Source: Candidatus Niyogibacteria bacterium (GTDB lineage: Bacteria > Patescibacteriota > Minisyncoccia > JACROR01). Taken from it: a DNA stretch of 49,780 nt. The position numbers and the translations under genes are program-made. Below, piece after piece: positions 1 to 49,780 of this stretch (its first letter is position 1; each line of letters starts with the position of its first letter). The stretch is from positions 1 through 49,780 of the forward strand of contig JACPLO010000011.1 of assembly GCA_016186495.1 (NCBI GenBank), in the 5' to 3' direction. The notes beneath the pieces were generated by a model, which was not told the origin of the DNA, did not search any database, and saw nothing but the letters and a program-made list of their open reading frames with translations.

Positions 1-141
1 CTGACGCGCACCTCGTCCGCTCCCTGCGGTCGCGGGAGCAAAAACCAAAAATTTTCCTTACCTTTCTTCTTTTCCTCGGCGGGGGGTGTGGGGGGAGCCG
101 ACAAAAAATGGAAAGGAAATTTTTGGTTTTGCTTCGCCGCT
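1..141 (-). repeat. Left arm of a 141-bp perfect inverted repeat
   Basis: Positions 1-141 are the exact reverse complement of 2170-2310 (position p pairs with 2311-p). Bases 1-124 are also the reverse complement of the second tandem copy at 2311-2434. The unit contains a GCTTCGC/GCGAAGC motif, a run of C/G-rich sequence and an imperfect internal fold-back. The window begins exactly at the unit's edge, so further copies may lie outside. Confidence 0.95.
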
Positions 142-209
142 ACTAAATTCAGTTTACCACAATATGCAAAGTTTAGGTATTGCAATCCAGCATATACGCT
201 GATAGTATT

Positions 210-431
210 ATGGTAGATACAATACGAACAAAGGAATATGGCGATTTTGTCGGAAAACTGCGAAAAGCTCGGCTTGAAGCAAGTTTACGCCAAATAGATG
301 TCGCTAAAAAGTTGAAACGCACGCAATCGTATGTGTCCCGCGTTGAGGTCGGAGAACAGAGGTTGGATATTTTGGAACTTAAGAAATTTGCCGAATTGTA
401 TAAAAAGGATTTAAATTATTTTATAAAATAA
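210..431 (+). CDS. XRE-family helix-turn-helix regulator
   Basis: Small Cro/C1-type DNA-binding protein of 73 aa. The HTH spans roughly residues 12-65, with the typical 'LRQIDVAKKL' helix pair followed by 'YVSRVEVGEQRLDI' and a leucine/phenylalanine-rich end. The ATG at 210 is preferred because the fold starts just after it. A TTG at 180 would add ten residues with no good ribosome binding site. It is the first gene inside the inverted repeat and ends 6 bases before the surface-protein gene at 438, so it may be co-transcribed with it and control it. It could equally be the antitoxin-like half of a pair, but no toxin is recognisable next to it. Confidence 0.8.
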   Translation: MVDTIRTKEYGDFVGKLRKARLEASLRQIDVAKKLKRTQSYVSRVEVGEQRLDILELKKFAELYKKDLNYFIK

Positions 432-437
432 AAAATT

Positions 438-1586
438 ATGAAAAACTATACATTAGCAGTCATCGCAGGTTTACTGATGCTCTCACCGGTAGTTGCGTCG
501 GCTTCTTTCGATACTAGTTTAAAATATGGCGCACGAGGACAAGCAGTGATCGAGTTGCAAGATTTACTTGCGAGCGAAGACTGCCTAAGTGTTAATTCGA
601 CGGGTTATTTTGGATTGCTTACACTGAAAGCTGTTAAGTGCTTCCAAACAAAATATAATTTACCTTCCACCGGATTTTTTGGAGTGATGAGTAGAACAAA
701 GGCTAATGAAATTGTCGCGACCATAACTGCTCCATCAAACGCCGCTGCTCAAGCAGAAACAACTACACCAAATCAGCCAAGCACAACAAAGCCAAAGACT
801 TTTACGCTACCGAATGGAACAGTTATAGATTCTCAAGGAAATATTATTAGCACTCCACCCACCGTAACAACACCGCAAAATACTTTTGTAGATGTATGCT
901 TAAATATTGAAGGCGTACAAACAACAGTTCCAGGAGGAATGACTGCAACAGGAAATGTATGTGTTGTTGCGCAAGCAACGCCTCCACCAACTGATCTGTG
1001 TCCAAATATTTCGGGATTACAAACAACTATTCCTGCAGGAAAAATTTTGCAAAACGGAGATTGCGTTACCCCAGCCCCTACCCCAACTCCGACAACTTCT
1101 CTGCTATTACCTAAGCGGCTTAACTATGGTGGTCAAGCATCTTGGCCGAACGGTAATAATTACGGAAATGTAAATGATAGTTGCAATAATTGCGTAGTAC
1201 TGATTACAGAAATGCCAACCACTGCAAATGTTTATTTAATGGAGTATACCGCACTCCGTGGTGGCGCAGCTTTGGATGGCTATGCCGCTAATAACCCACA
1301 AATTATTTCTGTTTATGCGGATAATAATTTGTCTGCCACTCATGTTTTTCTGTTCTCTCACATGGGCATGGATAGTGCGAAAAAGTATTTATTCATAGTA
1401 GATGCAACCGACCAAAACGGAAAAAAATTTATACGGCAATTTGGTGGCGTTGATTCGAGCAGTACTTATTTACCAGGCCCATTTAAGTGGGGAGAAAATC
1501 AAACTATAAGCTGGGTGAGTGATTACCCAAGCCAATATATGAAGAGCAATTACTATGTCGATGTACCTCTGACCAAAGTTCAATAA
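438..1586 (+). CDS. Secreted peptidoglycan-binding-domain surface protein
   Basis: 382 aa. Residues 1-22 are a signal peptide ending 'VVASA'. A PG_binding_1 domain follows at about 30-90 ('YGARGQAVIELQDLL', 'GYFGLLTLKAVKCFQ'). Next come a Thr/Pro/Gln-rich linker and two short Cys-pair repeats starting near 152 ('DVCLNIEGVQTTVPGG') and 186 ('DLCPNISGLQTTIPAG'). A C-terminal domain of about 155 residues that I do not recognise completes the protein. The architecture suggests an exported protein held to the wall by its N-terminal domain and displaying the C-terminal domain. There is no SD before the ATG. It lies within the inverted-repeat-bounded segment with the regulator before it and the 94-aa protein after it. 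The same first domain recurs in the gene at 2766. Confidence 0.85.
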   Translation: MKNYTLAVIAGLLMLSPVVASASFDTSLKYGARGQAVIELQDLLASEDCLSVNSTGYFGLLTLKAVKCFQTKYNLPSTGFFGVMSRTKANEIVATITAPSNAAAQAETTTPNQPSTTKPKTFTLPNGTVIDSQGNIISTPPTVTTPQNTFVDVCLNIEGVQTTVPGGMTATGNVCVVAQATPPPTDLCPNISGLQTTIPAGKILQNGDCVTPAPTPTPTTSLLLPKRLNYGGQASWPNGNNYGNVNDSCNNCVVLITEMPTTANVYLMEYTALRGGAALDGYAANNPQIISVYADNNLSATHVFLFSHMGMDSAKKYLFIVDATDQNGKKFIRQFGGVDSSSTYLPGPFKWGENQTISWVSDYPSQYMKSNYYVDVPLTKVQ

Positions 1587-1605
1587 TTTTATTAACTACG
1601 GTAAA

Positions 1606-1890
1606 ATGAGTGACTCAAAATTCAAACTAACAAAATTTCACAGGGACGATTCTGGTTTTATGCAGATTCGCTATGAAATTTTGTCTAGCGGAAAAGTGAT
1701 TGCTTTTGGTATCGCGGGGACAGACTTGAGCACGCTACAATTTGGTGATGAAATAGATTTTGATAAAGAATCTGATGTGATACTTGAAAAGTACCGCGAT
1801 TCCAAAAGCAATATGGCGTTTGAGTATGTCCCGAATGTTGGTTTTGACGAAGTAGATACGACTAAACAGAGTTGGTTTATTTTTACATAA
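1606..1890 (+). CDS. Hypothetical 94-aa protein
   Basis: Not recognised. It is an acidic, soluble-looking protein without signal peptide, membrane segment or Cys. It contains an alternating hydrophobic pattern ('MQIRYEILSSGKVIAFGI') typical of beta strands and ends in an aromatic tail. It follows the surface-protein gene by 19 bases on the same strand and is the last gene before the repeat block, so it is probably part of the same cassette. A partner or immunity-type role for the neighbouring protein would be guesswork. Confidence 0.65.
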   Translation: MSDSKFKLTKFHRDDSGFMQIRYEILSSGKVIAFGIAGTDLSTLQFGDEIDFDKESDVILEKYRDSKSNMAFEYVPNVGFDEVDTTKQSWFIFT

Positions 1891-2169
1891 GGTTAGGATT
1901 TAAGGGAGCAATCCCCGCCGTTTTACAATGTTCCTCAAAAACGGCGAGGGATGGACTGCTTGTGCGCGCACAGGGCGGGTGGGGCAAGCACATATAGATT
2001 TGTTTGTGCCATGCACAATCCATTTTAAGGAGTTACCACCGAACTCGGTTGGAGGCACAAAATTTAGAGCTACCACCAAACGCGGGGAGTAAGCGCCTCG
2101 TCTCGCCGCGAGGACGAAGAAAAGAGTAAACAAAAATGTTAAAATAAGATTGCTCTTTTAGTAGTCTGA
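1891..2169. other. Non-coding stretch inside the repeat-bounded cassette
   Basis: I see no credible gene here. The stretch has several short fold-backs: GCCGTTTT at 1917-1924 pairs with AAAACGGC at 1938-1945, and TGCTTG pairs with CAAGCA around 1957-1990. The first can act as a weak terminator for the gene ending at 1890. Open frames on the minus strand across this area run through the repeats and have no protein-like composition. Confidence 0.6.
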
Positions 2170-2310
2170 AGCGGCGAAGCAAAACCAAAAATTTCCTTTC
2201 CATTTTTTGTCGGCTCCCCCCACACCCCCCGCCGAGGAAAAGAAGAAAGGTAAGGAAAATTTTTGGTTTTTGCTCCCGCGACCGCAGGGAGCGGACGAGG
2301 TGCGCGTCAG
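2170..2310 (+). repeat. Right arm of the 141-bp inverted repeat
   Basis: Exact reverse complement of 1-141. Its last 124 bases (2187-2310) are repeated directly and without change at 2311-2434. With the left arm it brackets the XRE, surface-protein and 94-aa genes. Confidence 0.95.
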
Positions 2311-2434
2311 AAAAATTTCCTTTCCATTTTTTGTCGGCTCCCCCCACACCCCCCGCCGAGGAAAAGAAGAAAGGTAAGGAAAATTTTTGGTTTTTGCTCC
2401 CGCGACCGCAGGGAGCGGACGAGGTGCGCGTCAG
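2311..2434 (+). repeat. Second tandem copy of a 124-bp repeat unit
   Basis: Identical to 2187-2310 and directly adjacent to it. The unit starts with AAAAATTTCCTTTCC and ends with GAGGTGCGCGTCAG. Near its ends are matching tracts (CCAAAAATTTCC just before, GGAAAATTTTTGG inside), so a single-stranded copy could fold back on itself. Identity of the copies points to recent duplication or to homogenisation. Confidence 0.95.
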
Positions 2435-2477
2435 TCCTTTCGTTCAAAAAAAGTTCGCGCAAAGTGTATGATTAGAG

Positions 2478-2732
2478 CATAATGAACGAAGTGAATTAGC
2501 CGTGGAGCGAGACAACTGCTTGTCTCGCGTTGGGAGTTGAAAGCCGCAGCGATGTTTCGCGAAGCGAAACGAGCGAAGCGGGTGAGGAAGCGAATACTTG
2601 GAGCTTCCGCAAGACCTTTTGAGATAATTTATGAGCAAAGCGAAGTAAATTATCCAAAAGGTGTACAGACCCTGTAAGGGTCGCGAAAATTTGCGAAGCA
2701 AATTATTCGTGACCAACTCCCACCATCGGCAT
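2478..2732 (+). repeat. Nested-hairpin intergenic element, full-length copy
   Basis: A roughly 250-base non-coding element made of successive hairpins. GCGAGACA/TGTCTCGC lies at about 2506-2527. GTTTCGC-GAA-GCGAAAC lies near 2554-2570. A stem CCTTTTG + ATAATTTA / TAAATTAT + CAAAAGG occupies about 2614-2661. ACCCT/AGGGT follows, then AATTTGC-GAA-GCAAATT near 2688-2704. TGGGAGTTG (2531) and CAACTCCCA (2714) enclose most of it. The first 53 bases of the enclosed part and the final CCATCGGCAT recur at 4506-4568. The design resembles REP/BIME-type palindromic units, but no transposase is seen. Confidence 0.8.
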
Positions 2733-2765
2733 ATAGAAAAATAAAAAAATAACGCAATTTAATAA

Positions 2766-4445
2766 CTACATTTGTTGCAACGCCTCCAAGAGATTTTTTA
2801 GAATTGAAGAAATAGATTCAAGAACGGAAGCAAAATTGCTTCGGGTGCTATTCAATGCGCTGGGACAGGATATGCGCCCGATACAAACAGCGCCAGCCCC
2901 TGCGCACCTTTGAGCTTCAATCTGAACGCTTCCATCAGCAAAATAAGTAAGAACTTCTGGGAGTGCATACGTTTTCCAACCTGAAGGATCAGAAATAATA
3001 GTATTTATCGTACAGAACTGCTGAAGCAAGTAGTCGTAGTCGGCGATTGTGCATGCGCTTCGCATATCCTCAATATCATTTATTCCCGGTTTTGTAAGTT
3101 TTGCATATCCTATGCCAACATCAGGGGCATAAAATGAAGGAGCGCGTGTGTTACTATTTTTTAATAAACAGGAACCACTTATGCCAGCTGTAGTTGTGGC
3201 GGCAGTCGTAATACTGCGTGTAGTAGCACTGACAGAATTGCTCCGCGGCGAAAGATTCCCGGCAGCATCATATGCGGCAATGGTATAACTATAAGAAGTC
3301 TCAGCCGAAAGACCGGTATCAGTATAAAAACAACTTCCCCAACATAAAGAAGAAGAATGAGAAAGATTAATGATAGAATCATTCCGGTATAATTTAAATC
3401 CTGTCACTCCTATATTATCATTAGGATCTACCCATGAAAGATAAATTCGCGTTGATGATAAGTCATTAATGGTAAGATACGCCGGAGTGGAAGGAGATTC
3501 AATATCTGTTGTTGCAGATGTTGTATTTGAAGTTGTTGTGGAAACTGTCGTTTCTGTTGTTGATGTTGTAGTTGTAGTCATAGTGGAAGGAGGCGGCGAA
3601 GATAACGAGGTTGAAGTTGACGCAGCAGATGGGATTTGCCCGAGACATGCCTCAGCAAACCCATAACAACTATTTCTGCACCAATACCATCCGTTTGTGG
3701 AACAATCAATTGAGCTGCAATAGTTATATGAAGCGGCACACGACTGTGAAGGAGGCGGACTGGGATGGCAAGATATTGTATACCAAAAGAATCCTGATGC
3801 AGTACATTCTTTTTGGGTCGTGCAATAAGAAAAATCGCGAGCGCAGAGAAACTCTGTTGAAGTAGTAGTCGCTTGCTCTGCGGCTATTGCCGGTATCGCA
3901 GGCACAGTTGTGGTTCCGGTTAAACCAACAGATTCGGAAGGAACGGCTGGGATTGCCTCTGAAAGAATTGACGGGACAGATGCCATCACGCCAATTTCAT
4001 TAAGTTTAACAATTGTCTTGGGGCCGACTTGGCCGAAGCCAGTTGTGCTAAAATCTCCCTCTGTTACTATCCCTTGCTGTTCCTGGAATTTTTTTACAGC
4101 TGCCTCTGTAAGAGACCCAAAATATCCCGTAACCAGCCCTTCGGGATATACATCAGGAAATTGTTTAAGAAACTCTTGGAGCTGTTTTACATCGTCTCCT
4201 GTTGCGCCTTTGCGAAGAATTCTTGTAAGGCGCAGTTCTTCCTGAATTGAACTGACTTCTGCCTTTGTGGATGTAAGTTCTGCCTGTAATGAAACAATTT
4301 TGGCCTGAAGATTTTTGATCTGTTCTTGGAGCTGCTGGATGATGGTCTGCGCATCTGAGGAAGTTGTTGTTTGGGCAAAACTAAAAAGCGGGATCGAAAA
4401 AGATACAAAAAGAACGACTAAAAAGAAACGGATGAATATTTTCAT
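2766..4445 (-). CDS. Large secreted protein: coiled coil, peptidoglycan-binding, Cys-rich and fibronectin III domains
   Basis: 559 aa. The signal peptide covers about residues 1-24. A coiled coil at about 28-75 ('IIQQLQEQIKNLQAK') precedes a PG_binding_1 domain at about 80-155 ('LRKGATGDDVKQLQEFL', 'GYFGSLTEAAVKKFQ'). Two Cys/Trp-rich modules lie around 200-270, followed by a Ser/Thr/Pro linker. A fibronectin type III domain at about 317-412 contains 'RIYLSWVDPNDNIGVTGFKL', and a Cys-containing C-terminal region closes the protein. This is a surface display architecture: wall attachment at the N-terminus, adhesive modules outside. The gene sits alone between the two copies of the nested-hairpin element and is convergent in position with the first cassette. 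No SD is seen at the ATG. Confidence 0.85.
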   Translation of the reverse strand: MKIFIRFFLVVLFVSFSIPLFSFAQTTTSSDAQTIIQQLQEQIKNLQAKIVSLQAELTSTKAEVSSIQEELRLTRILRKGATGDDVKQLQEFLKQFPDVYPEGLVTGYFGSLTEAAVKKFQEQQGIVTEGDFSTTGFGQVGPKTIVKLNEIGVMASVPSILSEAIPAVPSESVGLTGTTTVPAIPAIAAEQATTTSTEFLCARDFSYCTTQKECTASGFFWYTISCHPSPPPSQSCAASYNYCSSIDCSTNGWYWCRNSCYGFAEACLGQIPSAASTSTSLSSPPPSTMTTTTTSTTETTVSTTTSNTTSATTDIESPSTPAYLTINDLSSTRIYLSWVDPNDNIGVTGFKLYRNDSIINLSHSSSLCWGSCFYTDTGLSAETSYSYTIAAYDAAGNLSPRSNSVSATTRSITTAATTTAGISGSCLLKNSNTRAPSFYAPDVGIGYAKLTKPGINDIEDMRSACTIADYDYLLQQFCTINTIISDPSGWKTYALPEVLTYFADGSVQIEAQRCAGAGAVCIGRISCPSALNSTRSNFASVLESISSILKNLLEALQQM

Positions 4446-4505
4446 ATATATATGATAACACCATCACAAATAACTTGGAAAGAATTGTTGTGTGTCTTTA
4501 CAGTT

Positions 4506-4568
4506 TGTCTCGCGTTGAGAGTTGAAAGCCGCAGCGATGTTTCGCGAAGCGAAACGAGCCATCGGCAT
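4506..4568 (+). repeat. Shortened copy of the nested-hairpin element
   Basis: 4506-4558 matches 2521-2573 with one mismatch (GGGAG versus GAGAG) and runs directly into CCATCGGCAT, which in the full copy comes about 150 bases later (2723-2732). The internal hairpins are missing. On the minus strand the GTTTCGC/GCGAAAC hairpin lies shortly after the rpoC stop and may serve as its 3' end. Confidence 0.85.
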
Positions 4569-4579
4569 TTTTTAAATCT

Positions 4580-7500
4580 TTATTTTTTCAGCTGCCAAAA
4601 ACCGGTGCCGGCCGGAATCAAGCGGCCGATAATCACATTTTCCTTAAGCCCTAAAAGTTTATCTTCTTTTCCGGCACAAGCCGCGTTTATCAACACTTTG
4701 GAAGTTTCCTGAAAAGAAGCCGCGGAGAGAAAACTGGAAGTGGTCAGCGCCACTTTCGTAATGCCTTTTAGCCAAAGAACGCCTTGAGCCGGTTCTCCTT
4801 TTTCTTTTTTAATCCGTTCGTTTTCTTGAACAAGCATATAATTTTCCACTACATCGCCGATACTGAAAGAAGTGTCGCCGGATTTTTTTATCATCACGCG
4901 GGAAAAAATTTGTTTAACGACCACCTCAATATGTTTGTCGTTTATTGACGCGCCCTGTAAAGTGTAGATTTTACTGACTTCGTTTAAAGCGTAATTTTGG
5001 GCCGCCGCTTCGCCCGCCAATTTGCAAAGAAGAGGAATTTCCACCGCGCCGTCAGAAAGCGGACGGCCTATTTTTATTTCTTCGCCTTTTTGCACTAAAA
5101 GCGCGCGGCCGAATGGAATAACAAATTCCTTGATCTCTGTTTTCTTTTTAGATTTTTTGTCCGACAATTCCGAAAGAATTTTTACCTTTTTTTCTTTGTC
5201 TTTCTCGCTAATTTCAATTACTTGACCGTCAACATCCGAAATAATCGCGGGATTATTCGGTGTTCTTAATTCAAGAATTTCTTCCACTCGCGGAAGGCCC
5301 AAAGTAATGTCGCCGGCCGTGGCGATGCCGCCGGTATGAAAAGTCCTCATCGTCAATTGAGTGCCGGGCTCGCCGATCGCCTGGGCGGCGACAATTCCGA
5401 CTGCTTCGCCTATTTTAACTTTTTCATTATTTCCCAAATCATAACCATAACAAGTCTGGCAAAGACCGCGCAAAACCTTGCAGGTTATCGGCGAACGGAT
5501 AATTAAAGAATTTATTTCCGCGGCTTCAATCGCTTCCGCGTCATCTAAAGTTAAAAGATGGCCGGCTTTAAACCAGATTTTTCCGTTTTTATCTTTAATA
5601 TCTTTAGCCAAAGTCCGGCCAAAAATGCGGAAAGAAAGTTTTTTTCCGTAATCTTCTCCGTCGCGCCGCCTGATTTCAAATCCATCTTTAGTGCCGCAAT
5701 CTTCTTTTTGAATTATTATTTCCTGGGAAACATCCACCAAACGCCTAGTCAGATAGCCGGCGGCGGCTGTTTTCAAAGCCGTGTCCGCCATTCCTTTTCT
5801 CGCGCCATGAGTGGAAATAAAATACTCCAAAACGTTAAGGCCTTCCTTATAAGAAGAAAGGATCGGCAGCTCAATGATTTTTCCGGCCGGATTCCTCACC
5901 AACCCTTTCATTCCCGACATTTGAGAAACTTGGTTCCAATCGCCTCGCGCAGCGGAACTGACCATATTATGGACCGAACCCAAAGGATCAAGAGAAAGAG
6001 GGACCGCTTCATCAACTTTCCGTTTTACATTTGACCAAATTTCAATAATTTTTCTATAACGTTCTTTATCGGTCAAAAGGCCTTCTTCAAATTGGTCCTG
6101 CACTTGCTGAGCCTCTTTTTGCGCCTGATTAATAATTGAATGTTTAACTTCGGGCATGGTTAAATCATCTATTCCCCAGCTGATGCCGGAACGAGTGGCA
6201 TAATTAAAACCGAAAGATTTAATTTTATCTAAAATTTCCGGCGTTTTCTCCGAACCGTAACGGGCGATCAAACGGCGGACAATCTTGCCTAAAGTGCTTT
6301 TTTTAATTTCTTCGTTGATAAAAAGAAAATTATCGGGCAAAATACTGTTGAAAAGCAGACGGCCGGCGCTCGTTTCAAAAATCGTTCCGGCATGCTCGTG
6401 ATATTTAGCCGTTGCGGTCGCCCGGACTTTAATGGGCGCTTGAATATCCAAATATCCCGTATCATAAGCTAAAAGAGCTTCATTCGGCGAAGAAAAAATT
6501 CTTCCCGCTCCCTTTGATTTTTCATTGATTTTCGTCATCCAATAACATCCTAAGACAATATCCTGGGTGGGATTGGTAACCGGCTCGCCCGCGCCGGGCT
6601 TGAGAAGATTTTTTCCCGCGTTCATAATTTCCCGCGCTTCAGTTTGCGCTTCCCGGCTTAAAGGGACGTGCACCGCCATCATATCGCCGTCAAAATCGGC
6701 GTTAAAAGCCTGACAAACCAAAGGATGAAGCTGAATGGCGTTCCCTTCAATTAAAACCGGATGAAAAGCCTGAATTCCCAGACGATGAAGCGTGGGCGCG
6801 CGATTCAATAAAACAAATTTATTTTCTATCGCTTCGTCTAAAGCTCCCCAAACTTCGGGAGATTTTTCATCAATCAAACGATTGGCGCCGCGGACATTAT
6901 GAGCTAATTCTTTTTTAATAAGCAAAGAAATAACAAAAGGCCGAAAAAGTTCCAAAACCATATGCTTCGGCAGACCGCATTGATTTAACTTCAGATCCGG
7001 ACCAACGACAATTACGGAACGGCCGGAATAATCCACTCTTTTTCCTAAAAGATTTTGGCGAAAACGCCCTTGTTTTCCTTTAAGCATATCCGCCAAAGAA
7101 CGAAGAGGCCGCTTTTGGGCTTGAGAAATTACCGCCTGGCCCCGGCGCATTGAATTATCAATCAGCGCATCCACCGCTTCCTGAAGCATTCTTTTTTCGT
7201 TCCTCATAATTACTTCCGGCGCCTTAAGTTCTAAAAGTTTTTTCAGCCGGTTGTTCCGGTTGATCACGCGGCGATAAAGATCGTTGACATCGGAAGTGGC
7301 GTGCCGGCCTCCGTCTAAAGCGACCATCGGGCGAAGAGCCGGAGGAATAACCGGAATAACTTCCAAAAACATCCATTCCGGCCGGCTGCGCGATCTTTTG
7401 AGCGCGCGAACCAGACTCAAACGTTTAAGAATTTTTTTAACATTCGGAGCGCTGGCCTCTTTTTCCTGAATCGTCAATTCCTCTTCTAATTTTTCCAAAT

Positions 7501-8099
7501 CTAAATTCTTGCAGAGATTATACAGCGCTTCCGCTCCGATCTCCGCTTCAAAAACTTCTCCGAAGCGAAGCGACAAACGATGATAAGAAACTTCGTCCAA
7601 GACTCTCAACGGCCTTAAATCATCCAATTCGGATTTTACCCGATCCCGCGCTTCTTTTAAGGATTTCTTTTCTTTGAGACTGCCGGCCACTTTAACTTTT
7701 TCCTTATAATCCCTCTCCAGTATTTTTGAAACTTCCTGCCGCGCCTTTTCGTTGATTTTTGTCACCACGTAGCCGGCAAAATAAACCACCCGCTCCAAAT
7801 CGTTGATGGATATGTCTAAAATCAAACCAATTTTGGAAGGCACTCCCCGCAAAAACCAAATATGAGAGACAGGCGTCGCCAGCTTGATATGGCCCATTCT
7901 TTCCCGCCGGACAATTGATTTTGTCACTTCCACTCCGCACTTATCGCAAACAATTCCTTTATAGCGAATCCGGCGATATTTTCCGCAATAACATTCATAA
8001 TCTTTTTCCGGCCCAAAAACCTCGCGACCAGGAAAGAATCTTATCCGGCGAAGCTAAACGCAAAACTATTGATTTAAGATCAGTGGGTTTTTGTTCCAT
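4580..8099 (-). CDS. rpoC: RNA polymerase beta' subunit, reading frame broken near the N-terminus
   Basis: Catalytic beta' subunit. The metal-binding NADFDGD motif is at 6683-6703, and the second zinc site ('CKVLRGLCQTCYG') is encoded near 5440-5500. The long frame begins only at 7933, but the preceding DNA encodes the conserved start in two frames. From ATG 8099 it gives 'SPDKILSWSRG', then after about 8021 the other frame gives 'EVFGPEKDYECYCGKYR' and 'GIVCDKCGVEVT' with the four zinc-ribbon Cys. Five bases appear lost between the two GGT repeats of an expected GGTGAGGT. Restored length is about 1174 aa, normal for the family. ATG 8099 lies 3 bases after the rpoB stop. A real deletion cannot be told from an assembly error here. 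Confidence 0.93.
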
Positions 8100-8102
8100 A
8101 AT

Positions 8103-11100
8103 TTATATTTTTGATTTATATTTTTCTTCTTCCGTTTTAACCCTCGCCCATTGTTTTTCATCTTCCTTATCTTCTCTGATTTTTACATCGGATTCTTTTA
8201 ATTCTACGTCCAAAGCCAAACCTTTTAATTCATTAACCAAAACTAAAAAAGAAGCTGGTAAATTAGGAGTTTTAAAATCTTCGCCCCGGACAATGGAATC
8301 ATAAACCGCAGTCCGGCCCAAAACGTCATCGGATTTTATGGTAATCATTTCCTGTAAAATATTGGCCGCGCCGTATCCTTCCAGAGCCCAGACCTCCATT
8401 TCACCGAACCGCTGCCCTCCGCCTTGCGCTTTTCCTCCCAAAGGCTGTTGAGTAATCAAAGAATACGGCCCAATAGAGCGCATATGCAGTTTATCTTCCA
8501 CCATATGCGAAAGTTTCATTATATATATATAGCCAACCGCCACTTCATTTTCTAAAATTTCTCCGGTCAAGCCATCGTAAAGCTTAACTTTTCCGGATAT
8601 GGGAAGTTTTGCCTTGGTTAATTCTTCTTTTATTTCCGCGTCGGTCGCTCCCTGCATCACGGGGTTGATTGCCTGATATTTCAGGCAATGAGCCGCCCAG
8701 CCAAGATGCATTTCTAAAATTTGCCCCAAGTTCATCCGCGAAGCAACGCCTAAAGGATTTAAAACGACATCCACGGGCGTTCCATCCGCCAAATGAGGCA
8801 TGTCTTCCTCCGGAAGAACGCGTGAAATTACTCCTTTATTCCCGTGGCGGCCGGCTAATTTGTCTCCGATGGAAACTCTCCTTAATTGAGCCACTTCTAT
8901 TTGAATTCTTTTAATCACTCCTGTTTCCAATTTATCTCCGCGCTCCCGCAAAAATATTTTAATACCAACTATTCTGCCTTCTTTTCCGTGAGGAATCCTT
9001 AAAGAAGTATCTTTTACGTCGCTTACTTTTTCGCCAAAAATAGCGTGCATCAGCCGTTCTTCGGGCGTAAATTCCACCTCCCCTTTCGGAGAAATTTTTC
9101 CCACCAAAATATCGCCCGGCTTGACTTCCGCGCCGATTCTGATGATGCCTTCTTCATCCAAATCTTTTAATTTTTCTTCTCCGACATTGGGAATATCATG
9201 AGTGGTGATTTCCGGGCCCAATTTGGTGTCCCGAACATTACAAATAAAATCTTCAATATGAATGGTCGTAAAACGATCATCTTTTACCAGACGTTCGGAA
9301 AGAATAATGGCATCTTCAAAATTAGCTCCTCTCCAAGAAAGAAAAGCAACCAATAAATTCTGGCCCAAAGCCAACTGGCCGTTATCGCTGGCGGACGTAT
9401 CCGCCAAAAGATCTCCTTTTTTAACTTTATCTCCGGTTTCAACTTTCGTGCGATGGCTGATTGCCGTAAAAGCGTTAGAACGAAAACCAATAATTAAATT
9501 ATAGGTTTTCTCCGCTCCTTTTTTATATTTAACGATAATTTTTCTGGCATCGGCGTAAGTCACAACGCCGTCTCCTTCGGCTAAGATCAAACGGCCGGTA
9601 TCGCGCGCCACCATTTCTTCCGCGCCGGTCGCCACTAAAGGAGCTTCGGGTTTTATGGAAACAATGGCTTGCCTTTGCATGTTAGAACCCATCATCGCCC
9701 GATTGGCATCGTCATGCTCCAAAAAAGGAATTAAACTGGCGCCCATGCCGAACGCCTGTTGGGGCGCGACATCCATAAAATCTATTTCTTCAGCCGGAAT
9801 CATTCCCGGCTGTCCTTTGACTCTGGCTTCCACTAAATCGTCAGTTAACTTCCCGTTGGCGTCTCTGGCTACGCCGGCATGCGCGATATTGTATTTTGCC
9901 TCGTCATGCGCCGTAAAATAAACCAATTCATTAATTATTTTTCCATTTTTCACGCGGCGATAAGGCGTTTCTAAAATACCGTAAGAATTAACTCTGGAAT
10001 ATCCCGCCAAATAAACAATCAAACCGATGTTTCCTCCTTCCGAAGTGGTAATCGGACAAATTCTTCCGTAATGGGAAGGATGGACGTCTCTAACTTCAAA
10101 TCCCGCCCGATCGCGGGTTAATCCGCCCGGGCCTAAAGCGGAAAGCCGGCGCAAATGTTCCAGCTCATCCAACAAATTCTTCTGGCTCATAAATTGAGAA
10201 AGTTGGTTATTAATGAAAAAATCTTTCAAAATAACGGAAAAATGGCGGGAATTAATAAGTTGGGACGGCGTCAGCAAATCAATCTCCAAAGTGGACATTC
10301 GATCTTGAATCATCCGGCGCATCTTGGTTAATCCTCCCCGTAATCTTTGCTGGAGCATTTCGCCGACGCTGCGCACCCGCCGATTTCCCAAATGGTCAAT
10401 ATCGTCGGGAATCGCTTGAGGCGTATTATTCAAAACAATGACATAATTGATAATTGCCGTTAAATCTTCCAAATCTAAAGTCCGGCTTTCTTTTTTAAGA
10501 TTAAGCCCTAAACGATTATTAAGCTTATACCGGCCTACCGAAGAAAGATCATACCGTTCCTTGCCGAACATCGCCTCTAAAAGTTCGCGGGCATTTTCCA
10601 CTGTGGCAAATTCGCCGGGCCTGATGCTTTTATAAATCTCTACACAAGCTTCATCCGCGGTCTTCGTGGAATCTTTTTCCAAAGTATTTTTAAGATAAGA
10701 AACCGTTCCGTTGTCTTTTAAAGAAAACGCTTTTTCCATCGCTTCTTTCGTTTCCAGGCCAAAAATCCGCAACAGAGCCGAAACAGGGATTTTTCTTTTG
10801 CGATCAAGGCGCGCGTAAAGCACATTGTCATAATCGGTTTCTATTTCTATCCAGGCGCCGCGCGAAGGAATAATTTTGGCGCCAAAAAGTTTTTTTCCTC
10901 TTAATTCATTGGCGGTGAAATAAACACCGAAAGAACGGGCGAGTTGGGCGACAAAAACTCTTTCCACGCCATTAACCATAAAAGTTCCGCGCGAAGTCAT
11001 TAACGGCAAATCCGCCAAAAAAATTTCCTGTTCTTTTGATTCCCCGGTTTTTTTATTTTTCAGCCGGACTTTAACCCTAAGCGGCACTTCATAAGAGCGA

Positions 11101-11339
11101 TTATTAGCCTTAGCGTAAAATTCGTCGTATTTCGGCTGATCAAGCGTAAAATTTATAAAATCCAACTGCAATTCTTTGCCGGTGTAATCGGTAATGCCGG
11201 AAAATTCTTCAAATAATTCTTTCAGGCCTTTTTCTAAAAACCATTTAAAAGAAGCAATCTGCGTTTCCACTAAATTAGGAAGAGGAGTAAATGGTTCGCG
11301 GTATCTTGAAAAATATTTTTTATTGCCGGTAAATTTCAT
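8103..11339 (-). CDS. rpoB: RNA polymerase beta subunit
   Basis: Complete, 1078 aa, somewhat shorter than enterobacterial RpoB. Landmarks are 'FMVNGVERVFVAQLARS', the fork-loop/rifampicin region 'SQFMSQKNLLDELEHLRRLS' and 'ALGPGGLTRDRAGFEVRD', 'GDKLAGRHGNKG', and the C-terminal 'GGKAQGGGQRFGEMEVWALE'. It forms the catalytic core with rpoC directly downstream. The start codon follows an A/T-rich stretch with no SD. The upstream region holds a strong promoter and a hairpin leader. The position equivalent to E. coli Asp516 is Ser and other nearby positions differ, which bears on rifampicin binding. Confidence 0.97.
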   Translation of the reverse strand: MKFTGNKKYFSRYREPFTPLPNLVETQIASFKWFLEKGLKELFEEFSGITDYTGKELQLDFINFTLDQPKYDEFYAKANNRSYEVPLRVKVRLKNKKTGESKEQEIFLADLPLMTSRGTFMVNGVERVFVAQLARSFGVYFTANELRGKKLFGAKIIPSRGAWIEIETDYDNVLYARLDRKRKIPVSALLRIFGLETKEAMEKAFSLKDNGTVSYLKNTLEKDSTKTADEACVEIYKSIRPGEFATVENARELLEAMFGKERYDLSSVGRYKLNNRLGLNLKKESRTLDLEDLTAIINYVIVLNNTPQAIPDDIDHLGNRRVRSVGEMLQQRLRGGLTKMRRMIQDRMSTLEIDLLTPSQLINSRHFSVILKDFFINNQLSQFMSQKNLLDELEHLRRLSALGPGGLTRDRAGFEVRDVHPSHYGRICPITTSEGGNIGLIVYLAGYSRVNSYGILETPYRRVKNGKIINELVYFTAHDEAKYNIAHAGVARDANGKLTDDLVEARVKGQPGMIPAEEIDFMDVAPQQAFGMGASLIPFLEHDDANRAMMGSNMQRQAIVSIKPEAPLVATGAEEMVARDTGRLILAEGDGVVTYADARKIIVKYKKGAEKTYNLIIGFRSNAFTAISHRTKVETGDKVKKGDLLADTSASDNGQLALGQNLLVAFLSWRGANFEDAIILSERLVKDDRFTTIHIEDFICNVRDTKLGPEITTHDIPNVGEEKLKDLDEEGIIRIGAEVKPGDILVGKISPKGEVEFTPEERLMHAIFGEKVSDVKDTSLRIPHGKEGRIVGIKIFLRERGDKLETGVIKRIQIEVAQLRRVSIGDKLAGRHGNKGVISRVLPEEDMPHLADGTPVDVVLNPLGVASRMNLGQILEMHLGWAAHCLKYQAINPVMQGATDAEIKEELTKAKLPISGKVKLYDGLTGEILENEVAVGYIYIMKLSHMVEDKLHMRSIGPYSLITQQPLGGKAQGGGQRFGEMEVWALEGYGAANILQEMITIKSDDVLGRTAVYDSIVRGEDFKTPNLPASFLVLVNELKGLALDVELKESDVKIREDKEDEKQWARVKTEEEKYKSKI

Positions 11340-11388
11340 TTTTTTTAATTTAAAATTAAAAATTAATTACGCGCGCAAAAAATTAAAC

Positions 11389-11417
11389 AACCCTTCCTCC
11401 TTTTCAAATAAAGGGTT
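11389..11417 (-). terminator. Terminator-like hairpin in the rpoBC leader
   Basis: On the minus strand AACCCTT (11417-11411) pairs with AAGGGTT (11395-11389), followed by GTTTAATTTTTT. It lies between the rpoB promoter and its start codon, so it is placed as an attenuator rather than as the end of a gene. Between the arms is AAAAGGAGG, a perfect SD sequence that precedes a possible seven-codon leader frame starting at TTG. Confidence 0.55.
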
Positions 11418-11549
11418 TTAAATTAAAATTTATTTAACTATTCAGAAGCGTATTTGAAATCACGCTGTCTAATTTTATATTATAAACTTAACTTTTCGTT
11501 TCTTTTCTGTCAAATATCCGGCTGGGGAAAACTTTATAACAATTTGATT

Positions 11550-11578
11550 ATATTATTATATTCTTAAAATAATGTCAA
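11550..11578 (-). promoter_or_regulatory. Sigma70-type promoter of rpoB-rpoC
   Basis: On the minus strand TTGACA (11578-11573), a 17-base spacer and TAATAT (11555-11550). This predicts a leader of about 200 bases before rpoB. It is one of the best promoter matches in the window. Confidence 0.7.
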
Positions 11579-11609
11579 TATAAAATTTTCTTGCCTTTGG
11601 CGCATAAGC

Positions 11610-12488
11610 TTATTTTTGCCAAGTGACTAAAAGCGGACTGGCGATAAAAATGGAAGAATATGTTCCGACAATGATGCCGATAATCATCGTTAAAGAAAAA
11701 TATCTGACTGATTCCGCGCCAAAAACGAAAAGAGAAACTAAAACAATCAAAAGCGCAAAAGAAGTGGCTAAAGAACGGCCGACAGTTTGCCGGAGACTTT
11801 CATCCACCACTTCTTCAAAAGGCCGGCGATTGGAATATTTTTTCAGGTTTTCGCGCACGCGATCAAACACCACAATCGTATCATGGACGGAAAAACTTAA
11901 AATCGTCAGCAAAGCGGTGATAAACAAAACATCAATCTCCACATTCTTAAAATATCCCAAGACGGAAAAAATTCCGGCCGGAATCAAAACATCATGCGCC
12001 AGAGCCGCGATTGCCGCTAAACCGTATTTCCAGGAAGAAACCGGATAAGAAACTTTGCGAAAAGCAAAAGCAATATAAAGAACAATCATTAAAAGCACGA
12101 GACCGATGGCAAAAAAAGACCGGCGTTTTAATTCTCGGCCAATGGTCGGACCAACGGAATTAAAACGTTTTTCCTGCAAAATTTCGCGGTAATTATCCCG
12201 GCCGGCGACTTTAGCCAAAAAAACTTGATGTTCATTTTCATTTATTTCCGATAAGCGGAAAATTATATTTTTTTCGCCGACCGGCTGAATGCTGACTGCG
12301 CCAAAACTTTGATCATCCACTCTTTCTTTTAAAAGATCAAAGGGCGGCCGTTCAAAAAATTCCACTTCTATTAAAGCGCCTCCGCTAAAATCAATTCCCC
12401 ATTTAAATCCCCAAAATAAAATAGCGGCCAGGCTTAAAATTACCAACAGCCCGGAAATGAAATAAAAAATTTTTCTAAACTTTATCAT
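11610..12488 (-). CDS. secF: Protein translocase subunit SecF
   Basis: 292 aa, usual length. One N-terminal membrane segment is followed by the periplasmic part. The 'GWGIDFSGGALIEVEF'-type motif appears as 'GIDFSGGALIEVEF' near residue 31. Five further membrane segments follow, with the conserved 'SVHDTIVVFDRVREN' near residue 200. It works with SecD in the membrane to complete SecYEG-dependent export using the proton motive force. It lies 38 bases after secD on the same strand, and no SD is present. The window also carries secE and lepB, so export functions are clustered, in keeping with the many secreted proteins. Confidence 0.97.
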   Translation of the reverse strand: MIKFRKIFYFISGLLVILSLAAILFWGFKWGIDFSGGALIEVEFFERPPFDLLKERVDDQSFGAVSIQPVGEKNIIFRLSEINENEHQVFLAKVAGRDNYREILQEKRFNSVGPTIGRELKRRSFFAIGLVLLMIVLYIAFAFRKVSYPVSSWKYGLAAIAALAHDVLIPAGIFSVLGYFKNVEIDVLFITALLTILSFSVHDTIVVFDRVRENLKKYSNRRPFEEVVDESLRQTVGRSLATSFALLIVLVSLFVFGAESVRYFSLTMIIGIIVGTYSSIFIASPLLVTWQK

Positions 12489-12526
12489 AAATAATTGATT
12501 GAAAATTATAAATTAAAAATTATCAG

Positions 12527-13861
12527 TCAAGAAATATTTCTGAATCCCGCGCCGAATAAAAAAGAACTAATCCGGTTGACCTGCCTTACCCCTAAGGCAA
12601 AAATAAAAATCTTGGTGATAATTAAAGCGGAGAATAAACTGACTAAAATACCGAGGCCTAAAGTTAAAGCAAAACCCCTGACTAAACTGGTGGAAAACCA
12701 ATAAAGAATCATCGCGGTGATAAAAGAAGAAATATTAGAATCGCGAATGGAAGTCCAGCCCCGCTTAAAGCCGTCTTCAAGAGCAAAAGCGATATTTTTA
12801 CCGCTTCTTGTTTCTTCTTTAAAACGTTCAAAAATAAGGATATTCGCGTCAACCGCCACTCCCATGGATAAAATAAATCCAGCAATGCCCGCGGCGGTAA
12901 GCGTTACCGGAATCAATTTAAACAAAGCTAAAACCAAAGAAATATAAATTAATAAAGCTAAAATCGCGACTAATCCCGGAATTCTATACCAAAGAATTAA
13001 AAAAACGGCGATGGCCATTGCTCCATATAAGCCGGCGCGAATGCCGCGCGCCAAAGCGTCACTGCCTAAAGAAGCGCCGATATTTTGCTGAGAAATAAGT
13101 TTAATGGGAATAGGCAGAGCGCCGGCATTTAAATCTTTCACCAGCGTTTTAGCTTGTTCCGGCGTAAACTTGCCGGAAATCTGGGCTCGGCCGCCAATAA
13201 TTTCTTCTCTGACCGTTGGTGCGCTTAAAGGCGTTCCGTCAATATAAATTGCCAGACGCTTGCCGATATTCTCGCGAGTCAAATTGGAAAAAATATTTTC
13301 TCCCTCACTGTTAAATTCCAGATTAACCACCGGCTCAAAAGTGGTCTGATTAAAATCTAAAGCCGCCCGCTTAAGATACCGCCCCGTTAAAATGCTTGGG
13401 ATAAAATAAGGGTCTTCTGATAAAGAATTATCAGTTTTTTGTTTTTCTAAAATCGCGTCCCGTTCGGCCGCCGGGCGTTCAACGCGAAACTCCAGATAAG
13501 GAGTGGCGCCGATCATTTTAATGGCCTGATTAACATCGCTGATGCCGGCTAATTCCACGATCAGCCGCCTTTCTTCGCCGTGCTTTTCCACTTGGACTAT
13601 CGGTTCGGCAACGCCTAAATGATTCACTCTTCTCTCAATAACGTCCCTCAATCCTTCCATAGATTCTTTTATTTCGGAAGCGGCCAGCAAAGAAACATCG
13701 GCTTGATAAACCAATTGAGCGCCGCCGGAAAGATCTAAGCCGAGCCGAAAAGGAAAACGCGCTAAAAAACTTTCCGGCGCCAAAAAAGGCGCGGCGTCAA
13801 AATAACCGGCCAACGCGCCGATTAAAAATAAAATTATCGCTAAAAATCTCGTTTTTGCCAT
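12527..13861 (-). CDS. secD: Protein translocase subunit SecD
   Basis: 444 aa. An N-terminal membrane segment is followed by 'LGLDLSGGAQLVYQAD' and the periplasmic head, including 'APTVREEIIGGRAQISGKF'. The C-terminal six-helix bundle carries 'GVAVDANILIFERFKEE'. Partner of SecF just downstream. The head is compact compared with E. coli SecD (about 615 aa), as in many Gram-positive and CPR homologues. No SD precedes the start. The upstream gene ends 28 bases before it. Confidence 0.97.
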   Translation of the reverse strand: MAKTRFLAIILFLIGALAGYFDAAPFLAPESFLARFPFRLGLDLSGGAQLVYQADVSLLAASEIKESMEGLRDVIERRVNHLGVAEPIVQVEKHGEERRLIVELAGISDVNQAIKMIGATPYLEFRVERPAAERDAILEKQKTDNSLSEDPYFIPSILTGRYLKRAALDFNQTTFEPVVNLEFNSEGENIFSNLTRENIGKRLAIYIDGTPLSAPTVREEIIGGRAQISGKFTPEQAKTLVKDLNAGALPIPIKLISQQNIGASLGSDALARGIRAGLYGAMAIAVFLILWYRIPGLVAILALLIYISLVLALFKLIPVTLTAAGIAGFILSMGVAVDANILIFERFKEETRSGKNIAFALEDGFKRGWTSIRDSNISSFITAMILYWFSTSLVRGFALTLGLGILVSLFSALIITKIFIFALGVRQVNRISSFLFGAGFRNIS

Positions 13862-13889
13862 AATTGCCGAAAACCAGTCTAAAACCCGT

Positions 13890-14348
13890 TTAAATAAGCC
13901 TGTTTAACAAATCTTGAGGCGTATTCACCACCTCATGTATCAGTTTTTTGGGAGAAGGTTCTTCATAAAGCCCGTGGGGATAGTCCCCCATTTTTATTTC
14001 GCTTTCCAAAGAATAAATAAGTTTGCCCGCCATGGCCGCCGCAAAAAGTTCTCCGTTGGTATTAGCGCCGATATATCCGTTTTTGTTAAAAATAAAACAA
14101 ACATCAGCTACTTTCACTTTTCTAAAAAGATGGTCATAAACTTTTCCCGCAATCGTGATTCGGTAGCCATTATCCCGCATCCGCTCTTTTTCGGATAAAT
14201 GCGATAAATGCGATTCGCTATTTTCAAAATTCGGCTCAAGCACGGTGATGTGAATATCGCGTTTGTTTGCCAGTCGCTTTAATTCTCCCACGAACTCCGT
14301 TAACTCGCGTTTAAATCTTTGCGAACAGCAAAAAACGACCGATTTCAT
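13890..14348 (-). CDS. Nucleoside 2-deoxyribosyltransferase-like protein
   Basis: 152 aa with the start at 14348 ('MKSVVFCCSQRF'). An upstream start at 14426 would overlap the Nudix gene and is not favoured. The N-terminus is a Rossmann-type strand followed by a helix. The stretch 'NKNGYIGANTNGELFAAAMAGKLIY' (residues about 103-127) resembles the family motif in which a Tyr/Asn pair and a Glu bind the nucleoside. Exact activity is uncertain: nucleoside deoxyribosyltransferases, 5'-deoxynucleotide N-hydrolases and uncharacterised relatives share this fold. It follows the Nudix hydrolase by 31 bases, consistent with nucleotide salvage or clean-up. Confidence 0.6.
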   Translation of the reverse strand: MKSVVFCCSQRFKRELTEFVGELKRLANKRDIHITVLEPNFENSESHLSHLSEKERMRDNGYRITIAGKVYDHLFRKVKVADVCFIFNKNGYIGANTNGELFAAAMAGKLIYSLESEIKMGDYPHGLYEEPSPKKLIHEVVNTPQDLLNRLI

Positions 14349-14379
14349 GAATTTATGATATAAAAAAAAACAAAAGCGG

Positions 14380-14820
14380 TCAAATAACGCCGGTTTTTGA
14401 AAAAATCTTCCGCCAAGCGGGATCATGCGGCTCTTTCGCGAATTTCTCCTTTATTTCTTCGGCCGTAAAAAATCCGAGATCCGCGTGATTTTCCGGCTCA
14501 ATTATTTTCGGATTCTCGCCAGCCGCGAATTCATATTCATAAACAGTCCATTCATGGCTGTCATAATCTCCCCGCCGGCAAGGATTAGGATAAATTTTTT
14601 CTTGAAACAAAAATTTAAGCTTTTCAGATTGAAGATCAAGGCCAATTTCTTCTTTTGATTCCTTGATTGCCGCGTCAAGCGGAGCGTCGCCGTCCAGATG
14701 TCCCGCGATTCCGGCCCAGCCTTGCGGCTTTTTAAGCCGGCGAAACATCAGATACTTTCCCTGTTTTTTAAAAATAATTCCCACGCTCCCCGCGGGACAA
14801 ATTTTTAATTCCATTGCCAT
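14380..14820 (-). CDS. Nudix hydrolase
   Basis: 146 aa. The Nudix box lies at about residues 38-60 ('GHLDGDAPLDAAIKES' then 'KEEIGL'), keeping the metal-binding Glu pair. Its first half is one residue shorter than the consensus, with Asp in place of the first Glu and Lys in place of Arg. Members hydrolyse nucleoside diphosphates linked to another group. The substrate cannot be read from the sequence. It follows rplK by 25 bases in the same direction, without SD. Confidence 0.85.
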   Translation of the reverse strand: MAMELKICPAGSVGIIFKKQGKYLMFRRLKKPQGWAGIAGHLDGDAPLDAAIKESKEEIGLDLQSEKLKFLFQEKIYPNPCRRGDYDSHEWTVYEYEFAAGENPKIIEPENHADLGFFTAEEIKEKFAKEPHDPAWRKIFSKTGVI

Positions 14821-14845
14821 TATTTTAGAAATTATTGATATTTCA

Positions 14846-15268
14846 TTACTTCACATCAATCCCCATTGAACGGGCCGTGCCTTCAATAATTTTTATCGCG
14901 CCTTCTATGTCATTGGCGTTTAAATCTTCCATTTTTCGTTCGGCAATTTTTTTGATTTGATCTTTGCTGACGCTTCCCGCCTTCTCGGTCAAAGGATTTT
15001 TTGCTCCTTTTTCCACGCCCGCGGCTTTTCTTAAAAGGTCGGACGCCGGCGGAGTTTTTAATTTAAAATCATAAGAACGGTCTTCATAAACCGTAATTTC
15101 CACCGGAATAATATCCTGGCCTTTGTCTTTGGTCGCTTCGTTGAATTTACTGCAAAATTCGCCGATATTCAAACCATGCTGGCCTAAAGCCGGCCCGATC
15201 GGCGGCGCAGGATTAGCTTTCCCCGCGGGAATTTGAAGTTTAATAATTGTTTTAATCGGTTTTGCCAT
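14846..15268 (-). CDS. rplK: Large-subunit ribosomal protein uL11
   Basis: 140 aa, full length. The N-terminal domain has '[19 protein letters not shown]' and the C-terminal rRNA-binding domain has '[13 protein letters not shown]' and '[20 protein letters not shown]'. It binds the GTPase-associated centre of 23S rRNA. The order secE-nusG-rplK is the standard one, but the usual rplA (uL1) does not follow; a Nudix gene takes its place. Confidence 0.98.
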
Positions 15269-15291
15269 AAAATTTTGATAATTTTAAATCT

Positions 15292-15837
15292 TTAAATCTT
15301 TTTAACTTGAAGAAAATCCAACTCTACCGGCGTTTCCCGGCCGAAAATAGAGACTAAAACTTTGACTTTTCCCCTTTCTTCATCCACTTCACTTACCTTG
15401 CCTTCATATTCCTTAAACGGGCCGTCAATAATTCTGACGAGATCATTCTCTCTGACGTCAAATTTGTATTTTGGTTCGCCGGTCTTCATCCGTTTAAATA
15501 AAATATCCACTTCTTCTTTTGAAAGCGGCGTCGGCGTAATGCCTGATCCCACAAAGCCGGTAACGCGCGGCGTATTCCTGACCATATACCAGGAATCATC
15601 AGTCACGATCATTTCCACTAAAACATAGCCGCGATAAATTTTTTCTTCAATCATATAGCGTTTTCCTCCTTTAATCTTAATTCTTTTTTCGGTCGGCGCA
15701 ATCACGTTGAAAATTTTATCTTCATATCCTAAAGATTCAACGCGCTGTTTAAGATTCCGCACCACGGCGTCTTCATAACCGGAATAAGTGTGAAGAGCGT
15801 ACCAATTTCTGCCGAATTCCGATGTTTGTTTCGTCAT
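15292..15837 (-). CDS. nusG: Transcription elongation/antitermination factor NusG
   Basis: 181 aa. The NGN domain (about 8-115) starts with 'NWYALHTYSGYEDAVVRNL' and carries 'IYRGYVLVEMI' and 'NTPRVTGFVG'. A C-terminal KOW domain follows ('VRIIDGPFKEYEGKVSEVD'). It binds RNA polymerase and couples transcription to translation and Rho. It lies 64 bases after secE, the normal order, and no SD is visible. Confidence 0.98.
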   Translation of the reverse strand: MTKQTSEFGRNWYALHTYSGYEDAVVRNLKQRVESLGYEDKIFNVIAPTEKRIKIKGGKRYMIEEKIYRGYVLVEMIVTDDSWYMVRNTPRVTGFVGSGITPTPLSKEEVDILFKRMKTGEPKYKFDVRENDLVRIIDGPFKEYEGKVSEVDEERGKVKVLVSIFGRETPVELDFLQVKKI

Positions 15838-15901
15838 AAATAATGTTTAATAATTACAAAAAATTACGAAATACGGACAGATTGCTTTTTGTATTCATAT
15901 T

Positions 15902-16087
15902 TCATAACACGAATTTATCCAACAAATATACGAAAAAGAAATCCAAAAATCCTAAAAAAATAGCCAGGGAAAGTGAAATTATAATCACCAAAAGAGTGAA
16001 TTTAATCGTGTTTTTTTTTGTCGGCCAATTAACATGCTTGAATTCCAGCCGCGACAATTTGATATAATTTGCCAATTTTTGCCACAT
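15902..16087 (-). CDS. secE: Preprotein translocase subunit SecE
   Basis: 61 aa with one membrane segment at about 30-55. The amphipathic stretch before it ('SRLEFKHVNWPTKKNTIK') contains the conserved Trp-Pro-Thr/Ser turn of SecE. It is the first gene of secE-nusG-rplK. The protein is of minimal, single-helix type as in most non-enteric bacteria. Confidence 0.95.
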   Translation of the reverse strand: MWQKLANYIKLSRLEFKHVNWPTKKNTIKFTLLVIIISLSLAIFLGFLDFFFVYLLDKFVL

Positions 16088-16118
16088 ATTTTATTTTATG
16101 ACGTTTTCCGGTATTTTA

Positions 16119-16139
16119 AAAAGCCCTCTTCGGGCTCTT
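16119..16139 (-). terminator. Hairpin followed by T-run before secE
   Basis: On the minus strand AGCCC-GAAGA-GGGCT, extendable by G-T and A-T pairs, runs into TTTTTAAAA. It lies downstream of the gene ending at 16244 but also downstream of the secE promoter at 16150-16178, so it could either end the upstream transcript or attenuate secE-nusG-rplK. Confidence 0.6.
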
Positions 16140-16149
16140 ATATATTTTT

Positions 16150-16178
16150 ATAATAATCTCTCTTAAAAAAATTGTCAA
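16150..16178 (-). promoter_or_regulatory. Promoter of secE-nusG-rplK
   Basis: On the minus strand TTGACA (16178-16173), a 17-base spacer and TATTAT (16155-16150). The start would fall just before the hairpin at 16119-16139. Confidence 0.7.
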
Positions 16179-16243
16179 CAATTTGTATAAGGCCGCTAAA
16201 TTTTACGGATTTTTCGAGTAAAAAGAAAGCCTAAAATCTGAAC

Positions 16244-16783
16244 TTAAGTATAATAATAAAACAACGCGATGATAAAACCGACGATCAATGCTTGAAATAA
16301 AAATCCCGCCAAAGGATATTTTTTCAGGCGATATTGAGCGTGAAAAAAATTATGAAAAATATATAATGGAAAAAATATTTTTTTCATTATCCCTTTTGAA
16401 GCAATATAAAATCCCTGTAAAATATCGGGTAAAACGCCCGCGCCGGCCGCCAGCGCCAAAAACCAAAAAGAGAAATCCGGCCAAAAAATTCTCGTTAAAA
16501 ACCAAGCGGCCGCGAAACCGGCGAAAAAATCAAAAGAAATCATAAAAAAATCCTTCAGCAAATTTTTGCCGCCAGAAACCATTTTAATTTCGGAAAAATT
16601 ATTTTTTTCATCTTCAGAATCAACCACTGAAAAAAGTTGATACTCCCAGTGAGGAATAGCGTCTAAAAGATAATGGCTGGCTAAAGCAACGCCGAAAACC
16701 GTTAAAACGCTTTTTGATCCAAAGGTTTGAACAGCCCACGCGGTTGCGGAGCTGGCCACTAAAATATGGGAAAATAAAATCAT
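16244..16783 (-). CDS. Integral membrane protein with SH-x(3)-D-x-IPH motif, putative metal-dependent hydrolase
   Basis: 179 aa, four or so membrane segments. The N-terminal 'ASHYLLDAIPHWEYQ' (residues about 36-50) matches the His/Asp signature of DUF457/YdjM-like membrane hydrolases, in which these residues probably bind metal. Substrate and reaction are unknown. Its start overlaps the end of the PAP2 phosphatase gene by 4 bases, so the two are translated from one message, which fits a role in membrane lipid metabolism. Confidence 0.6.
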   Translation of the reverse strand: MILFSHILVASSATAWAVQTFGSKSVLTVFGVALASHYLLDAIPHWEYQLFSVVDSEDEKNNFSEIKMVSGGKNLLKDFFMISFDFFAGFAAAWFLTRIFWPDFSFWFLALAAGAGVLPDILQGFYIASKGIMKKIFFPLYIFHNFFHAQYRLKKYPLAGFLFQALIVGFIIALFYYYT

Positions 16784-17325
16784 AAATCTATGCTATTTTT
16801 TAAAAAAACCGGTGAAATGGCGGAGAAAATATATTTAACCAGAAAAACGCTGCTGATTCCAATCGCGGCGCCAACCAAAATATCCGCCGGCCAATGAACG
16901 CCGGCAAAAACTCTGGCCAGGCCCATCAATAAAGCGGCGCCAAAAAACCAGCGGCTGGCTTTAACGTTAAAAATAAAAATAGCCGCGGCCAAAGCAAAAT
17001 AAAAAGCCGCGTGGCCGGACGGCATTGAAGTATTAATTCCATTGGCGTCAATCAGCGGCTGAAAATTTAAAACAAAGAAAGGGCGCGGCCAAGCAATAAA
17101 AAATTTTATCGCTTCGGTGATTATTCCTCTCGCTAAAATCAAAGAAGAAAAAATAAAAGAAAAAAAATAAATTTGTTCTTGCCGGTCTCTTTTTTTAAAA
17201 ATCAAAACAAAAGACGCTAAAATAAGAAAATATCCGAGATATTCGGCAAAAAAAACGCCGAGCCAATCTAAAAACAGCCACTTTCCGCTAAAGCCGTGAA
17301 TAATATTAAAAAGATATAAATTCAT
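16780..17325 (-). CDS. PAP2-family membrane phosphatase
   Basis: 181 aa, five to six membrane segments. The three phosphatase motifs are present: 'KFFIAWPRPF' (K-x6-RP), 'MPSGH' and 'ARVFAGVHWPADILVG' (R-x5-H-x3-D). Bacterial relatives dephosphorylate undecaprenyl diphosphate or phosphatidic/phosphatidylglycerol phosphates; with murJ and an O-antigen ligase nearby an undecaprenyl-lipid role is likely. It is the first gene of a two-gene unit with the membrane hydrolase-like protein. Confidence 0.85.
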   Translation of the reverse strand: MNLYLFNIIHGFSGKWLFLDWLGVFFAEYLGYFLILASFVLIFKKRDRQEQIYFFSFIFSSLILARGIITEAIKFFIAWPRPFFVLNFQPLIDANGINTSMPSGHAAFYFALAAAIFIFNVKASRWFFGAALLMGLARVFAGVHWPADILVGAAIGISSVFLVKYIFSAISPVFLKNSIDL

Positions 17326-17389
17326 CCCTCGTGTTTTAAAAAATGAATTGGGCGCGCCTCTTTGTTTATTTTAACACAAAACCAGCAAT

Positions 17390-19189
17390 TTATTCCATTC
17401 CTGGCCGCCGGGCCCGCGATCGGTCCGCTTCGGTAAGATGCTGTTTGCGCAAACGCACGCTTTTAGGCGTAATTTCCAGATATTCGTCATTCGCCATTAT
17501 TTCAAGCCCCCGTTCAATCGTCAGCTCAAAAGGCGGCGCGAGATCAATCGCTTCATCCGAACCGGCGGCGCGCACATTGGTCAGCTGTTTCCCTTTAGTG
17601 GGATTAACTTTCATTTCTTCTCCTTTTGAGGTGTTGCCAATAACCATTCCTTCATAAACTTCCGCGCCCGGGCCGATATAAAGCTGGCCGCGTTCCTGCA
17701 ATCCCCAAAGCGAATACCCGGATGCTTTGCCGTTCGCCATTGAAATCATTGATCCGGCCGCGCGTTTACGGATTTCTCCCGCGTGCGGCCGGAAACCGAC
17801 AACGCGCGAGGAAAGAATACCCCGGCCTTTCGTATCTATGACAAACTGATTGCGATAACCCAAAATGCCGCGGGTCGGGCCTTCAAATGAAAGACGCGAT
17901 GTATTTCCAACGCCAAAAATATTTTTTAAAATAAAACCGCGCACCCCAAGCCGCTCTATAATCGCACCCTGAAATTCATTCGGCGCGTCCACGATTACTT
18001 CTTCAAACGGCTCAACTTTTATTCCTTTTTCTTCGCGAATAATAACCTGCGGCTGGGAAACCTGCAGTTCATAGCCGGCGCGGCGCATATTTTCCAGTAA
18101 AATCGCGATATGCAATTCGCCCCGGCCGCGGACGCGGAAACTTTCCACCGAAGAAAAATCAACCAGCAATCCGACATTTGCTTCAATTTCGCGCTTCAAA
18201 TACTCGCGCAACTGGCGGGAAGTGACATATTTTCCTTCGCGCCCCGCGAAAGGCGAATTATTGACGAAAAAAGACAAAATAATCGTTGGTTCGTCAATGG
18301 CAATGGCCGGCAAAGGCGCGGCGTCTTCGCTGTTCGTTACGGTTTCGCCGATATCCAGATCCGGCAAACCGGCAATCAACACGATATCTCCGGCGCGCGC
18401 TTCGCTTGTTTCAATTTTTTCCAATCCCTGAAAAGTAAAAATTTTCGTAATCCGGCCGGAACGCGTTTCGCCGTTTGTTTTCTTAATAAAAACATTAGCG
18501 CCGGCGGAAACTACGCCCTCATAAATCCGCCCCACAGCCAATCTTCCCATAAAATTATCATAGCCGAGGTTAAACGGCTGAAGCCGCAAAGGCCGATGTT
18601 CAAACTCTTCAGACGAAACTGCCGGCACATGTTCAAGAATAACGTCTAAAAGCGGAGTCAAATCGCTTGACTCATCGGCAAGCTCGCGCTTCGCGACGCC
18701 TAAACGCCCGATGGAATACACCACCGGAAAATCCGCCTGTTCGTCATTGGCGCCTAATTCTAAAAAAAGTTCCAGCGCCCGCTCTTCGCATTCAGCCGGA
18801 TTCGCCGCCGGCTTGTCAATTTTATTTATCACCACAATCGGCTTAAGCCCTAATTCCAGAGATTTTTTCAAAACAAAACGGGTTTGCGGCATCGGGCCTT
18901 CCTGCGCGTCAATCACCAAAAGCACCGAATCAACGGAACGAAGCACGCGCTCCACTTCCGAACCAAAATCAGCGTGGCCGGGCGTGTCCACGATATTTAT
19001 TTTAGTGCCTTTATAAAAAATAGCGGCGTTTTTTGAATAAATGGTAATGCCGCGCTCCAGTTCAAGAGCGTTTGAATCCATTGACACGCCTTCTTTTAAA
19101 ACGCCGGTTTGCCGCATTAAGGCGTCGGTCAAAGTGGTTTTTCCATGGTCAACATGAGCAATGATTGCGATATTTCTGATCTCCATCAT
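17390..19189 (-). CDS. typA: Ribosome-associated translational GTPase TypA/BipA
   Basis: 599 aa, full length. G1 'AHVDHGKTTLTDAL' is at residues 10-23. Further on come 'RGITI', G3 'DTPGHADFG' and G4 'NKID', then domain II, the EF-G-like domains III and V, and the TypA-specific C-terminal domain ('GPGAEVYEGMVIG', 'ALVRLWGP'-type region replaced by 'TKGKQLTNVRAAGSDEAI'). A promoter lies 35-65 bases upstream and there is no SD. It is involved in 50S assembly and in the stress response in known bacteria. Confidence 0.97.
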   Translation of the reverse strand: MMEIRNIAIIAHVDHGKTTLTDALMRQTGVLKEGVSMDSNALELERGITIYSKNAAIFYKGTKINIVDTPGHADFGSEVERVLRSVDSVLLVIDAQEGPMPQTRFVLKKSLELGLKPIVVINKIDKPAANPAECEERALELFLELGANDEQADFPVVYSIGRLGVAKRELADESSDLTPLLDVILEHVPAVSSEEFEHRPLRLQPFNLGYDNFMGRLAVGRIYEGVVSAGANVFIKKTNGETRSGRITKIFTFQGLEKIETSEARAGDIVLIAGLPDLDIGETVTNSEDAAPLPAIAIDEPTIILSFFVNNSPFAGREGKYVTSRQLREYLKREIEANVGLLVDFSSVESFRVRGRGELHIAILLENMRRAGYELQVSQPQVIIREEKGIKVEPFEEVIVDAPNEFQGAIIERLGVRGFILKNIFGVGNTSRLSFEGPTRGILGYRNQFVIDTKGRGILSSRVVGFRPHAGEIRKRAAGSMISMANGKASGYSLWGLQERGQLYIGPGAEVYEGMVIGNTSKGEEMKVNPTKGKQLTNVRAAGSDEAIDLAPPFELTIERGLEIMANDEYLEITPKSVRLRKQHLTEADRSRARRPGME

Positions 19190-19224
19190 AAAAAAATACC
19201 CTTTCGGGCTTTAACGATAATAAA

Positions 19225-19253
19225 ATTATACTCTAATCCTAAAAAAATATCAA
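19225..19253 (-). promoter_or_regulatory. Promoter of typA
   Basis: On the minus strand TTGATA (19253-19248), a 17-base spacer and TATAAT (19230-19225). The short leader contains a weak CCC-GAAA-GGG hairpin followed directly by T7 and the ATG. It overlaps the 3' end of the transporter gene. Confidence 0.7.
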
Positions 19254-20080
19254 ATCAAAAAAATGATTCCCAAAGTAATCAACGCGAACATAATAATTTT
19301 AAAAATAATCTGTTTTTCTTGGAAATAAAGATTTCCTGAAATAATCGCCCAAAAAACCGAAATTGCCCTTTTCGCGGCGGTAATGACAGAAGCGGACGCG
19401 AATAAATAAGCGAAGCTCGCAAAGACTACGCCAATTCCCGCCACGAAAGATTGCGCGAAAAAAACGCGTTTAGTTATCATAGTCAGCGGATTTTCGCGGC
19501 TTATTTTAACCGCGGCAATAAAAGTATAAATAAGCAAAATCACTTGAGGTATGAACTGTTCCACTTCCACGGAATTAAAATGCGTAATATCATATTTATA
19601 GAGAGAAAGAGTGATGACGGGAAGAATGGCTGAAAACGCGACAAATTTTAACCCGTTTTTTTTAAGGCCGTGATTGATGAAAGAAAAAAGCAAAACAATG
19701 ACGATAATTGCTATTCCGATAATTTGTTTAATCGTTAAAGCATAGCCGAGGAATAAATCAACTGCAAGAAGAAGCGGAAGAGTGCCCGTTCTTACGAATC
19801 CAAAAGTGCTCCGATCCGATTTTACGATGGCTATCATGGTTATTCGGAGTAAAATTATCTCTGCGATAGTGCGGATAATAAGAGTCGGCAATGACGCGAA
19901 AGAAAATAAAAATTTATTTTTTAAGATAATAATCGCGAGAAACCAAAGCGTACTCCAAAAAATACTTAAAAAAGCCATTGAATAAATGGTTTCTTTTTTA
20001 TTTTGGACTTCAATTTTGCCGATAGACGAAGAAATTTCAGCCAAAAGACTTCCGATTGAAATTATAATTATGCCAAGCAT
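19250..20080 (-). CDS. EamA/DMT-like membrane transporter
   Basis: 276 aa with nine to ten hydrophobic segments arranged as two similar halves, ending on a short cytoplasmic tail, as in the drug/metabolite transporter superfamily. The second half has the 'ASASVITAAKRAISVFWAIISG' stretch typical of the repeat end. The substrate cannot be inferred. It stands between pncB and typA, with its own A/T-rich upstream region and no SD. Confidence 0.65.
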   Translation of the reverse strand: MLGIIIISIGSLLAEISSSIGKIEVQNKKETIYSMAFLSIFWSTLWFLAIIILKNKFLFSFASLPTLIIRTIAEIILLRITMIAIVKSDRSTFGFVRTGTLPLLLAVDLFLGYALTIKQIIGIAIIVIVLLFSFINHGLKKNGLKFVAFSAILPVITLSLYKYDITHFNSVEVEQFIPQVILLIYTFIAAVKISRENPLTMITKRVFFAQSFVAGIGVVFASFAYLFASASVITAAKRAISVFWAIISGNLYFQEKQIIFKIIMFALITLGIIFLI

Positions 20081-20160
20081 AAATGTTGTTTTTTAAATAT
20101 AGCACAATTCTTCTTAAATTATTATTTTAAAAATAAACGCACGTATATTTTAAATAAAAA

Positions 20161-20186
20161 AGCCCCGTTAATCAAACTAAGGGGCT
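20161..20186 (-). terminator. Rho-independent terminator of pncB
   Basis: On the minus strand AGCCCC (20186-20181) pairs with GGGGCT (20166-20161), followed by TTTTTTATTT. It begins about 30 bases after the pncB stop. Confidence 0.85.
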
Positions 20187-20194
20187 TAAATAAA

Positions 20195-20230
20195 TTGTTT
20201 TAATATTTGCATTTGTTTTAATATTTACAT
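20195..20230 (-). repeat. 18-bp tandem duplication covering the pncB stop codon
   Basis: 20195-20212 and 20213-20230 are the same 18 bases with one mismatch. The duplicated unit contains the last codons and stop, so 'CKY-stop' is followed in frame by another 'CKY-stop'. Confidence 0.9.
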
Positions 20231-21489
20231 TCCGTAAAAACAGCGGAAGAATCATAATCGCACGCGCTTTTATAACGTTTTATATCTTCCGGAGCGCCAA
20301 TGACTTTGGCTAAATTATCGCTTAATTTTACTAAACCCCGGCCATTAGCTCGAATCGCTTTGACAACAAGAGAAATGGTACGGAGGCCTAAATCATTCGT
20401 CAAATTCGTACCCCAGCCGAATACGCATTTAATTCTCTCGGAAAAACGGTCAAAGAGCCTAAAAATCAAATCAATATCAAGGCCATCGCTGAAAACAATC
20501 ACCTTTTCCCGCGGATTAACCTTATGCTTTTTATAAAAAGCAATAATCTTTTCACCAATTTTAAAAGGATCGCCGGAATCTTGGCGTATTCCTTTCCAAT
20601 TACGCGCCTGTTCGGGCGTCATTACTCGTAAAAAGAAATCCGTTCCAAATGTATCGGACAAAGCTATTGAAAGCCCCGGTCCATACATATTCCACCACTC
20701 ATTCAAACTTTGCAATATAGCTTTTTCCATCCAATCATTCGTCCCATCATCCATTATTCCAGCAAGAGTCTGATCTCTTTCATGGGCATAAGTCCCCATC
20801 GGTGAAAGCCAGTGCTTCTTAGCAAAATATGTATTTGATGTTCCTAAAAATTGAGAAGACGGTAATTCCTCTTTAAGACGTTGGATTACGTAATCCTGCC
20901 ATGCTTTGCTGAATCGCCTTCTTGTCCCAAATTCAATAAAAGTGATATCCGGCCGCTCTTTCAATTTTTTTATTTTCTCTTCCAATCTTAACCGGCCGGT
21001 TTTAAATAAAGCCTCTCTTTCAGCCCGAGTCATTTTTTCCAATAAAGCCCGATTGCGCAATTCACTTACGATTTCCAAACCAATAATTTCCCAATAGGTA
21101 TTTTCAGCCCAAATTCCCGGAAATTCCAGATGAAATTGGCCGTCTCTTTTTTCCAGTTCATATTCCGGCAATCGGAGTTCGCTTAAAAACGCAAGATAAT
21201 CTTCACAAAACATTTTTTCTTGATATTCATTCGTCCCGCGAGAATAATGTTGCCCGGTTTTTTTAAAGCTTAATCTTAATGTCCGAGCATGATCCAATTC
21301 TTCACGCAATTGTTCAATTCTTACTTCCTCGGCAAGCCGAACGCTTTTTGTCCGATTAGTAAGTTTAAAAGTAGTATTTACAGACGGATATAATAAATAA
21401 ATCAACTGTCCCATCGTAAACTTGTAAAAATCAATATCAAGCAATGACCTAATAATCGGTTCATCCGGTTTAAACATTTCAGAATACAT
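20218..21489 (-). CDS. pncB: Nicotinate phosphoribosyltransferase
   Basis: 423 aa. The N-terminal 'LLDIDFYKFTMGQLIY' is the family hallmark. It is followed by 'EFGTRRRFS' and 'LGTSNTYFAKKH', then by 'MGTYAHE' and 'GIRQDSGDPFKIGEKI', which bind the phosphoribosyl substrate. It converts nicotinate and PRPP to nicotinate mononucleotide, so the cell salvages NAD precursors. A strong SD (AAAGGAGG) and a promoter overlapping the preceding terminator precede it, and a good terminator follows: a self-contained unit, unlike the SD-less core genes. Confidence 0.93.
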   Translation of the reverse strand: MYSEMFKPDEPIIRSLLDIDFYKFTMGQLIYLLYPSVNTTFKLTNRTKSVRLAEEVRIEQLREELDHARTLRLSFKKTGQHYSRGTNEYQEKMFCEDYLAFLSELRLPEYELEKRDGQFHLEFPGIWAENTYWEIIGLEIVSELRNRALLEKMTRAEREALFKTGRLRLEEKIKKLKERPDITFIEFGTRRRFSKAWQDYVIQRLKEELPSSQFLGTSNTYFAKKHWLSPMGTYAHERDQTLAGIMDDGTNDWMEKAILQSLNEWWNMYGPGLSIALSDTFGTDFFLRVMTPEQARNWKGIRQDSGDPFKIGEKIIAFYKKHKVNPREKVIVFSDGLDIDLIFRLFDRFSERIKCVFGWGTNLTNDLGLRTISLVVKAIRANGRGLVKLSDNLAKVIGAPEDIKRYKSACDYDSSAVFTECKY

Positions 21490-21527
21490 TTTTATCCTCC
21501 TTTATTTAGTTTTTAAAATCTTGGCTA

Positions 21528-21556
21528 AATTTAATATAAAAACGTTTTTTTGTCAA
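21528..21556 (-). promoter_or_regulatory. Promoter of pncB
   Basis: On the minus strand TTGACA (21556-21551), a 17-base spacer and TAAATT (21533-21528). The -35 box lies in the T-run of the terminator at 21563-21584. Confidence 0.6.
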
Positions 21557-21562
21557 AAAAAA

Positions 21563-21584
21563 CAGGGATTATTTCTAATCCCTG
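21563..21584 (-). terminator. Second terminator after the SPASM/small-protein unit
   Basis: Perfect 9-bp stem CAGGGATTA/TAATCCCTG with a 4-base loop, followed on the minus strand by T8. Confidence 0.85.
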
Positions 21585-21617
21585 CGCCAATTTAATATTC
21601 ATCAAAGTAAAATAAAA

Positions 21618-21647
21618 GGGCGGCTTCGGCTATTGCCTTAGTCGCCC
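21618..21647 (-). terminator. First terminator after the small Cys protein gene
   Basis: On the minus strand GGGCG pairs with CGCCC around an inner GGC/GCC pair, followed by TTTTATTTTAC. It starts about 30 bases after the stop at 21676. With the next hairpin it gives a double terminator. Confidence 0.75.
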
Positions 21648-21675
21648 CTGAATAATGAATGAACTAATCTTCTTC

Positions 21676-21906
21676 TTATTTCTTGAGCTTGGCCAGTTTG
21701 GCCTTTATCTCTTTGAGTTCGGCCGTCAATTCCTTTATCTCTCTGGCTTTTTCTTTCTTCTTTTCTTTTTCAATTTTTTTCCGCTCATACTCAAGATATT
21801 TCCGCGATCCGCGGATTTTTTTTAATTTCTCTTTGCTGATTTCCTTACCCGTTAGAGGGTCAACATAAACCGTGCAAGCGCAATCTCGTTGATCACATGA
21901 TGGCAT
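21676..21906 (-). CDS. Small Cys-containing, Lys/Glu-rich protein next to a SPASM maturase
   Basis: 76 aa, not recognised. The first 17 residues hold three Cys ('MPSCDQRDCACTVYVD'), then 'PLTGKEISKEKL' and a long highly charged helix of Lys, Glu and Leu to the end. There is no signal peptide. A strong SD (AAAGGAGG, 5 bases before ATG) follows the maturase stop by 19 bases, so the two are one operon ended by a double terminator. It could be the substrate of the maturase or a metal-binding protein; the Cys are at the N-terminus, unlike the C-terminal core of most RiPP precursors. Confidence 0.75.
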   Translation of the reverse strand: MPSCDQRDCACTVYVDPLTGKEISKEKLKKIRGSRKYLEYERKKIEKEKKKEKAREIKELTAELKEIKAKLAKLKK

Positions 21907-21925
21907 ATATACCTCCTTTCTCTCC

Positions 21926-23272
21926 TTATTTTTGGTTTTGAGGTTTTTGGTGAAAGTCGTTAAACAATAACGACAATCTTTGTTTCCCTTTCAGTTTGTA
22001 GAGAATAGGAGCAATCTCCTGAAAGGTTCTGCACAAAACACTCTTTTCCTCTTTTTGTTCATGCAAAGGGCAGCCTCCGGCACAAATAAATCGTATGTTG
22101 CAAGAATCACATTCCGGCCTTTCAATCCACAATGGATATTCTTTTTGATTCATTGAGACGGTTAACAGATCTTCTTTATCCCAAATAGTGCCGCAGGATT
22201 TGCCATCCCGAAGTACCGTTTGGCAGACATAAATTGATCCATCCGTATTTAATGTTAAGGCGCCATAACCGGCGTTGCATCCCTGAAATACTGGCCCGCT
22301 CGTCATGAGATTGCAAAAAGCATGTTTGCGATCAAAGTCATAACCGGGATGACTATCCATGTAATTTTCAATGATTTTGTAGCATCTTTTAAGTATCCTG
22401 ACTAATTTTTCTTGCAGACAACCGATGCCAAAATTTATTACCAAATTATATCTGAAAAACAAGTTCTTTTTCAGAATAAACTTGGTAAATTCAGGCAGGC
22501 CATCAAGATTATTTTCAGATACCACAGTCAGGGTCATGGGACGGATACCTTGTTCAATAAGAAGGTTAAGATTTTTTTCGATGGAATTAAAACTTCCATC
22601 GCCGTTAATAAACATGCGGCTCTTGTCGTGAAATTCTCCTAATCCATCCAAAGACACCGAAACCGAACAATTCATTCTTTTTACAAACTCAATCATTTCG
22701 GGTGTAACGATTGTAAGATTTGTAATCAAGACTATGCCGAACTCACAACCGATTTTACCCAACTCGTTTTTAGTGTCTTCCAGATAGCGAGTGTAGTTTT
22801 TTAAAGTTAGTGTCGGTTCTCCTCCTCCCAGCCGCAATGTCACTCTTTTTAATTTTCTCTGTTCGGCGGTTTGGAAGATTTTTTTCTTAAACTGAAGCCA
22901 TACGGCATTACTCATTCGGTTATTGTTTCTCACAATGTAGCAGTAGCTACATTGTAAATTACAGATGTTGCTAGTTTGAACCCAGATACTCATTACTTCT
23001 GGAGGATCCATAAAACACGGAGTAGGAAACTCAGGTGTTTTTTTCAAGAGTCCGGCCGTCAGTAATAAATCAACAACTCCCTCTGCATATGCTTGTGGAA
23101 TGTCTATTTTTTTGATTACGGTATCCACATCACAACCGCCTTCAAATGCTTCAAGAACTTTTATCTGTAACTTGTCAAAAACATCCCACTTTAAGTTTAA
23201 ACTATTCACCACTACTTTATGCTCCGTATCTATATCAACAGTGAAAGATTTAGGACATTTATAATATTTCAC
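21926..23272 (-). CDS. Radical SAM/SPASM peptide or protein maturase
   Basis: 448 aa, GTG start 5 bases after a strong SD (AAAGGAGG). Residues 1-82 look like a PqqD-type winged-helix peptide-recognition domain ('LEAFEGGCDVDTVIKK', 'LLTAGLLKK'). The radical SAM domain has the 4Fe-4S motif C104-x3-C108-x2-C111 ('CNLQCSYC') and 'LGGGEPTL'. The C-terminal SPASM domain has all ligands for two further clusters: C332 and C350 (C-x12-G-x4-C), C388-x2-C391-x5-C397-x3-C401, and C414. Relatives install thioether or C-C bonds in peptides, or oxidise sulfatase Cys/Ser. The next gene encodes a small Cys protein, its most likely substrate. Confidence 0.9.
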   Translation of the reverse strand: MKYYKCPKSFTVDIDTEHKVVVNSLNLKWDVFDKLQIKVLEAFEGGCDVDTVIKKIDIPQAYAEGVVDLLLTAGLLKKTPEFPTPCFMDPPEVMSIWVQTSNICNLQCSYCYIVRNNNRMSNAVWLQFKKKIFQTAEQRKLKRVTLRLGGGEPTLTLKNYTRYLEDTKNELGKIGCEFGIVLITNLTIVTPEMIEFVKRMNCSVSVSLDGLGEFHDKSRMFINGDGSFNSIEKNLNLLIEQGIRPMTLTVVSENNLDGLPEFTKFILKKNLFFRYNLVINFGIGCLQEKLVRILKRCYKIIENYMDSHPGYDFDRKHAFCNLMTSGPVFQGCNAGYGALTLNTDGSIYVCQTVLRDGKSCGTIWDKEDLLTVSMNQKEYPLWIERPECDSCNIRFICAGGCPLHEQKEEKSVLCRTFQEIAPILYKLKGKQRLSLLFNDFHQKPQNQK

Positions 23273-23609
23273 ATACCCCTCCTTTCGTTAATTGTTGAAA
23301 TTTTTAATGTTCAAGCCAAACTTACTGTTTGGTTTATGTTAAAATTAACTTAGCAATAAAGAAATGATTTGTCAAGGCTTTTGGGTAATGTGCACACTAC
23401 ATTAACTATTATTCTAATTTTGAGGTTAAAATTAGATTTTTGTCGTTAATCGAGCGTCAGGCTGGCTGGGAGAGTTTGAGGAAAAAAATTTCTACCCGCG
23501 AGCCGAAGTGAAGTTTTGCCACCCGCGCGAGAGTGCGGAGCCAAACAGAAAAAAGTTTTCGGCGGATTTATTTTTTCTAAAAAATAAGCTATTATCTTAA
23601 TATATATAT
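23273..23609. other. Divergent intergenic region between maturase and peptidase genes
   Basis: No gene seen. The left part is the leader of the maturase, with TTGACA at 23375-23370, a weak -10 (TAAGTT) and a hairpin CCAAAC/GTTTGG at 23316-23332. The centre (about 23455-23545) is a G/C-rich repeat-like patch with ACCCGCG twice (23494, 23521) and GAAGTGAAG. The right part is A/T-rich with TATTAT at 23590-23595, a probable -10 only 14 bases before the peptidase ATG. Confidence 0.6.
23347..23375 (-). promoter_or_regulatory. Probable promoter of the SPASM maturase operon
   Basis: On the minus strand a perfect TTGACA (23375-23370), a 17-base spacer and a poor TAAGTT. The 6-bp inverted repeat at 23316-23332 lies just downstream and could be an operator or leader hairpin. 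Confidence 0.45.
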
Positions 23610-25643
23610 ATGAATACTCCTCAAACTAAAAAAGAAGATATCGTTGAAGAAATAAATGGCATTTCAATTACTGATCCTTATCGTTGGCTAGAAAATAGCA
23701 ATAGTAAGAAAGTAGCAGATTGGATTAACGCGCAAAACCAGTATACAGATTCAATACTTAGAAATGAAAAACAAAATAGGTTTACTGATGAACTAATCAA
23801 GAATTTTAAAGTAGTTAATTTCTCAAATCCAGTTCCAGTAAAAGGACGATATTTTTATATGGAGCGGCAACCAGATGAAGACCAAATGGTTTTGTATGCC
23901 AAAGACGGTTTAGACGGAATGGCCAAAAAATTAGTTGATCCAAATGGAAAGAGAGAGGGCAATACAATCACGATTGATTATTGGTTTCCTGGGTGGACTG
24001 GGAAATACATCGTCTATGGTTTATCCGAGGGTGGCGATGAAATGGCTACTTTATATGTAATGGATGTTGATAAAAATGAAAATTTATCAGAAAAAATTAT
24101 CCATTGCCGTTATTCATCTGTAAGTTGGTTGCCTGACGATTCCGGATTTTTCTACACAAGAAATCCTCGCCCCGGAACAGTACCAAAAAACGAGGAGCAT
24201 CTTCACTCAAAGGTTTATTTTCATAAACTTGGAAATAATCCAAAAAACGATCAGTTAATTTTTGGCAAAGATAGACCGAAGGATGACATGATAAATATTT
24301 CTTTGTCTTTGGACGGTCAACTTCTTGCTATTCATGTCTCACAGAAATGGACCGAGAATGAAATTTACATTTACGATAATCGCAAAGAAACGCTATCTCC
24401 ATTGGTTTTGGATATTCCGGCAAAATTTTCACTCCAATTTCTGGGTGATAAAGCTATTTTGCATACAAATTACAAAGCAAATAATTATAAAATTTTATTT
24501 GCTCAACTAAGTGATTTATTTAAGAAAATTGATGAGTGGCAAGAATTTTTTCCGGAACAAGGAAACCTTTTAGAGTCAATTGCCATAACTGCGGATAAAA
24601 TTCTTTTGGAGTATCTTGTAAATGCGTGTTCCGAAATAATCACACTTGATTATTTCGGTAAAGAAATCGGTAAGGTGCCACTACCACAATTTTCAAGTTT
24701 AGCTGGTATATCAACACGAAGAACAGAAAAAGAATTTTTCTACGGATTGGAATCTTTTACGTTCCCAAAAATCGTTTATAGATTCAATCCGAAAACTCAA
24801 CAATATGAAGAATATAAAATTACCGATAATCCAATCAATCCGGAAAATTACATAATCAAGCAAGAGTGGTTCACCTCAAAAGATGGAACAAAAATTCCAA
24901 TTTTTATTTTTCACAAAAAGGAAGTTGGATTAAGCGGCAAAAACCCAACTATACTTTATGGTTATGGCGGTTTTGCCTCAAACGAGACACCGATCTTTAT
25001 GCAAAATTGGGTTTCCTGGATAGAACGTGGCGGGGTTTTTGCCGTAGCAAACATTCGTGGCGGCGGTGAGTTTGGAGAAAAATGGCATAAAACAGGAATT
25101 AAAGAAAACAAGCAGAACAGTTTTGACGACTTTATATCTGCCGCTGAATATTTAATTTCAAAAAAATATACAGATGTAAATCACCTTGGCATTCTCGGTG
25201 GCAGTAATGGCGGATTGCTCGTCTCGGCGGTTGCAGTACAAAGACCGGATTTATTTAAAGCAGTTTGTTCAAGAGTACCATTGACAGATATGGTTCGTTT
25301 TCCGAAATTTGGAATCGCTGTTAGATGGATACATGAATATGGAAATCCAGAAATCAAAAATGATCTCGAAAAAATTCTAAAGTGGAGCCCTTATCACAAT
25401 ACAAAGAATAATGTTGAGTATCCAAATATCTTGTTTACCACTGCTGACAAAGATACAAGAGTGGATCCACTACACGCCAGAAAAATGACTGCCCTACTTC
25501 AGTCGGTAAATAAGCAAAATAAAGTTCTTTTATTTACTGAAATTGAAGCCGGTCACGGTGCTGGTAAACCAATCTCAAAAATGGTTGAGCTTCAATCTCT
25601 TGTTTTAACTTTTTTTGCTCAAGAGCTTGGATTGAATTGGTAA
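23610..25643 (+). CDS. Prolyl oligopeptidase family serine peptidase (S9A)
   Basis: 677 aa, close to the usual 690-710. The N-terminal 'DPYRWLEN' is the family start, followed by a beta-propeller region. The C-terminal alpha/beta-hydrolase domain has 'GYGGF', the nucleophile in 'GGSNGGLL' (Ser about 531), Asp in 'DKDTRVDP' (about 615) and His in 'EAGHGAG' (about 648). No signal peptide, so it is predicted to be cytoplasmic and to cut short proline-containing peptides. It is one of few plus-strand genes, lacks an SD and starts very close to its -10 box. A hairpin follows 25 bases after the stop. Confidence 0.93.
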   Translation: MNTPQTKKEDIVEEINGISITDPYRWLENSNSKKVADWINAQNQYTDSILRNEKQNRFTDELIKNFKVVNFSNPVPVKGRYFYMERQPDEDQMVLYAKDGLDGMAKKLVDPNGKREGNTITIDYWFPGWTGKYIVYGLSEGGDEMATLYVMDVDKNENLSEKIIHCRYSSVSWLPDDSGFFYTRNPRPGTVPKNEEHLHSKVYFHKLGNNPKNDQLIFGKDRPKDDMINISLSLDGQLLAIHVSQKWTENEIYIYDNRKETLSPLVLDIPAKFSLQFLGDKAILHTNYKANNYKILFAQLSDLFKKIDEWQEFFPEQGNLLESIAITADKILLEYLVNACSEIITLDYFGKEIGKVPLPQFSSLAGISTRRTEKEFFYGLESFTFPKIVYRFNPKTQQYEEYKITDNPINPENYIIKQEWFTSKDGTKIPIFIFHKKEVGLSGKNPTILYGYGGFASNETPIFMQNWVSWIERGGVFAVANIRGGGEFGEKWHKTGIKENKQNSFDDFISAAEYLISKKYTDVNHLGILGGSNGGLLVSAVAVQRPDLFKAVCSRVPLTDMVRFPKFGIAVRWIHEYGNPEIKNDLEKILKWSPYHNTKNNVEYPNILFTTADKDTRVDPLHARKMTALLQSVNKQNKVLLFTEIEAGHGAGKPISKMVELQSLVLTFFAQELGLNW

Positions 25644-25667
25644 AAAGTTCGGATTTTATTCAGGACA

Positions 25668-25695
25668 GGCAGCACGAACGAAGTGAAGTGCTGCC
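25668..25695 (+). terminator. Hairpin after the prolyl oligopeptidase gene
   Basis: GGCAGCAC (25668-25675) pairs with GTGCTGCC (25688-25695) over a 12-base loop, GAACGAAGTGAA. A T-run is only weak downstream, so this may be a repeat hairpin used as a 3' end. The loop sequence also occurs in the element at 2478. Confidence 0.55.
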
Positions 25696-25710
25696 GGGCT
25701 TGAATTTTCA

Positions 25711-25846
25711 CCCCGTTAGATATCTTTTTAGCAAACCTGCGGAGCTTGGATTCGAACCAAGATAACAAGATTCAGAGTCTTGTGTCCTACCATTAGACGA
25801 CCCCGCAGGTTTGCTAAAAATGAATAATTTTAAATATCTAACGGGG
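25711..25846. repeat. Inverted repeat enclosing tRNA-Gln
   Basis: CCCCGTTAGATAT (25711-25723) matches ATATCTAACGGGG (25834-25846), and TTTTTAGCAAACC (25725-25737) matches GGTTTGCTAAAAA (25808-25820). The inner arm abuts the tRNA acceptor stem on both sides, extending it by 13 pairs. Confidence 0.9.
25737..25807 (-). tRNA. tRNA-Gln (anticodon CTG)
   Basis: Cloverleaf on the minus strand. The acceptor arm is TGCGGGG with CTCCGCA (one G-T pair). The anticodon stem CAAGA/TCTTG has loop CTCTGAA, and the T arm carries GGTTCGAATCC. CCA is not encoded. The leader and trailer pair with each other (see the surrounding inverted repeat), which is unusual. A truncated relative lies 42 bases upstream on the same strand. 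Confidence 0.93.
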
Positions 25847-25848
25847 CA

Positions 25849-25900
25849 GGCCAAGATGAATGGATTCAGAGTCCGCTATCCTACCGTTAGATGACCCGGC
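25849..25900 (-). pseudogene. Truncated tRNA-Gln (CTG) relic
   Basis: The minus strand from 25900 reads like the first two thirds of a bacterial tRNA-Gln: GCCGGGT, D arm with CTAACGGTAGGA, and GGACTCTGAATCC around the anticodon. It continues to ATCTTGG, where the T loop should follow. Instead the sequence switches to CCTGCCCCGTTAGATAT, part of the inverted repeat. No T arm or 3' acceptor strand exists. Confidence 0.75.
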
Positions 25901-25950
25901 AATATTCAAAAATAATAATACAAGAAAGAACATTTTAAAAGATTTTTCAT

Positions 25951-26481
25951 TTATTTTATATAAAACCGCCATTTGCGGCGGGACCAATAAGAGCCGGCGT
26001 AATCAACGCCGATCCTTTGAGCGGATTTGATTTCCGAAGGTTTGATTTTTATTCCCCGGTCTTCAATCCAAAGCCCGGTTTCGCGATCAGCCGGTTTCCC
26101 GTTGATTTTCCCGTTAACTTTGAGATATTTCGTAAGCCGGGCCGGGCCGCTGATTTTATCCGTTCCTCTGATCAAAACAGCGGCTGGATAATTTTCCGGC
26201 CCGGTCACGATATTAAGCATCCAATGCGTTCCATAAGTGAAATAAACATACCAATTCCCCGCTTGACCGAACATTATTTTATTTCTTTCGGTTTTCCCCC
26301 GGCTGGCGTGCGAAGCTTTATCGGAAAATCCGTCATAAGCCTCAACCTCGGTAATCATCAGAGAAATTTTTTTCCGGCCGATTTGACGCGTTAAAAATTT
26401 TCCCAGCAAACCATTGGCCACGGCCAAAGTTGATTTAGCGTAGAAATTTTTTACCCCGTTAGAAAGACCTTTCTTTGCCAT
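25951..26481 (-). CDS. DNA-3-methyladenine glycosylase (AAG/MPG type)
   Basis: 176 aa, slightly short for the family. 'LLGKFLTRQIG', 'ITEVEAYDG' (catalytic Glu), 'DKASHASRGKTERN', 'GQAGNWYVYFTYGTHW' and 'NIVTGPENYPAAVLIRG' are the family landmarks. It removes alkylated and deaminated purines from DNA in base excision repair. No SD. The start codon lies inside the 54-base loop of a 13-bp inverted repeat (26454-26466 / 26521-26533), and the right-hand repeat is translated as residues 6-10 ('LSNGV'), which look like an addition to the family's usual N-terminus. Confidence 0.93.
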   Translation of the reverse strand: MAKKGLSNGVKNFYAKSTLAVANGLLGKFLTRQIGRKKISLMITEVEAYDGFSDKASHASRGKTERNKIMFGQAGNWYVYFTYGTHWMLNIVTGPENYPAAVLIRGTDKISGPARLTKYLKVNGKINGKPADRETGLWIEDRGIKIKPSEIKSAQRIGVDYAGSYWSRRKWRFYIK

Positions 26482-26533
26482 TATTTAAACAATTTTTATC
26501 TTTAAGACTATATTAAAGGACTTTCTAACGGGG
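26454..26533. repeat. 13-bp inverted repeat around a start codon
   Basis: CCCCGTTAGAAAG (26454-26466) and CTTTCTAACGGGG (26521-26533) are perfect complements. The TCTAACGGGG core is the same as in the repeat around tRNA-Gln. In the glycosylase mRNA the arms would place the start codon in the loop. Confidence 0.85.
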
Positions 26534-26552
26534 TTTATCAGCATCTGCTCTG

Positions 26553-27464
26553 CTATATCTTTAAATATCTTTTCACCGCGATCCAGCTGGAAATCATTCC
26601 TAAAAACACACCCGCAAAAAGAAGAACGGCAAAAATCTCAAAAAAGTTCGCCAAATAATAAGCGAAAAGATCCGGCCCGCCGAAAAAATGTTCCGCCCGA
26701 GGCCCGAGCCAAAGAGTTAAGATATAAAAAATTATCATCGCCGCGGACGCGGCCAAAACGCCGTGGAGAATTCCTTCCATTATATAAGGGCCTCGGATAT
26801 AACTGTTTTTGGCGCCGACAAGGCGCATTACGGAAATTTCTTCGCGGTTAGTGTAAATCGCCAGACGAATGGTATTGAAAGCGACTAAAACGGCAATCAC
26901 CGCTAAAACCAAACTCGCGCCCAGCCCGACCCGCCGCGAAGCGCCTAAAATTCCGGAAAGCCGGCTGATCACCAGCTGGTTTTGAGAATAATCAACTTTA
27001 TCTATTAAAGAAGAGTAAACGCCGGCTTCCAAAAAACGGGCGATCGCTTCATATTGACCGAGCTCTTTAGCTTTAATATTTAAACTCGCGCCCAAAGGAT
27101 TACCCTCAAGCTCGTCCAAAGAACGGGTAATAAGAGAATTATTTTGATGTCTTTTTTTAAAATTATCAAGCGCTTGTTCGCGCGAAATGTATTCCACTTC
27201 TTTCACTTGAGGCAAACTGGAAAGAGAAAGAGAAAGATTTTTAATTTCGTTTTCCGCCGCGTCGGTTTTAAAATAAACGCTGATGTCCACTTTATTTTCA
27301 AGGCGAAGAAGAGCGGAACTTAAAAGAACATTCAAAAAAAGAAGCGCGCCGACCATAAAAAGCGCCAAGACCATCACCAAGATAGTGGCTAAAGACACCC
27401 AGCGGTTCCGCCAGAAAGAAATCACGCCATTTTTAATTATTCTTTTGACAGTGACGAAAAACAT
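26553..27464 (-). CDS. ftsX: Cell division protein FtsX
   Basis: 303 aa. Four membrane segments (about 20-45, 175-200, 225-250, 275-298) and a large extracellular loop between the first two are seen, with the family motifs 'EEISVMRLVGAKNSYIRGPYIMEG' (read in two parts) in the cytoplasmic loop. With FtsE it forms an ABC-type complex at the septum that activates peptidoglycan hydrolases. It follows ftsE by 41 bases in the prfB-ftsE-ftsX unit. Confidence 0.96.
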   Translation of the reverse strand: MFFVTVKRIIKNGVISFWRNRWVSLATILVMVLALFMVGALLFLNVLLSSALLRLENKVDISVYFKTDAAENEIKNLSLSLSSLPQVKEVEYISREQALDNFKKRHQNNSLITRSLDELEGNPLGASLNIKAKELGQYEAIARFLEAGVYSSLIDKVDYSQNQLVISRLSGILGASRRVGLGASLVLAVIAVLVAFNTIRLAIYTNREEISVMRLVGAKNSYIRGPYIMEGILHGVLAASAAMIIFYILTLWLGPRAEHFFGGPDLFAYYLANFFEIFAVLLFAGVFLGMISSWIAVKRYLKI

Positions 27465-27505
27465 AAATTTTATTCGCCGGCAAAACCGGCAGAATTTTCA
27501 TTAAT

Positions 27506-28186
27506 TTAAATCAGATAGCGACCTTCTTTATCATCCCTGATTATCCGGCCGTTCTCCATTGTCACCACGCGTTTTTTTAGGCCATTAATGACGTCTTTAT
27601 TATGAGTGGTTAAAATAACCGTGGAGCCGAGTTCATTTATTTTTTGCAAAAGCGCGACAATTTCTTTAGTGTTGATCGGATCAAGATTGCCGGTCGGCTC
27701 ATCGGCAACAATCACATCCGGCCGCATCACGATAGCGCGGGCAATGGCCACCCGCTGTTTTTCTCCGCCGGAAAGCTCACTGGGAAAATGGCTGGCCTTA
27801 ATTCTTAATCCCACCAAATCAAGAACCTGCGAAACATCCGCTTCAATTTCTTCGTCAATCATTCCCGCTGATTCCATCGCAAAAGCGATATTTTCATAAA
27901 CGGTTTTGTTGGGCAAAAGCCGAAAATCCTGAAAAACCGTGCCAATCCGGCGCCGGATTTGAGGCAAATCTTCCGGTAAAAGATCATGAACATCCAAAGA
28001 TTCAAAAAATACTTTTCCGGAAGTGGGCTTTTCCTCGCCTAAAAGCAATTTAATCAAAGTGGTTTTTCCGGCGCCCGACTGGCCAACCAAAGAAACAAAT
28101 TCCTTTGGCTTAATGCTTAAACTTACGTCTTCTAAAGCAATAGAAGTGGGAGAGTATTGTTTTGAAACCTGGTCAAAAAAAATCAT
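27506..28186 (-). CDS. ftsE: Cell division ATP-binding protein FtsE
   Basis: 226 aa. Walker A '[16 protein letters not shown]', Q-loop 'FQDFRLLP', signature '[14 protein letters not shown]', Walker B '[12 protein letters not shown]' and the switch 'ILTTHNKD' are all present. It is the ATPase partner of FtsX, with its start overlapping the prfB stop by 4 bases, which implies translational coupling to release factor 2. Confidence 0.97.
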
Positions 28187-29269
28187 ATTGATAATATTTC
28201 TAATTCTGCGCCAATAAAATTATCCAATTCGCCCTCCAGCACTTTTTTCACATTTCCTTCTTCCAGGCCAGTACGATGATCCTTGACCATTTTATAAGGA
28301 TGAAGGACATAAGAACGGATTTGATGCCCCCATTCGGCTTCAACATCTTCTTTTTTGAATGCCGCTGTTTCCCGGCGCAGTTTTTCTTTTTCTTTTTGAT
28401 AAATTTTGGCGCGGATAATTTGAAGCGCTCTCTCTTTATTTTGCGCCTGCGAACGCTCCGAGTCAACCCGGCTGCTTAATCCCGTGGGAATATGTTTTAA
28501 ATAAACCGCGGTTTCGCGCTTGTTGACGTTCTGGCCGCCCGGCCCGCCCGCGCGCGTAAAACTGATCTCCAAATCCTCGTCCTTTAATTCCACTTCTTTT
28601 GGTTCAACGAATTTTGGCAGAATTTCCACGAGCGCAAAAGAAGTATGGCGAAGTTTTTTGGCGGAAAACGGCGAAACGCGCACCAAGCGGTGAACGCCGG
28701 CTTCACCTTTCAAATAACCGTAAGCATATTTTCCCGCCGTTTCAAATGTGATATTTTTGGTGCCGTTATGTTCGTTTTGATGATGATGCAGAACAGTTAT
28801 CCGCCAATTCTGGCGGCTGGCGTATTTTTGATACATTTCCGAAAGAATCCGCGCCCAATCCTCGGCGTCATCTCCGCCCGCGCCCGCGAAAATAGAAACC
28901 ACCGCGTCGCCTTTATCATATTTTCCGGATAAAAACATTTTCTTTTTTTCTTTCTCAAAAATCTTTAAGAGGCCATCATAACGCGCTTCCAATTCGCCGG
29001 CCGTTTCCCTGTCTTTTGAAAACAAAACAAGTTCAGCTAAATTTGAAAGTTCTGTTTCCAATTCCTGCCAGACGGAAATTTCTTCTTTTAAGCCGGCGGC
29101 GCGCCCGCTGATCTCTTTAGCCCGTTCTTTATCATTCCAAAAACCGGGAAGATTCATTTCGCTTTCAAATTTTAAAACCTCCTGATGTTTTCTTTCCAAG
29201 TCAAAGACGCTCCGCCAAGCGGCGGAGTTCGCTTTTCAATTCTTCAATTTTTTTCCGCAATTCATCCAT
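28183..29269 (-). CDS. prfB: Peptide chain release factor 2, with +1 programmed frameshift
   Basis: About 361 aa after recoding. ATG 29269 opens a 22-codon frame that stops at TGA 29203-29201 in the context CTT-TGA-C. Shifting +1 joins it to the main frame ('[11 protein letters not shown]'). The codon-recognition region and '[17 protein letters not shown]' (the catalytic GGQ loop) confirm RF2. A G-rich SD-like sequence, GGCGGAG, lies just before the slip codon and is the 3' arm of a 7-bp hairpin with loop GCTT. Autoregulation by RF2 level is the known purpose of this site. It shows that UGA is read as stop here. A promoter lies 11-39 bases upstream. Confidence 0.95.
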
Positions 29270-29279
29270 AACTTATGCT

Positions 29280-29308
29280 ATTCTAACAAAAAAAACGTTT
29301 TGGTTCAA
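29280..29308 (-). promoter_or_regulatory. Promoter of prfB-ftsE-ftsX
   Basis: On the minus strand TTGAAC (29308-29303), a 17-base spacer and TAGAAT (29285-29280). It overlaps the T-rich end of the preceding terminator and gives a leader of only a few bases. Confidence 0.6.
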
Positions 29309-29313
29309 TCAAA

Positions 29314-29339
29314 CCCCACGCTTAAATTTAAGCGTGGGG
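29314..29339 (-). terminator. Strong terminator after the 54-codon Cys/Lys gene
   Basis: CCCCACGCTTAAA folds with its own complement TTTAAGCGTGGGG. Outer arms (A-run + CGTTTTG at about 29288-29302, CAAAACG + T-run at about 29342-29356) add a second stem and T-runs on both sides, so it could work in both directions. Confidence 0.85.
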
Positions 29340-29340
29340 G

Positions 29341-29505
29341 TCAAAACGTTTTTTTTATTAAATTTTTCTTCAGCTTTTTCAAATCAACCAATTTTTTTGC
29401 CAACTTGAATATCTTTTTTTCAAATTGAGATCTAGACCTTTTCTTTTTCTTGCCGCGGCATCTTCTGCTTTTTTTCTGACATTCACATGTTTCTTCTTTA
29501 GACAT
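29341..29505 (-). CDS. 54-aa Cys/Lys-rich small protein
   Basis: Not recognised. The start is ATG 29505, preceded by an excellent SD (AAAGGAGGT), and TGA ends the frame at 29341, touching a strong terminator. The N-terminus has three Cys ('CECQKKSRRC'), followed by a basic stretch 'RGKKKKRSRSQ' and a Lys/Leu/Ile helix. High charge suggests nucleic-acid binding or a small antimicrobial-type peptide; neither can be shown. Layout (N-terminal Cys cluster, Lys-rich helix, strong SD, strong terminator) parallels the 76-aa gene at 21676. Confidence 0.75.
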   Translation of the reverse strand: MSKEETCECQKKSRRCRGKKKKRSRSQFEKKIFKLAKKLVDLKKLKKNLIKKTF

Positions 29506-29773
29506 TTCTTTACCTCCTTTCTGTTTTTATTATTTTATTTTTATTAATTAAATTTTTAAAATACTTTCTTGGAATATAGCTAAAATCTAATAAATTTATC
29601 AAAAAATGCAATTTTCCATGAAATTTTTCCTTTGAAGTTAGATTTTCTTTAAGATTAAATTCGGTATCAGCCTCAATACGTTTTGTTAAACAATTTGAAC
29701 TGACAAAAATATAAAGTGTAAGAGAAAAAATTTTTTGCTTGCTTGCTGAAATGCGGCGACATAAAAAAGAAAA
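29506..29773. other. A/T-rich leader of the 54-codon gene, possible coupled frame
   Basis: No confident gene. On the minus strand an uninterrupted frame runs down to a TAA (29512-29510) in which AGG-AGG-TAA is also the SD of the 54-codon gene. Its last 57 or so residues look protein-like but no ATG with a ribosome site starts it (only TTG or ATT codons). It may be a coupled leader frame or chance in A/T-rich DNA. Confidence 0.4.
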
Positions 29774-29774
29774 A

Positions 29775-29808
29775 GCTCTTAGAGATCGTATTGTCGACCT
29801 CCAAGAGC
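29775..29808 (-). terminator. Terminator of the TPM-domain gene
   Basis: On the minus strand GCTCTT (29808-29803) pairs with AAGAGC (29780-29775), followed by TTTTTCTTTTTT, about 20 bases after the stop at 29828. Confidence 0.8.
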
Positions 29809-29827
29809 CTTGAGTTTGAAACATGAG

Positions 29828-31126
29828 CTACCAACTTCCCGAAGAACCGCCTCCTCTAAATCCGCCACCACCACCAAACCCGCCGGAGCTACCAAATCCG
29901 TAACCGGAACTCGATCTTGATCTGCTCGATCTTGATCTGGACGAGTAATCGTTGGAGTGATCGGTGTTCGCGTACTGATGTGCTGACTCGGCATTCGCCG
30001 TATTCGATTGAATATTCGTCAAGATCAAATAGAGAATGACCCAATTCGTCATGGGTATTCCCGATCGTTGACTTTGCACTTGCGCGTACTGCGTCCGAGC
30101 TTGCTCGAGATACTCCACAGCCTTCGGAGACGACTTGCCTTCGGCAAGTTTCTTCTCGGCCGCCTCGATCATGTCCGGAATCTTCTTGAGTAACTCCGGA
30201 CCTTCTCTCCGCGCTTCCTCGGCGAAAGCGATCTCGCACTTTATGTCGAAAACGATCTGACTGAGCTGGTAATCCATCGAATTGAGCTTCTCGCGAAGCT
30301 CGAGCCAGTTGGCACCTTCACTTGTTGCGGTCAGCCGATCGATTGAAGAAAACTTGTCCTTCAGCTTCGCGAGCTTCTCGCGCGTTTCCTCTTTCACGTC
30401 AGAACTTCTTGCCGTTTTGTCCGCTTCCGCGAACTTAATGGCAACCACTTCCTTGCTTTCCAGCACGTACTTGCAAGCTTTTGAACGTCGGATTGGAGGC
30501 ACGATGAAAAACAACAACAACACTACACCAACGATGCTACTAATAACATATATGAAAACTTTCTTACCAGCGGGTGTCCATTCTCGTGAAGCTAATTGCG
30601 AAGTTGAAGTCGCCTCGTTTTCGCTGATTGCAGGCGCAGCGTTTGCATCGAGAGCTCGCATAATTGCATGCGTTCCGTCGATGATTCCTTGTGCCATGTT
30701 GCCGGCTTTGAAACGAGAAATGACAGCGTCGTCACGAATCTGGTCGGCACGGCTGTCGGCCAGAATCAAGCGAGCGCCCGATGCGGTTTCAATTCGCATC
30801 TTGCGTTCTTTGGGAGCGATGAGAAAAACTACGCCATTATTCTGGTCCCGCTTTCCAACACCCCATTCTTTCGCAAGACCTTGCGTGTAATCTTCGATAC
30901 TTTGGTTGTTAAGCCAGGGTACTGTGACAACGGCGATTTCAATCGTGGTTTTCTTCTCAAACGCGGCCAGCTCGTCGTTTAACGACGCCCCTTGCTCACG
31001 AGTGAGCAAATTGGCGAAGTCGTTCACGTAGCCGGTCGCTTTCGGGTACTGCTGCGCGTAAGTTGTCATTGCAATCGCGACAACCAGTAACACTACGGCC
31101 AAGACCGATTTTCCGAAGGTTTTCAT
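29828..31126 (-). CDS. Secreted, membrane-anchored TPM-domain protein
   Basis: 432 aa. A signal peptide (1-24) is followed by a TPM domain at about 30-165 ('TGYVNDFANLLTREQ', 'IEIAVVTVPWL', 'NNGVVFLIAPKERKMRIE', 'IIDGTHAIMRAL') and a membrane segment at about 195-217. A charged helical region with 'EEARREG' and a Ser/Arg then Gly/Ser tail ('GGFGGGGGFRGGGSSGSW') end the protein. Such proteins are common in bacteria; roles in photosystem repair and membrane complexes are known only for plant and a few bacterial members. The DNA is visibly richer in G/C than its neighbours (34 of 60 bases G/C in 30061-30120) and uses GAG, AAG and ATC codons, suggesting transfer. A strong SD (GGGAGG) precedes ATG. 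Confidence 0.85.
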   Translation of the reverse strand: MKTFGKSVLAVVLLVVAIAMTTYAQQYPKATGYVNDFANLLTREQGASLNDELAAFEKKTTIEIAVVTVPWLNNQSIEDYTQGLAKEWGVGKRDQNNGVVFLIAPKERKMRIETASGARLILADSRADQIRDDAVISRFKAGNMAQGIIDGTHAIMRALDANAAPAISENEATSTSQLASREWTPAGKKVFIYVISSIVGVVLLLFFIVPPIRRSKACKYVLESKEVVAIKFAEADKTARSSDVKEETREKLAKLKDKFSSIDRLTATSEGANWLELREKLNSMDYQLSQIVFDIKCEIAFAEEARREGPELLKKIPDMIEAAEKKLAEGKSSPKAVEYLEQARTQYAQVQSQRSGIPMTNWVILYLILTNIQSNTANAESAHQYANTDHSNDYSSRSRSSRSRSSSGYGFGSSGGFGGGGGFRGGGSSGSW

Positions 31127-31488
31127 ATGCTTCCTCCCTTTTCAATTATTTAAGAGCTTTTTCCGATTGCCACAATGGTAATCGGAAAATCTGCCCCTAT
31201 AATACACGATTTATAGAAAAACGCAAGTTCAACAAAAAAGAAAGGATATTTTTCTTTGGTGTTGCCGAGCGGAGCGAGGCGGTGGCGGAGCTTTCGTTCA
31301 TCACGAATTTTTGATGAAATAAGTTCGAGTGAAATCGTAAAGGCACTCCAGTAATAAATATGGTGTGAGAAGAATTCCGCCGCGTCTTCGTTTGGACAAA
31401 AGTAATGTGCAAAAGATTTTATGTTATAATAAACTTGTTAGCGTCGACTAACAATAACTCGGTATTAAAAATGAAAAATTTTTAACTG
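31127..31488. other. Divergent intergenic region with hairpins and promoters
   Basis: No gene seen. TTTTCCGATT and AATCGGAAAA (about 31158-31188) form a 10-bp hairpin in the leader of the TPM gene, with a likely -10 TATTAT (minus) just beyond it. 31255-31320 is a G/C-rich GAGCGGAGCGAGG-type patch like other repeat scraps in the window. On the plus strand an extended -10 (TGTTATAAT, 31422-31430) and a small hairpin TGTTAG/CTAACA (about 31436-31453) precede the gene at 31489. Confidence 0.55.
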
Positions 31489-31740
31489 ATGCTTTCAATT
31501 AAAAGATACAGCTTACTTTGTATACTGGGTGGAGAAATTGTTTATACGCTCTGCATGGCATATGGTTTATTTCTTACCGGCAAGCCGGCTGAATTGCATT
31601 TGGCTATATTTCAACTTTTTCCCGGATTTACCGGTATGAACTTCGGTAGCTGGTTTATCGGCGCGGTTACGGTGGCTTTTTGGTCTGGATTAAGCGGTGC
31701 GTACATTTCGTGGATGCATAACTACAGTATTAAACAGTAA
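31489..31740 (+). CDS. Small two-segment membrane protein (DUF5676-like)
   Basis: 83 aa with two hydrophobic segments (about 8-28 and 53-75). The 'LFPGFTGMNFGSWFIGA' stretch resembles the LPGF-x-GSF pattern of small DUF5676-type membrane proteins; I hold that assignment loosely. The gene ends 3 bases before the lycopene-cyclase-like gene, so the two are one operon, preceded by an extended -10 promoter. No SD. Confidence 0.6.
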   Translation: MLSIKRYSLLCILGGEIVYTLCMAYGLFLTGKPAELHLAIFQLFPGFTGMNFGSWFIGAVTVAFWSGLSGAYISWMHNYSIKQ

Positions 31741-31743
31741 CCG

Positions 31744-32457
31744 ATGCAAACGCATGAATTGCAATATGCATGGTTTGTCTGGAGTTTAATCCTTTTAGGA
31801 ATCTGGACGGCGATTTATTTTTTTCTGAAACAAAAAGAAAGTCGCCGCGAAATGTTATTAGTCAGTTTTTGGTCGTCTGTATTCGGTTTGACTGAACCTC
31901 TTTTTGTACCTTCATATTGGAGTCCACCATCTCTATTTGATTTAGCTCATCGCACAGGATTTGATATTGAGAGTTTTATTTTTATGTTTGGCGTAGCGGG
32001 AATTGCTGCTGTGGTATATGAACGTATTTTCCCCACTAAACATCAATCAATGCCGTCATATGAAATGGCAAGGGGGCGACACCGATATCATGCATGGGCA
32101 ATTCTTTCTGCGCCCATATTTTTCTTTTTGCTATATTTCTTAACAGATATTAATCCGATTTATTCAACTTCGATAGCATTGATGATTGGAGGAATTTTTG
32201 CCTGGTACTGCCGGCCGGACTTGAAAAACAAGATGATAGTTAGCGCATTTCTGTTCACTGCTCTATATTTCTTTTACTTTCTAACATTAATTGCAATTTA
32301 TCCTGGATATGTTCAGCAAGTTTGGAATTTATCAGCTATTTCAGGAATCCTTATTTTTGGCATTCCATTGGAAGAATATATATTCGCGTTCAGTTTCGGG
32401 TTTATCTGGTCAAGCGTTTACGAGCATATTAAATGGTATAAAATAAAGAGTATTTAA
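31744..32457 (+). CDS. Lycopene-cyclase-domain membrane protein
   Basis: 237 aa with about seven membrane segments. The C-terminal 'GIPLEEYIFAFSFGFIW' carries the Pro-Leu-Glu-Glu motif shared by CrtYc/CrtYd-type heterodimeric lycopene cyclases, and 'FGLTEPLFVPSYWSPPSLF' has the matching N-terminal-half pattern. Those enzymes cyclise the ends of linear carotenoids. No other carotenoid gene is in the window, and many CPR genomes carry such proteins without the pathway, so the substrate may be a different prenyl compound or a lipid scavenged from a host. Confidence 0.75.
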   Translation: MQTHELQYAWFVWSLILLGIWTAIYFFLKQKESRREMLLVSFWSSVFGLTEPLFVPSYWSPPSLFDLAHRTGFDIESFIFMFGVAGIAAVVYERIFPTKHQSMPSYEMARGRHRYHAWAILSAPIFFFLLYFLTDINPIYSTSIALMIGGIFAWYCRPDLKNKMIVSAFLFTALYFFYFLTLIAIYPGYVQQVWNLSAISGILIFGIPLEEYIFAFSFGFIWSSVYEHIKWYKIKSI

Positions 32458-32554
32458 CAATTGAACGCGTGCTTCATTTGACTTTTTCAACTTAATTGTT
32501 ATTATTTCAACAGTTCTTAATCAGTAGTTTTTTAAAAGAAAGGGGGTGAGTTAA

Positions 32555-32905
32555 ATAGTTAAAATTATTGACACCGGCAAAGCGCAACGTAAAATTAACC
32601 CGAAAGAATTTGTTGAAATTGTTGGTGCGGATATTTCGGTTAGTTTTAAGAAGACTAAAAAAGGGAAAAGGTATTTTAAAGTTATTTTTCACGAAAGCAA
32701 GCGCAAAAAAAGAATCTGCGAGTTAGACAAAAATTTAGAAAAATATATTCTTTTGGGAAAAGCTCAAGGAATAAGCCCTGAACATTGCTTGTTCTTGGGG
32801 GTAAAATATACAGATAAGTTTTGGGAGCGGATTTCTGGGTTTCAATTTGAAAATCCAACTCCTCCTTTTATTTCTGCTCTTTCTTTTTATGAAAAGAGTA
32901 ATTAA
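32555..32905 (+). CDS. 116-aa protein with apparent ATA start codon
   Basis: Not recognised. The frame opens at ATA 32555, directly after a TAA, and runs 116 codons to TAA 32905. It begins 'VKIIDTGKAQRKINPKEF' after the first codon and contains 'VSFKKTKKGKRYFKVIFH'. An SD-like AAAGGGGGTGA sits 5 bases before ATA, exactly where it should be for that codon. No ATG, GTG or TTG is near. Codon-like structure, basic composition and a strong terminator after it support a real gene. Either ATA initiates, or an ATG start was lost recently or misread. Confidence 0.6.
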   Translation: MVKIIDTGKAQRKINPKEFVEIVGADISVSFKKTKKGKRYFKVIFHESKRKKRICELDKNLEKYILLGKAQGISPEHCLFLGVKYTDKFWERISGFQFENPTPPFISALSFYEKSN

Positions 32906-32942
32906 AAAAATATCTAAAAAAGAAAGACTGTTGTTTATTTAA

Positions 32943-32966
32943 AGCGGCATAACAAAAATTATGCCG
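32943..32966 (+). terminator. Terminator after the 116-aa gene
   Basis: GCGGCATAA pairs with TTATGCCGC, followed on the plus strand by ATTTTATTTTTTT. It could also stop minus-strand transcripts from the tRNA genes. Confidence 0.85.
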
Positions 32967-32984
32967 CATTTTATTTTTTTAAAA

Positions 32985-33056
32985 AGCCGATGGTCGGGAT
33001 TGAACCGACGACCCACGCTTTACGAAAGCGTTGCTCTACCACTGAGCTACATCGGC
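32985..33056 (-). tRNA. tRNA-Thr (anticodon CGT)
   Basis: Minus-strand cloverleaf. Acceptor GCCGATG with CATCGGC (read over CGACCATCGGC), D arm AGCTCAGTGGTAGAGC, anticodon stem ACGCT/AGCGT with loop TTCGTAA, T arm with GGTTCAATCC. CCA not encoded. It lies 24 bases after tRNA-Gly on the same strand. Confidence 0.95.
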
Positions 33057-33080
33057 ATTACTTTTTTTACGAAAATAAAA

Positions 33081-33151
33081 TGCGAGTAGGGGGAATCGAA
33101 CCCCCGCCCCCTGCTTGGGAAGCAGATGTACTGCCACTATACTATACTCGC
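33081..33151 (-). tRNA. tRNA-Gly (anticodon CCC)
   Basis: Minus-strand cloverleaf. Acceptor GCGAGTA with TACTCGC, anticodon loop TTCCCAA, T arm GGGGGTTCGATTCCCCC. CCA not encoded. Its first base (33151) is the last base of the ftsB stop codon, so mature tRNA formation must cut the ftsB message at its stop. Confidence 0.95.
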
Positions 33152-33540
33152 TAATAATTTAATAGATTCTTAACCGCCAGCCAAAAAGAAACGAAAAATC
33201 CTTGTTTTGCCGATTCTCCGTCTGCTTTTTTCTCTTCTTTATTTAAAACCACCAAAACTTCTTCGCCCGGCTTTTTGACATTAAACCGCTCGCGAATGAT
33301 TTTTTCAAGCCCGCTGGCTGAATTTATATTCTTTAAAAGTCCTTCCATTGTTTTATTTTTTTCTTCAAGCAAAGTTAATTTTTCTTCCAGCCGCGCTTCT
33401 TCTTTTTTAACTATCTTAACGGCTAAATATTCTCTCGCGATCAGGCTCAAAAGCCAAACCACCGCCAAAATCAGCGTAATGGCCACCGGCCAAGAAAAAA
33501 GCATTCTGCGCCAGCGCCGCTTTGTTTGAAATTCTCTCAT
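33151..33540 (-). CDS. ftsB: Septum formation initiator, FtsB/DivIC-like
   Basis: 129 aa from ATG 33540 ('MREFQTKRRW'); a further ATG at 33570 is possible but would add an unlikely extension. Short basic N-terminus, one membrane segment (about 18-36), a coiled coil ('EEARLEEKLTLLEEKN') and the conserved 'LEKIIRERFNVKKPGEEVLVVL'. It joins FtsL/FtsQ at the septum. TAG at 33153-33151 shares its G with tRNA-Gly. Confidence 0.85.
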   Translation of the reverse strand: MREFQTKRRWRRMLFSWPVAITLILAVVWLLSLIAREYLAVKIVKKEEARLEEKLTLLEEKNKTMEGLLKNINSASGLEKIIRERFNVKKPGEEVLVVLNKEEKKADGESAKQGFFVSFWLAVKNLLNY

Positions 33541-33559
33541 AAAATGATAAAATTTTTTA

Positions 33560-33664
33560 ATGCCTACCAATAAGCAAAAAAGAAGAAATCAAATCATCTG
33601 GATCATTATCAGTATTATAGCAATTTTAGGAATGGTTGCCTTTACCGTCATTCCGTTTTTTTAA
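33560..33664 (+). CDS. 34-aa single-span membrane peptide
   Basis: Basic N-terminus 'MPTNKQKRRNQ' then one hydrophobic segment rich in Ile/Val/Phe, ending TAA 33664. It lies on the plus strand in the short gap between ftsB and lepA, both minus. There is no SD, but most genes here have none. Composition (positive inside, clean membrane helix to the end) favours a real small membrane protein over chance. Confidence 0.5.
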   Translation: MPTNKQKRRNQIIWIIISIIAILGMVAFTVIPFF

Positions 33665-33672
33665 TCAAGAAT

Positions 33673-35505
33673 TTAATTTTTAATCATCTTAACGAAAACT
33701 TCATGAGGAATATTAATTCTTCCCCTTTCCTTTAATTTTTGTTTGCCTTTCTTTTGTTTTTGCCAAAGCTTCATTTTTCTGGTCCGGTCGCCGCCGTATA
33801 AATATCCGGTGACATCTTTTTTAAGGGCCGGCAAAGCGCGGGAAGCGATAATTCTTCCTTTGGCCAATGCCTGAATTTTAACGGTGAAAAGCGCGCGCGG
33901 AAGAATTTCATAAAGCTTTTCCACCAGCCGCCTTCCCTCATATTCCAAACGGTCTTTGGCGACGACGCGCGAAAAAGCCGGCACTCTTTCTTCCGCCACT
34001 AAAACATCCAAACGGGACACTTGGGCTTCGCGCTGGCCGGATAATATATAATTAAAAGAAGCGTATCCCTGACTGATACTTTTTAAATTATCAAAAAATC
34101 CCCGCATCAATTCACGCAAGGGCATTTTTCCTTTTATAATCAAGCGTCTTTCGCCGAAGAGATCGGTACTTTTTATTTCAACGCCGTATTCCCGCAAAAA
34201 AGAAATAATTTTATTCAAGTACTGCTGCGGACTTAAAATTTCAAAATCCAGCCAGGGTTCTTTAATTTTTATTATTTCAGAATCATCGGGAAACTGGCTG
34301 GAAGAAAAAATCAGCCGGCTTTTTCCGTCTTTGCCAAAAACTTCGTAAAGCACGCTGGGCGTGGCGGTGATTAAATCTATCTTAAATTCCCGCCGAATTC
34401 TTTCGATAATAATTTCCATATGGAGCATTCCTAAAAAACCGCAGCGAAATCCCCGGCCTAAAACCGCGTCCGCCTCCTGTTCAAAGGAAAAAGCGCTGTC
34501 AGTCAGGCGTAATTTATAAAGAGCGTTTTTTAATTCCTCAAATTTTTCCCCCTGGGAAGGAAAAATACTGGAAAAAACCACCGGCTGGGGTTCTCGGTAA
34601 CCGGCCAGAGCCAGCAAAGGATTGCGAAAAGAAACCACCGTATCGCCCACTCTGACTATTTCCGGCCGCTTGATATTGGTCGCCAAATAACCGATTTCGC
34701 CGGCGCTTAATTGTTCAACCGGCTTTAAAAACGGCTTAAAAATTCCCACTTCCGCGGCGATAATTTTCTGATCCGCAAAATGAAGTCTTAATTCATCGTT
34801 TTTTTTTAAAATCCCGTCAAAAACGCGAAGATAAGCGATCACGCCCTGATGGGAAGAATATTCAAAATCAAAAATCATCGCCCGGGGATCGCGCCCGGAC
34901 GAAACCTTGGGCGGCGGAACACGCCGGATAATTTCCTCTAAAAGATTTTCCACTCCTTCCCCGGTCTTAGCGGAAATTTTTAAAATTTCTTCCGGCTTAA
35001 CGTTTAAAAAATCAATCAATTCCCGGCTGGTTTCCTCAACGCGCGCGTGCGGCAGATCAATTTTGTTTAAAACCGGAATAATAACCAATCCCAGCGCGCG
35101 CGCCATTTCAATATTAGTGATGGTCTGAGCCTCCACTCCCTGACTGGCATCCACCAAAAGAATCGCCCCTTCCACCGCCGCCAAAGAACGGGAAACTTCG
35201 TAAGAGAAATCTATATGGCCGGGCGTATCAATCAAATTCAGAATAAATTCTTGTTCGGATTTCGGGCCTGCCTCGCGGAAAACTTGTTCTCTTTCAAGAT
35301 TTCGGATTTTATACAACATCCTGACCGGCTGTAATTTAATGGTAATGCCGCGTTCGCGCTCAAGTTCCATCTGATCCAAATACTGCTCGCGCATTTTTCT
35401 CTCTTCCACGGTCTTGGTAATTTCCAAGAGCCGGTCCGCCAAAGTGGATTTCCCATGGTCTATGTGCGCAATAATGCAAAAGTTGCGAATGTTGGACATA
35501 ATCAT
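33673..35505 (-). CDS. lepA: Elongation factor 4
   Basis: 610 aa. G1 'AHIDHGKSTLADRLLE', G2 'RGITI', G3 'DTPGHIDFSYEV', G4 'NKIDLPHA' and the C-terminal LepA domain ('RPAYIKT'-region equivalent, 'GGDRTRKMKLWQKQKKGKQK') identify it. It is a ribosome-binding GTPase that aids initiation and elongation under stress. Start is ATG 35505 or, more like the family, ATG 35499 ('MSNIRNFCIIAHIDHG'). It follows murJ by 7 bases. Confidence 0.97.
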   Translation of the reverse strand: MIMSNIRNFCIIAHIDHGKSTLADRLLEITKTVEERKMREQYLDQMELERERGITIKLQPVRMLYKIRNLEREQVFREAGPKSEQEFILNLIDTPGHIDFSYEVSRSLAAVEGAILLVDASQGVEAQTITNIEMARALGLVIIPVLNKIDLPHARVEETSRELIDFLNVKPEEILKISAKTGEGVENLLEEIIRRVPPPKVSSGRDPRAMIFDFEYSSHQGVIAYLRVFDGILKKNDELRLHFADQKIIAAEVGIFKPFLKPVEQLSAGEIGYLATNIKRPEIVRVGDTVVSFRNPLLALAGYREPQPVVFSSIFPSQGEKFEELKNALYKLRLTDSAFSFEQEADAVLGRGFRCGFLGMLHMEIIIERIRREFKIDLITATPSVLYEVFGKDGKSRLIFSSSQFPDDSEIIKIKEPWLDFEILSPQQYLNKIISFLREYGVEIKSTDLFGERRLIIKGKMPLRELMRGFFDNLKSISQGYASFNYILSGQREAQVSRLDVLVAEERVPAFSRVVAKDRLEYEGRRLVEKLYEILPRALFTVKIQALAKGRIIASRALPALKKDVTGYLYGGDRTRKMKLWQKQKKGKQKLKERGRINIPHEVFVKMIKN

Positions 35506-35512
35506 GGCAACA

Positions 35513-37225
35513 TCACGGCAACTTCTCCGGCTCTTGGGAAATAACGCTTACTTTCCAGAATTTTTGATGAAACATTTCGGCCACGATCAAAAATTCTTCG
35601 TTATCAAATACCCAAAGCGCCAAGGCGCCGGCCAGAAAGCCGAAAAATCCGGCAAAAGCTCCTTGAAAAAAAACTCCGAAAAAAGTTTTTAGATTAAAAA
35701 TATTATCAAACAGCCGCAAACTGAAATAACTGACCGCTCCCAAAACCAAACCGGCAAACCCTATTTCCAAAAAAGATTTATATAATCTTTTTTTTATTGA
35801 TTTCCAATCGGAAAATTCGGCAAAAATTGAACGGCCGAAAATTTTATAAAAACCCGCGCCCAATAAAAAAACATTAATTAAACTGCCTAAAGAAAAAGCT
35901 AAAGCCAAAGCAAGCACCGTTATTTCCTCTAATCCTTCCACTCTTAAAAATTTAGAAAAAAATCCGCTAAAAATTCTGGAAATCTTTAAATACCAAACCA
36001 GAAAAAAAGACAAGCCGATAATTAAAACGGAAGAAATGAAATTTACGGCGACGGGAAAAATTGTGCGGTCCGCCGCGTAAAACACCCGCACTAAGAGCAT
36101 CACTAATCCCTGGGAAAGGATAGATAAACTGAAAAGAAGCAGAGCCGCGGCGGTTAAACGGGTATCGGTCCAGCCGAAAACTCCCGCCCCTAATATCACT
36201 CGCACGATTTGGGCGCGCAAAACAATGAATAAAACAGTAGCGGGCACTGACCAAAAAATAATATGACGAAAAGCGGTTAAAAAACTGAGAAAAAATTCCC
36301 GATGATTATTTTTAACAAAAAAATGCGCTAAAGTCGGAAAAGCCGCCACGCTGTAAGAAATTCCGATCAGACTCAAAGGCACTGACTGAAGATTATTGGC
36401 GAAATTAAACACGGAAACGCTGCCGGCCGCCAAAGTGGAAGCAATAGCCGTAATAACCATAATAACCAATTGATTCAAAGATAAGCCTAAAGTGCGCGGC
36501 AAAGAAAGTTTTATCACTTCCCATAAATCATTCGCCAAACCGGCTGATTTGAAATAAAACCGGAAACCAAGCCGCGCCAAACTGGGAATTTGCACTAATA
36601 AATGAAGCAGCGCTCCCAGCCCCGCCCCCCACGCCAAGCCGGCTAAACCCAGAAAAGGATAAAAAAATAAAATGCCCGCGATTATCCCGAAATTATAAAA
36701 AATCGGGCTTAAAGCGTAAATAAAAAAACGGCGAAAAGACTGAATGACGCTGGAAACCAGATTGGAAAGGCCCAAAAGAACGGGAGATAAAAGCAAAATA
36801 CGGCTGAGCAAAATTGCTTGAGCTTTATCCGCCCCTTCAAGTCCCGGGGCGACAATCATAATTAAAAAAGGCATCAACCAGAAAGAAATGAACACTAAAA
36901 AAGCCGTAATTAAGAAAAAAATCATGAAAATGCCGCCCATAAAATACTGGGCTCTTTTTTGGTCTTCCGAAAATTTTTTAAGAAGAATCGGAATAAGAGC
37001 GGTATTGGCGGCGATTAAAAGAGTGGCGGTATATAAAAAATCCGGCACCCGAAAAGAAATAAAATAAATATCTAAAGCGCGGCTCGCGCCAAAAGTGGAA
37101 GCTAAAAGACGATCGCGAAAAAGCGCCAAAATATCAGCTAAAATTCCGGCGCCGGCCAAAAGAAAAGCGGCCTGATGCAGGCCTGAAAATTCCCGATGGA
37201 AAAGTTGAAATAATCTTTTAACCAC
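35513..37225 (-). CDS. murJ: Lipid II flippase MurJ/MviN
   Basis: 570 aa, 14 or more membrane segments. The MviN pattern is present: 'GILADILALFRDRLLASTFG', 'FSEDQKRAQYFMGGI' and 'VNRAFYAL'-type region as 'VRVFYAADRTIFPVAVNF'. It moves lipid-linked peptidoglycan precursors across the membrane. GTG start, no SD. It lies between the O-antigen ligase/TPR gene and lepA, all in one direction. Confidence 0.94.
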   Translation of the reverse strand: MVKRLFQLFHREFSGLHQAAFLLAGAGILADILALFRDRLLASTFGASRALDIYFISFRVPDFLYTATLLIAANTALIPILLKKFSEDQKRAQYFMGGIFMIFFLITAFLVFISFWLMPFLIMIVAPGLEGADKAQAILLSRILLLSPVLLGLSNLVSSVIQSFRRFFIYALSPIFYNFGIIAGILFFYPFLGLAGLAWGAGLGALLHLLVQIPSLARLGFRFYFKSAGLANDLWEVIKLSLPRTLGLSLNQLVIMVITAIASTLAAGSVSVFNFANNLQSVPLSLIGISYSVAAFPTLAHFFVKNNHREFFLSFLTAFRHIIFWSVPATVLFIVLRAQIVRVILGAGVFGWTDTRLTAAALLLFSLSILSQGLVMLLVRVFYAADRTIFPVAVNFISSVLIIGLSFFLVWYLKISRIFSGFFSKFLRVEGLEEITVLALALAFSLGSLINVFLLGAGFYKIFGRSIFAEFSDWKSIKKRLYKSFLEIGFAGLVLGAVSYFSLRLFDNIFNLKTFFGVFFQGAFAGFFGFLAGALALWVFDNEEFLIVAEMFHQKFWKVSVISQEPEKLP

Positions 37226-37259
37226 AAAATAACGATCATTAGATCTGTTGTGTAATAAT

Positions 37260-39623
37260 TTAATCCACCGGCGGTTCTTTTCTTTCTTCCGGAACAGATG
37301 AAATGCCGGACAAAGCCGATTTTCCTTTTTTAATATTTTCCAGAATTCTCATCACTTCGCTATGGCCGGGGTTTAATTTTAAAACACGCTCAAATTGCGC
37401 CAAAGCTTCCGTTTTTTTATTCAAACGATCATAAGCCAAACCTAAGAAATATCGCGCGTTGGAATAATCGGAATTAATGCCGACCGCTCTTTCCAAAACC
37501 GCTTTTGCCCGTTCAAAATCTCCTTTTTGATAATAAAGCAAACCAAGTTGAAAAAGAACGCCTAAATCGTTGGGCGCCAGAAAACGCGCTTCTTCCAGAC
37601 GTAAAATCGCTTCATTGGTTTTTCCTTCTTGAACCGCGATTTGGGCTAAAAGAAATCTGGCGGGAGTGTAATCGCTTTTAAAAACAATGGCTTTATTCAA
37701 AAGATCGCGCGCTTTTTCAAGATTTGCCGATTGAACCGCCAGTCTGGCTTGGGCCAAAAAGTGCGCCGGACTTTGAGGATCCCGTTTCTTTGCTTCTTCA
37801 TAAAAATTATTCGCCGCCTCCGCCGCTCCGGAAATTCCCAAAGGCGTCACTGCTTCGTAAACCTTGGCCAACGTAACCCAATTAAGGGGATCAGCGGGAT
37901 TAATCCGCGCCGCCTCCTGGCCGTATTTAATGGCGTCTGACAAAATATTCTGAAATTGCGCCATCATTTCATCGCCGGTAATATCCTGGCGGGATAAAAG
38001 CCGCTGAAGTTTTTCCAGGTTTATCTCAACTAAAGAACGCCAATAATAATCGCGGCCGTCAAATTTCGTCGCGCGCAAAATCATCGCTTCGGCTTTTGCC
38101 AAATCTCCGCTGGCGTTAAAAACAGCTAAACCCTGCCTAAAAGAATAAGCGGCAAAATATTTCTGCGAGAAGTAAAAAACGCCGGCCAAGCCGAAAAGCA
38201 AAAAAGAAATCATCAAAATAACGGAAATAAAACCGCTGGCGTTATTTTTAAAAAGAGGAAAATGATATTTTTTCACAAAACCCTGTTCAATCGCCAAACC
38301 GATAAATAAACCGGAAAAAATAAAACTGAAAATAAAAATCAAAAATCCGGGCGTGTAAAAAATATTCATTATCCAAAGATAAGCCGCGCTGAAAAAACTG
38401 GCGATCAAAAGATGGTAAGCCACGGAAGAATCAGGCCGCGAAATAATCTGAAAGCCCCGCCGCAATAAAGAACCGAACAAAAGCAGAAAAACTAAAAAAC
38501 CTAAAATTCCCGCCTCGGCCAAAAAAGAAAACAAAAGGCCTGCTCCTTCGGAAAAACGGGCATCCCAAAATAAAGTATCGTTCAAACTGGCCGGTTTAAA
38601 CGCCAGCCAATCGTATAAAAAAGTATTGGGGCCGGAACCAACTAAAAAATGTTCGCTTAAAACGCTTTTTACGACTGTCCAAGTCGCGCTCCAAGAAGGG
38701 CGCACTTCCAAAAAATTAATATTAACGCCCGTAAAAGATATAAATTTTACCGCCAGCGGCTGAGCCAAAAGAAAAAATAAGACAATGATTAAAACAATTG
38801 AAGTCCAACTGAAAAATATCCAGACGCTCTTTTTTAAAACAAAAAGATAAGAAAGAAAAATAATCAAAAAAACCGATAAGACCCACCATAAAGCGATAAA
38901 ATTTACCAGCGCTAAAGCCAAAAAAGACAAAACAAGCATAATAATCGGAAACAATTTTATTGATTTAGACTTGATAATTTCCAAAAAAGCCAGAGACAAA
39001 AAAACAATCAAACCGGAAAAAATTCCGAAATTGTTCCAATTGCCTATTAAATTAAAAGTTGAAACGTTAAAAATTTCTTTCCAGAAAGGAAAATTGAAAA
39101 ACATCTGGAAAAATTTAGCGATAAAAACCAAACCCGCGGAAACAAAAAGAATCAAAAACCATTTAAAAACATGGGCGGCATTTTGAAAAAGCGTCATCGC
39201 TAAAAAAGCGGCAATCACTCCCGTCAAAACCGATACAAAAGTACCGGCTTCAGAACCTGTTCCGCCGAAAGAAAAATGCGGGCTTTGCGAAAAAATAACA
39301 GCCAATCCCCAAACCAACGCCAGCAACACGAGAGAAAAAAAGAAAAAACTTTTAGGCAGATCTATAGAACTTGTTTTGATGCGCCCCGCCAGCCAGAAAA
39401 AAAGAGCAAAAATCACCAGAAAATAAGTCAGGTATGCTTTATTTAATTCCAAAGGAGAAGCCGTAATCGGCAGAATCCATAATGGCAATAAAAATCCCAG
39501 AACATAAAAAATAGTTCTGGCTGTTTTATCAAAAATATTTTCCCCGGCTTCTTTTTTAAAATCCGCGGAATAATCTTCAGCCGCTTCTTTTTTTAAAGGA
39601 ATGGATATTTCTTCAGACTCCAT
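37260..39623 (-). CDS. O-antigen ligase-type (Wzy_C) membrane protein fused to TPR repeats
   Basis: 787 aa. Residues about 35-490 form a polytopic membrane domain of twelve or so helices, including the large outer loop with 'VGSGPNTFLYDWLAFKP' typical of the Wzy_C superfamily. Residues about 500-770 are tetratricopeptide repeats ('LFQLGLLYYQKGDFERAKAVL', read in two parts, 'ARYFLGLAYDRLNKKTEALAQF'). Relatives ligate or polymerise lipid-linked sugars onto proteins or lipids, so this may glycosylate the secreted surface proteins; the substrate is not known. It stands next to murJ. Confidence 0.85.
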   Translation of the reverse strand: MESEEISIPLKKEAAEDYSADFKKEAGENIFDKTARTIFYVLGFLLPLWILPITASPLELNKAYLTYFLVIFALFFWLAGRIKTSSIDLPKSFFFFSLVLLALVWGLAVIFSQSPHFSFGGTGSEAGTFVSVLTGVIAAFLAMTLFQNAAHVFKWFLILFVSAGLVFIAKFFQMFFNFPFWKEIFNVSTFNLIGNWNNFGIFSGLIVFLSLAFLEIIKSKSIKLFPIIMLVLSFLALALVNFIALWWVLSVFLIIFLSYLFVLKKSVWIFFSWTSIVLIIVLFFLLAQPLAVKFISFTGVNINFLEVRPSWSATWTVVKSVLSEHFLVGSGPNTFLYDWLAFKPASLNDTLFWDARFSEGAGLLFSFLAEAGILGFLVFLLLFGSLLRRGFQIISRPDSSVAYHLLIASFFSAAYLWIMNIFYTPGFLIFIFSFIFSGLFIGLAIEQGFVKKYHFPLFKNNASGFISVILMISFLLFGLAGVFYFSQKYFAAYSFRQGLAVFNASGDLAKAEAMILRATKFDGRDYYWRSLVEINLEKLQRLLSRQDITGDEMMAQFQNILSDAIKYGQEAARINPADPLNWVTLAKVYEAVTPLGISGAAEAANNFYEEAKKRDPQSPAHFLAQARLAVQSANLEKARDLLNKAIVFKSDYTPARFLLAQIAVQEGKTNEAILRLEEARFLAPNDLGVLFQLGLLYYQKGDFERAKAVLERAVGINSDYSNARYFLGLAYDRLNKKTEALAQFERVLKLNPGHSEVMRILENIKKGKSALSGISSVPEERKEPPVD

Positions 39624-39663
39624 ATAATAAAAAACTTAAGAATAATAAATATTCTAACGTATC

Positions 39664-39692
39664 CTAACATTATTTTCAAATAACTGTATAAT
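39664..39692 (+). promoter_or_regulatory. Promoter giving a leaderless HTH message
   Basis: CTAACA (39664-39669), 17 bases, TATAAT (39687-39692). The GTG start codon begins 7 bases after the -10 box, about where transcription should start. Confidence 0.6.
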
Positions 39693-39698
39693 GAAAAA

Positions 39699-39914
39699 GT
39701 GGAAAAAAGATTTCTGACTATCAAAGAAGCGGCAAAATTTTTAGAGGTAACGCCTTTAACGCTTAGAAATTGGGATAAATCTGGCAAGTTTGCTGCGCAA
39801 CGCCACCCGATCAATAACTACCGCGTTTATACTATTTCCGAACTGGAAAATTTTCTCAAACGTTTTAACTTAAAAAAACGCCGCCAAATTCCGGTAATCT
39901 TGCTGGAAGATTAG
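39699..39914 (+). CDS. MerR/excisionase-type DNA-binding protein
   Basis: 71 aa, start GTG. 'FLTIKEAAKFLEVTPLTLRNWDKSGKF' (read in two parts) is a winged HTH of the MerR/Xis class, followed by 'YRVYTISELENFLKRF'. There is no effector-binding domain, so it is either a small regulator or a directionality factor. No integrase or phage gene is in the window. The message appears leaderless. It lies convergent to rnpB. Confidence 0.8.
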   Translation: MEKRFLTIKEAAKFLEVTPLTLRNWDKSGKFAAQRHPINNYRVYTISELENFLKRFNLKKRRQIPVILLED

Positions 39915-39931
39915 AACTTATCTCAAAACAA

Positions 39932-39970
39932 CTCCGCCCCGCATCCGCCAACTGGCGGAGCGGGGCGGAG
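39932..39970 (-). terminator. Very stable hairpin after rnpB
   Basis: CTCCGCCCCGC (39932-39942) pairs perfectly with GCGGGGCGGAG (39960-39970), and inside it TCCGCC pairs with GGCGGA. On the minus strand it is followed by TTGTTTTG, fitting a terminator for rnpB. Confidence 0.75.
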
Positions 39971-39979
39971 ATTGTCGGA

Positions 39980-40408
39980 TTAATGCGTCTGTAAGCCGGA
40001 TTCTGTGCCGATTTATTCATCATAAACCGCGATGGCTATCTATCTGGCCTTGTTATTGCTAACAAGATCAAGCGGTTCCCTGCTTTGCGCAAAACGCAAA
40101 ACAGTGCGACCTTGCACCGGATAAGTGTTTTCCCCCATTATTTGTCGCCAAATAATGCTGTGAGCTCTTACCTCGCTCTTTTCACCCTTGCCTCTTTCAA
40201 TAATTCAAGCTTTTTGACTCAAATTGATGACGATTGGCGGTATAGTTTCTGTGGCACTGTCTCGCCGCCCAGCCCTAAATTATTAGGGCAGGACGTGGTG
40301 GGCGTTACCCATTATCTCTGATTTCGTTATTTTAAAACGAAAACGGTGTCCGGACTTTCCTCCCGACTGCCGCTAACGCGGCGCCAGGCAGCCATCCGAC
40401 GCATCATC
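39980..40408 (-). ncRNA. rnpB: RNase P RNA, bacterial type
   Basis: On the minus strand the P4-forming sequence GAGGAAAGTCCGGACACC is at 40362-40345 and the partner ACAGAATCCGGCTTACAGAC at 40006-39987, as in all bacterial RNase P RNAs. The ends GATGCGTC and GACGCAT pair as P1. It is the catalytic subunit that trims the 5' ends of tRNAs. Ends are placed from P1 pairing and may be off by a few bases. Confidence 0.95.
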
Positions 40409-40448
40409 CAAGATTACTTTACCATAAATTATTCAAAAAAGCAAATTA

Positions 40449-40474
40449 AACAGCCTTTCTAAAAAAGGCTGTTT
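40449..40474 (-). terminator. Terminator of the metzincin-like gene
   Basis: On the minus strand AAACAGCCTTT pairs with AAAGGCTGTTT, followed by AATTTGCTTTTTT. It overlaps the stop codon region at 40473. Confidence 0.8.
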
Positions 40475-41123
40475 ATAAAAAAAATAACCAATCATATTTA
40501 TGAAAATCCTGATATTTATTGCGGATAATAATCCGCCAATTAAAAATATCTATTTCTTCTTCAGCGGATTCTTCTATGTTAAAGTTCATTAATCCTTTGC
40601 CATTATAATCCAAGGCAAAAAAAAGATGGGCTATTTCATGAGTTAAAATCATCCGTTGTTTTTTAAAATCATCTTCTGATTTCAGAATAATCGCGTTTCC
40701 CCTGGCTATGCCGCAAGGCACTTTGTCATCAAAATCAAGCTTCCGTTTTGTAAAACCAATGATGATGTCGCAGGAATCGTATTTAACATCGCGAAGAAGT
40801 TTTTTAATATCGGCGATTTTAGCCGAGTCTTCCCATACTTCAAAATCACCGCTGATTATCCTAATGCCGAATTCACGCTCAAAAATTTCGGAAGCCGCTT
40901 TTAATGTCCGGGAAATCTCGCCCAACCATTCTTCCTGCTTTCTTTTTCTGATAAATGACCGGTCGGGAACTAATTTAACCGTAACAATCCTGTTAATTTT
41001 AGAAAATGTTTTTCGTTGGCCGAGGCTTTCCAAAAAATTTGAATCGTAAAACGCGAAAATTGAAAGTAAAAAAATAGCAATCAAACCGCCGATAACGCGG
41101 CGCCGGATACCAAATAATTTCAT
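40473..41123 (-). CDS. Membrane-anchored metzincin-like metalloprotease, putative
   Basis: 216 aa. The N-terminus has a basic start and one membrane segment (about 10-26) acting as a signal anchor. 'LTHEIAHLFFALD' contains HExxH followed by an Asp in the place of the third metzincin ligand, and 'GLMN' a few residues later could be the Met-turn. The domain before it ('FEREFGIRIISGDFEVW', 'CDIIIGFTKR') resembles archaemetzincin/M12-type folds. An extracellular zinc peptidase is therefore likely, substrate unknown. A good SD (GGAGG, 8 bases before ATG) and its own terminator make it a single unit. Confidence 0.65.
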   Translation of the reverse strand: MKLFGIRRRVIGGLIAIFLLSIFAFYDSNFLESLGQRKTFSKINRIVTVKLVPDRSFIRKRKQEEWLGEISRTLKAASEIFEREFGIRIISGDFEVWEDSAKIADIKKLLRDVKYDSCDIIIGFTKRKLDFDDKVPCGIARGNAIILKSEDDFKKQRMILTHEIAHLFFALDYNGKGLMNFNIEESAEEEIDIFNWRIIIRNKYQDFHKYDWLFFL

Positions 41124-41246
41124 ATTAATCGCCTCCGATTTTTTTATTTTCCTATTGTCAAATAACTGGAAAAACTGTTAATATATAAAATTACCATAAA
41201 CAGGTAAAAAATCAAACAATAATTTTTCTTTAAAAAGGAGGAGATA

Positions 41247-41426
41247 ATGTGCCAGGAATTTTGCCCTTATTGCCAAAAGGTTGTTCAATTATATCTTTCG
41301 GATTCTAAAAGAATAATCGCGACGGAAAGTATGGAAGATATAAAACCTATCATTATAAAATCTTATTCTTGCCGGCAATGCGGTTCATTTATTTATAGCC
41401 GGAAACAAAAAGATGAGAAGATTTAA
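41247..41426 (+). CDS. 59-aa zinc-ribbon protein
   Basis: ATG 41247 follows AAAAAGGAGG by 6 bases. Two Cys pairs frame the protein: 'MCQEFCPYCQK' at the start and 'SCRQCGSF' near residue 42, a minimal zinc ribbon. There is no signal peptide. Function unknown; such ribbons bind nucleic acid or act as metal stores. It is transcribed divergently from the metzincin-like gene and ends at a symmetrical terminator shared with nrdJ. Confidence 0.75.
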   Translation: MCQEFCPYCQKVVQLYLSDSKRIIATESMEDIKPIIIKSYSCRQCGSFIYSRKQKDEKI

Positions 41427-41432
41427 AGAATC

Positions 41433-41459
41433 CCGCGCTTAATTAAAATTAAGCGCGGG
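41433..41459. terminator. Bidirectional terminator between zinc-ribbon gene and nrdJ
   Basis: CCCGCGCTTAATT and AATTAAGCGCGGG form a near-perfect palindrome with T-rich flank on the plus side (TTTAAATTT) and A/T-rich sequence on the other, between two convergent stop codons. Confidence 0.75.
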
Positions 41460-41460
41460 T

Positions 41461-43719
41461 TTAAATTTCGCAAACGCCGGCCACGCAAGCCAACTCCTTC
41501 GCGCCTTCGGTCGCGTCATCCTGTTCATAAAGCACAATTTGAGAAAAATCCATTTTAGGAAACTTAGCCGCCAGCTCTTCATATTGCTCTTTAGTAATTT
41601 CTTCATAAGGCGCGAGTTTATAAACATGCTCTTCGCGCGGCAAGAAAGACAAGCCGCCGATCATTTCCCAATTTTCATAGAGCCAATGGGCCACCTTTAC
41701 CCATTCTTCTTCTCCGACTGAAACGGTTACCGAAGGATTATGTTCGGTGTAATTTTCTTTAACTTTTTTCCAATGCGCCAACTGGTCAAGCGCCGACAAA
41801 TCATTTCTGAAAATCGCGCCTTTGGGAGATTTAACCGGAAATTCAATAACATAAGTATTGGCGTTTTCCATAAATTGGCCGACTTCCGGCTTATAAGGCA
41901 CTTTCTGGTCTTTAAGCATCTGAAACAAAGAATCGGTCGCGGAAATCCTGACCCGCCGGATATAATAAGGAGAATGGCGGGCATGCATTCCGCTGGAAGC
42001 GTCAACTAATTGAGAAACCGTACCCGAAGGCTTCACGCAAGTAATGGCGGCGGAAAAATTAATGCCGAATTTTTTGGCATACTCCTGATTTGTTTTTACG
42101 GCCATTTCTTTCATCTTCCGCAGAATTTTCGGATCGCGGCTGGCCGAAGAATCCCATTGGCCCGTAATTGATATGCCGAGCAAACGCTCTTCTTCGCAAT
42201 TTTTTTTCCATTCTTTGGAAAGATAAGAAAAGTCAGTCAGCATTGACTGGTAAGTGCCTAAAATGGCGGCTAGCCGCGTTTTTTTCAAAAGCGATTTTTC
42301 ATTGTCTTCGCGCCGCGCCACGACTTCGGAAAGATTGCAGAATTGTTTTGATTTAAGGATTATTTCACCGCAAGGATTAGACCCGGCGGTTGAAGCGTGT
42401 TTTTTAAAAGCTTTCCAGCGGCGCGGCGGCACCTGTTTTTCCAATCCTCCGCGGTTAAAAATTCCCCGCTCCCCGCTCCCGCTTTCCATTAAAGCCAGCC
42501 ATTCTTCCAAGAATTGCGCGCCGGTTGGTTTTTTATTATAAACCGCCGAATTATTGGCTAAACTTCTCTGCGGTTCTTTCAGATAAAACTGCCCTTTTTT
42601 GGCATCGCGCATTTCCTTGTCATCTAAATCTGAAAGAGAAATCAAAGCGCTGCGCCGCACGCCGCCGGAAACGACGATTTCGCCAATTTTACAAATCAAA
42701 TCATGGACATCAATGTTAGACAGCCGCCGGCCTTGCCGCGCTAAAATTTTATCGCGAATAAAATTAAGAAGTTCTTTTAAAGGGCCGGGACCGGAAGATT
42801 TTCCGCCCATGGTTTTAAGAAGCGCGCCTTCCGGCCGAAGCCGGGAATAATCAAAATCAACGTCTTTTCCCGAAAACCAGGTTTTTAAACCGAAAGTCAG
42901 CGCCTCGCACCATCCTTCTTTGCTGTCTTCTATAAAATGAGTTTTCAGCCGGCGGCCGGCTTGTTTTTTTATTTGAGGAAGCGCTTGGGCAGTCTGGGAT
43001 TCCACGGAAAAACCCGCGCCAGCGCCGCACATCAAAACATACATAATGTCGGCAAAATCTTCTAATTTTGCCGGCGCGATAAAAGAACAATTATAAGCGG
43101 CCACGTTGGTCGCCCGCGCCGCCGCGCCGGCGCTCCATAAGAGCCGCATTGACGGCATTACTTCCTGATTAAGAACCGCTTCGCGAATTTCCTGATATTC
43201 TTTCAAAGAAAGCTTATCGCCAAGATTTGTTTTCATAAAAGAAAAATAACGGTCAACGGTTTCAATCCAGGTTTCGCGGCGATTTTCTTTTTCCAGCCAG
43301 CGCGAATAACTGCGGTAAAAAATAAATTCCGCCAGCGCGTTTCTAAAATATTTTTTGCTCGCGCGAGTTAATTCTTTAATTCGAAGCGGCACCCGTTTTT
43401 TTTGCTTCCGAATTTCAGCTCGTTTATACCGATAAAGAATGTAAGCTTTGGCGGTTTTTGGAAAATCCATTAAAATCAAATTTTTTTCCACCGCATCTTG
43501 AATATCTTCAATATCGGGAATGCGATCTTTGACATATTGTTTTTCCAAGTCTTTTTTAACGTCCGCCGCCACTCTTTGGGGGTCATATTTTAGATCGCCT
43601 TCACCGGTTAACTGCATTGCCCGAAAAACCGCGTTGCTGATGCGCGACAAATCAAAATCAACGAGACGGCCGTCTCGTTTTCTGACTTTAGTTAAAAGAG
43701 ATATTTTTTGCGGAGGCAT
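41461..43719 (-). CDS. nrdJ: Adenosylcobalamin-dependent (class II) ribonucleotide reductase
   Basis: 752 aa from ATG 43719 ('MPPQKISLLTKVRKRDG'); an upstream ATG at 43821 would run into ftsZ and is not favoured. N-terminal ATP-cone (about 8-100), then the reductase barrel with 'AAYNCSFIAP' (redox Cys), 'NPCGEIIL' (radical Cys) and 'KPSGTVSQLVDASSGMH', and the C-terminal thiol pair 'CVAGVC'. Monomeric class II enzymes reduce ribonucleoside triphosphates. It needs B12, and no cobalamin gene or B12 riboswitch is seen here, so the cofactor is probably scavenged. A TATAAT lies 7 bases before ATG, suggesting a leaderless message besides read-through from ftsZ. Confidence 0.9.
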   Translation of the reverse strand: MPPQKISLLTKVRKRDGRLVDFDLSRISNAVFRAMQLTGEGDLKYDPQRVAADVKKDLEKQYVKDRIPDIEDIQDAVEKNLILMDFPKTAKAYILYRYKRAEIRKQKKRVPLRIKELTRASKKYFRNALAEFIFYRSYSRWLEKENRRETWIETVDRYFSFMKTNLGDKLSLKEYQEIREAVLNQEVMPSMRLLWSAGAAARATNVAAYNCSFIAPAKLEDFADIMYVLMCGAGAGFSVESQTAQALPQIKKQAGRRLKTHFIEDSKEGWCEALTFGLKTWFSGKDVDFDYSRLRPEGALLKTMGGKSSGPGPLKELLNFIRDKILARQGRRLSNIDVHDLICKIGEIVVSGGVRRSALISLSDLDDKEMRDAKKGQFYLKEPQRSLANNSAVYNKKPTGAQFLEEWLALMESGSGERGIFNRGGLEKQVPPRRWKAFKKHASTAGSNPCGEIILKSKQFCNLSEVVARREDNEKSLLKKTRLAAILGTYQSMLTDFSYLSKEWKKNCEEERLLGISITGQWDSSASRDPKILRKMKEMAVKTNQEYAKKFGINFSAAITCVKPSGTVSQLVDASSGMHARHSPYYIRRVRISATDSLFQMLKDQKVPYKPEVGQFMENANTYVIEFPVKSPKGAIFRNDLSALDQLAHWKKVKENYTEHNPSVTVSVGEEEWVKVAHWLYENWEMIGGLSFLPREEHVYKLAPYEEITKEQYEELAAKFPKMDFSQIVLYEQDDATEGAKELACVAGVCEI

Positions 43720-43726
43720 GCCCTTG

Positions 43727-43755
43727 ATTATACCTTGTTCAAACTTCAGCGCAAA
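43727..43755 (-). promoter_or_regulatory. Possible nrdJ promoter (leaderless)
   Basis: On the minus strand TTTGCG (43755-43750), 17 bases, TATAAT (43732-43727), then 7 bases to ATG 43719. Confidence 0.5.
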
Positions 43756-43775
43756 ATGTGAATGACTGTGAATAA

Positions 43776-44900
43776 CTAAATTTTCTTGGATCTTCTTAAA
43801 AATGCCGGAATCGCGTTCCATTCTTCATTTTCCTCTTCGTTTTTTTTGGCATTATCGCTTATTTTACGGCTGTCAAAAGAACCGGCGCCAACATTGCCGT
43901 TATTTTTAATCTCCGGTTGAAAAAGAGACTGCCGTTTTGCCTCGTTTTGCGGAAAACCCGCCGCGATAACCGTTACTTTTATCTCATTTTTCTTCAAACG
44001 GTCGTCCTTCACGGCTCCAAAAATAACTTTCGCGTTTTTATCCGCCGAACCAGTGATAATTTTTGCCGCTTCCTGAACTTCCATCATCGTCAAATCCAAC
44101 CCGCCGGCAATGGCAAAGAGCACTCCTTTGGCGCCATCCATTGAAATATCTAAAAGCGGAGAATTTATGGCAATCCGCGCCGCCACTTCGGCTCTTTTTT
44201 CTCCTTGGGCAAAACCAACGCCCATCAAAGCTGATCCGGCATTTTCCATTATCGCTTTAACGTCGGCAAAATCAACGTTAATGATGCCGGGAATAGTGAT
44301 TAAATCAGCAATGCCTTCCACGGCTTGTTTTAAAACATCGTCGCACATTGCAAAAGCGGAAAGAAAAGAAGTATCTTGCTGGACAACGTTCAACAAACGA
44401 TCATTAGGAATGATAATCATCGCGTCAACCGATTCTTTTAAATTTTTCAAACCGTTTTCAGCGATATTCGTTCTTTGAGAACCTTCAAAAATAAAAGGTT
44501 TGGTCACGACCGCGACGGTTAAAATGCCTTGATCTTTAGCCAAACGCGCCACCACCGGCGCCGCGCCCGTGCCGGTTCCGCCGCCAAAACCGCAAGTGAC
44601 AAAAATCATATCCGCTCCTTTAATCACGTTCTGAATTTCATCTTTGGTGTCTTCGGCAGCCTGCCGGCCGATTTCCGGATTCATTCCCGCACCCAATCCG
44701 CGCGTCAAATTTTTCCCGATATGAATTTTCTTCTCCGCCAAAGAATAATGAAGATCCTGCGCGTCAGTGTTGATGCCGATAAAATCCACTCCTTTTATTT
44801 TAGAATTAATCATATGATCCACCGCGTTAAGCCCGGAACCGCCCACGCCGATTACTTTAATTCTGGCAAATGTTTCTATTTGAGGATTTATTTTTCCCAT
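43776..44900 (-). CDS. ftsZ: Cell division protein FtsZ
   Basis: 374 aa. 'GVGGSGLNAVDHM', the tubulin signature 'GGGTGTGAAPVVA', 'NIDFADVKAIM'-type loop as 'NVDFADVKAIMENAG', and a conserved C-terminal peptide 'AIPAFLRRSKK' that binds FtsA. It polymerises into the Z ring with GTP. It follows ftsA by about 60 bases and precedes nrdJ. Confidence 0.98.
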   Translation of the reverse strand: MGKINPQIETFARIKVIGVGGSGLNAVDHMINSKIKGVDFIGINTDAQDLHYSLAEKKIHIGKNLTRGLGAGMNPEIGRQAAEDTKDEIQNVIKGADMIFVTCGFGGGTGTGAAPVVARLAKDQGILTVAVVTKPFIFEGSQRTNIAENGLKNLKESVDAMIIIPNDRLLNVVQQDTSFLSAFAMCDDVLKQAVEGIADLITIPGIINVDFADVKAIMENAGSALMGVGFAQGEKRAEVAARIAINSPLLDISMDGAKGVLFAIAGGLDLTMMEVQEAAKIITGSADKNAKVIFGAVKDDRLKKNEIKVTVIAAGFPQNEAKRQSLFQPEIKNNGNVGAGSFDSRKISDNAKKNEEENEEWNAIPAFLRRSKKI

Positions 44901-44961
44901 AAAATTTTATAATTTACGCTCATCATAGCACTTCTAAAAATTCAAGCAAGAAACCCATAAC

Positions 44962-46128
44962 TTATGGCAAAAAAGCCCTCAGCCAGCGGGATAAAAAGTT
45001 TCCCGCTCCTTTTATCCCTTTAATTCCCGGAAAAGCGGCATATCCTTTTTCATCTTCAAAACCGTAAAGACAAAGTCCGGCGGCCACGCTCCATTTAGGA
45101 TCCTGAAATCGGCTGTAATCGCAATGAATATTCTGGGGCAGGCCGATTTGCGCCGGCAATTGCAATTCACGGCGCGAAAATTCCGCCAAGTCCGTCAGGT
45201 TGGCTCCGCCGCCGGTAATGACGATTCCGGCCGGAAGCAGCCGGCTGCGGCCGATTTTCTTTAAATGTTTTTCCACTAATTCAAAAATATCAAACAAGCG
45301 CGCGTCAATAATATCCGTTAATTTTGCTTTTCGCGCTTTCTCGGTGGCAAAATTACACTTTAATTTTTCCGCCTCTTCCATTGATAATTGGAAACCAACG
45401 GCAATATCATTGGTAATATGAGAAGAACCAATGGAAAAAATCTCCAAAGAAAGAGGTAAATTTTCTTCAAAGACCGCCAAACTGGCAGTCATCGCGCCTA
45501 AATTAAGCAAAGCCACGCCTGCTTCCTTGTGTTTCTTGCTCAACACCGCCAGACTGGCCGCAAAAGGAGAAGCCACCACATCATCAATGGCGATTTTTGC
45601 TCCTTCCATGCTTTTTATTAAATTATTCAAATGTGGCGTCAAACCGACGGTAAACATCGTTTCCGCTTCAAGGCGCGTTCCGACCAAACCGAGAGGATTT
45701 TGACTGACTAATTCTCCGTCAACCGTAAAAAATAAAGGATGCGCGTCAATGACGGATTTGTTGGCAAGCAAAGCCACCGGCGAACGGCAAACTTCAACAA
45801 CCCGCTTAATATCGTATTCGGTGATTTCGTTATCCGCCCGGGACGCCGCCACTACTCCTTTTTGGCGAAGAGAAGAGAGTCCTAAACCGCCGAGAGAAAT
45901 ATAAGCGTGTTTTATCGTTATCCCTGAAGATTTTTCCGCTTCCCGGCGGGAAGCGGCCGCCGCTTCCGATACTTCCGCCACATCAATCACCGAACCTTTT
46001 CTGACGCCCAAAGACGCGGCTTCTCCCACTCCCAGCACCCGGGGAGTTTTTCCTTTCTCCTTTTCAACCACTATCGTTTTAATCGATGAAGTGCCGATAT
46101 CAATGCCGATTACAATATTTTTTCCCAT
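44962..46128 (-). CDS. ftsA: Cell division protein FtsA
   Basis: 388 aa, actin-like ATPase with 'VIGIDIGTSSIKTIVVE' (phosphate 1), an SHS2 insertion (about 85-165), 'VALLNLGAMTASLAVF' (phosphate 2), 'GIVITGGGANLTDLAEF' and a C-terminal amphipathic helix 'NFLSRWLRAFLP' for membrane attachment. It anchors FtsZ to the membrane. PilM-type relatives share the fold, but ftsZ next door and the membrane helix favour FtsA. Its start overlaps the end of ybeY by 19 bases. Confidence 0.94.
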   Translation of the reverse strand: MGKNIVIGIDIGTSSIKTIVVEKEKGKTPRVLGVGEAASLGVRKGSVIDVAEVSEAAAASRREAEKSSGITIKHAYISLGGLGLSSLRQKGVVAASRADNEITEYDIKRVVEVCRSPVALLANKSVIDAHPLFFTVDGELVSQNPLGLVGTRLEAETMFTVGLTPHLNNLIKSMEGAKIAIDDVVASPFAASLAVLSKKHKEAGVALLNLGAMTASLAVFEENLPLSLEIFSIGSSHITNDIAVGFQLSMEEAEKLKCNFATEKARKAKLTDIIDARLFDIFELVEKHLKKIGRSRLLPAGIVITGGGANLTDLAEFSRRELQLPAQIGLPQNIHCDYSRFQDPKWSVAAGLCLYGFEDEKGYAAFPGIKGIKGAGNFLSRWLRAFLP

Positions 46129-46502
46129 TTTTTTTCTTCTTTGGCCATTTTTACGGCTTCTTTTTCCTGCTGATGGCTAAAACCTTTTAAATGAAGAATT
46201 CCATGCAGATAAATTTTTTTCAAATGCCGGTTAAAATTTCTTTTAAAAAAGGGAGCTTCGCGCCTAAGATAAGCGGGGCAGAGAAAAATTTCTCCGACGT
46301 TCTCTTCCATTAAAAAAGAAAGAATGTTAGGCCGGCGTAATTCTTGCTTTCGGGGAAGATATTTTTTTTTGATCGCGGCGATTTTCTTTTCTCCCGTCAG
46401 CACGACGCTCAAATCAAATTGCTTTCCTAAAATTTTTTCCGCGATTTTTTTCCAAGCAATAATCGGCGTCTTTTGTTTTGTTAAATTAACAAGACTGACC
46501 AT
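46110..46502 (-). CDS. ybeY: Endoribonuclease/rRNA maturation factor YbeY
   Basis: 130 aa. The zinc-binding signature H-G-x-L-H-L-x-G-x-x-H appears as 'HGILHLKGFSH' near residue 100; 'IKKKYLPRKQELRRPNILSF' (in two parts) matches the region before it, where most relatives have a Asn/Lys-Asp/Tyr-Arg pattern and T-D-V-LSF. It takes part in 16S rRNA 3' end maturation. It abuts the YqeY-type gene (stop 46503, start 46502). Confidence 0.92.
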   Translation of the reverse strand: MVSLVNLTKQKTPIIAWKKIAEKILGKQFDLSVVLTGEKKIAAIKKKYLPRKQELRRPNILSFLMEENVGEIFLCPAYLRREAPFFKRNFNRHLKKIYLHGILHLKGFSHQQEKEAVKMAKEEKKWEKIL

Positions 46503-46970
46503 TTACGCTTTGGATTTTAGCATTTCCCGCGCTATTTTGGTCACCCGATCGCCTTCGGCTTTACCCTTCAGAATCAGCATAACCACTTTCATTAATTTGC
46601 CGAAATCTTTTTCGCTTTTTGCGCCGGTTTCTCTAATTCCTTCACTGATAATCCGGATAATTTCTTCGTCCGGCATTTCCGGAGGAAGATAACCCTTTAA
46701 AATTTCCAACTCTTTTTTCTCTTGTTCCGCCAAATCAAAACGGCCGCCTTTTTCAAATTCCGCAATTGAATCTCTCCTTTTCTTGACTTCCGAAGAAAGT
46801 GTTTCCAAAACTTCGCTATCCGAAAGGCCGATATCTTTTTTTCTTAATTCTATTTCCCTGTTAATAATAGACGAAAAAACCAGGCGTAAAACCGAAACCG
46901 TCATTTCGTCTTTTTTTTTCAGCGCCTCTTTCAAATCTTGATTTAATTTTTGTTTTAAAGTATCAGCCAC
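46503..46970 (-). CDS. yqeY: GatB/YqeY domain protein
   Basis: 155 aa, GTG start. 'LKQKLNQDLKEALKKKDE', 'VLRLVFSSIINREIE', 'QEKKELEILKGYLPPEMPDEEI' (in parts) and the C-terminal 'DFGKLMKVVMLILKGKAEGDRV' are typical. The fold is the tRNA-binding tail of GatB; a role in tRNA-dependent amidation or translation is presumed. Between rpsU and ybeY, no SD. Confidence 0.92.
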   Translation of the reverse strand: MADTLKQKLNQDLKEALKKKDEMTVSVLRLVFSSIINREIELRKKDIGLSDSEVLETLSSEVKKRRDSIAEFEKGGRFDLAEQEKKELEILKGYLPPEMPDEEIIRIISEGIRETGAKSEKDFGKLMKVVMLILKGKAEGDRVTKIAREMLKSKA

Positions 46971-46981
46971 TCGTATATTTA

Positions 46982-47206
46982 TTATTCAATCTTTCCTAAT
47001 TTCCTCTCTCGCTCCATTTGTTTCTGCCAAGTCAAGCGCCGAAGCGCTTCTTTTTTCTTGGTATAATTTGATTTCAGGCGTTCTTTTCTCTGGACTTGGC
47101 GGACGCTAAGCAAAAAACCGGAACTTTTCACCGCTTTGGTAAAACGCCTGAGCAAACTGGCGGATGATTCGTTATTTTTTTTTGTAATTTTTATATTGTG
47201 AATCAT
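46982..47206 (-). CDS. rpsU: Small-subunit ribosomal protein bS21
   Basis: 74 aa, basic. 'SASLLRRFTKAVKSSGFL' and 'RKERLKSNYTKKKEALRR' follow the bS21 pattern (long for the family in the C-terminal helix, as in other CPR bacteria). It stands near the 3' end of 16S rRNA, close to the SD-binding region, which is of interest because most genes here lack SD sequences. It abuts the YqeY gene, its normal companion. Confidence 0.9.
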   Translation of the reverse strand: MIHNIKITKKNNESSASLLRRFTKAVKSSGFLLSVRQVQRKERLKSNYTKKKEALRRLTWQKQMERERKLGKIE

Positions 47207-47216
47207 AAATTTATTT

Positions 47217-47549
47217 TTAAGGAATTCGCGCGCCTTTTCCGCTTAGAAGGTGCAGATGCAAATGATCGACAATTTGTCCGCCGGCCCGGCCGACGTTAAA
47301 AACAAGTTTATAACCGTCAAGATTTCTTTCCCGGGCAATATCCCGCGCTTTTAAGACCATTTTTCCGATCAAATCCGTATCCTTATCGGATAAATCTTTA
47401 ACCGAGATCAAATGTTTCCGGGAAACAATTAAAATATGGATCGGCGCGCTGGGATTAATGTCATTAAAAGATATTAACTCTTTGTCTTGAAAAATAAAAT
47501 CAGTTTTAATCTCTCCGCAACTGATATTGCAAAATACGCATCCTTCCAT
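47217..47549 (-). CDS. HIT-family nucleotide-binding protein
   Basis: 110 aa. 'CVFCNISCGEIKTDFIFQD' at the start and the histidine triad 'HLHLHLLSG' near residue 96. Hint-type enzymes hydrolyse nucleoside phosphoramidates, including aminoacyl-AMP; location between hisS and rpsU is compatible with this. Start ATG without SD, 46 bases after hisS. Confidence 0.95.
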   Translation of the reverse strand: MEGCVFCNISCGEIKTDFIFQDKELISFNDINPSAPIHILIVSRKHLISVKDLSDKDTDLIGKMVLKARDIARERNLDGYKLVFNVGRAGGQIVDHLHLHLLSGKGARIP

Positions 47550-47595
47550 AATGCCTGTATTTTAAATAATTTAAAATATAAAAGCAATGGCCTTA

Positions 47596-48900
47596 TTAGT
47601 GCGGGGATTTTAATTTAGCTTTGACAAAATCCAATAAATCATTCAAAGGAACGGTTTCCTGAATTCTTGTCTGGAGGTCGCGGACAATGACCGTTTTATC
47701 GTAGGCCTCTTTCTGGCCGATAATTAACGCCAAAGCCGCCTCTGATTTAACGGCAATTTTAAGCTGGCTGGAAATGCTGTCGCGCGAAAACGACATTGCC
47801 AAAGGAATATTGGCCCGGCGGAAATCTTCCACCAGCGACAAGCTTTTTCTTTTGGCGTAATCGCCAAGCTGAATCAAAAATAATTTCGGCTCTTTTCTTT
47901 TCAGGAAAAAAATTCCCGATTCTTTGGCCAGTTCCGCTATCCGATCCGTCCCCAGCGCCGCGCCGGCGGCCGGAATATTTTTTGAACTTAAAGCGCCGGC
48001 TAAATAATCGTAACGCCCTCCTCCTCCCAGAGAAAGAACCGATTTTTCATCGTTCAGCATAAATTCAAAAACCGTCCGCGAATAATAATCCAAACCGCGC
48101 ACCAGAAAATGATTTAAAAAATAAGGAATTTTCAATTCGTCTAAAAATTCCAAAACATTCTTAAAATGCGCGCGGCAATTATCGCAGGCGTATTCAATCA
48201 TTTGCGGCGCTCCTTCTTTAATCTCCCGGCATTCTTCATTTTTGCAGTCTAAAACGCGCAAAGGATTTTTTTTAAGCCGCTTTTTGCAATCCGCGCAAAG
48301 ATAATTCACTTTTCGGCGCAGGTATTGGACCAATTCCCGGCGAAAAGCGCCGCGGCATTCTTTATCGCCCAACGTATTGATATGGACGACAATGTTTTTA
48401 AAGCCGATTTCTTCAAGAATTAAAGTCAGAACGCGGATAATAATGGCGTCAGACACCGGGCTGTCATCGCCTAAAATTTCCAAGCCGAATTGCCTGAATT
48501 CGCGCCAGCGCCCTTTTTGAGGAGATTCGTGCCGGAAAAAAGAACCATTATAATGAAGCATAACCGGCTGCGGCCAGGTTTTCATCCCGTGTTCAAGATA
48601 AGAACGGATGATCGGCGCTGTTCCTTCCGGCCTTAAAGTCAGATAATCGCCTCCCCGCGTGTGGAAACTGTACATTTGTTTTTCCACCATTTCCGTCGCT
48701 TCCCCCAGAGAAGCGGTAAAAAGCTCGGTCTGTTCCAAACAAGGCGTCTGAATCGGCTTAAAGCCGTAATATTCCGCCACGGCGCGCGCCTTTTCTTCAA
48801 TCTCCTGCAAACCCTGCGCTTCCTCGTGCAAAATATCGCGCATTCCTTTACCGGACAGTATTTCTTTTTTTTTTGATTTTATCTTTTTAGGGCGCGGCAT
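47596..48900 (-). CDS. hisS: Histidyl-tRNA synthetase
   Basis: 434 aa. Class II motif 2 'GSFFRHESPQKGRWREFRQFGLE' (in parts), His-specific 'LVRGLDYYSRTVFE' and 'GGGGRYDYLAGAL', and a C-terminal anticodon-binding domain. Between them at about 185-240 are Cys pairs ('CADC', 'CKNEEC', 'CDNC') forming a zinc-ribbon-like insertion, present in some but not all HisRS. It follows lepB by 9 bases. Confidence 0.96.
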   Translation of the reverse strand: MPRPKKIKSKKKEILSGKGMRDILHEEAQGLQEIEEKARAVAEYYGFKPIQTPCLEQTELFTASLGEATEMVEKQMYSFHTRGGDYLTLRPEGTAPIIRSYLEHGMKTWPQPVMLHYNGSFFRHESPQKGRWREFRQFGLEILGDDSPVSDAIIIRVLTLILEEIGFKNIVVHINTLGDKECRGAFRRELVQYLRRKVNYLCADCKKRLKKNPLRVLDCKNEECREIKEGAPQMIEYACDNCRAHFKNVLEFLDELKIPYFLNHFLVRGLDYYSRTVFEFMLNDEKSVLSLGGGGRYDYLAGALSSKNIPAAGAALGTDRIAELAKESGIFFLKRKEPKLFLIQLGDYAKRKSLSLVEDFRRANIPLAMSFSRDSISSQLKIAVKSEAALALIIGQKEAYDKTVIVRDLQTRIQETVPLNDLLDFVKAKLKSPH

Positions 48901-48909
48901 AAAAAATTG

Positions 48910-49461
48910 CTATATTCCCGGCCATAAGCCTAAATTCGCGATCGGCCAAAGTCTGGCTAAAGCCCGTCCGACAATCATTTCTTCGGGTAAAGCTCCCCAA
49001 TATCGGGAATCTGAACTAAAACCGCGATTGTCTCCCAGCATATAATATTCTTTTTCTCCCAGTTCTATTTTTAAATTCTTCAGATCCGGCGCCGCCGTAA
49101 AACCTCGCGCGTAATCTTCTTCCAAAATCAAACCTTCGGGGTGCGCCGCGTTGAAAACAAAAACATGGCCGCCTCTAATTTCTATAATTTCTTTTGGCAA
49201 GCCGATTATTCTTTTTATAAAAAATTTGGAAGGATCCATCGGATAGCGAAAAACCATCACTTCGCCTCTTTCCGGTTTTTTAAATTGATAAGAAAGCTCG
49301 TCAATAATAAGATAATCGCCGTTCAAAAATGACGGGTCCATAGAATTGCCGCTGACAATAAATGGCTGGGCAATATAAAATCTGACGGGAATAATGATTA
49401 AGAGAGAAACAACGATTAATTTTATAAATTCCCAGATTTCTTTTTTATTTTCGGCAATCAT
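48910..49461 (-). CDS. lepB: Signal peptidase I
   Basis: 183 aa. One N-terminal membrane segment (about 13-30), the catalytic Ser in 'GNSMDPSF', Lys in 'FIKRIIGLP', and 'GDNRGFSSDSRYWG' (box E). It cleaves signal peptides of exported proteins such as the PG-binding proteins here. First gene of a long minus-strand run down to ftsZ/nrdJ, with a promoter 8-36 bases before ATG. Confidence 0.96.
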   Translation of the reverse strand: MIAENKKEIWEFIKLIVVSLLIIIPVRFYIAQPFIVSGNSMDPSFLNGDYLIIDELSYQFKKPERGEVMVFRYPMDPSKFFIKRIIGLPKEIIEIRGGHVFVFNAAHPEGLILEEDYARGFTAAPDLKNLKIELGEKEYYMLGDNRGFSSDSRYWGALPEEMIVGRALARLWPIANLGLWPGI

Positions 49462-49468
49462 TGTTATA

Positions 49469-49497
49469 AAAATAGCACAAAATTAAGTTCTTGGCAA
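49469..49497 (-). promoter_or_regulatory. Promoter of the lepB-hisS-...-ftsZ run
   Basis: On the minus strand TTGCCA (49497-49492), 17 bases, TATTTT (49474-49469), 7 bases before the ATG, again near-leaderless. Confidence 0.6.
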
Positions 49498-49592
49498 ATA
49501 ATAAATAGGATATCCACCCCCTTCAGCGGTTTTTGAAATACCCAGAATATCAGAGTATTTTCTTTAAGTATTCCCCTTCAATCCCCCCTCCC

Positions 49593-49780
49593 TTAAATCT
49601 CTTTCCAAGTGGGGTCAGTGTTCATAACATTGACGTTGACATTGGCATAACGGTCTCCAAGGCTTGAACTGCTGCCTTTGATCTGGACAAGATAAGTGTC
49701 TCGGGGCACGGGCGATTTAAGGCAGAGATCAAAGGTTGAACCGCTTTCATAATAACCGCTGGTCAAAGGATTGCGGCTGA
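49593..49780 (-). CDS. 3' end of a secreted-type hypothetical protein, cut by the window edge
   Basis: On the minus strand an open frame enters at 49780 and stops at TAA 49595-49593, giving 62 residues. It contains 'SGYYESGSTFDLCLKS', 'PRDTYLVQIKGSSSSLGDRY' and 'NVNVNVMNTDPTWKEI', with short polar and beta-strand pattern as in C-terminal ends of pilin-like or cell-surface proteins. No family assigned. The 130 bases between it and lepB carry only the lepB promoter and weak hairpins. Confidence 0.6.
   Translation of the reverse strand, partial: SRNPLTSGYYESGSTFDLCLKSPVPRDTYLVQIKGSSSSLGDRYANVNVNVMNTDPTWKEI

Follow-up and report, generated by a model that had tools for sequence, protein, structure and literature searches.

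A radical SAM/SPASM enzyme and a small Cys-capped coiled-coil protein in a Candidatus Niyogibacteria genome: a candidate enzyme-substrate pair with phage counterparts

What does a SPASM enzyme modify when the gene beside it encodes a small coiled-coil protein that carries its cysteines at the N terminus? This question is raised by a locus in the genome of a Candidatus Niyogibacteria bacterium (654 kb, with 10 radical-SAM matches). The window, the whole stretch of DNA analysed here, is 49,780 nucleotides long and represents one whole contig. An earlier note, based on the letters of this stretch alone, had suggested that the small protein is the substrate of the enzyme and is modified at its N-terminal cysteines.

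The gene pair and its products

The two genes lie on the minus strand, as the earlier note had described. The enzyme gene (21926..23272, 448 aa, GTG start) is followed at its 3' side, after a gap of 19 bases, by the gene of the small protein (21676..21906, 76 aa). The Shine-Dalgarno regions of both genes, AAAGGAGGGG for the enzyme (23275..23285, minus strand, duplex -12.1 kcal/mol) and AAAGGAGGT for the small protein (21910..21919, minus strand, duplex -12.9 kcal/mol), rank second and first among the 35 window genes examined, in agreement with the earlier claim that they are the strongest in the window. The double terminator that had been claimed was also recovered: a first terminator-like hairpin lies 3' of the small protein (21617..21649, minus strand, -18.7 kcal/mol, z = -2.96 against shuffles), and a second hairpin with a T run is located at 21562..21585 on the same strand. 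After these two hairpins comes a NAPRT-like gene with a strong Shine-Dalgarno sequence of its own.

The enzyme possesses an RRE-like N-terminal domain (residues ~1-75), a radical-SAM core (~92-265; Pfam Radical_SAM, 60.7 bits) and a SPASM region (~330-415). Both features that define a radical SAM/SPASM maturase, the CxxxCxxC motif in the core and the C-terminal SPASM cysteines, are present, and C388, C391, C397, C401 and C414 in the SPASM region are invariant among the relatives of the enzyme. In the AF2 model (pLDDT 84), which aligns with CteB over its full length, the N-terminal domain consists of a beta-sheet and three helices and is consistent with a PqqD-like RRE. The description of a complete SPASM enzyme with a PqqD-like N terminus therefore stands, on the Cys motifs and on this modelled domain. 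A total of 84 NCBIfam models matched the enzyme, and none among the matches listed reached its cut-off. The best was the PapB family ranthipeptide maturase NF047865 (112.9 bits, cut-off 340), and the anaerobic sulfatase maturase model TIGR03942 scored 97.3 bits (cut-off 349). The SCIFF model TIGR03974 gave 70.8 bits against a cut-off of 425, and the small protein has three cysteines, not the six in 45 residues of a SCIFF peptide. By its sequence, the enzyme appears to be a SPASM maturase that the curated families do not cover. A role in defence was also considered and rejected, as the viperin-type matches were weak and arose through the shared radical-SAM core.

The small protein, MPSCDQRDCACTVYVDPLTGKEISKEKLKKIRGSRKYLEYERKKIEKEKKKEKAREIKELTAELKEIKAKLAKLKK, consists of MPSCDQRDCACTVYVDPLTGKEIS followed by a long charged helix. 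Its three cysteines, Cys4, Cys9 and Cys11, all fall within the first 11 residues, as had been noted, and the codons from Cys4 to Cys11 (CDQRDCAC; 21874..21897, minus strand), which hold one CX3D (Cys4-Asp8) and a DCAC motif, form the candidate modification site. In the AF2 prediction, residues 1-24 are mostly unstructured, with a low-confidence N terminus, and residues 25-75 form a single helix. Neither the small protein nor its relatives carried a name in any curated family library searched. A search for homologs in the class returned, besides the protein itself, only weak matches, chiefly to the 'FDKKTGKEISPEK' tails of penicillin-binding-like proteins; these tails were judged convergent and discarded as homologs. 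A search for the small-protein pattern covered 384 genomes from the class plus 362 taken from the phylum, two sets that overlap in part; the only match was in the window's own genome.

Counterparts in phages and a shared Cys motif

We searched 2.9 million viral contigs with a DNA pattern, 'SD + MPxCD...C', taken from the small protein alone and separate from the enzyme search. Of its 10 matches, five encode MPSCD coiled-coil proteins (MPSCDGSNCGAC..TEYV; four distinct sequences), and all five genes lie directly 3' of a SPASM gene. On the viral contigs L129-L132, an enzyme 28-30% identical to that of the window is directly followed by a MPSCDGSNCGAC(S/N).. coiled-coil protein with TEYV or TEYI. 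The earlier note had named a lack of linkage in relatives as refuting its idea; instead, the two genes were seen together, in the same order, in five phage contigs, and a precursor gene linked to its modifying enzyme across relatives is what is expected of a RiPP. The genes flanking the phage pairs vary from contig to contig; on L217 they include terminase-, portal- and prohead-protease-like genes, as judged by eye. No protease or exporter common to the inspected phage loci was found beside the pair, and the phage small protein had no match in an annotated phage collection. The window and phage small proteins share M1, P2, S3, C4 and D5, C9, the A-C dipeptide and T-x-Y. The notion that the window is merely a locus without its normal C-terminal Cys precursor, of the kind described below for other Patescibacteria, was abandoned after these phage partners were found. 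The phage enzymes lack the RRE-like domain that is modelled in the window enzyme, which indicates that recognition does not rest on an RRE across the whole group.

Related loci were collected with an alignment query; the window enzyme used as sole query returned none. Within the phylum, the nearest enzymes by BLAST are those of other Patescibacteria (33-36% identity). Beside them lie short peptides whose Cys-rich core is C-terminal (e.g. ECSDCPCPDGDCCTDY) and whose Shine-Dalgarno sequences are very strong, usually together with an HExxH protein, and by sequence these look like conventional RiPP loci. In a maximum-likelihood tree of 73 rows, the window enzyme fell within a clade of nine rows (support 100/98) together with enzymes of phages, of Runella and Spirosoma (Bacteroidota) and of Pseudomonas and Azohydromonas (Proteobacteria). 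The sister of this clade comprises the Patescibacteria RiPP enzymes with Cys-rich precursors (14 rows, 98/93). Within the clade, the grouping of window and phages has weak support (88/40) and includes a long phage branch.

A Cys motif, scored by automated counting as [DN]CxC, C[DN]C or CxC[DN] either beside the enzyme or inside it, was present in 31 of the 37 family loci, against 3 of 37 when the opposite strand was scored and 7 of the 51 SPASM loci from outside the family. The Fisher p of ~3e-11 is indicative only, because the motif was chosen after the family had been viewed and the loci are related, not independent. The motif takes several forms. In Runella and Spirosoma, an ORF of 61-62 aa overlapping the enzyme start contains ..NCDC.., and one Runella precursor, NCDCANDPIRSTYEYVDPKKVTES, is similar to the window's DCACTVYVDPLTGKEIS. 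In Pseudomonas and Azohydromonas, a protein of 167-169 aa has KCPQVCPCN near its end. In the Chloroflexota and in one cyanobacterial and one actinobacterial relative, DCAC (often DCACP, in one or two copies) lies in the N-terminal extension of the enzyme itself, and one Patescibacteria locus (L212) has a separate upstream peptide that ends in QCDCACSPGRITFI. The 'inverted' layout with N-terminal cysteines, which the earlier note had claimed, accordingly holds for the window and the phages, whereas other branches carry the motif at the C terminus. The co-variation of the 'DPLTGKEIS' segment with the enzyme, which the earlier note had suggested as a check, held only in part: no strict co-variation was seen, yet the phages have T-x-Y-[VI], one has DPRT and Runella has YEYVDP, with the rest differing. 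The conserved determinant is the Cys motif, and DPLTGKEIS is partly conserved only.

The spacing to an acidic residue is less uniform. CX3D occurs once in the window protein and two to three times in the Patescibacteria precursors, the phage proteins have CX3N and no CX3D, and the DCACP[DE] extensions of the enzymes contain CX3D/E. The substrates of Runella and Spirosoma have no CX3D and mostly no CX3N either. A CX3D chemistry universal to the family is not supported, as the phage and Runella/Spirosoma candidates are without it.

Several loci deserve mention in their own right. The Pseudomonas and Azohydromonas proteins (L054:2499-3002 and L061:219-728) are GRDP-like, carry the KCPQVCPCN tail at the C terminus and have a SPASM enzyme as well as a putative dioxygenase close by. 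Fused enzymes of the DCAC type occur at L055, L056, L058, L060, L062-L071 and L092, and many of them lie downstream of an AAA/STAND-like ATPase of ~1000-1200 aa with TPRs. On the viral contigs L144, L156, L158, L162, L168, L192, L200 and L205, SPASM enzymes adjoin proteins of 120-200 aa, several of them virion-like, that end in Cys repeats such as CNCNYCTCNCN and CNCDFCPCNC; L205 has about a dozen Cys repeats and two SPASM enzymes. These viral proteins are candidate radical-SAM-modified phage proteins.

The probable substrate and the alternatives

That the small protein is the substrate of the enzyme, as the earlier note had proposed, is strongly suggested by the recurrent adjacency of the two genes and the Cys-x-Cys motif shared among the candidate substrates. 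Thioether formation is the candidate chemistry, held with moderate confidence, and any cellular role of the modified protein can be proposed only with weak confidence. We consider it probable that the pair comprises a CteB/PapB-like maturase and a dedicated small-protein substrate, with a Cys thioether on the N-terminal cap and an intracellular product. Met1 would be removed, with Pro at position 2, and the N-terminal PSCDQRDCAC segment would enter the active site while the charged helix, the TVYVDP segment or both dock onto the enzyme. A thioether would then tie one or more cysteines to a residue close by, the first candidate being Cys4-Asp8, a CX3D of the PapB type. Because no dedicated leader peptidase or exporter adjoins the pair, the modified coiled-coil protein is probably retained in the cell, its N terminus capped by a chemically rigid segment. 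Further points in favour of this reading are the well-supported enzyme clade, the CteB and PapB matches and the strong Shine-Dalgarno regions of both genes. Against it weigh the uneven occurrence of CX3D, the lack of the RRE-like domain in the phage enzymes, the weak window-phage grouping with its long phage branch, the choice of the motif after the family had been viewed, and the presence of this version in a single genome among the Patescibacteria searched.

SPASM enzymes catalyze many types of reaction, and the same pair could instead make a C-C or C-O link with Tyr14 or Asp16, oxidize a Cys in the manner of formylglycine formation or introduce another radical modification. The scores of the anSME- and QhpD-type models (TIGR03942, 97 bits; TIGR03906, 91 bits), the presence of 4k36 among the structural matches and the T-x-Y kept in window and phages fit such a chemistry. 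However, among all candidate substrates nothing is conserved throughout but the cysteines, and CteB, which heads the structural matches, makes thioethers; we regard a non-thioether product as unlikely. It is improbable, in our view, that the small protein is a partner and not a substrate, using the Cys cluster at its N terminus to hold a metal or an Fe-S centre and to pass electrons, or present another substrate, to the enzyme. A CxC-rich N terminus joined to a helix would suit a metal-binding adaptor, and the phage enzymes, being without an RRE, could need a separate one, but the motif also occurs in the leader-core precursors of Patescibacteria and Runella and is fused to the Chloroflexota enzymes, where electron transfer would be less natural.

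The neighbourhood bears on a further scenario, in which an unlinked protease would trim a conventional RiPP precursor ahead of its export. The earlier note had reported that no protease follows the pair, and none was found downstream; a prolyl oligopeptidase (S9; Peptidase_S9_N and Peptidase_S9; 23610..25643, plus strand) does, however, lie divergently upstream. Such a gene is rare in the class (3 of 83 genomes) and might supply the cleavage; at other Patescibacteria loci an HExxH protein adjoins the peptide. The other two genomes with a prolyl oligopeptidase gave no match in the enzyme search, and its role as a required component is not supported. Moreover, the window's genome has no homolog of the L003-type HExxH protein and the inspected phage loci share no protease or exporter, so that the scenario is very improbable. 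None of the NAPRT-like, SPASM and prolyl oligopeptidase genes was found in the one other genome of the family compared; 20218-25643 therefore looks like a variable region, of which the prolyl oligopeptidase is more likely a co-resident than a part of the system.

Known systems and wider loci

The best PDB match of the enzyme is CteB, the SCIFF thioether peptide maturase (5wgg/5why; profile E 5e-33; Foldseek on the AF2 model, 5wgg, E 3.2e-19). CteB likewise has an RRE-like N terminus, radical SAM and SPASM, but its identity to the window enzyme is ~18% and the window substrate is not a SCIFF peptide. PapB/PapA, a ranthipeptide system of the freyrasin type, resembles the pair in being the best NCBIfam match and in the CX3D of the window protein, of which the Patescibacteria precursors have several. 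It differs in that its core follows a leader, whereas in the window a coiled-coil protein presents the target as its N-terminal cap, and the phage and Bacteroidota substrates are without CX3D. QhpD, which acts in quinohemoprotein amine dehydrogenase maturation, is a SPASM enzyme whose target is a protein subunit that stays a protein. Its model TIGR03906 matches residues 37-246 of the window enzyme, but at 91 bits against a cut-off of 453, and the neighbourhood of the pair showed no genes for an amine dehydrogenase. The Patescibacteria loci with a SPASM enzyme, a Cys-rich peptide and an HExxH protein (L003-L006, L209, L210) share the strong peptide Shine-Dalgarno sequence, CxC/CX3D and sister enzymes; they differ in having a short peptide with a C-terminal core and an adjoining HExxH protein, whereas in the window the motif is N-terminal, the small protein forms a coiled coil and an HExxH protein of that type is lacking. 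PapB joins Cys to Asp or Glu in CX3D and also accepts CXnD with spacings of n = 0-6 (PMC9413430). Graspetide loci are known in CPR bacteria (PMC8939145), and NTPase conflict systems include pairs of a SPASM enzyme and a peptide (PMC7159879). A pair of the window type was not found in the open-licence literature searched.

We see about an even chance that these loci form a distinct, unnamed family of SPASM enzymes acting on a 'DCAC'-type motif, which would come from a separate coiled-coil protein as its N-terminal cap in Patescibacteria and tailed phages, as a short precursor, or fused in cis to the enzyme in Chloroflexota among others. On this reading the pair also moves between phage and bacterial genomes, and its product acts inside the cell. 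If so, there are SPASM systems that modify the N terminus of a lasting protein, not a released peptide, and such cap systems are conserved between ultra-small bacteria and phages. Because the fused 'DCAC' enzymes hold enzyme and target in one polypeptide, they offer a direct handle on the chemistry and a route to the roles of radical-SAM-modified proteins in phages.

Further cassettes were observed in three single Patescibacteria genomes (L032, L033 and L034), each with several differing combinations of a radical-SAM enzyme, a short Cys peptide preceded by a AAGGAGGTGAT-type Shine-Dalgarno sequence and an HExxH protein. In L032, two such cassettes are flanked by near-identical genes for Gly/Pro-rich, secreted-looking proteins (110-1624 and 6768-8234), which suggests duplication.
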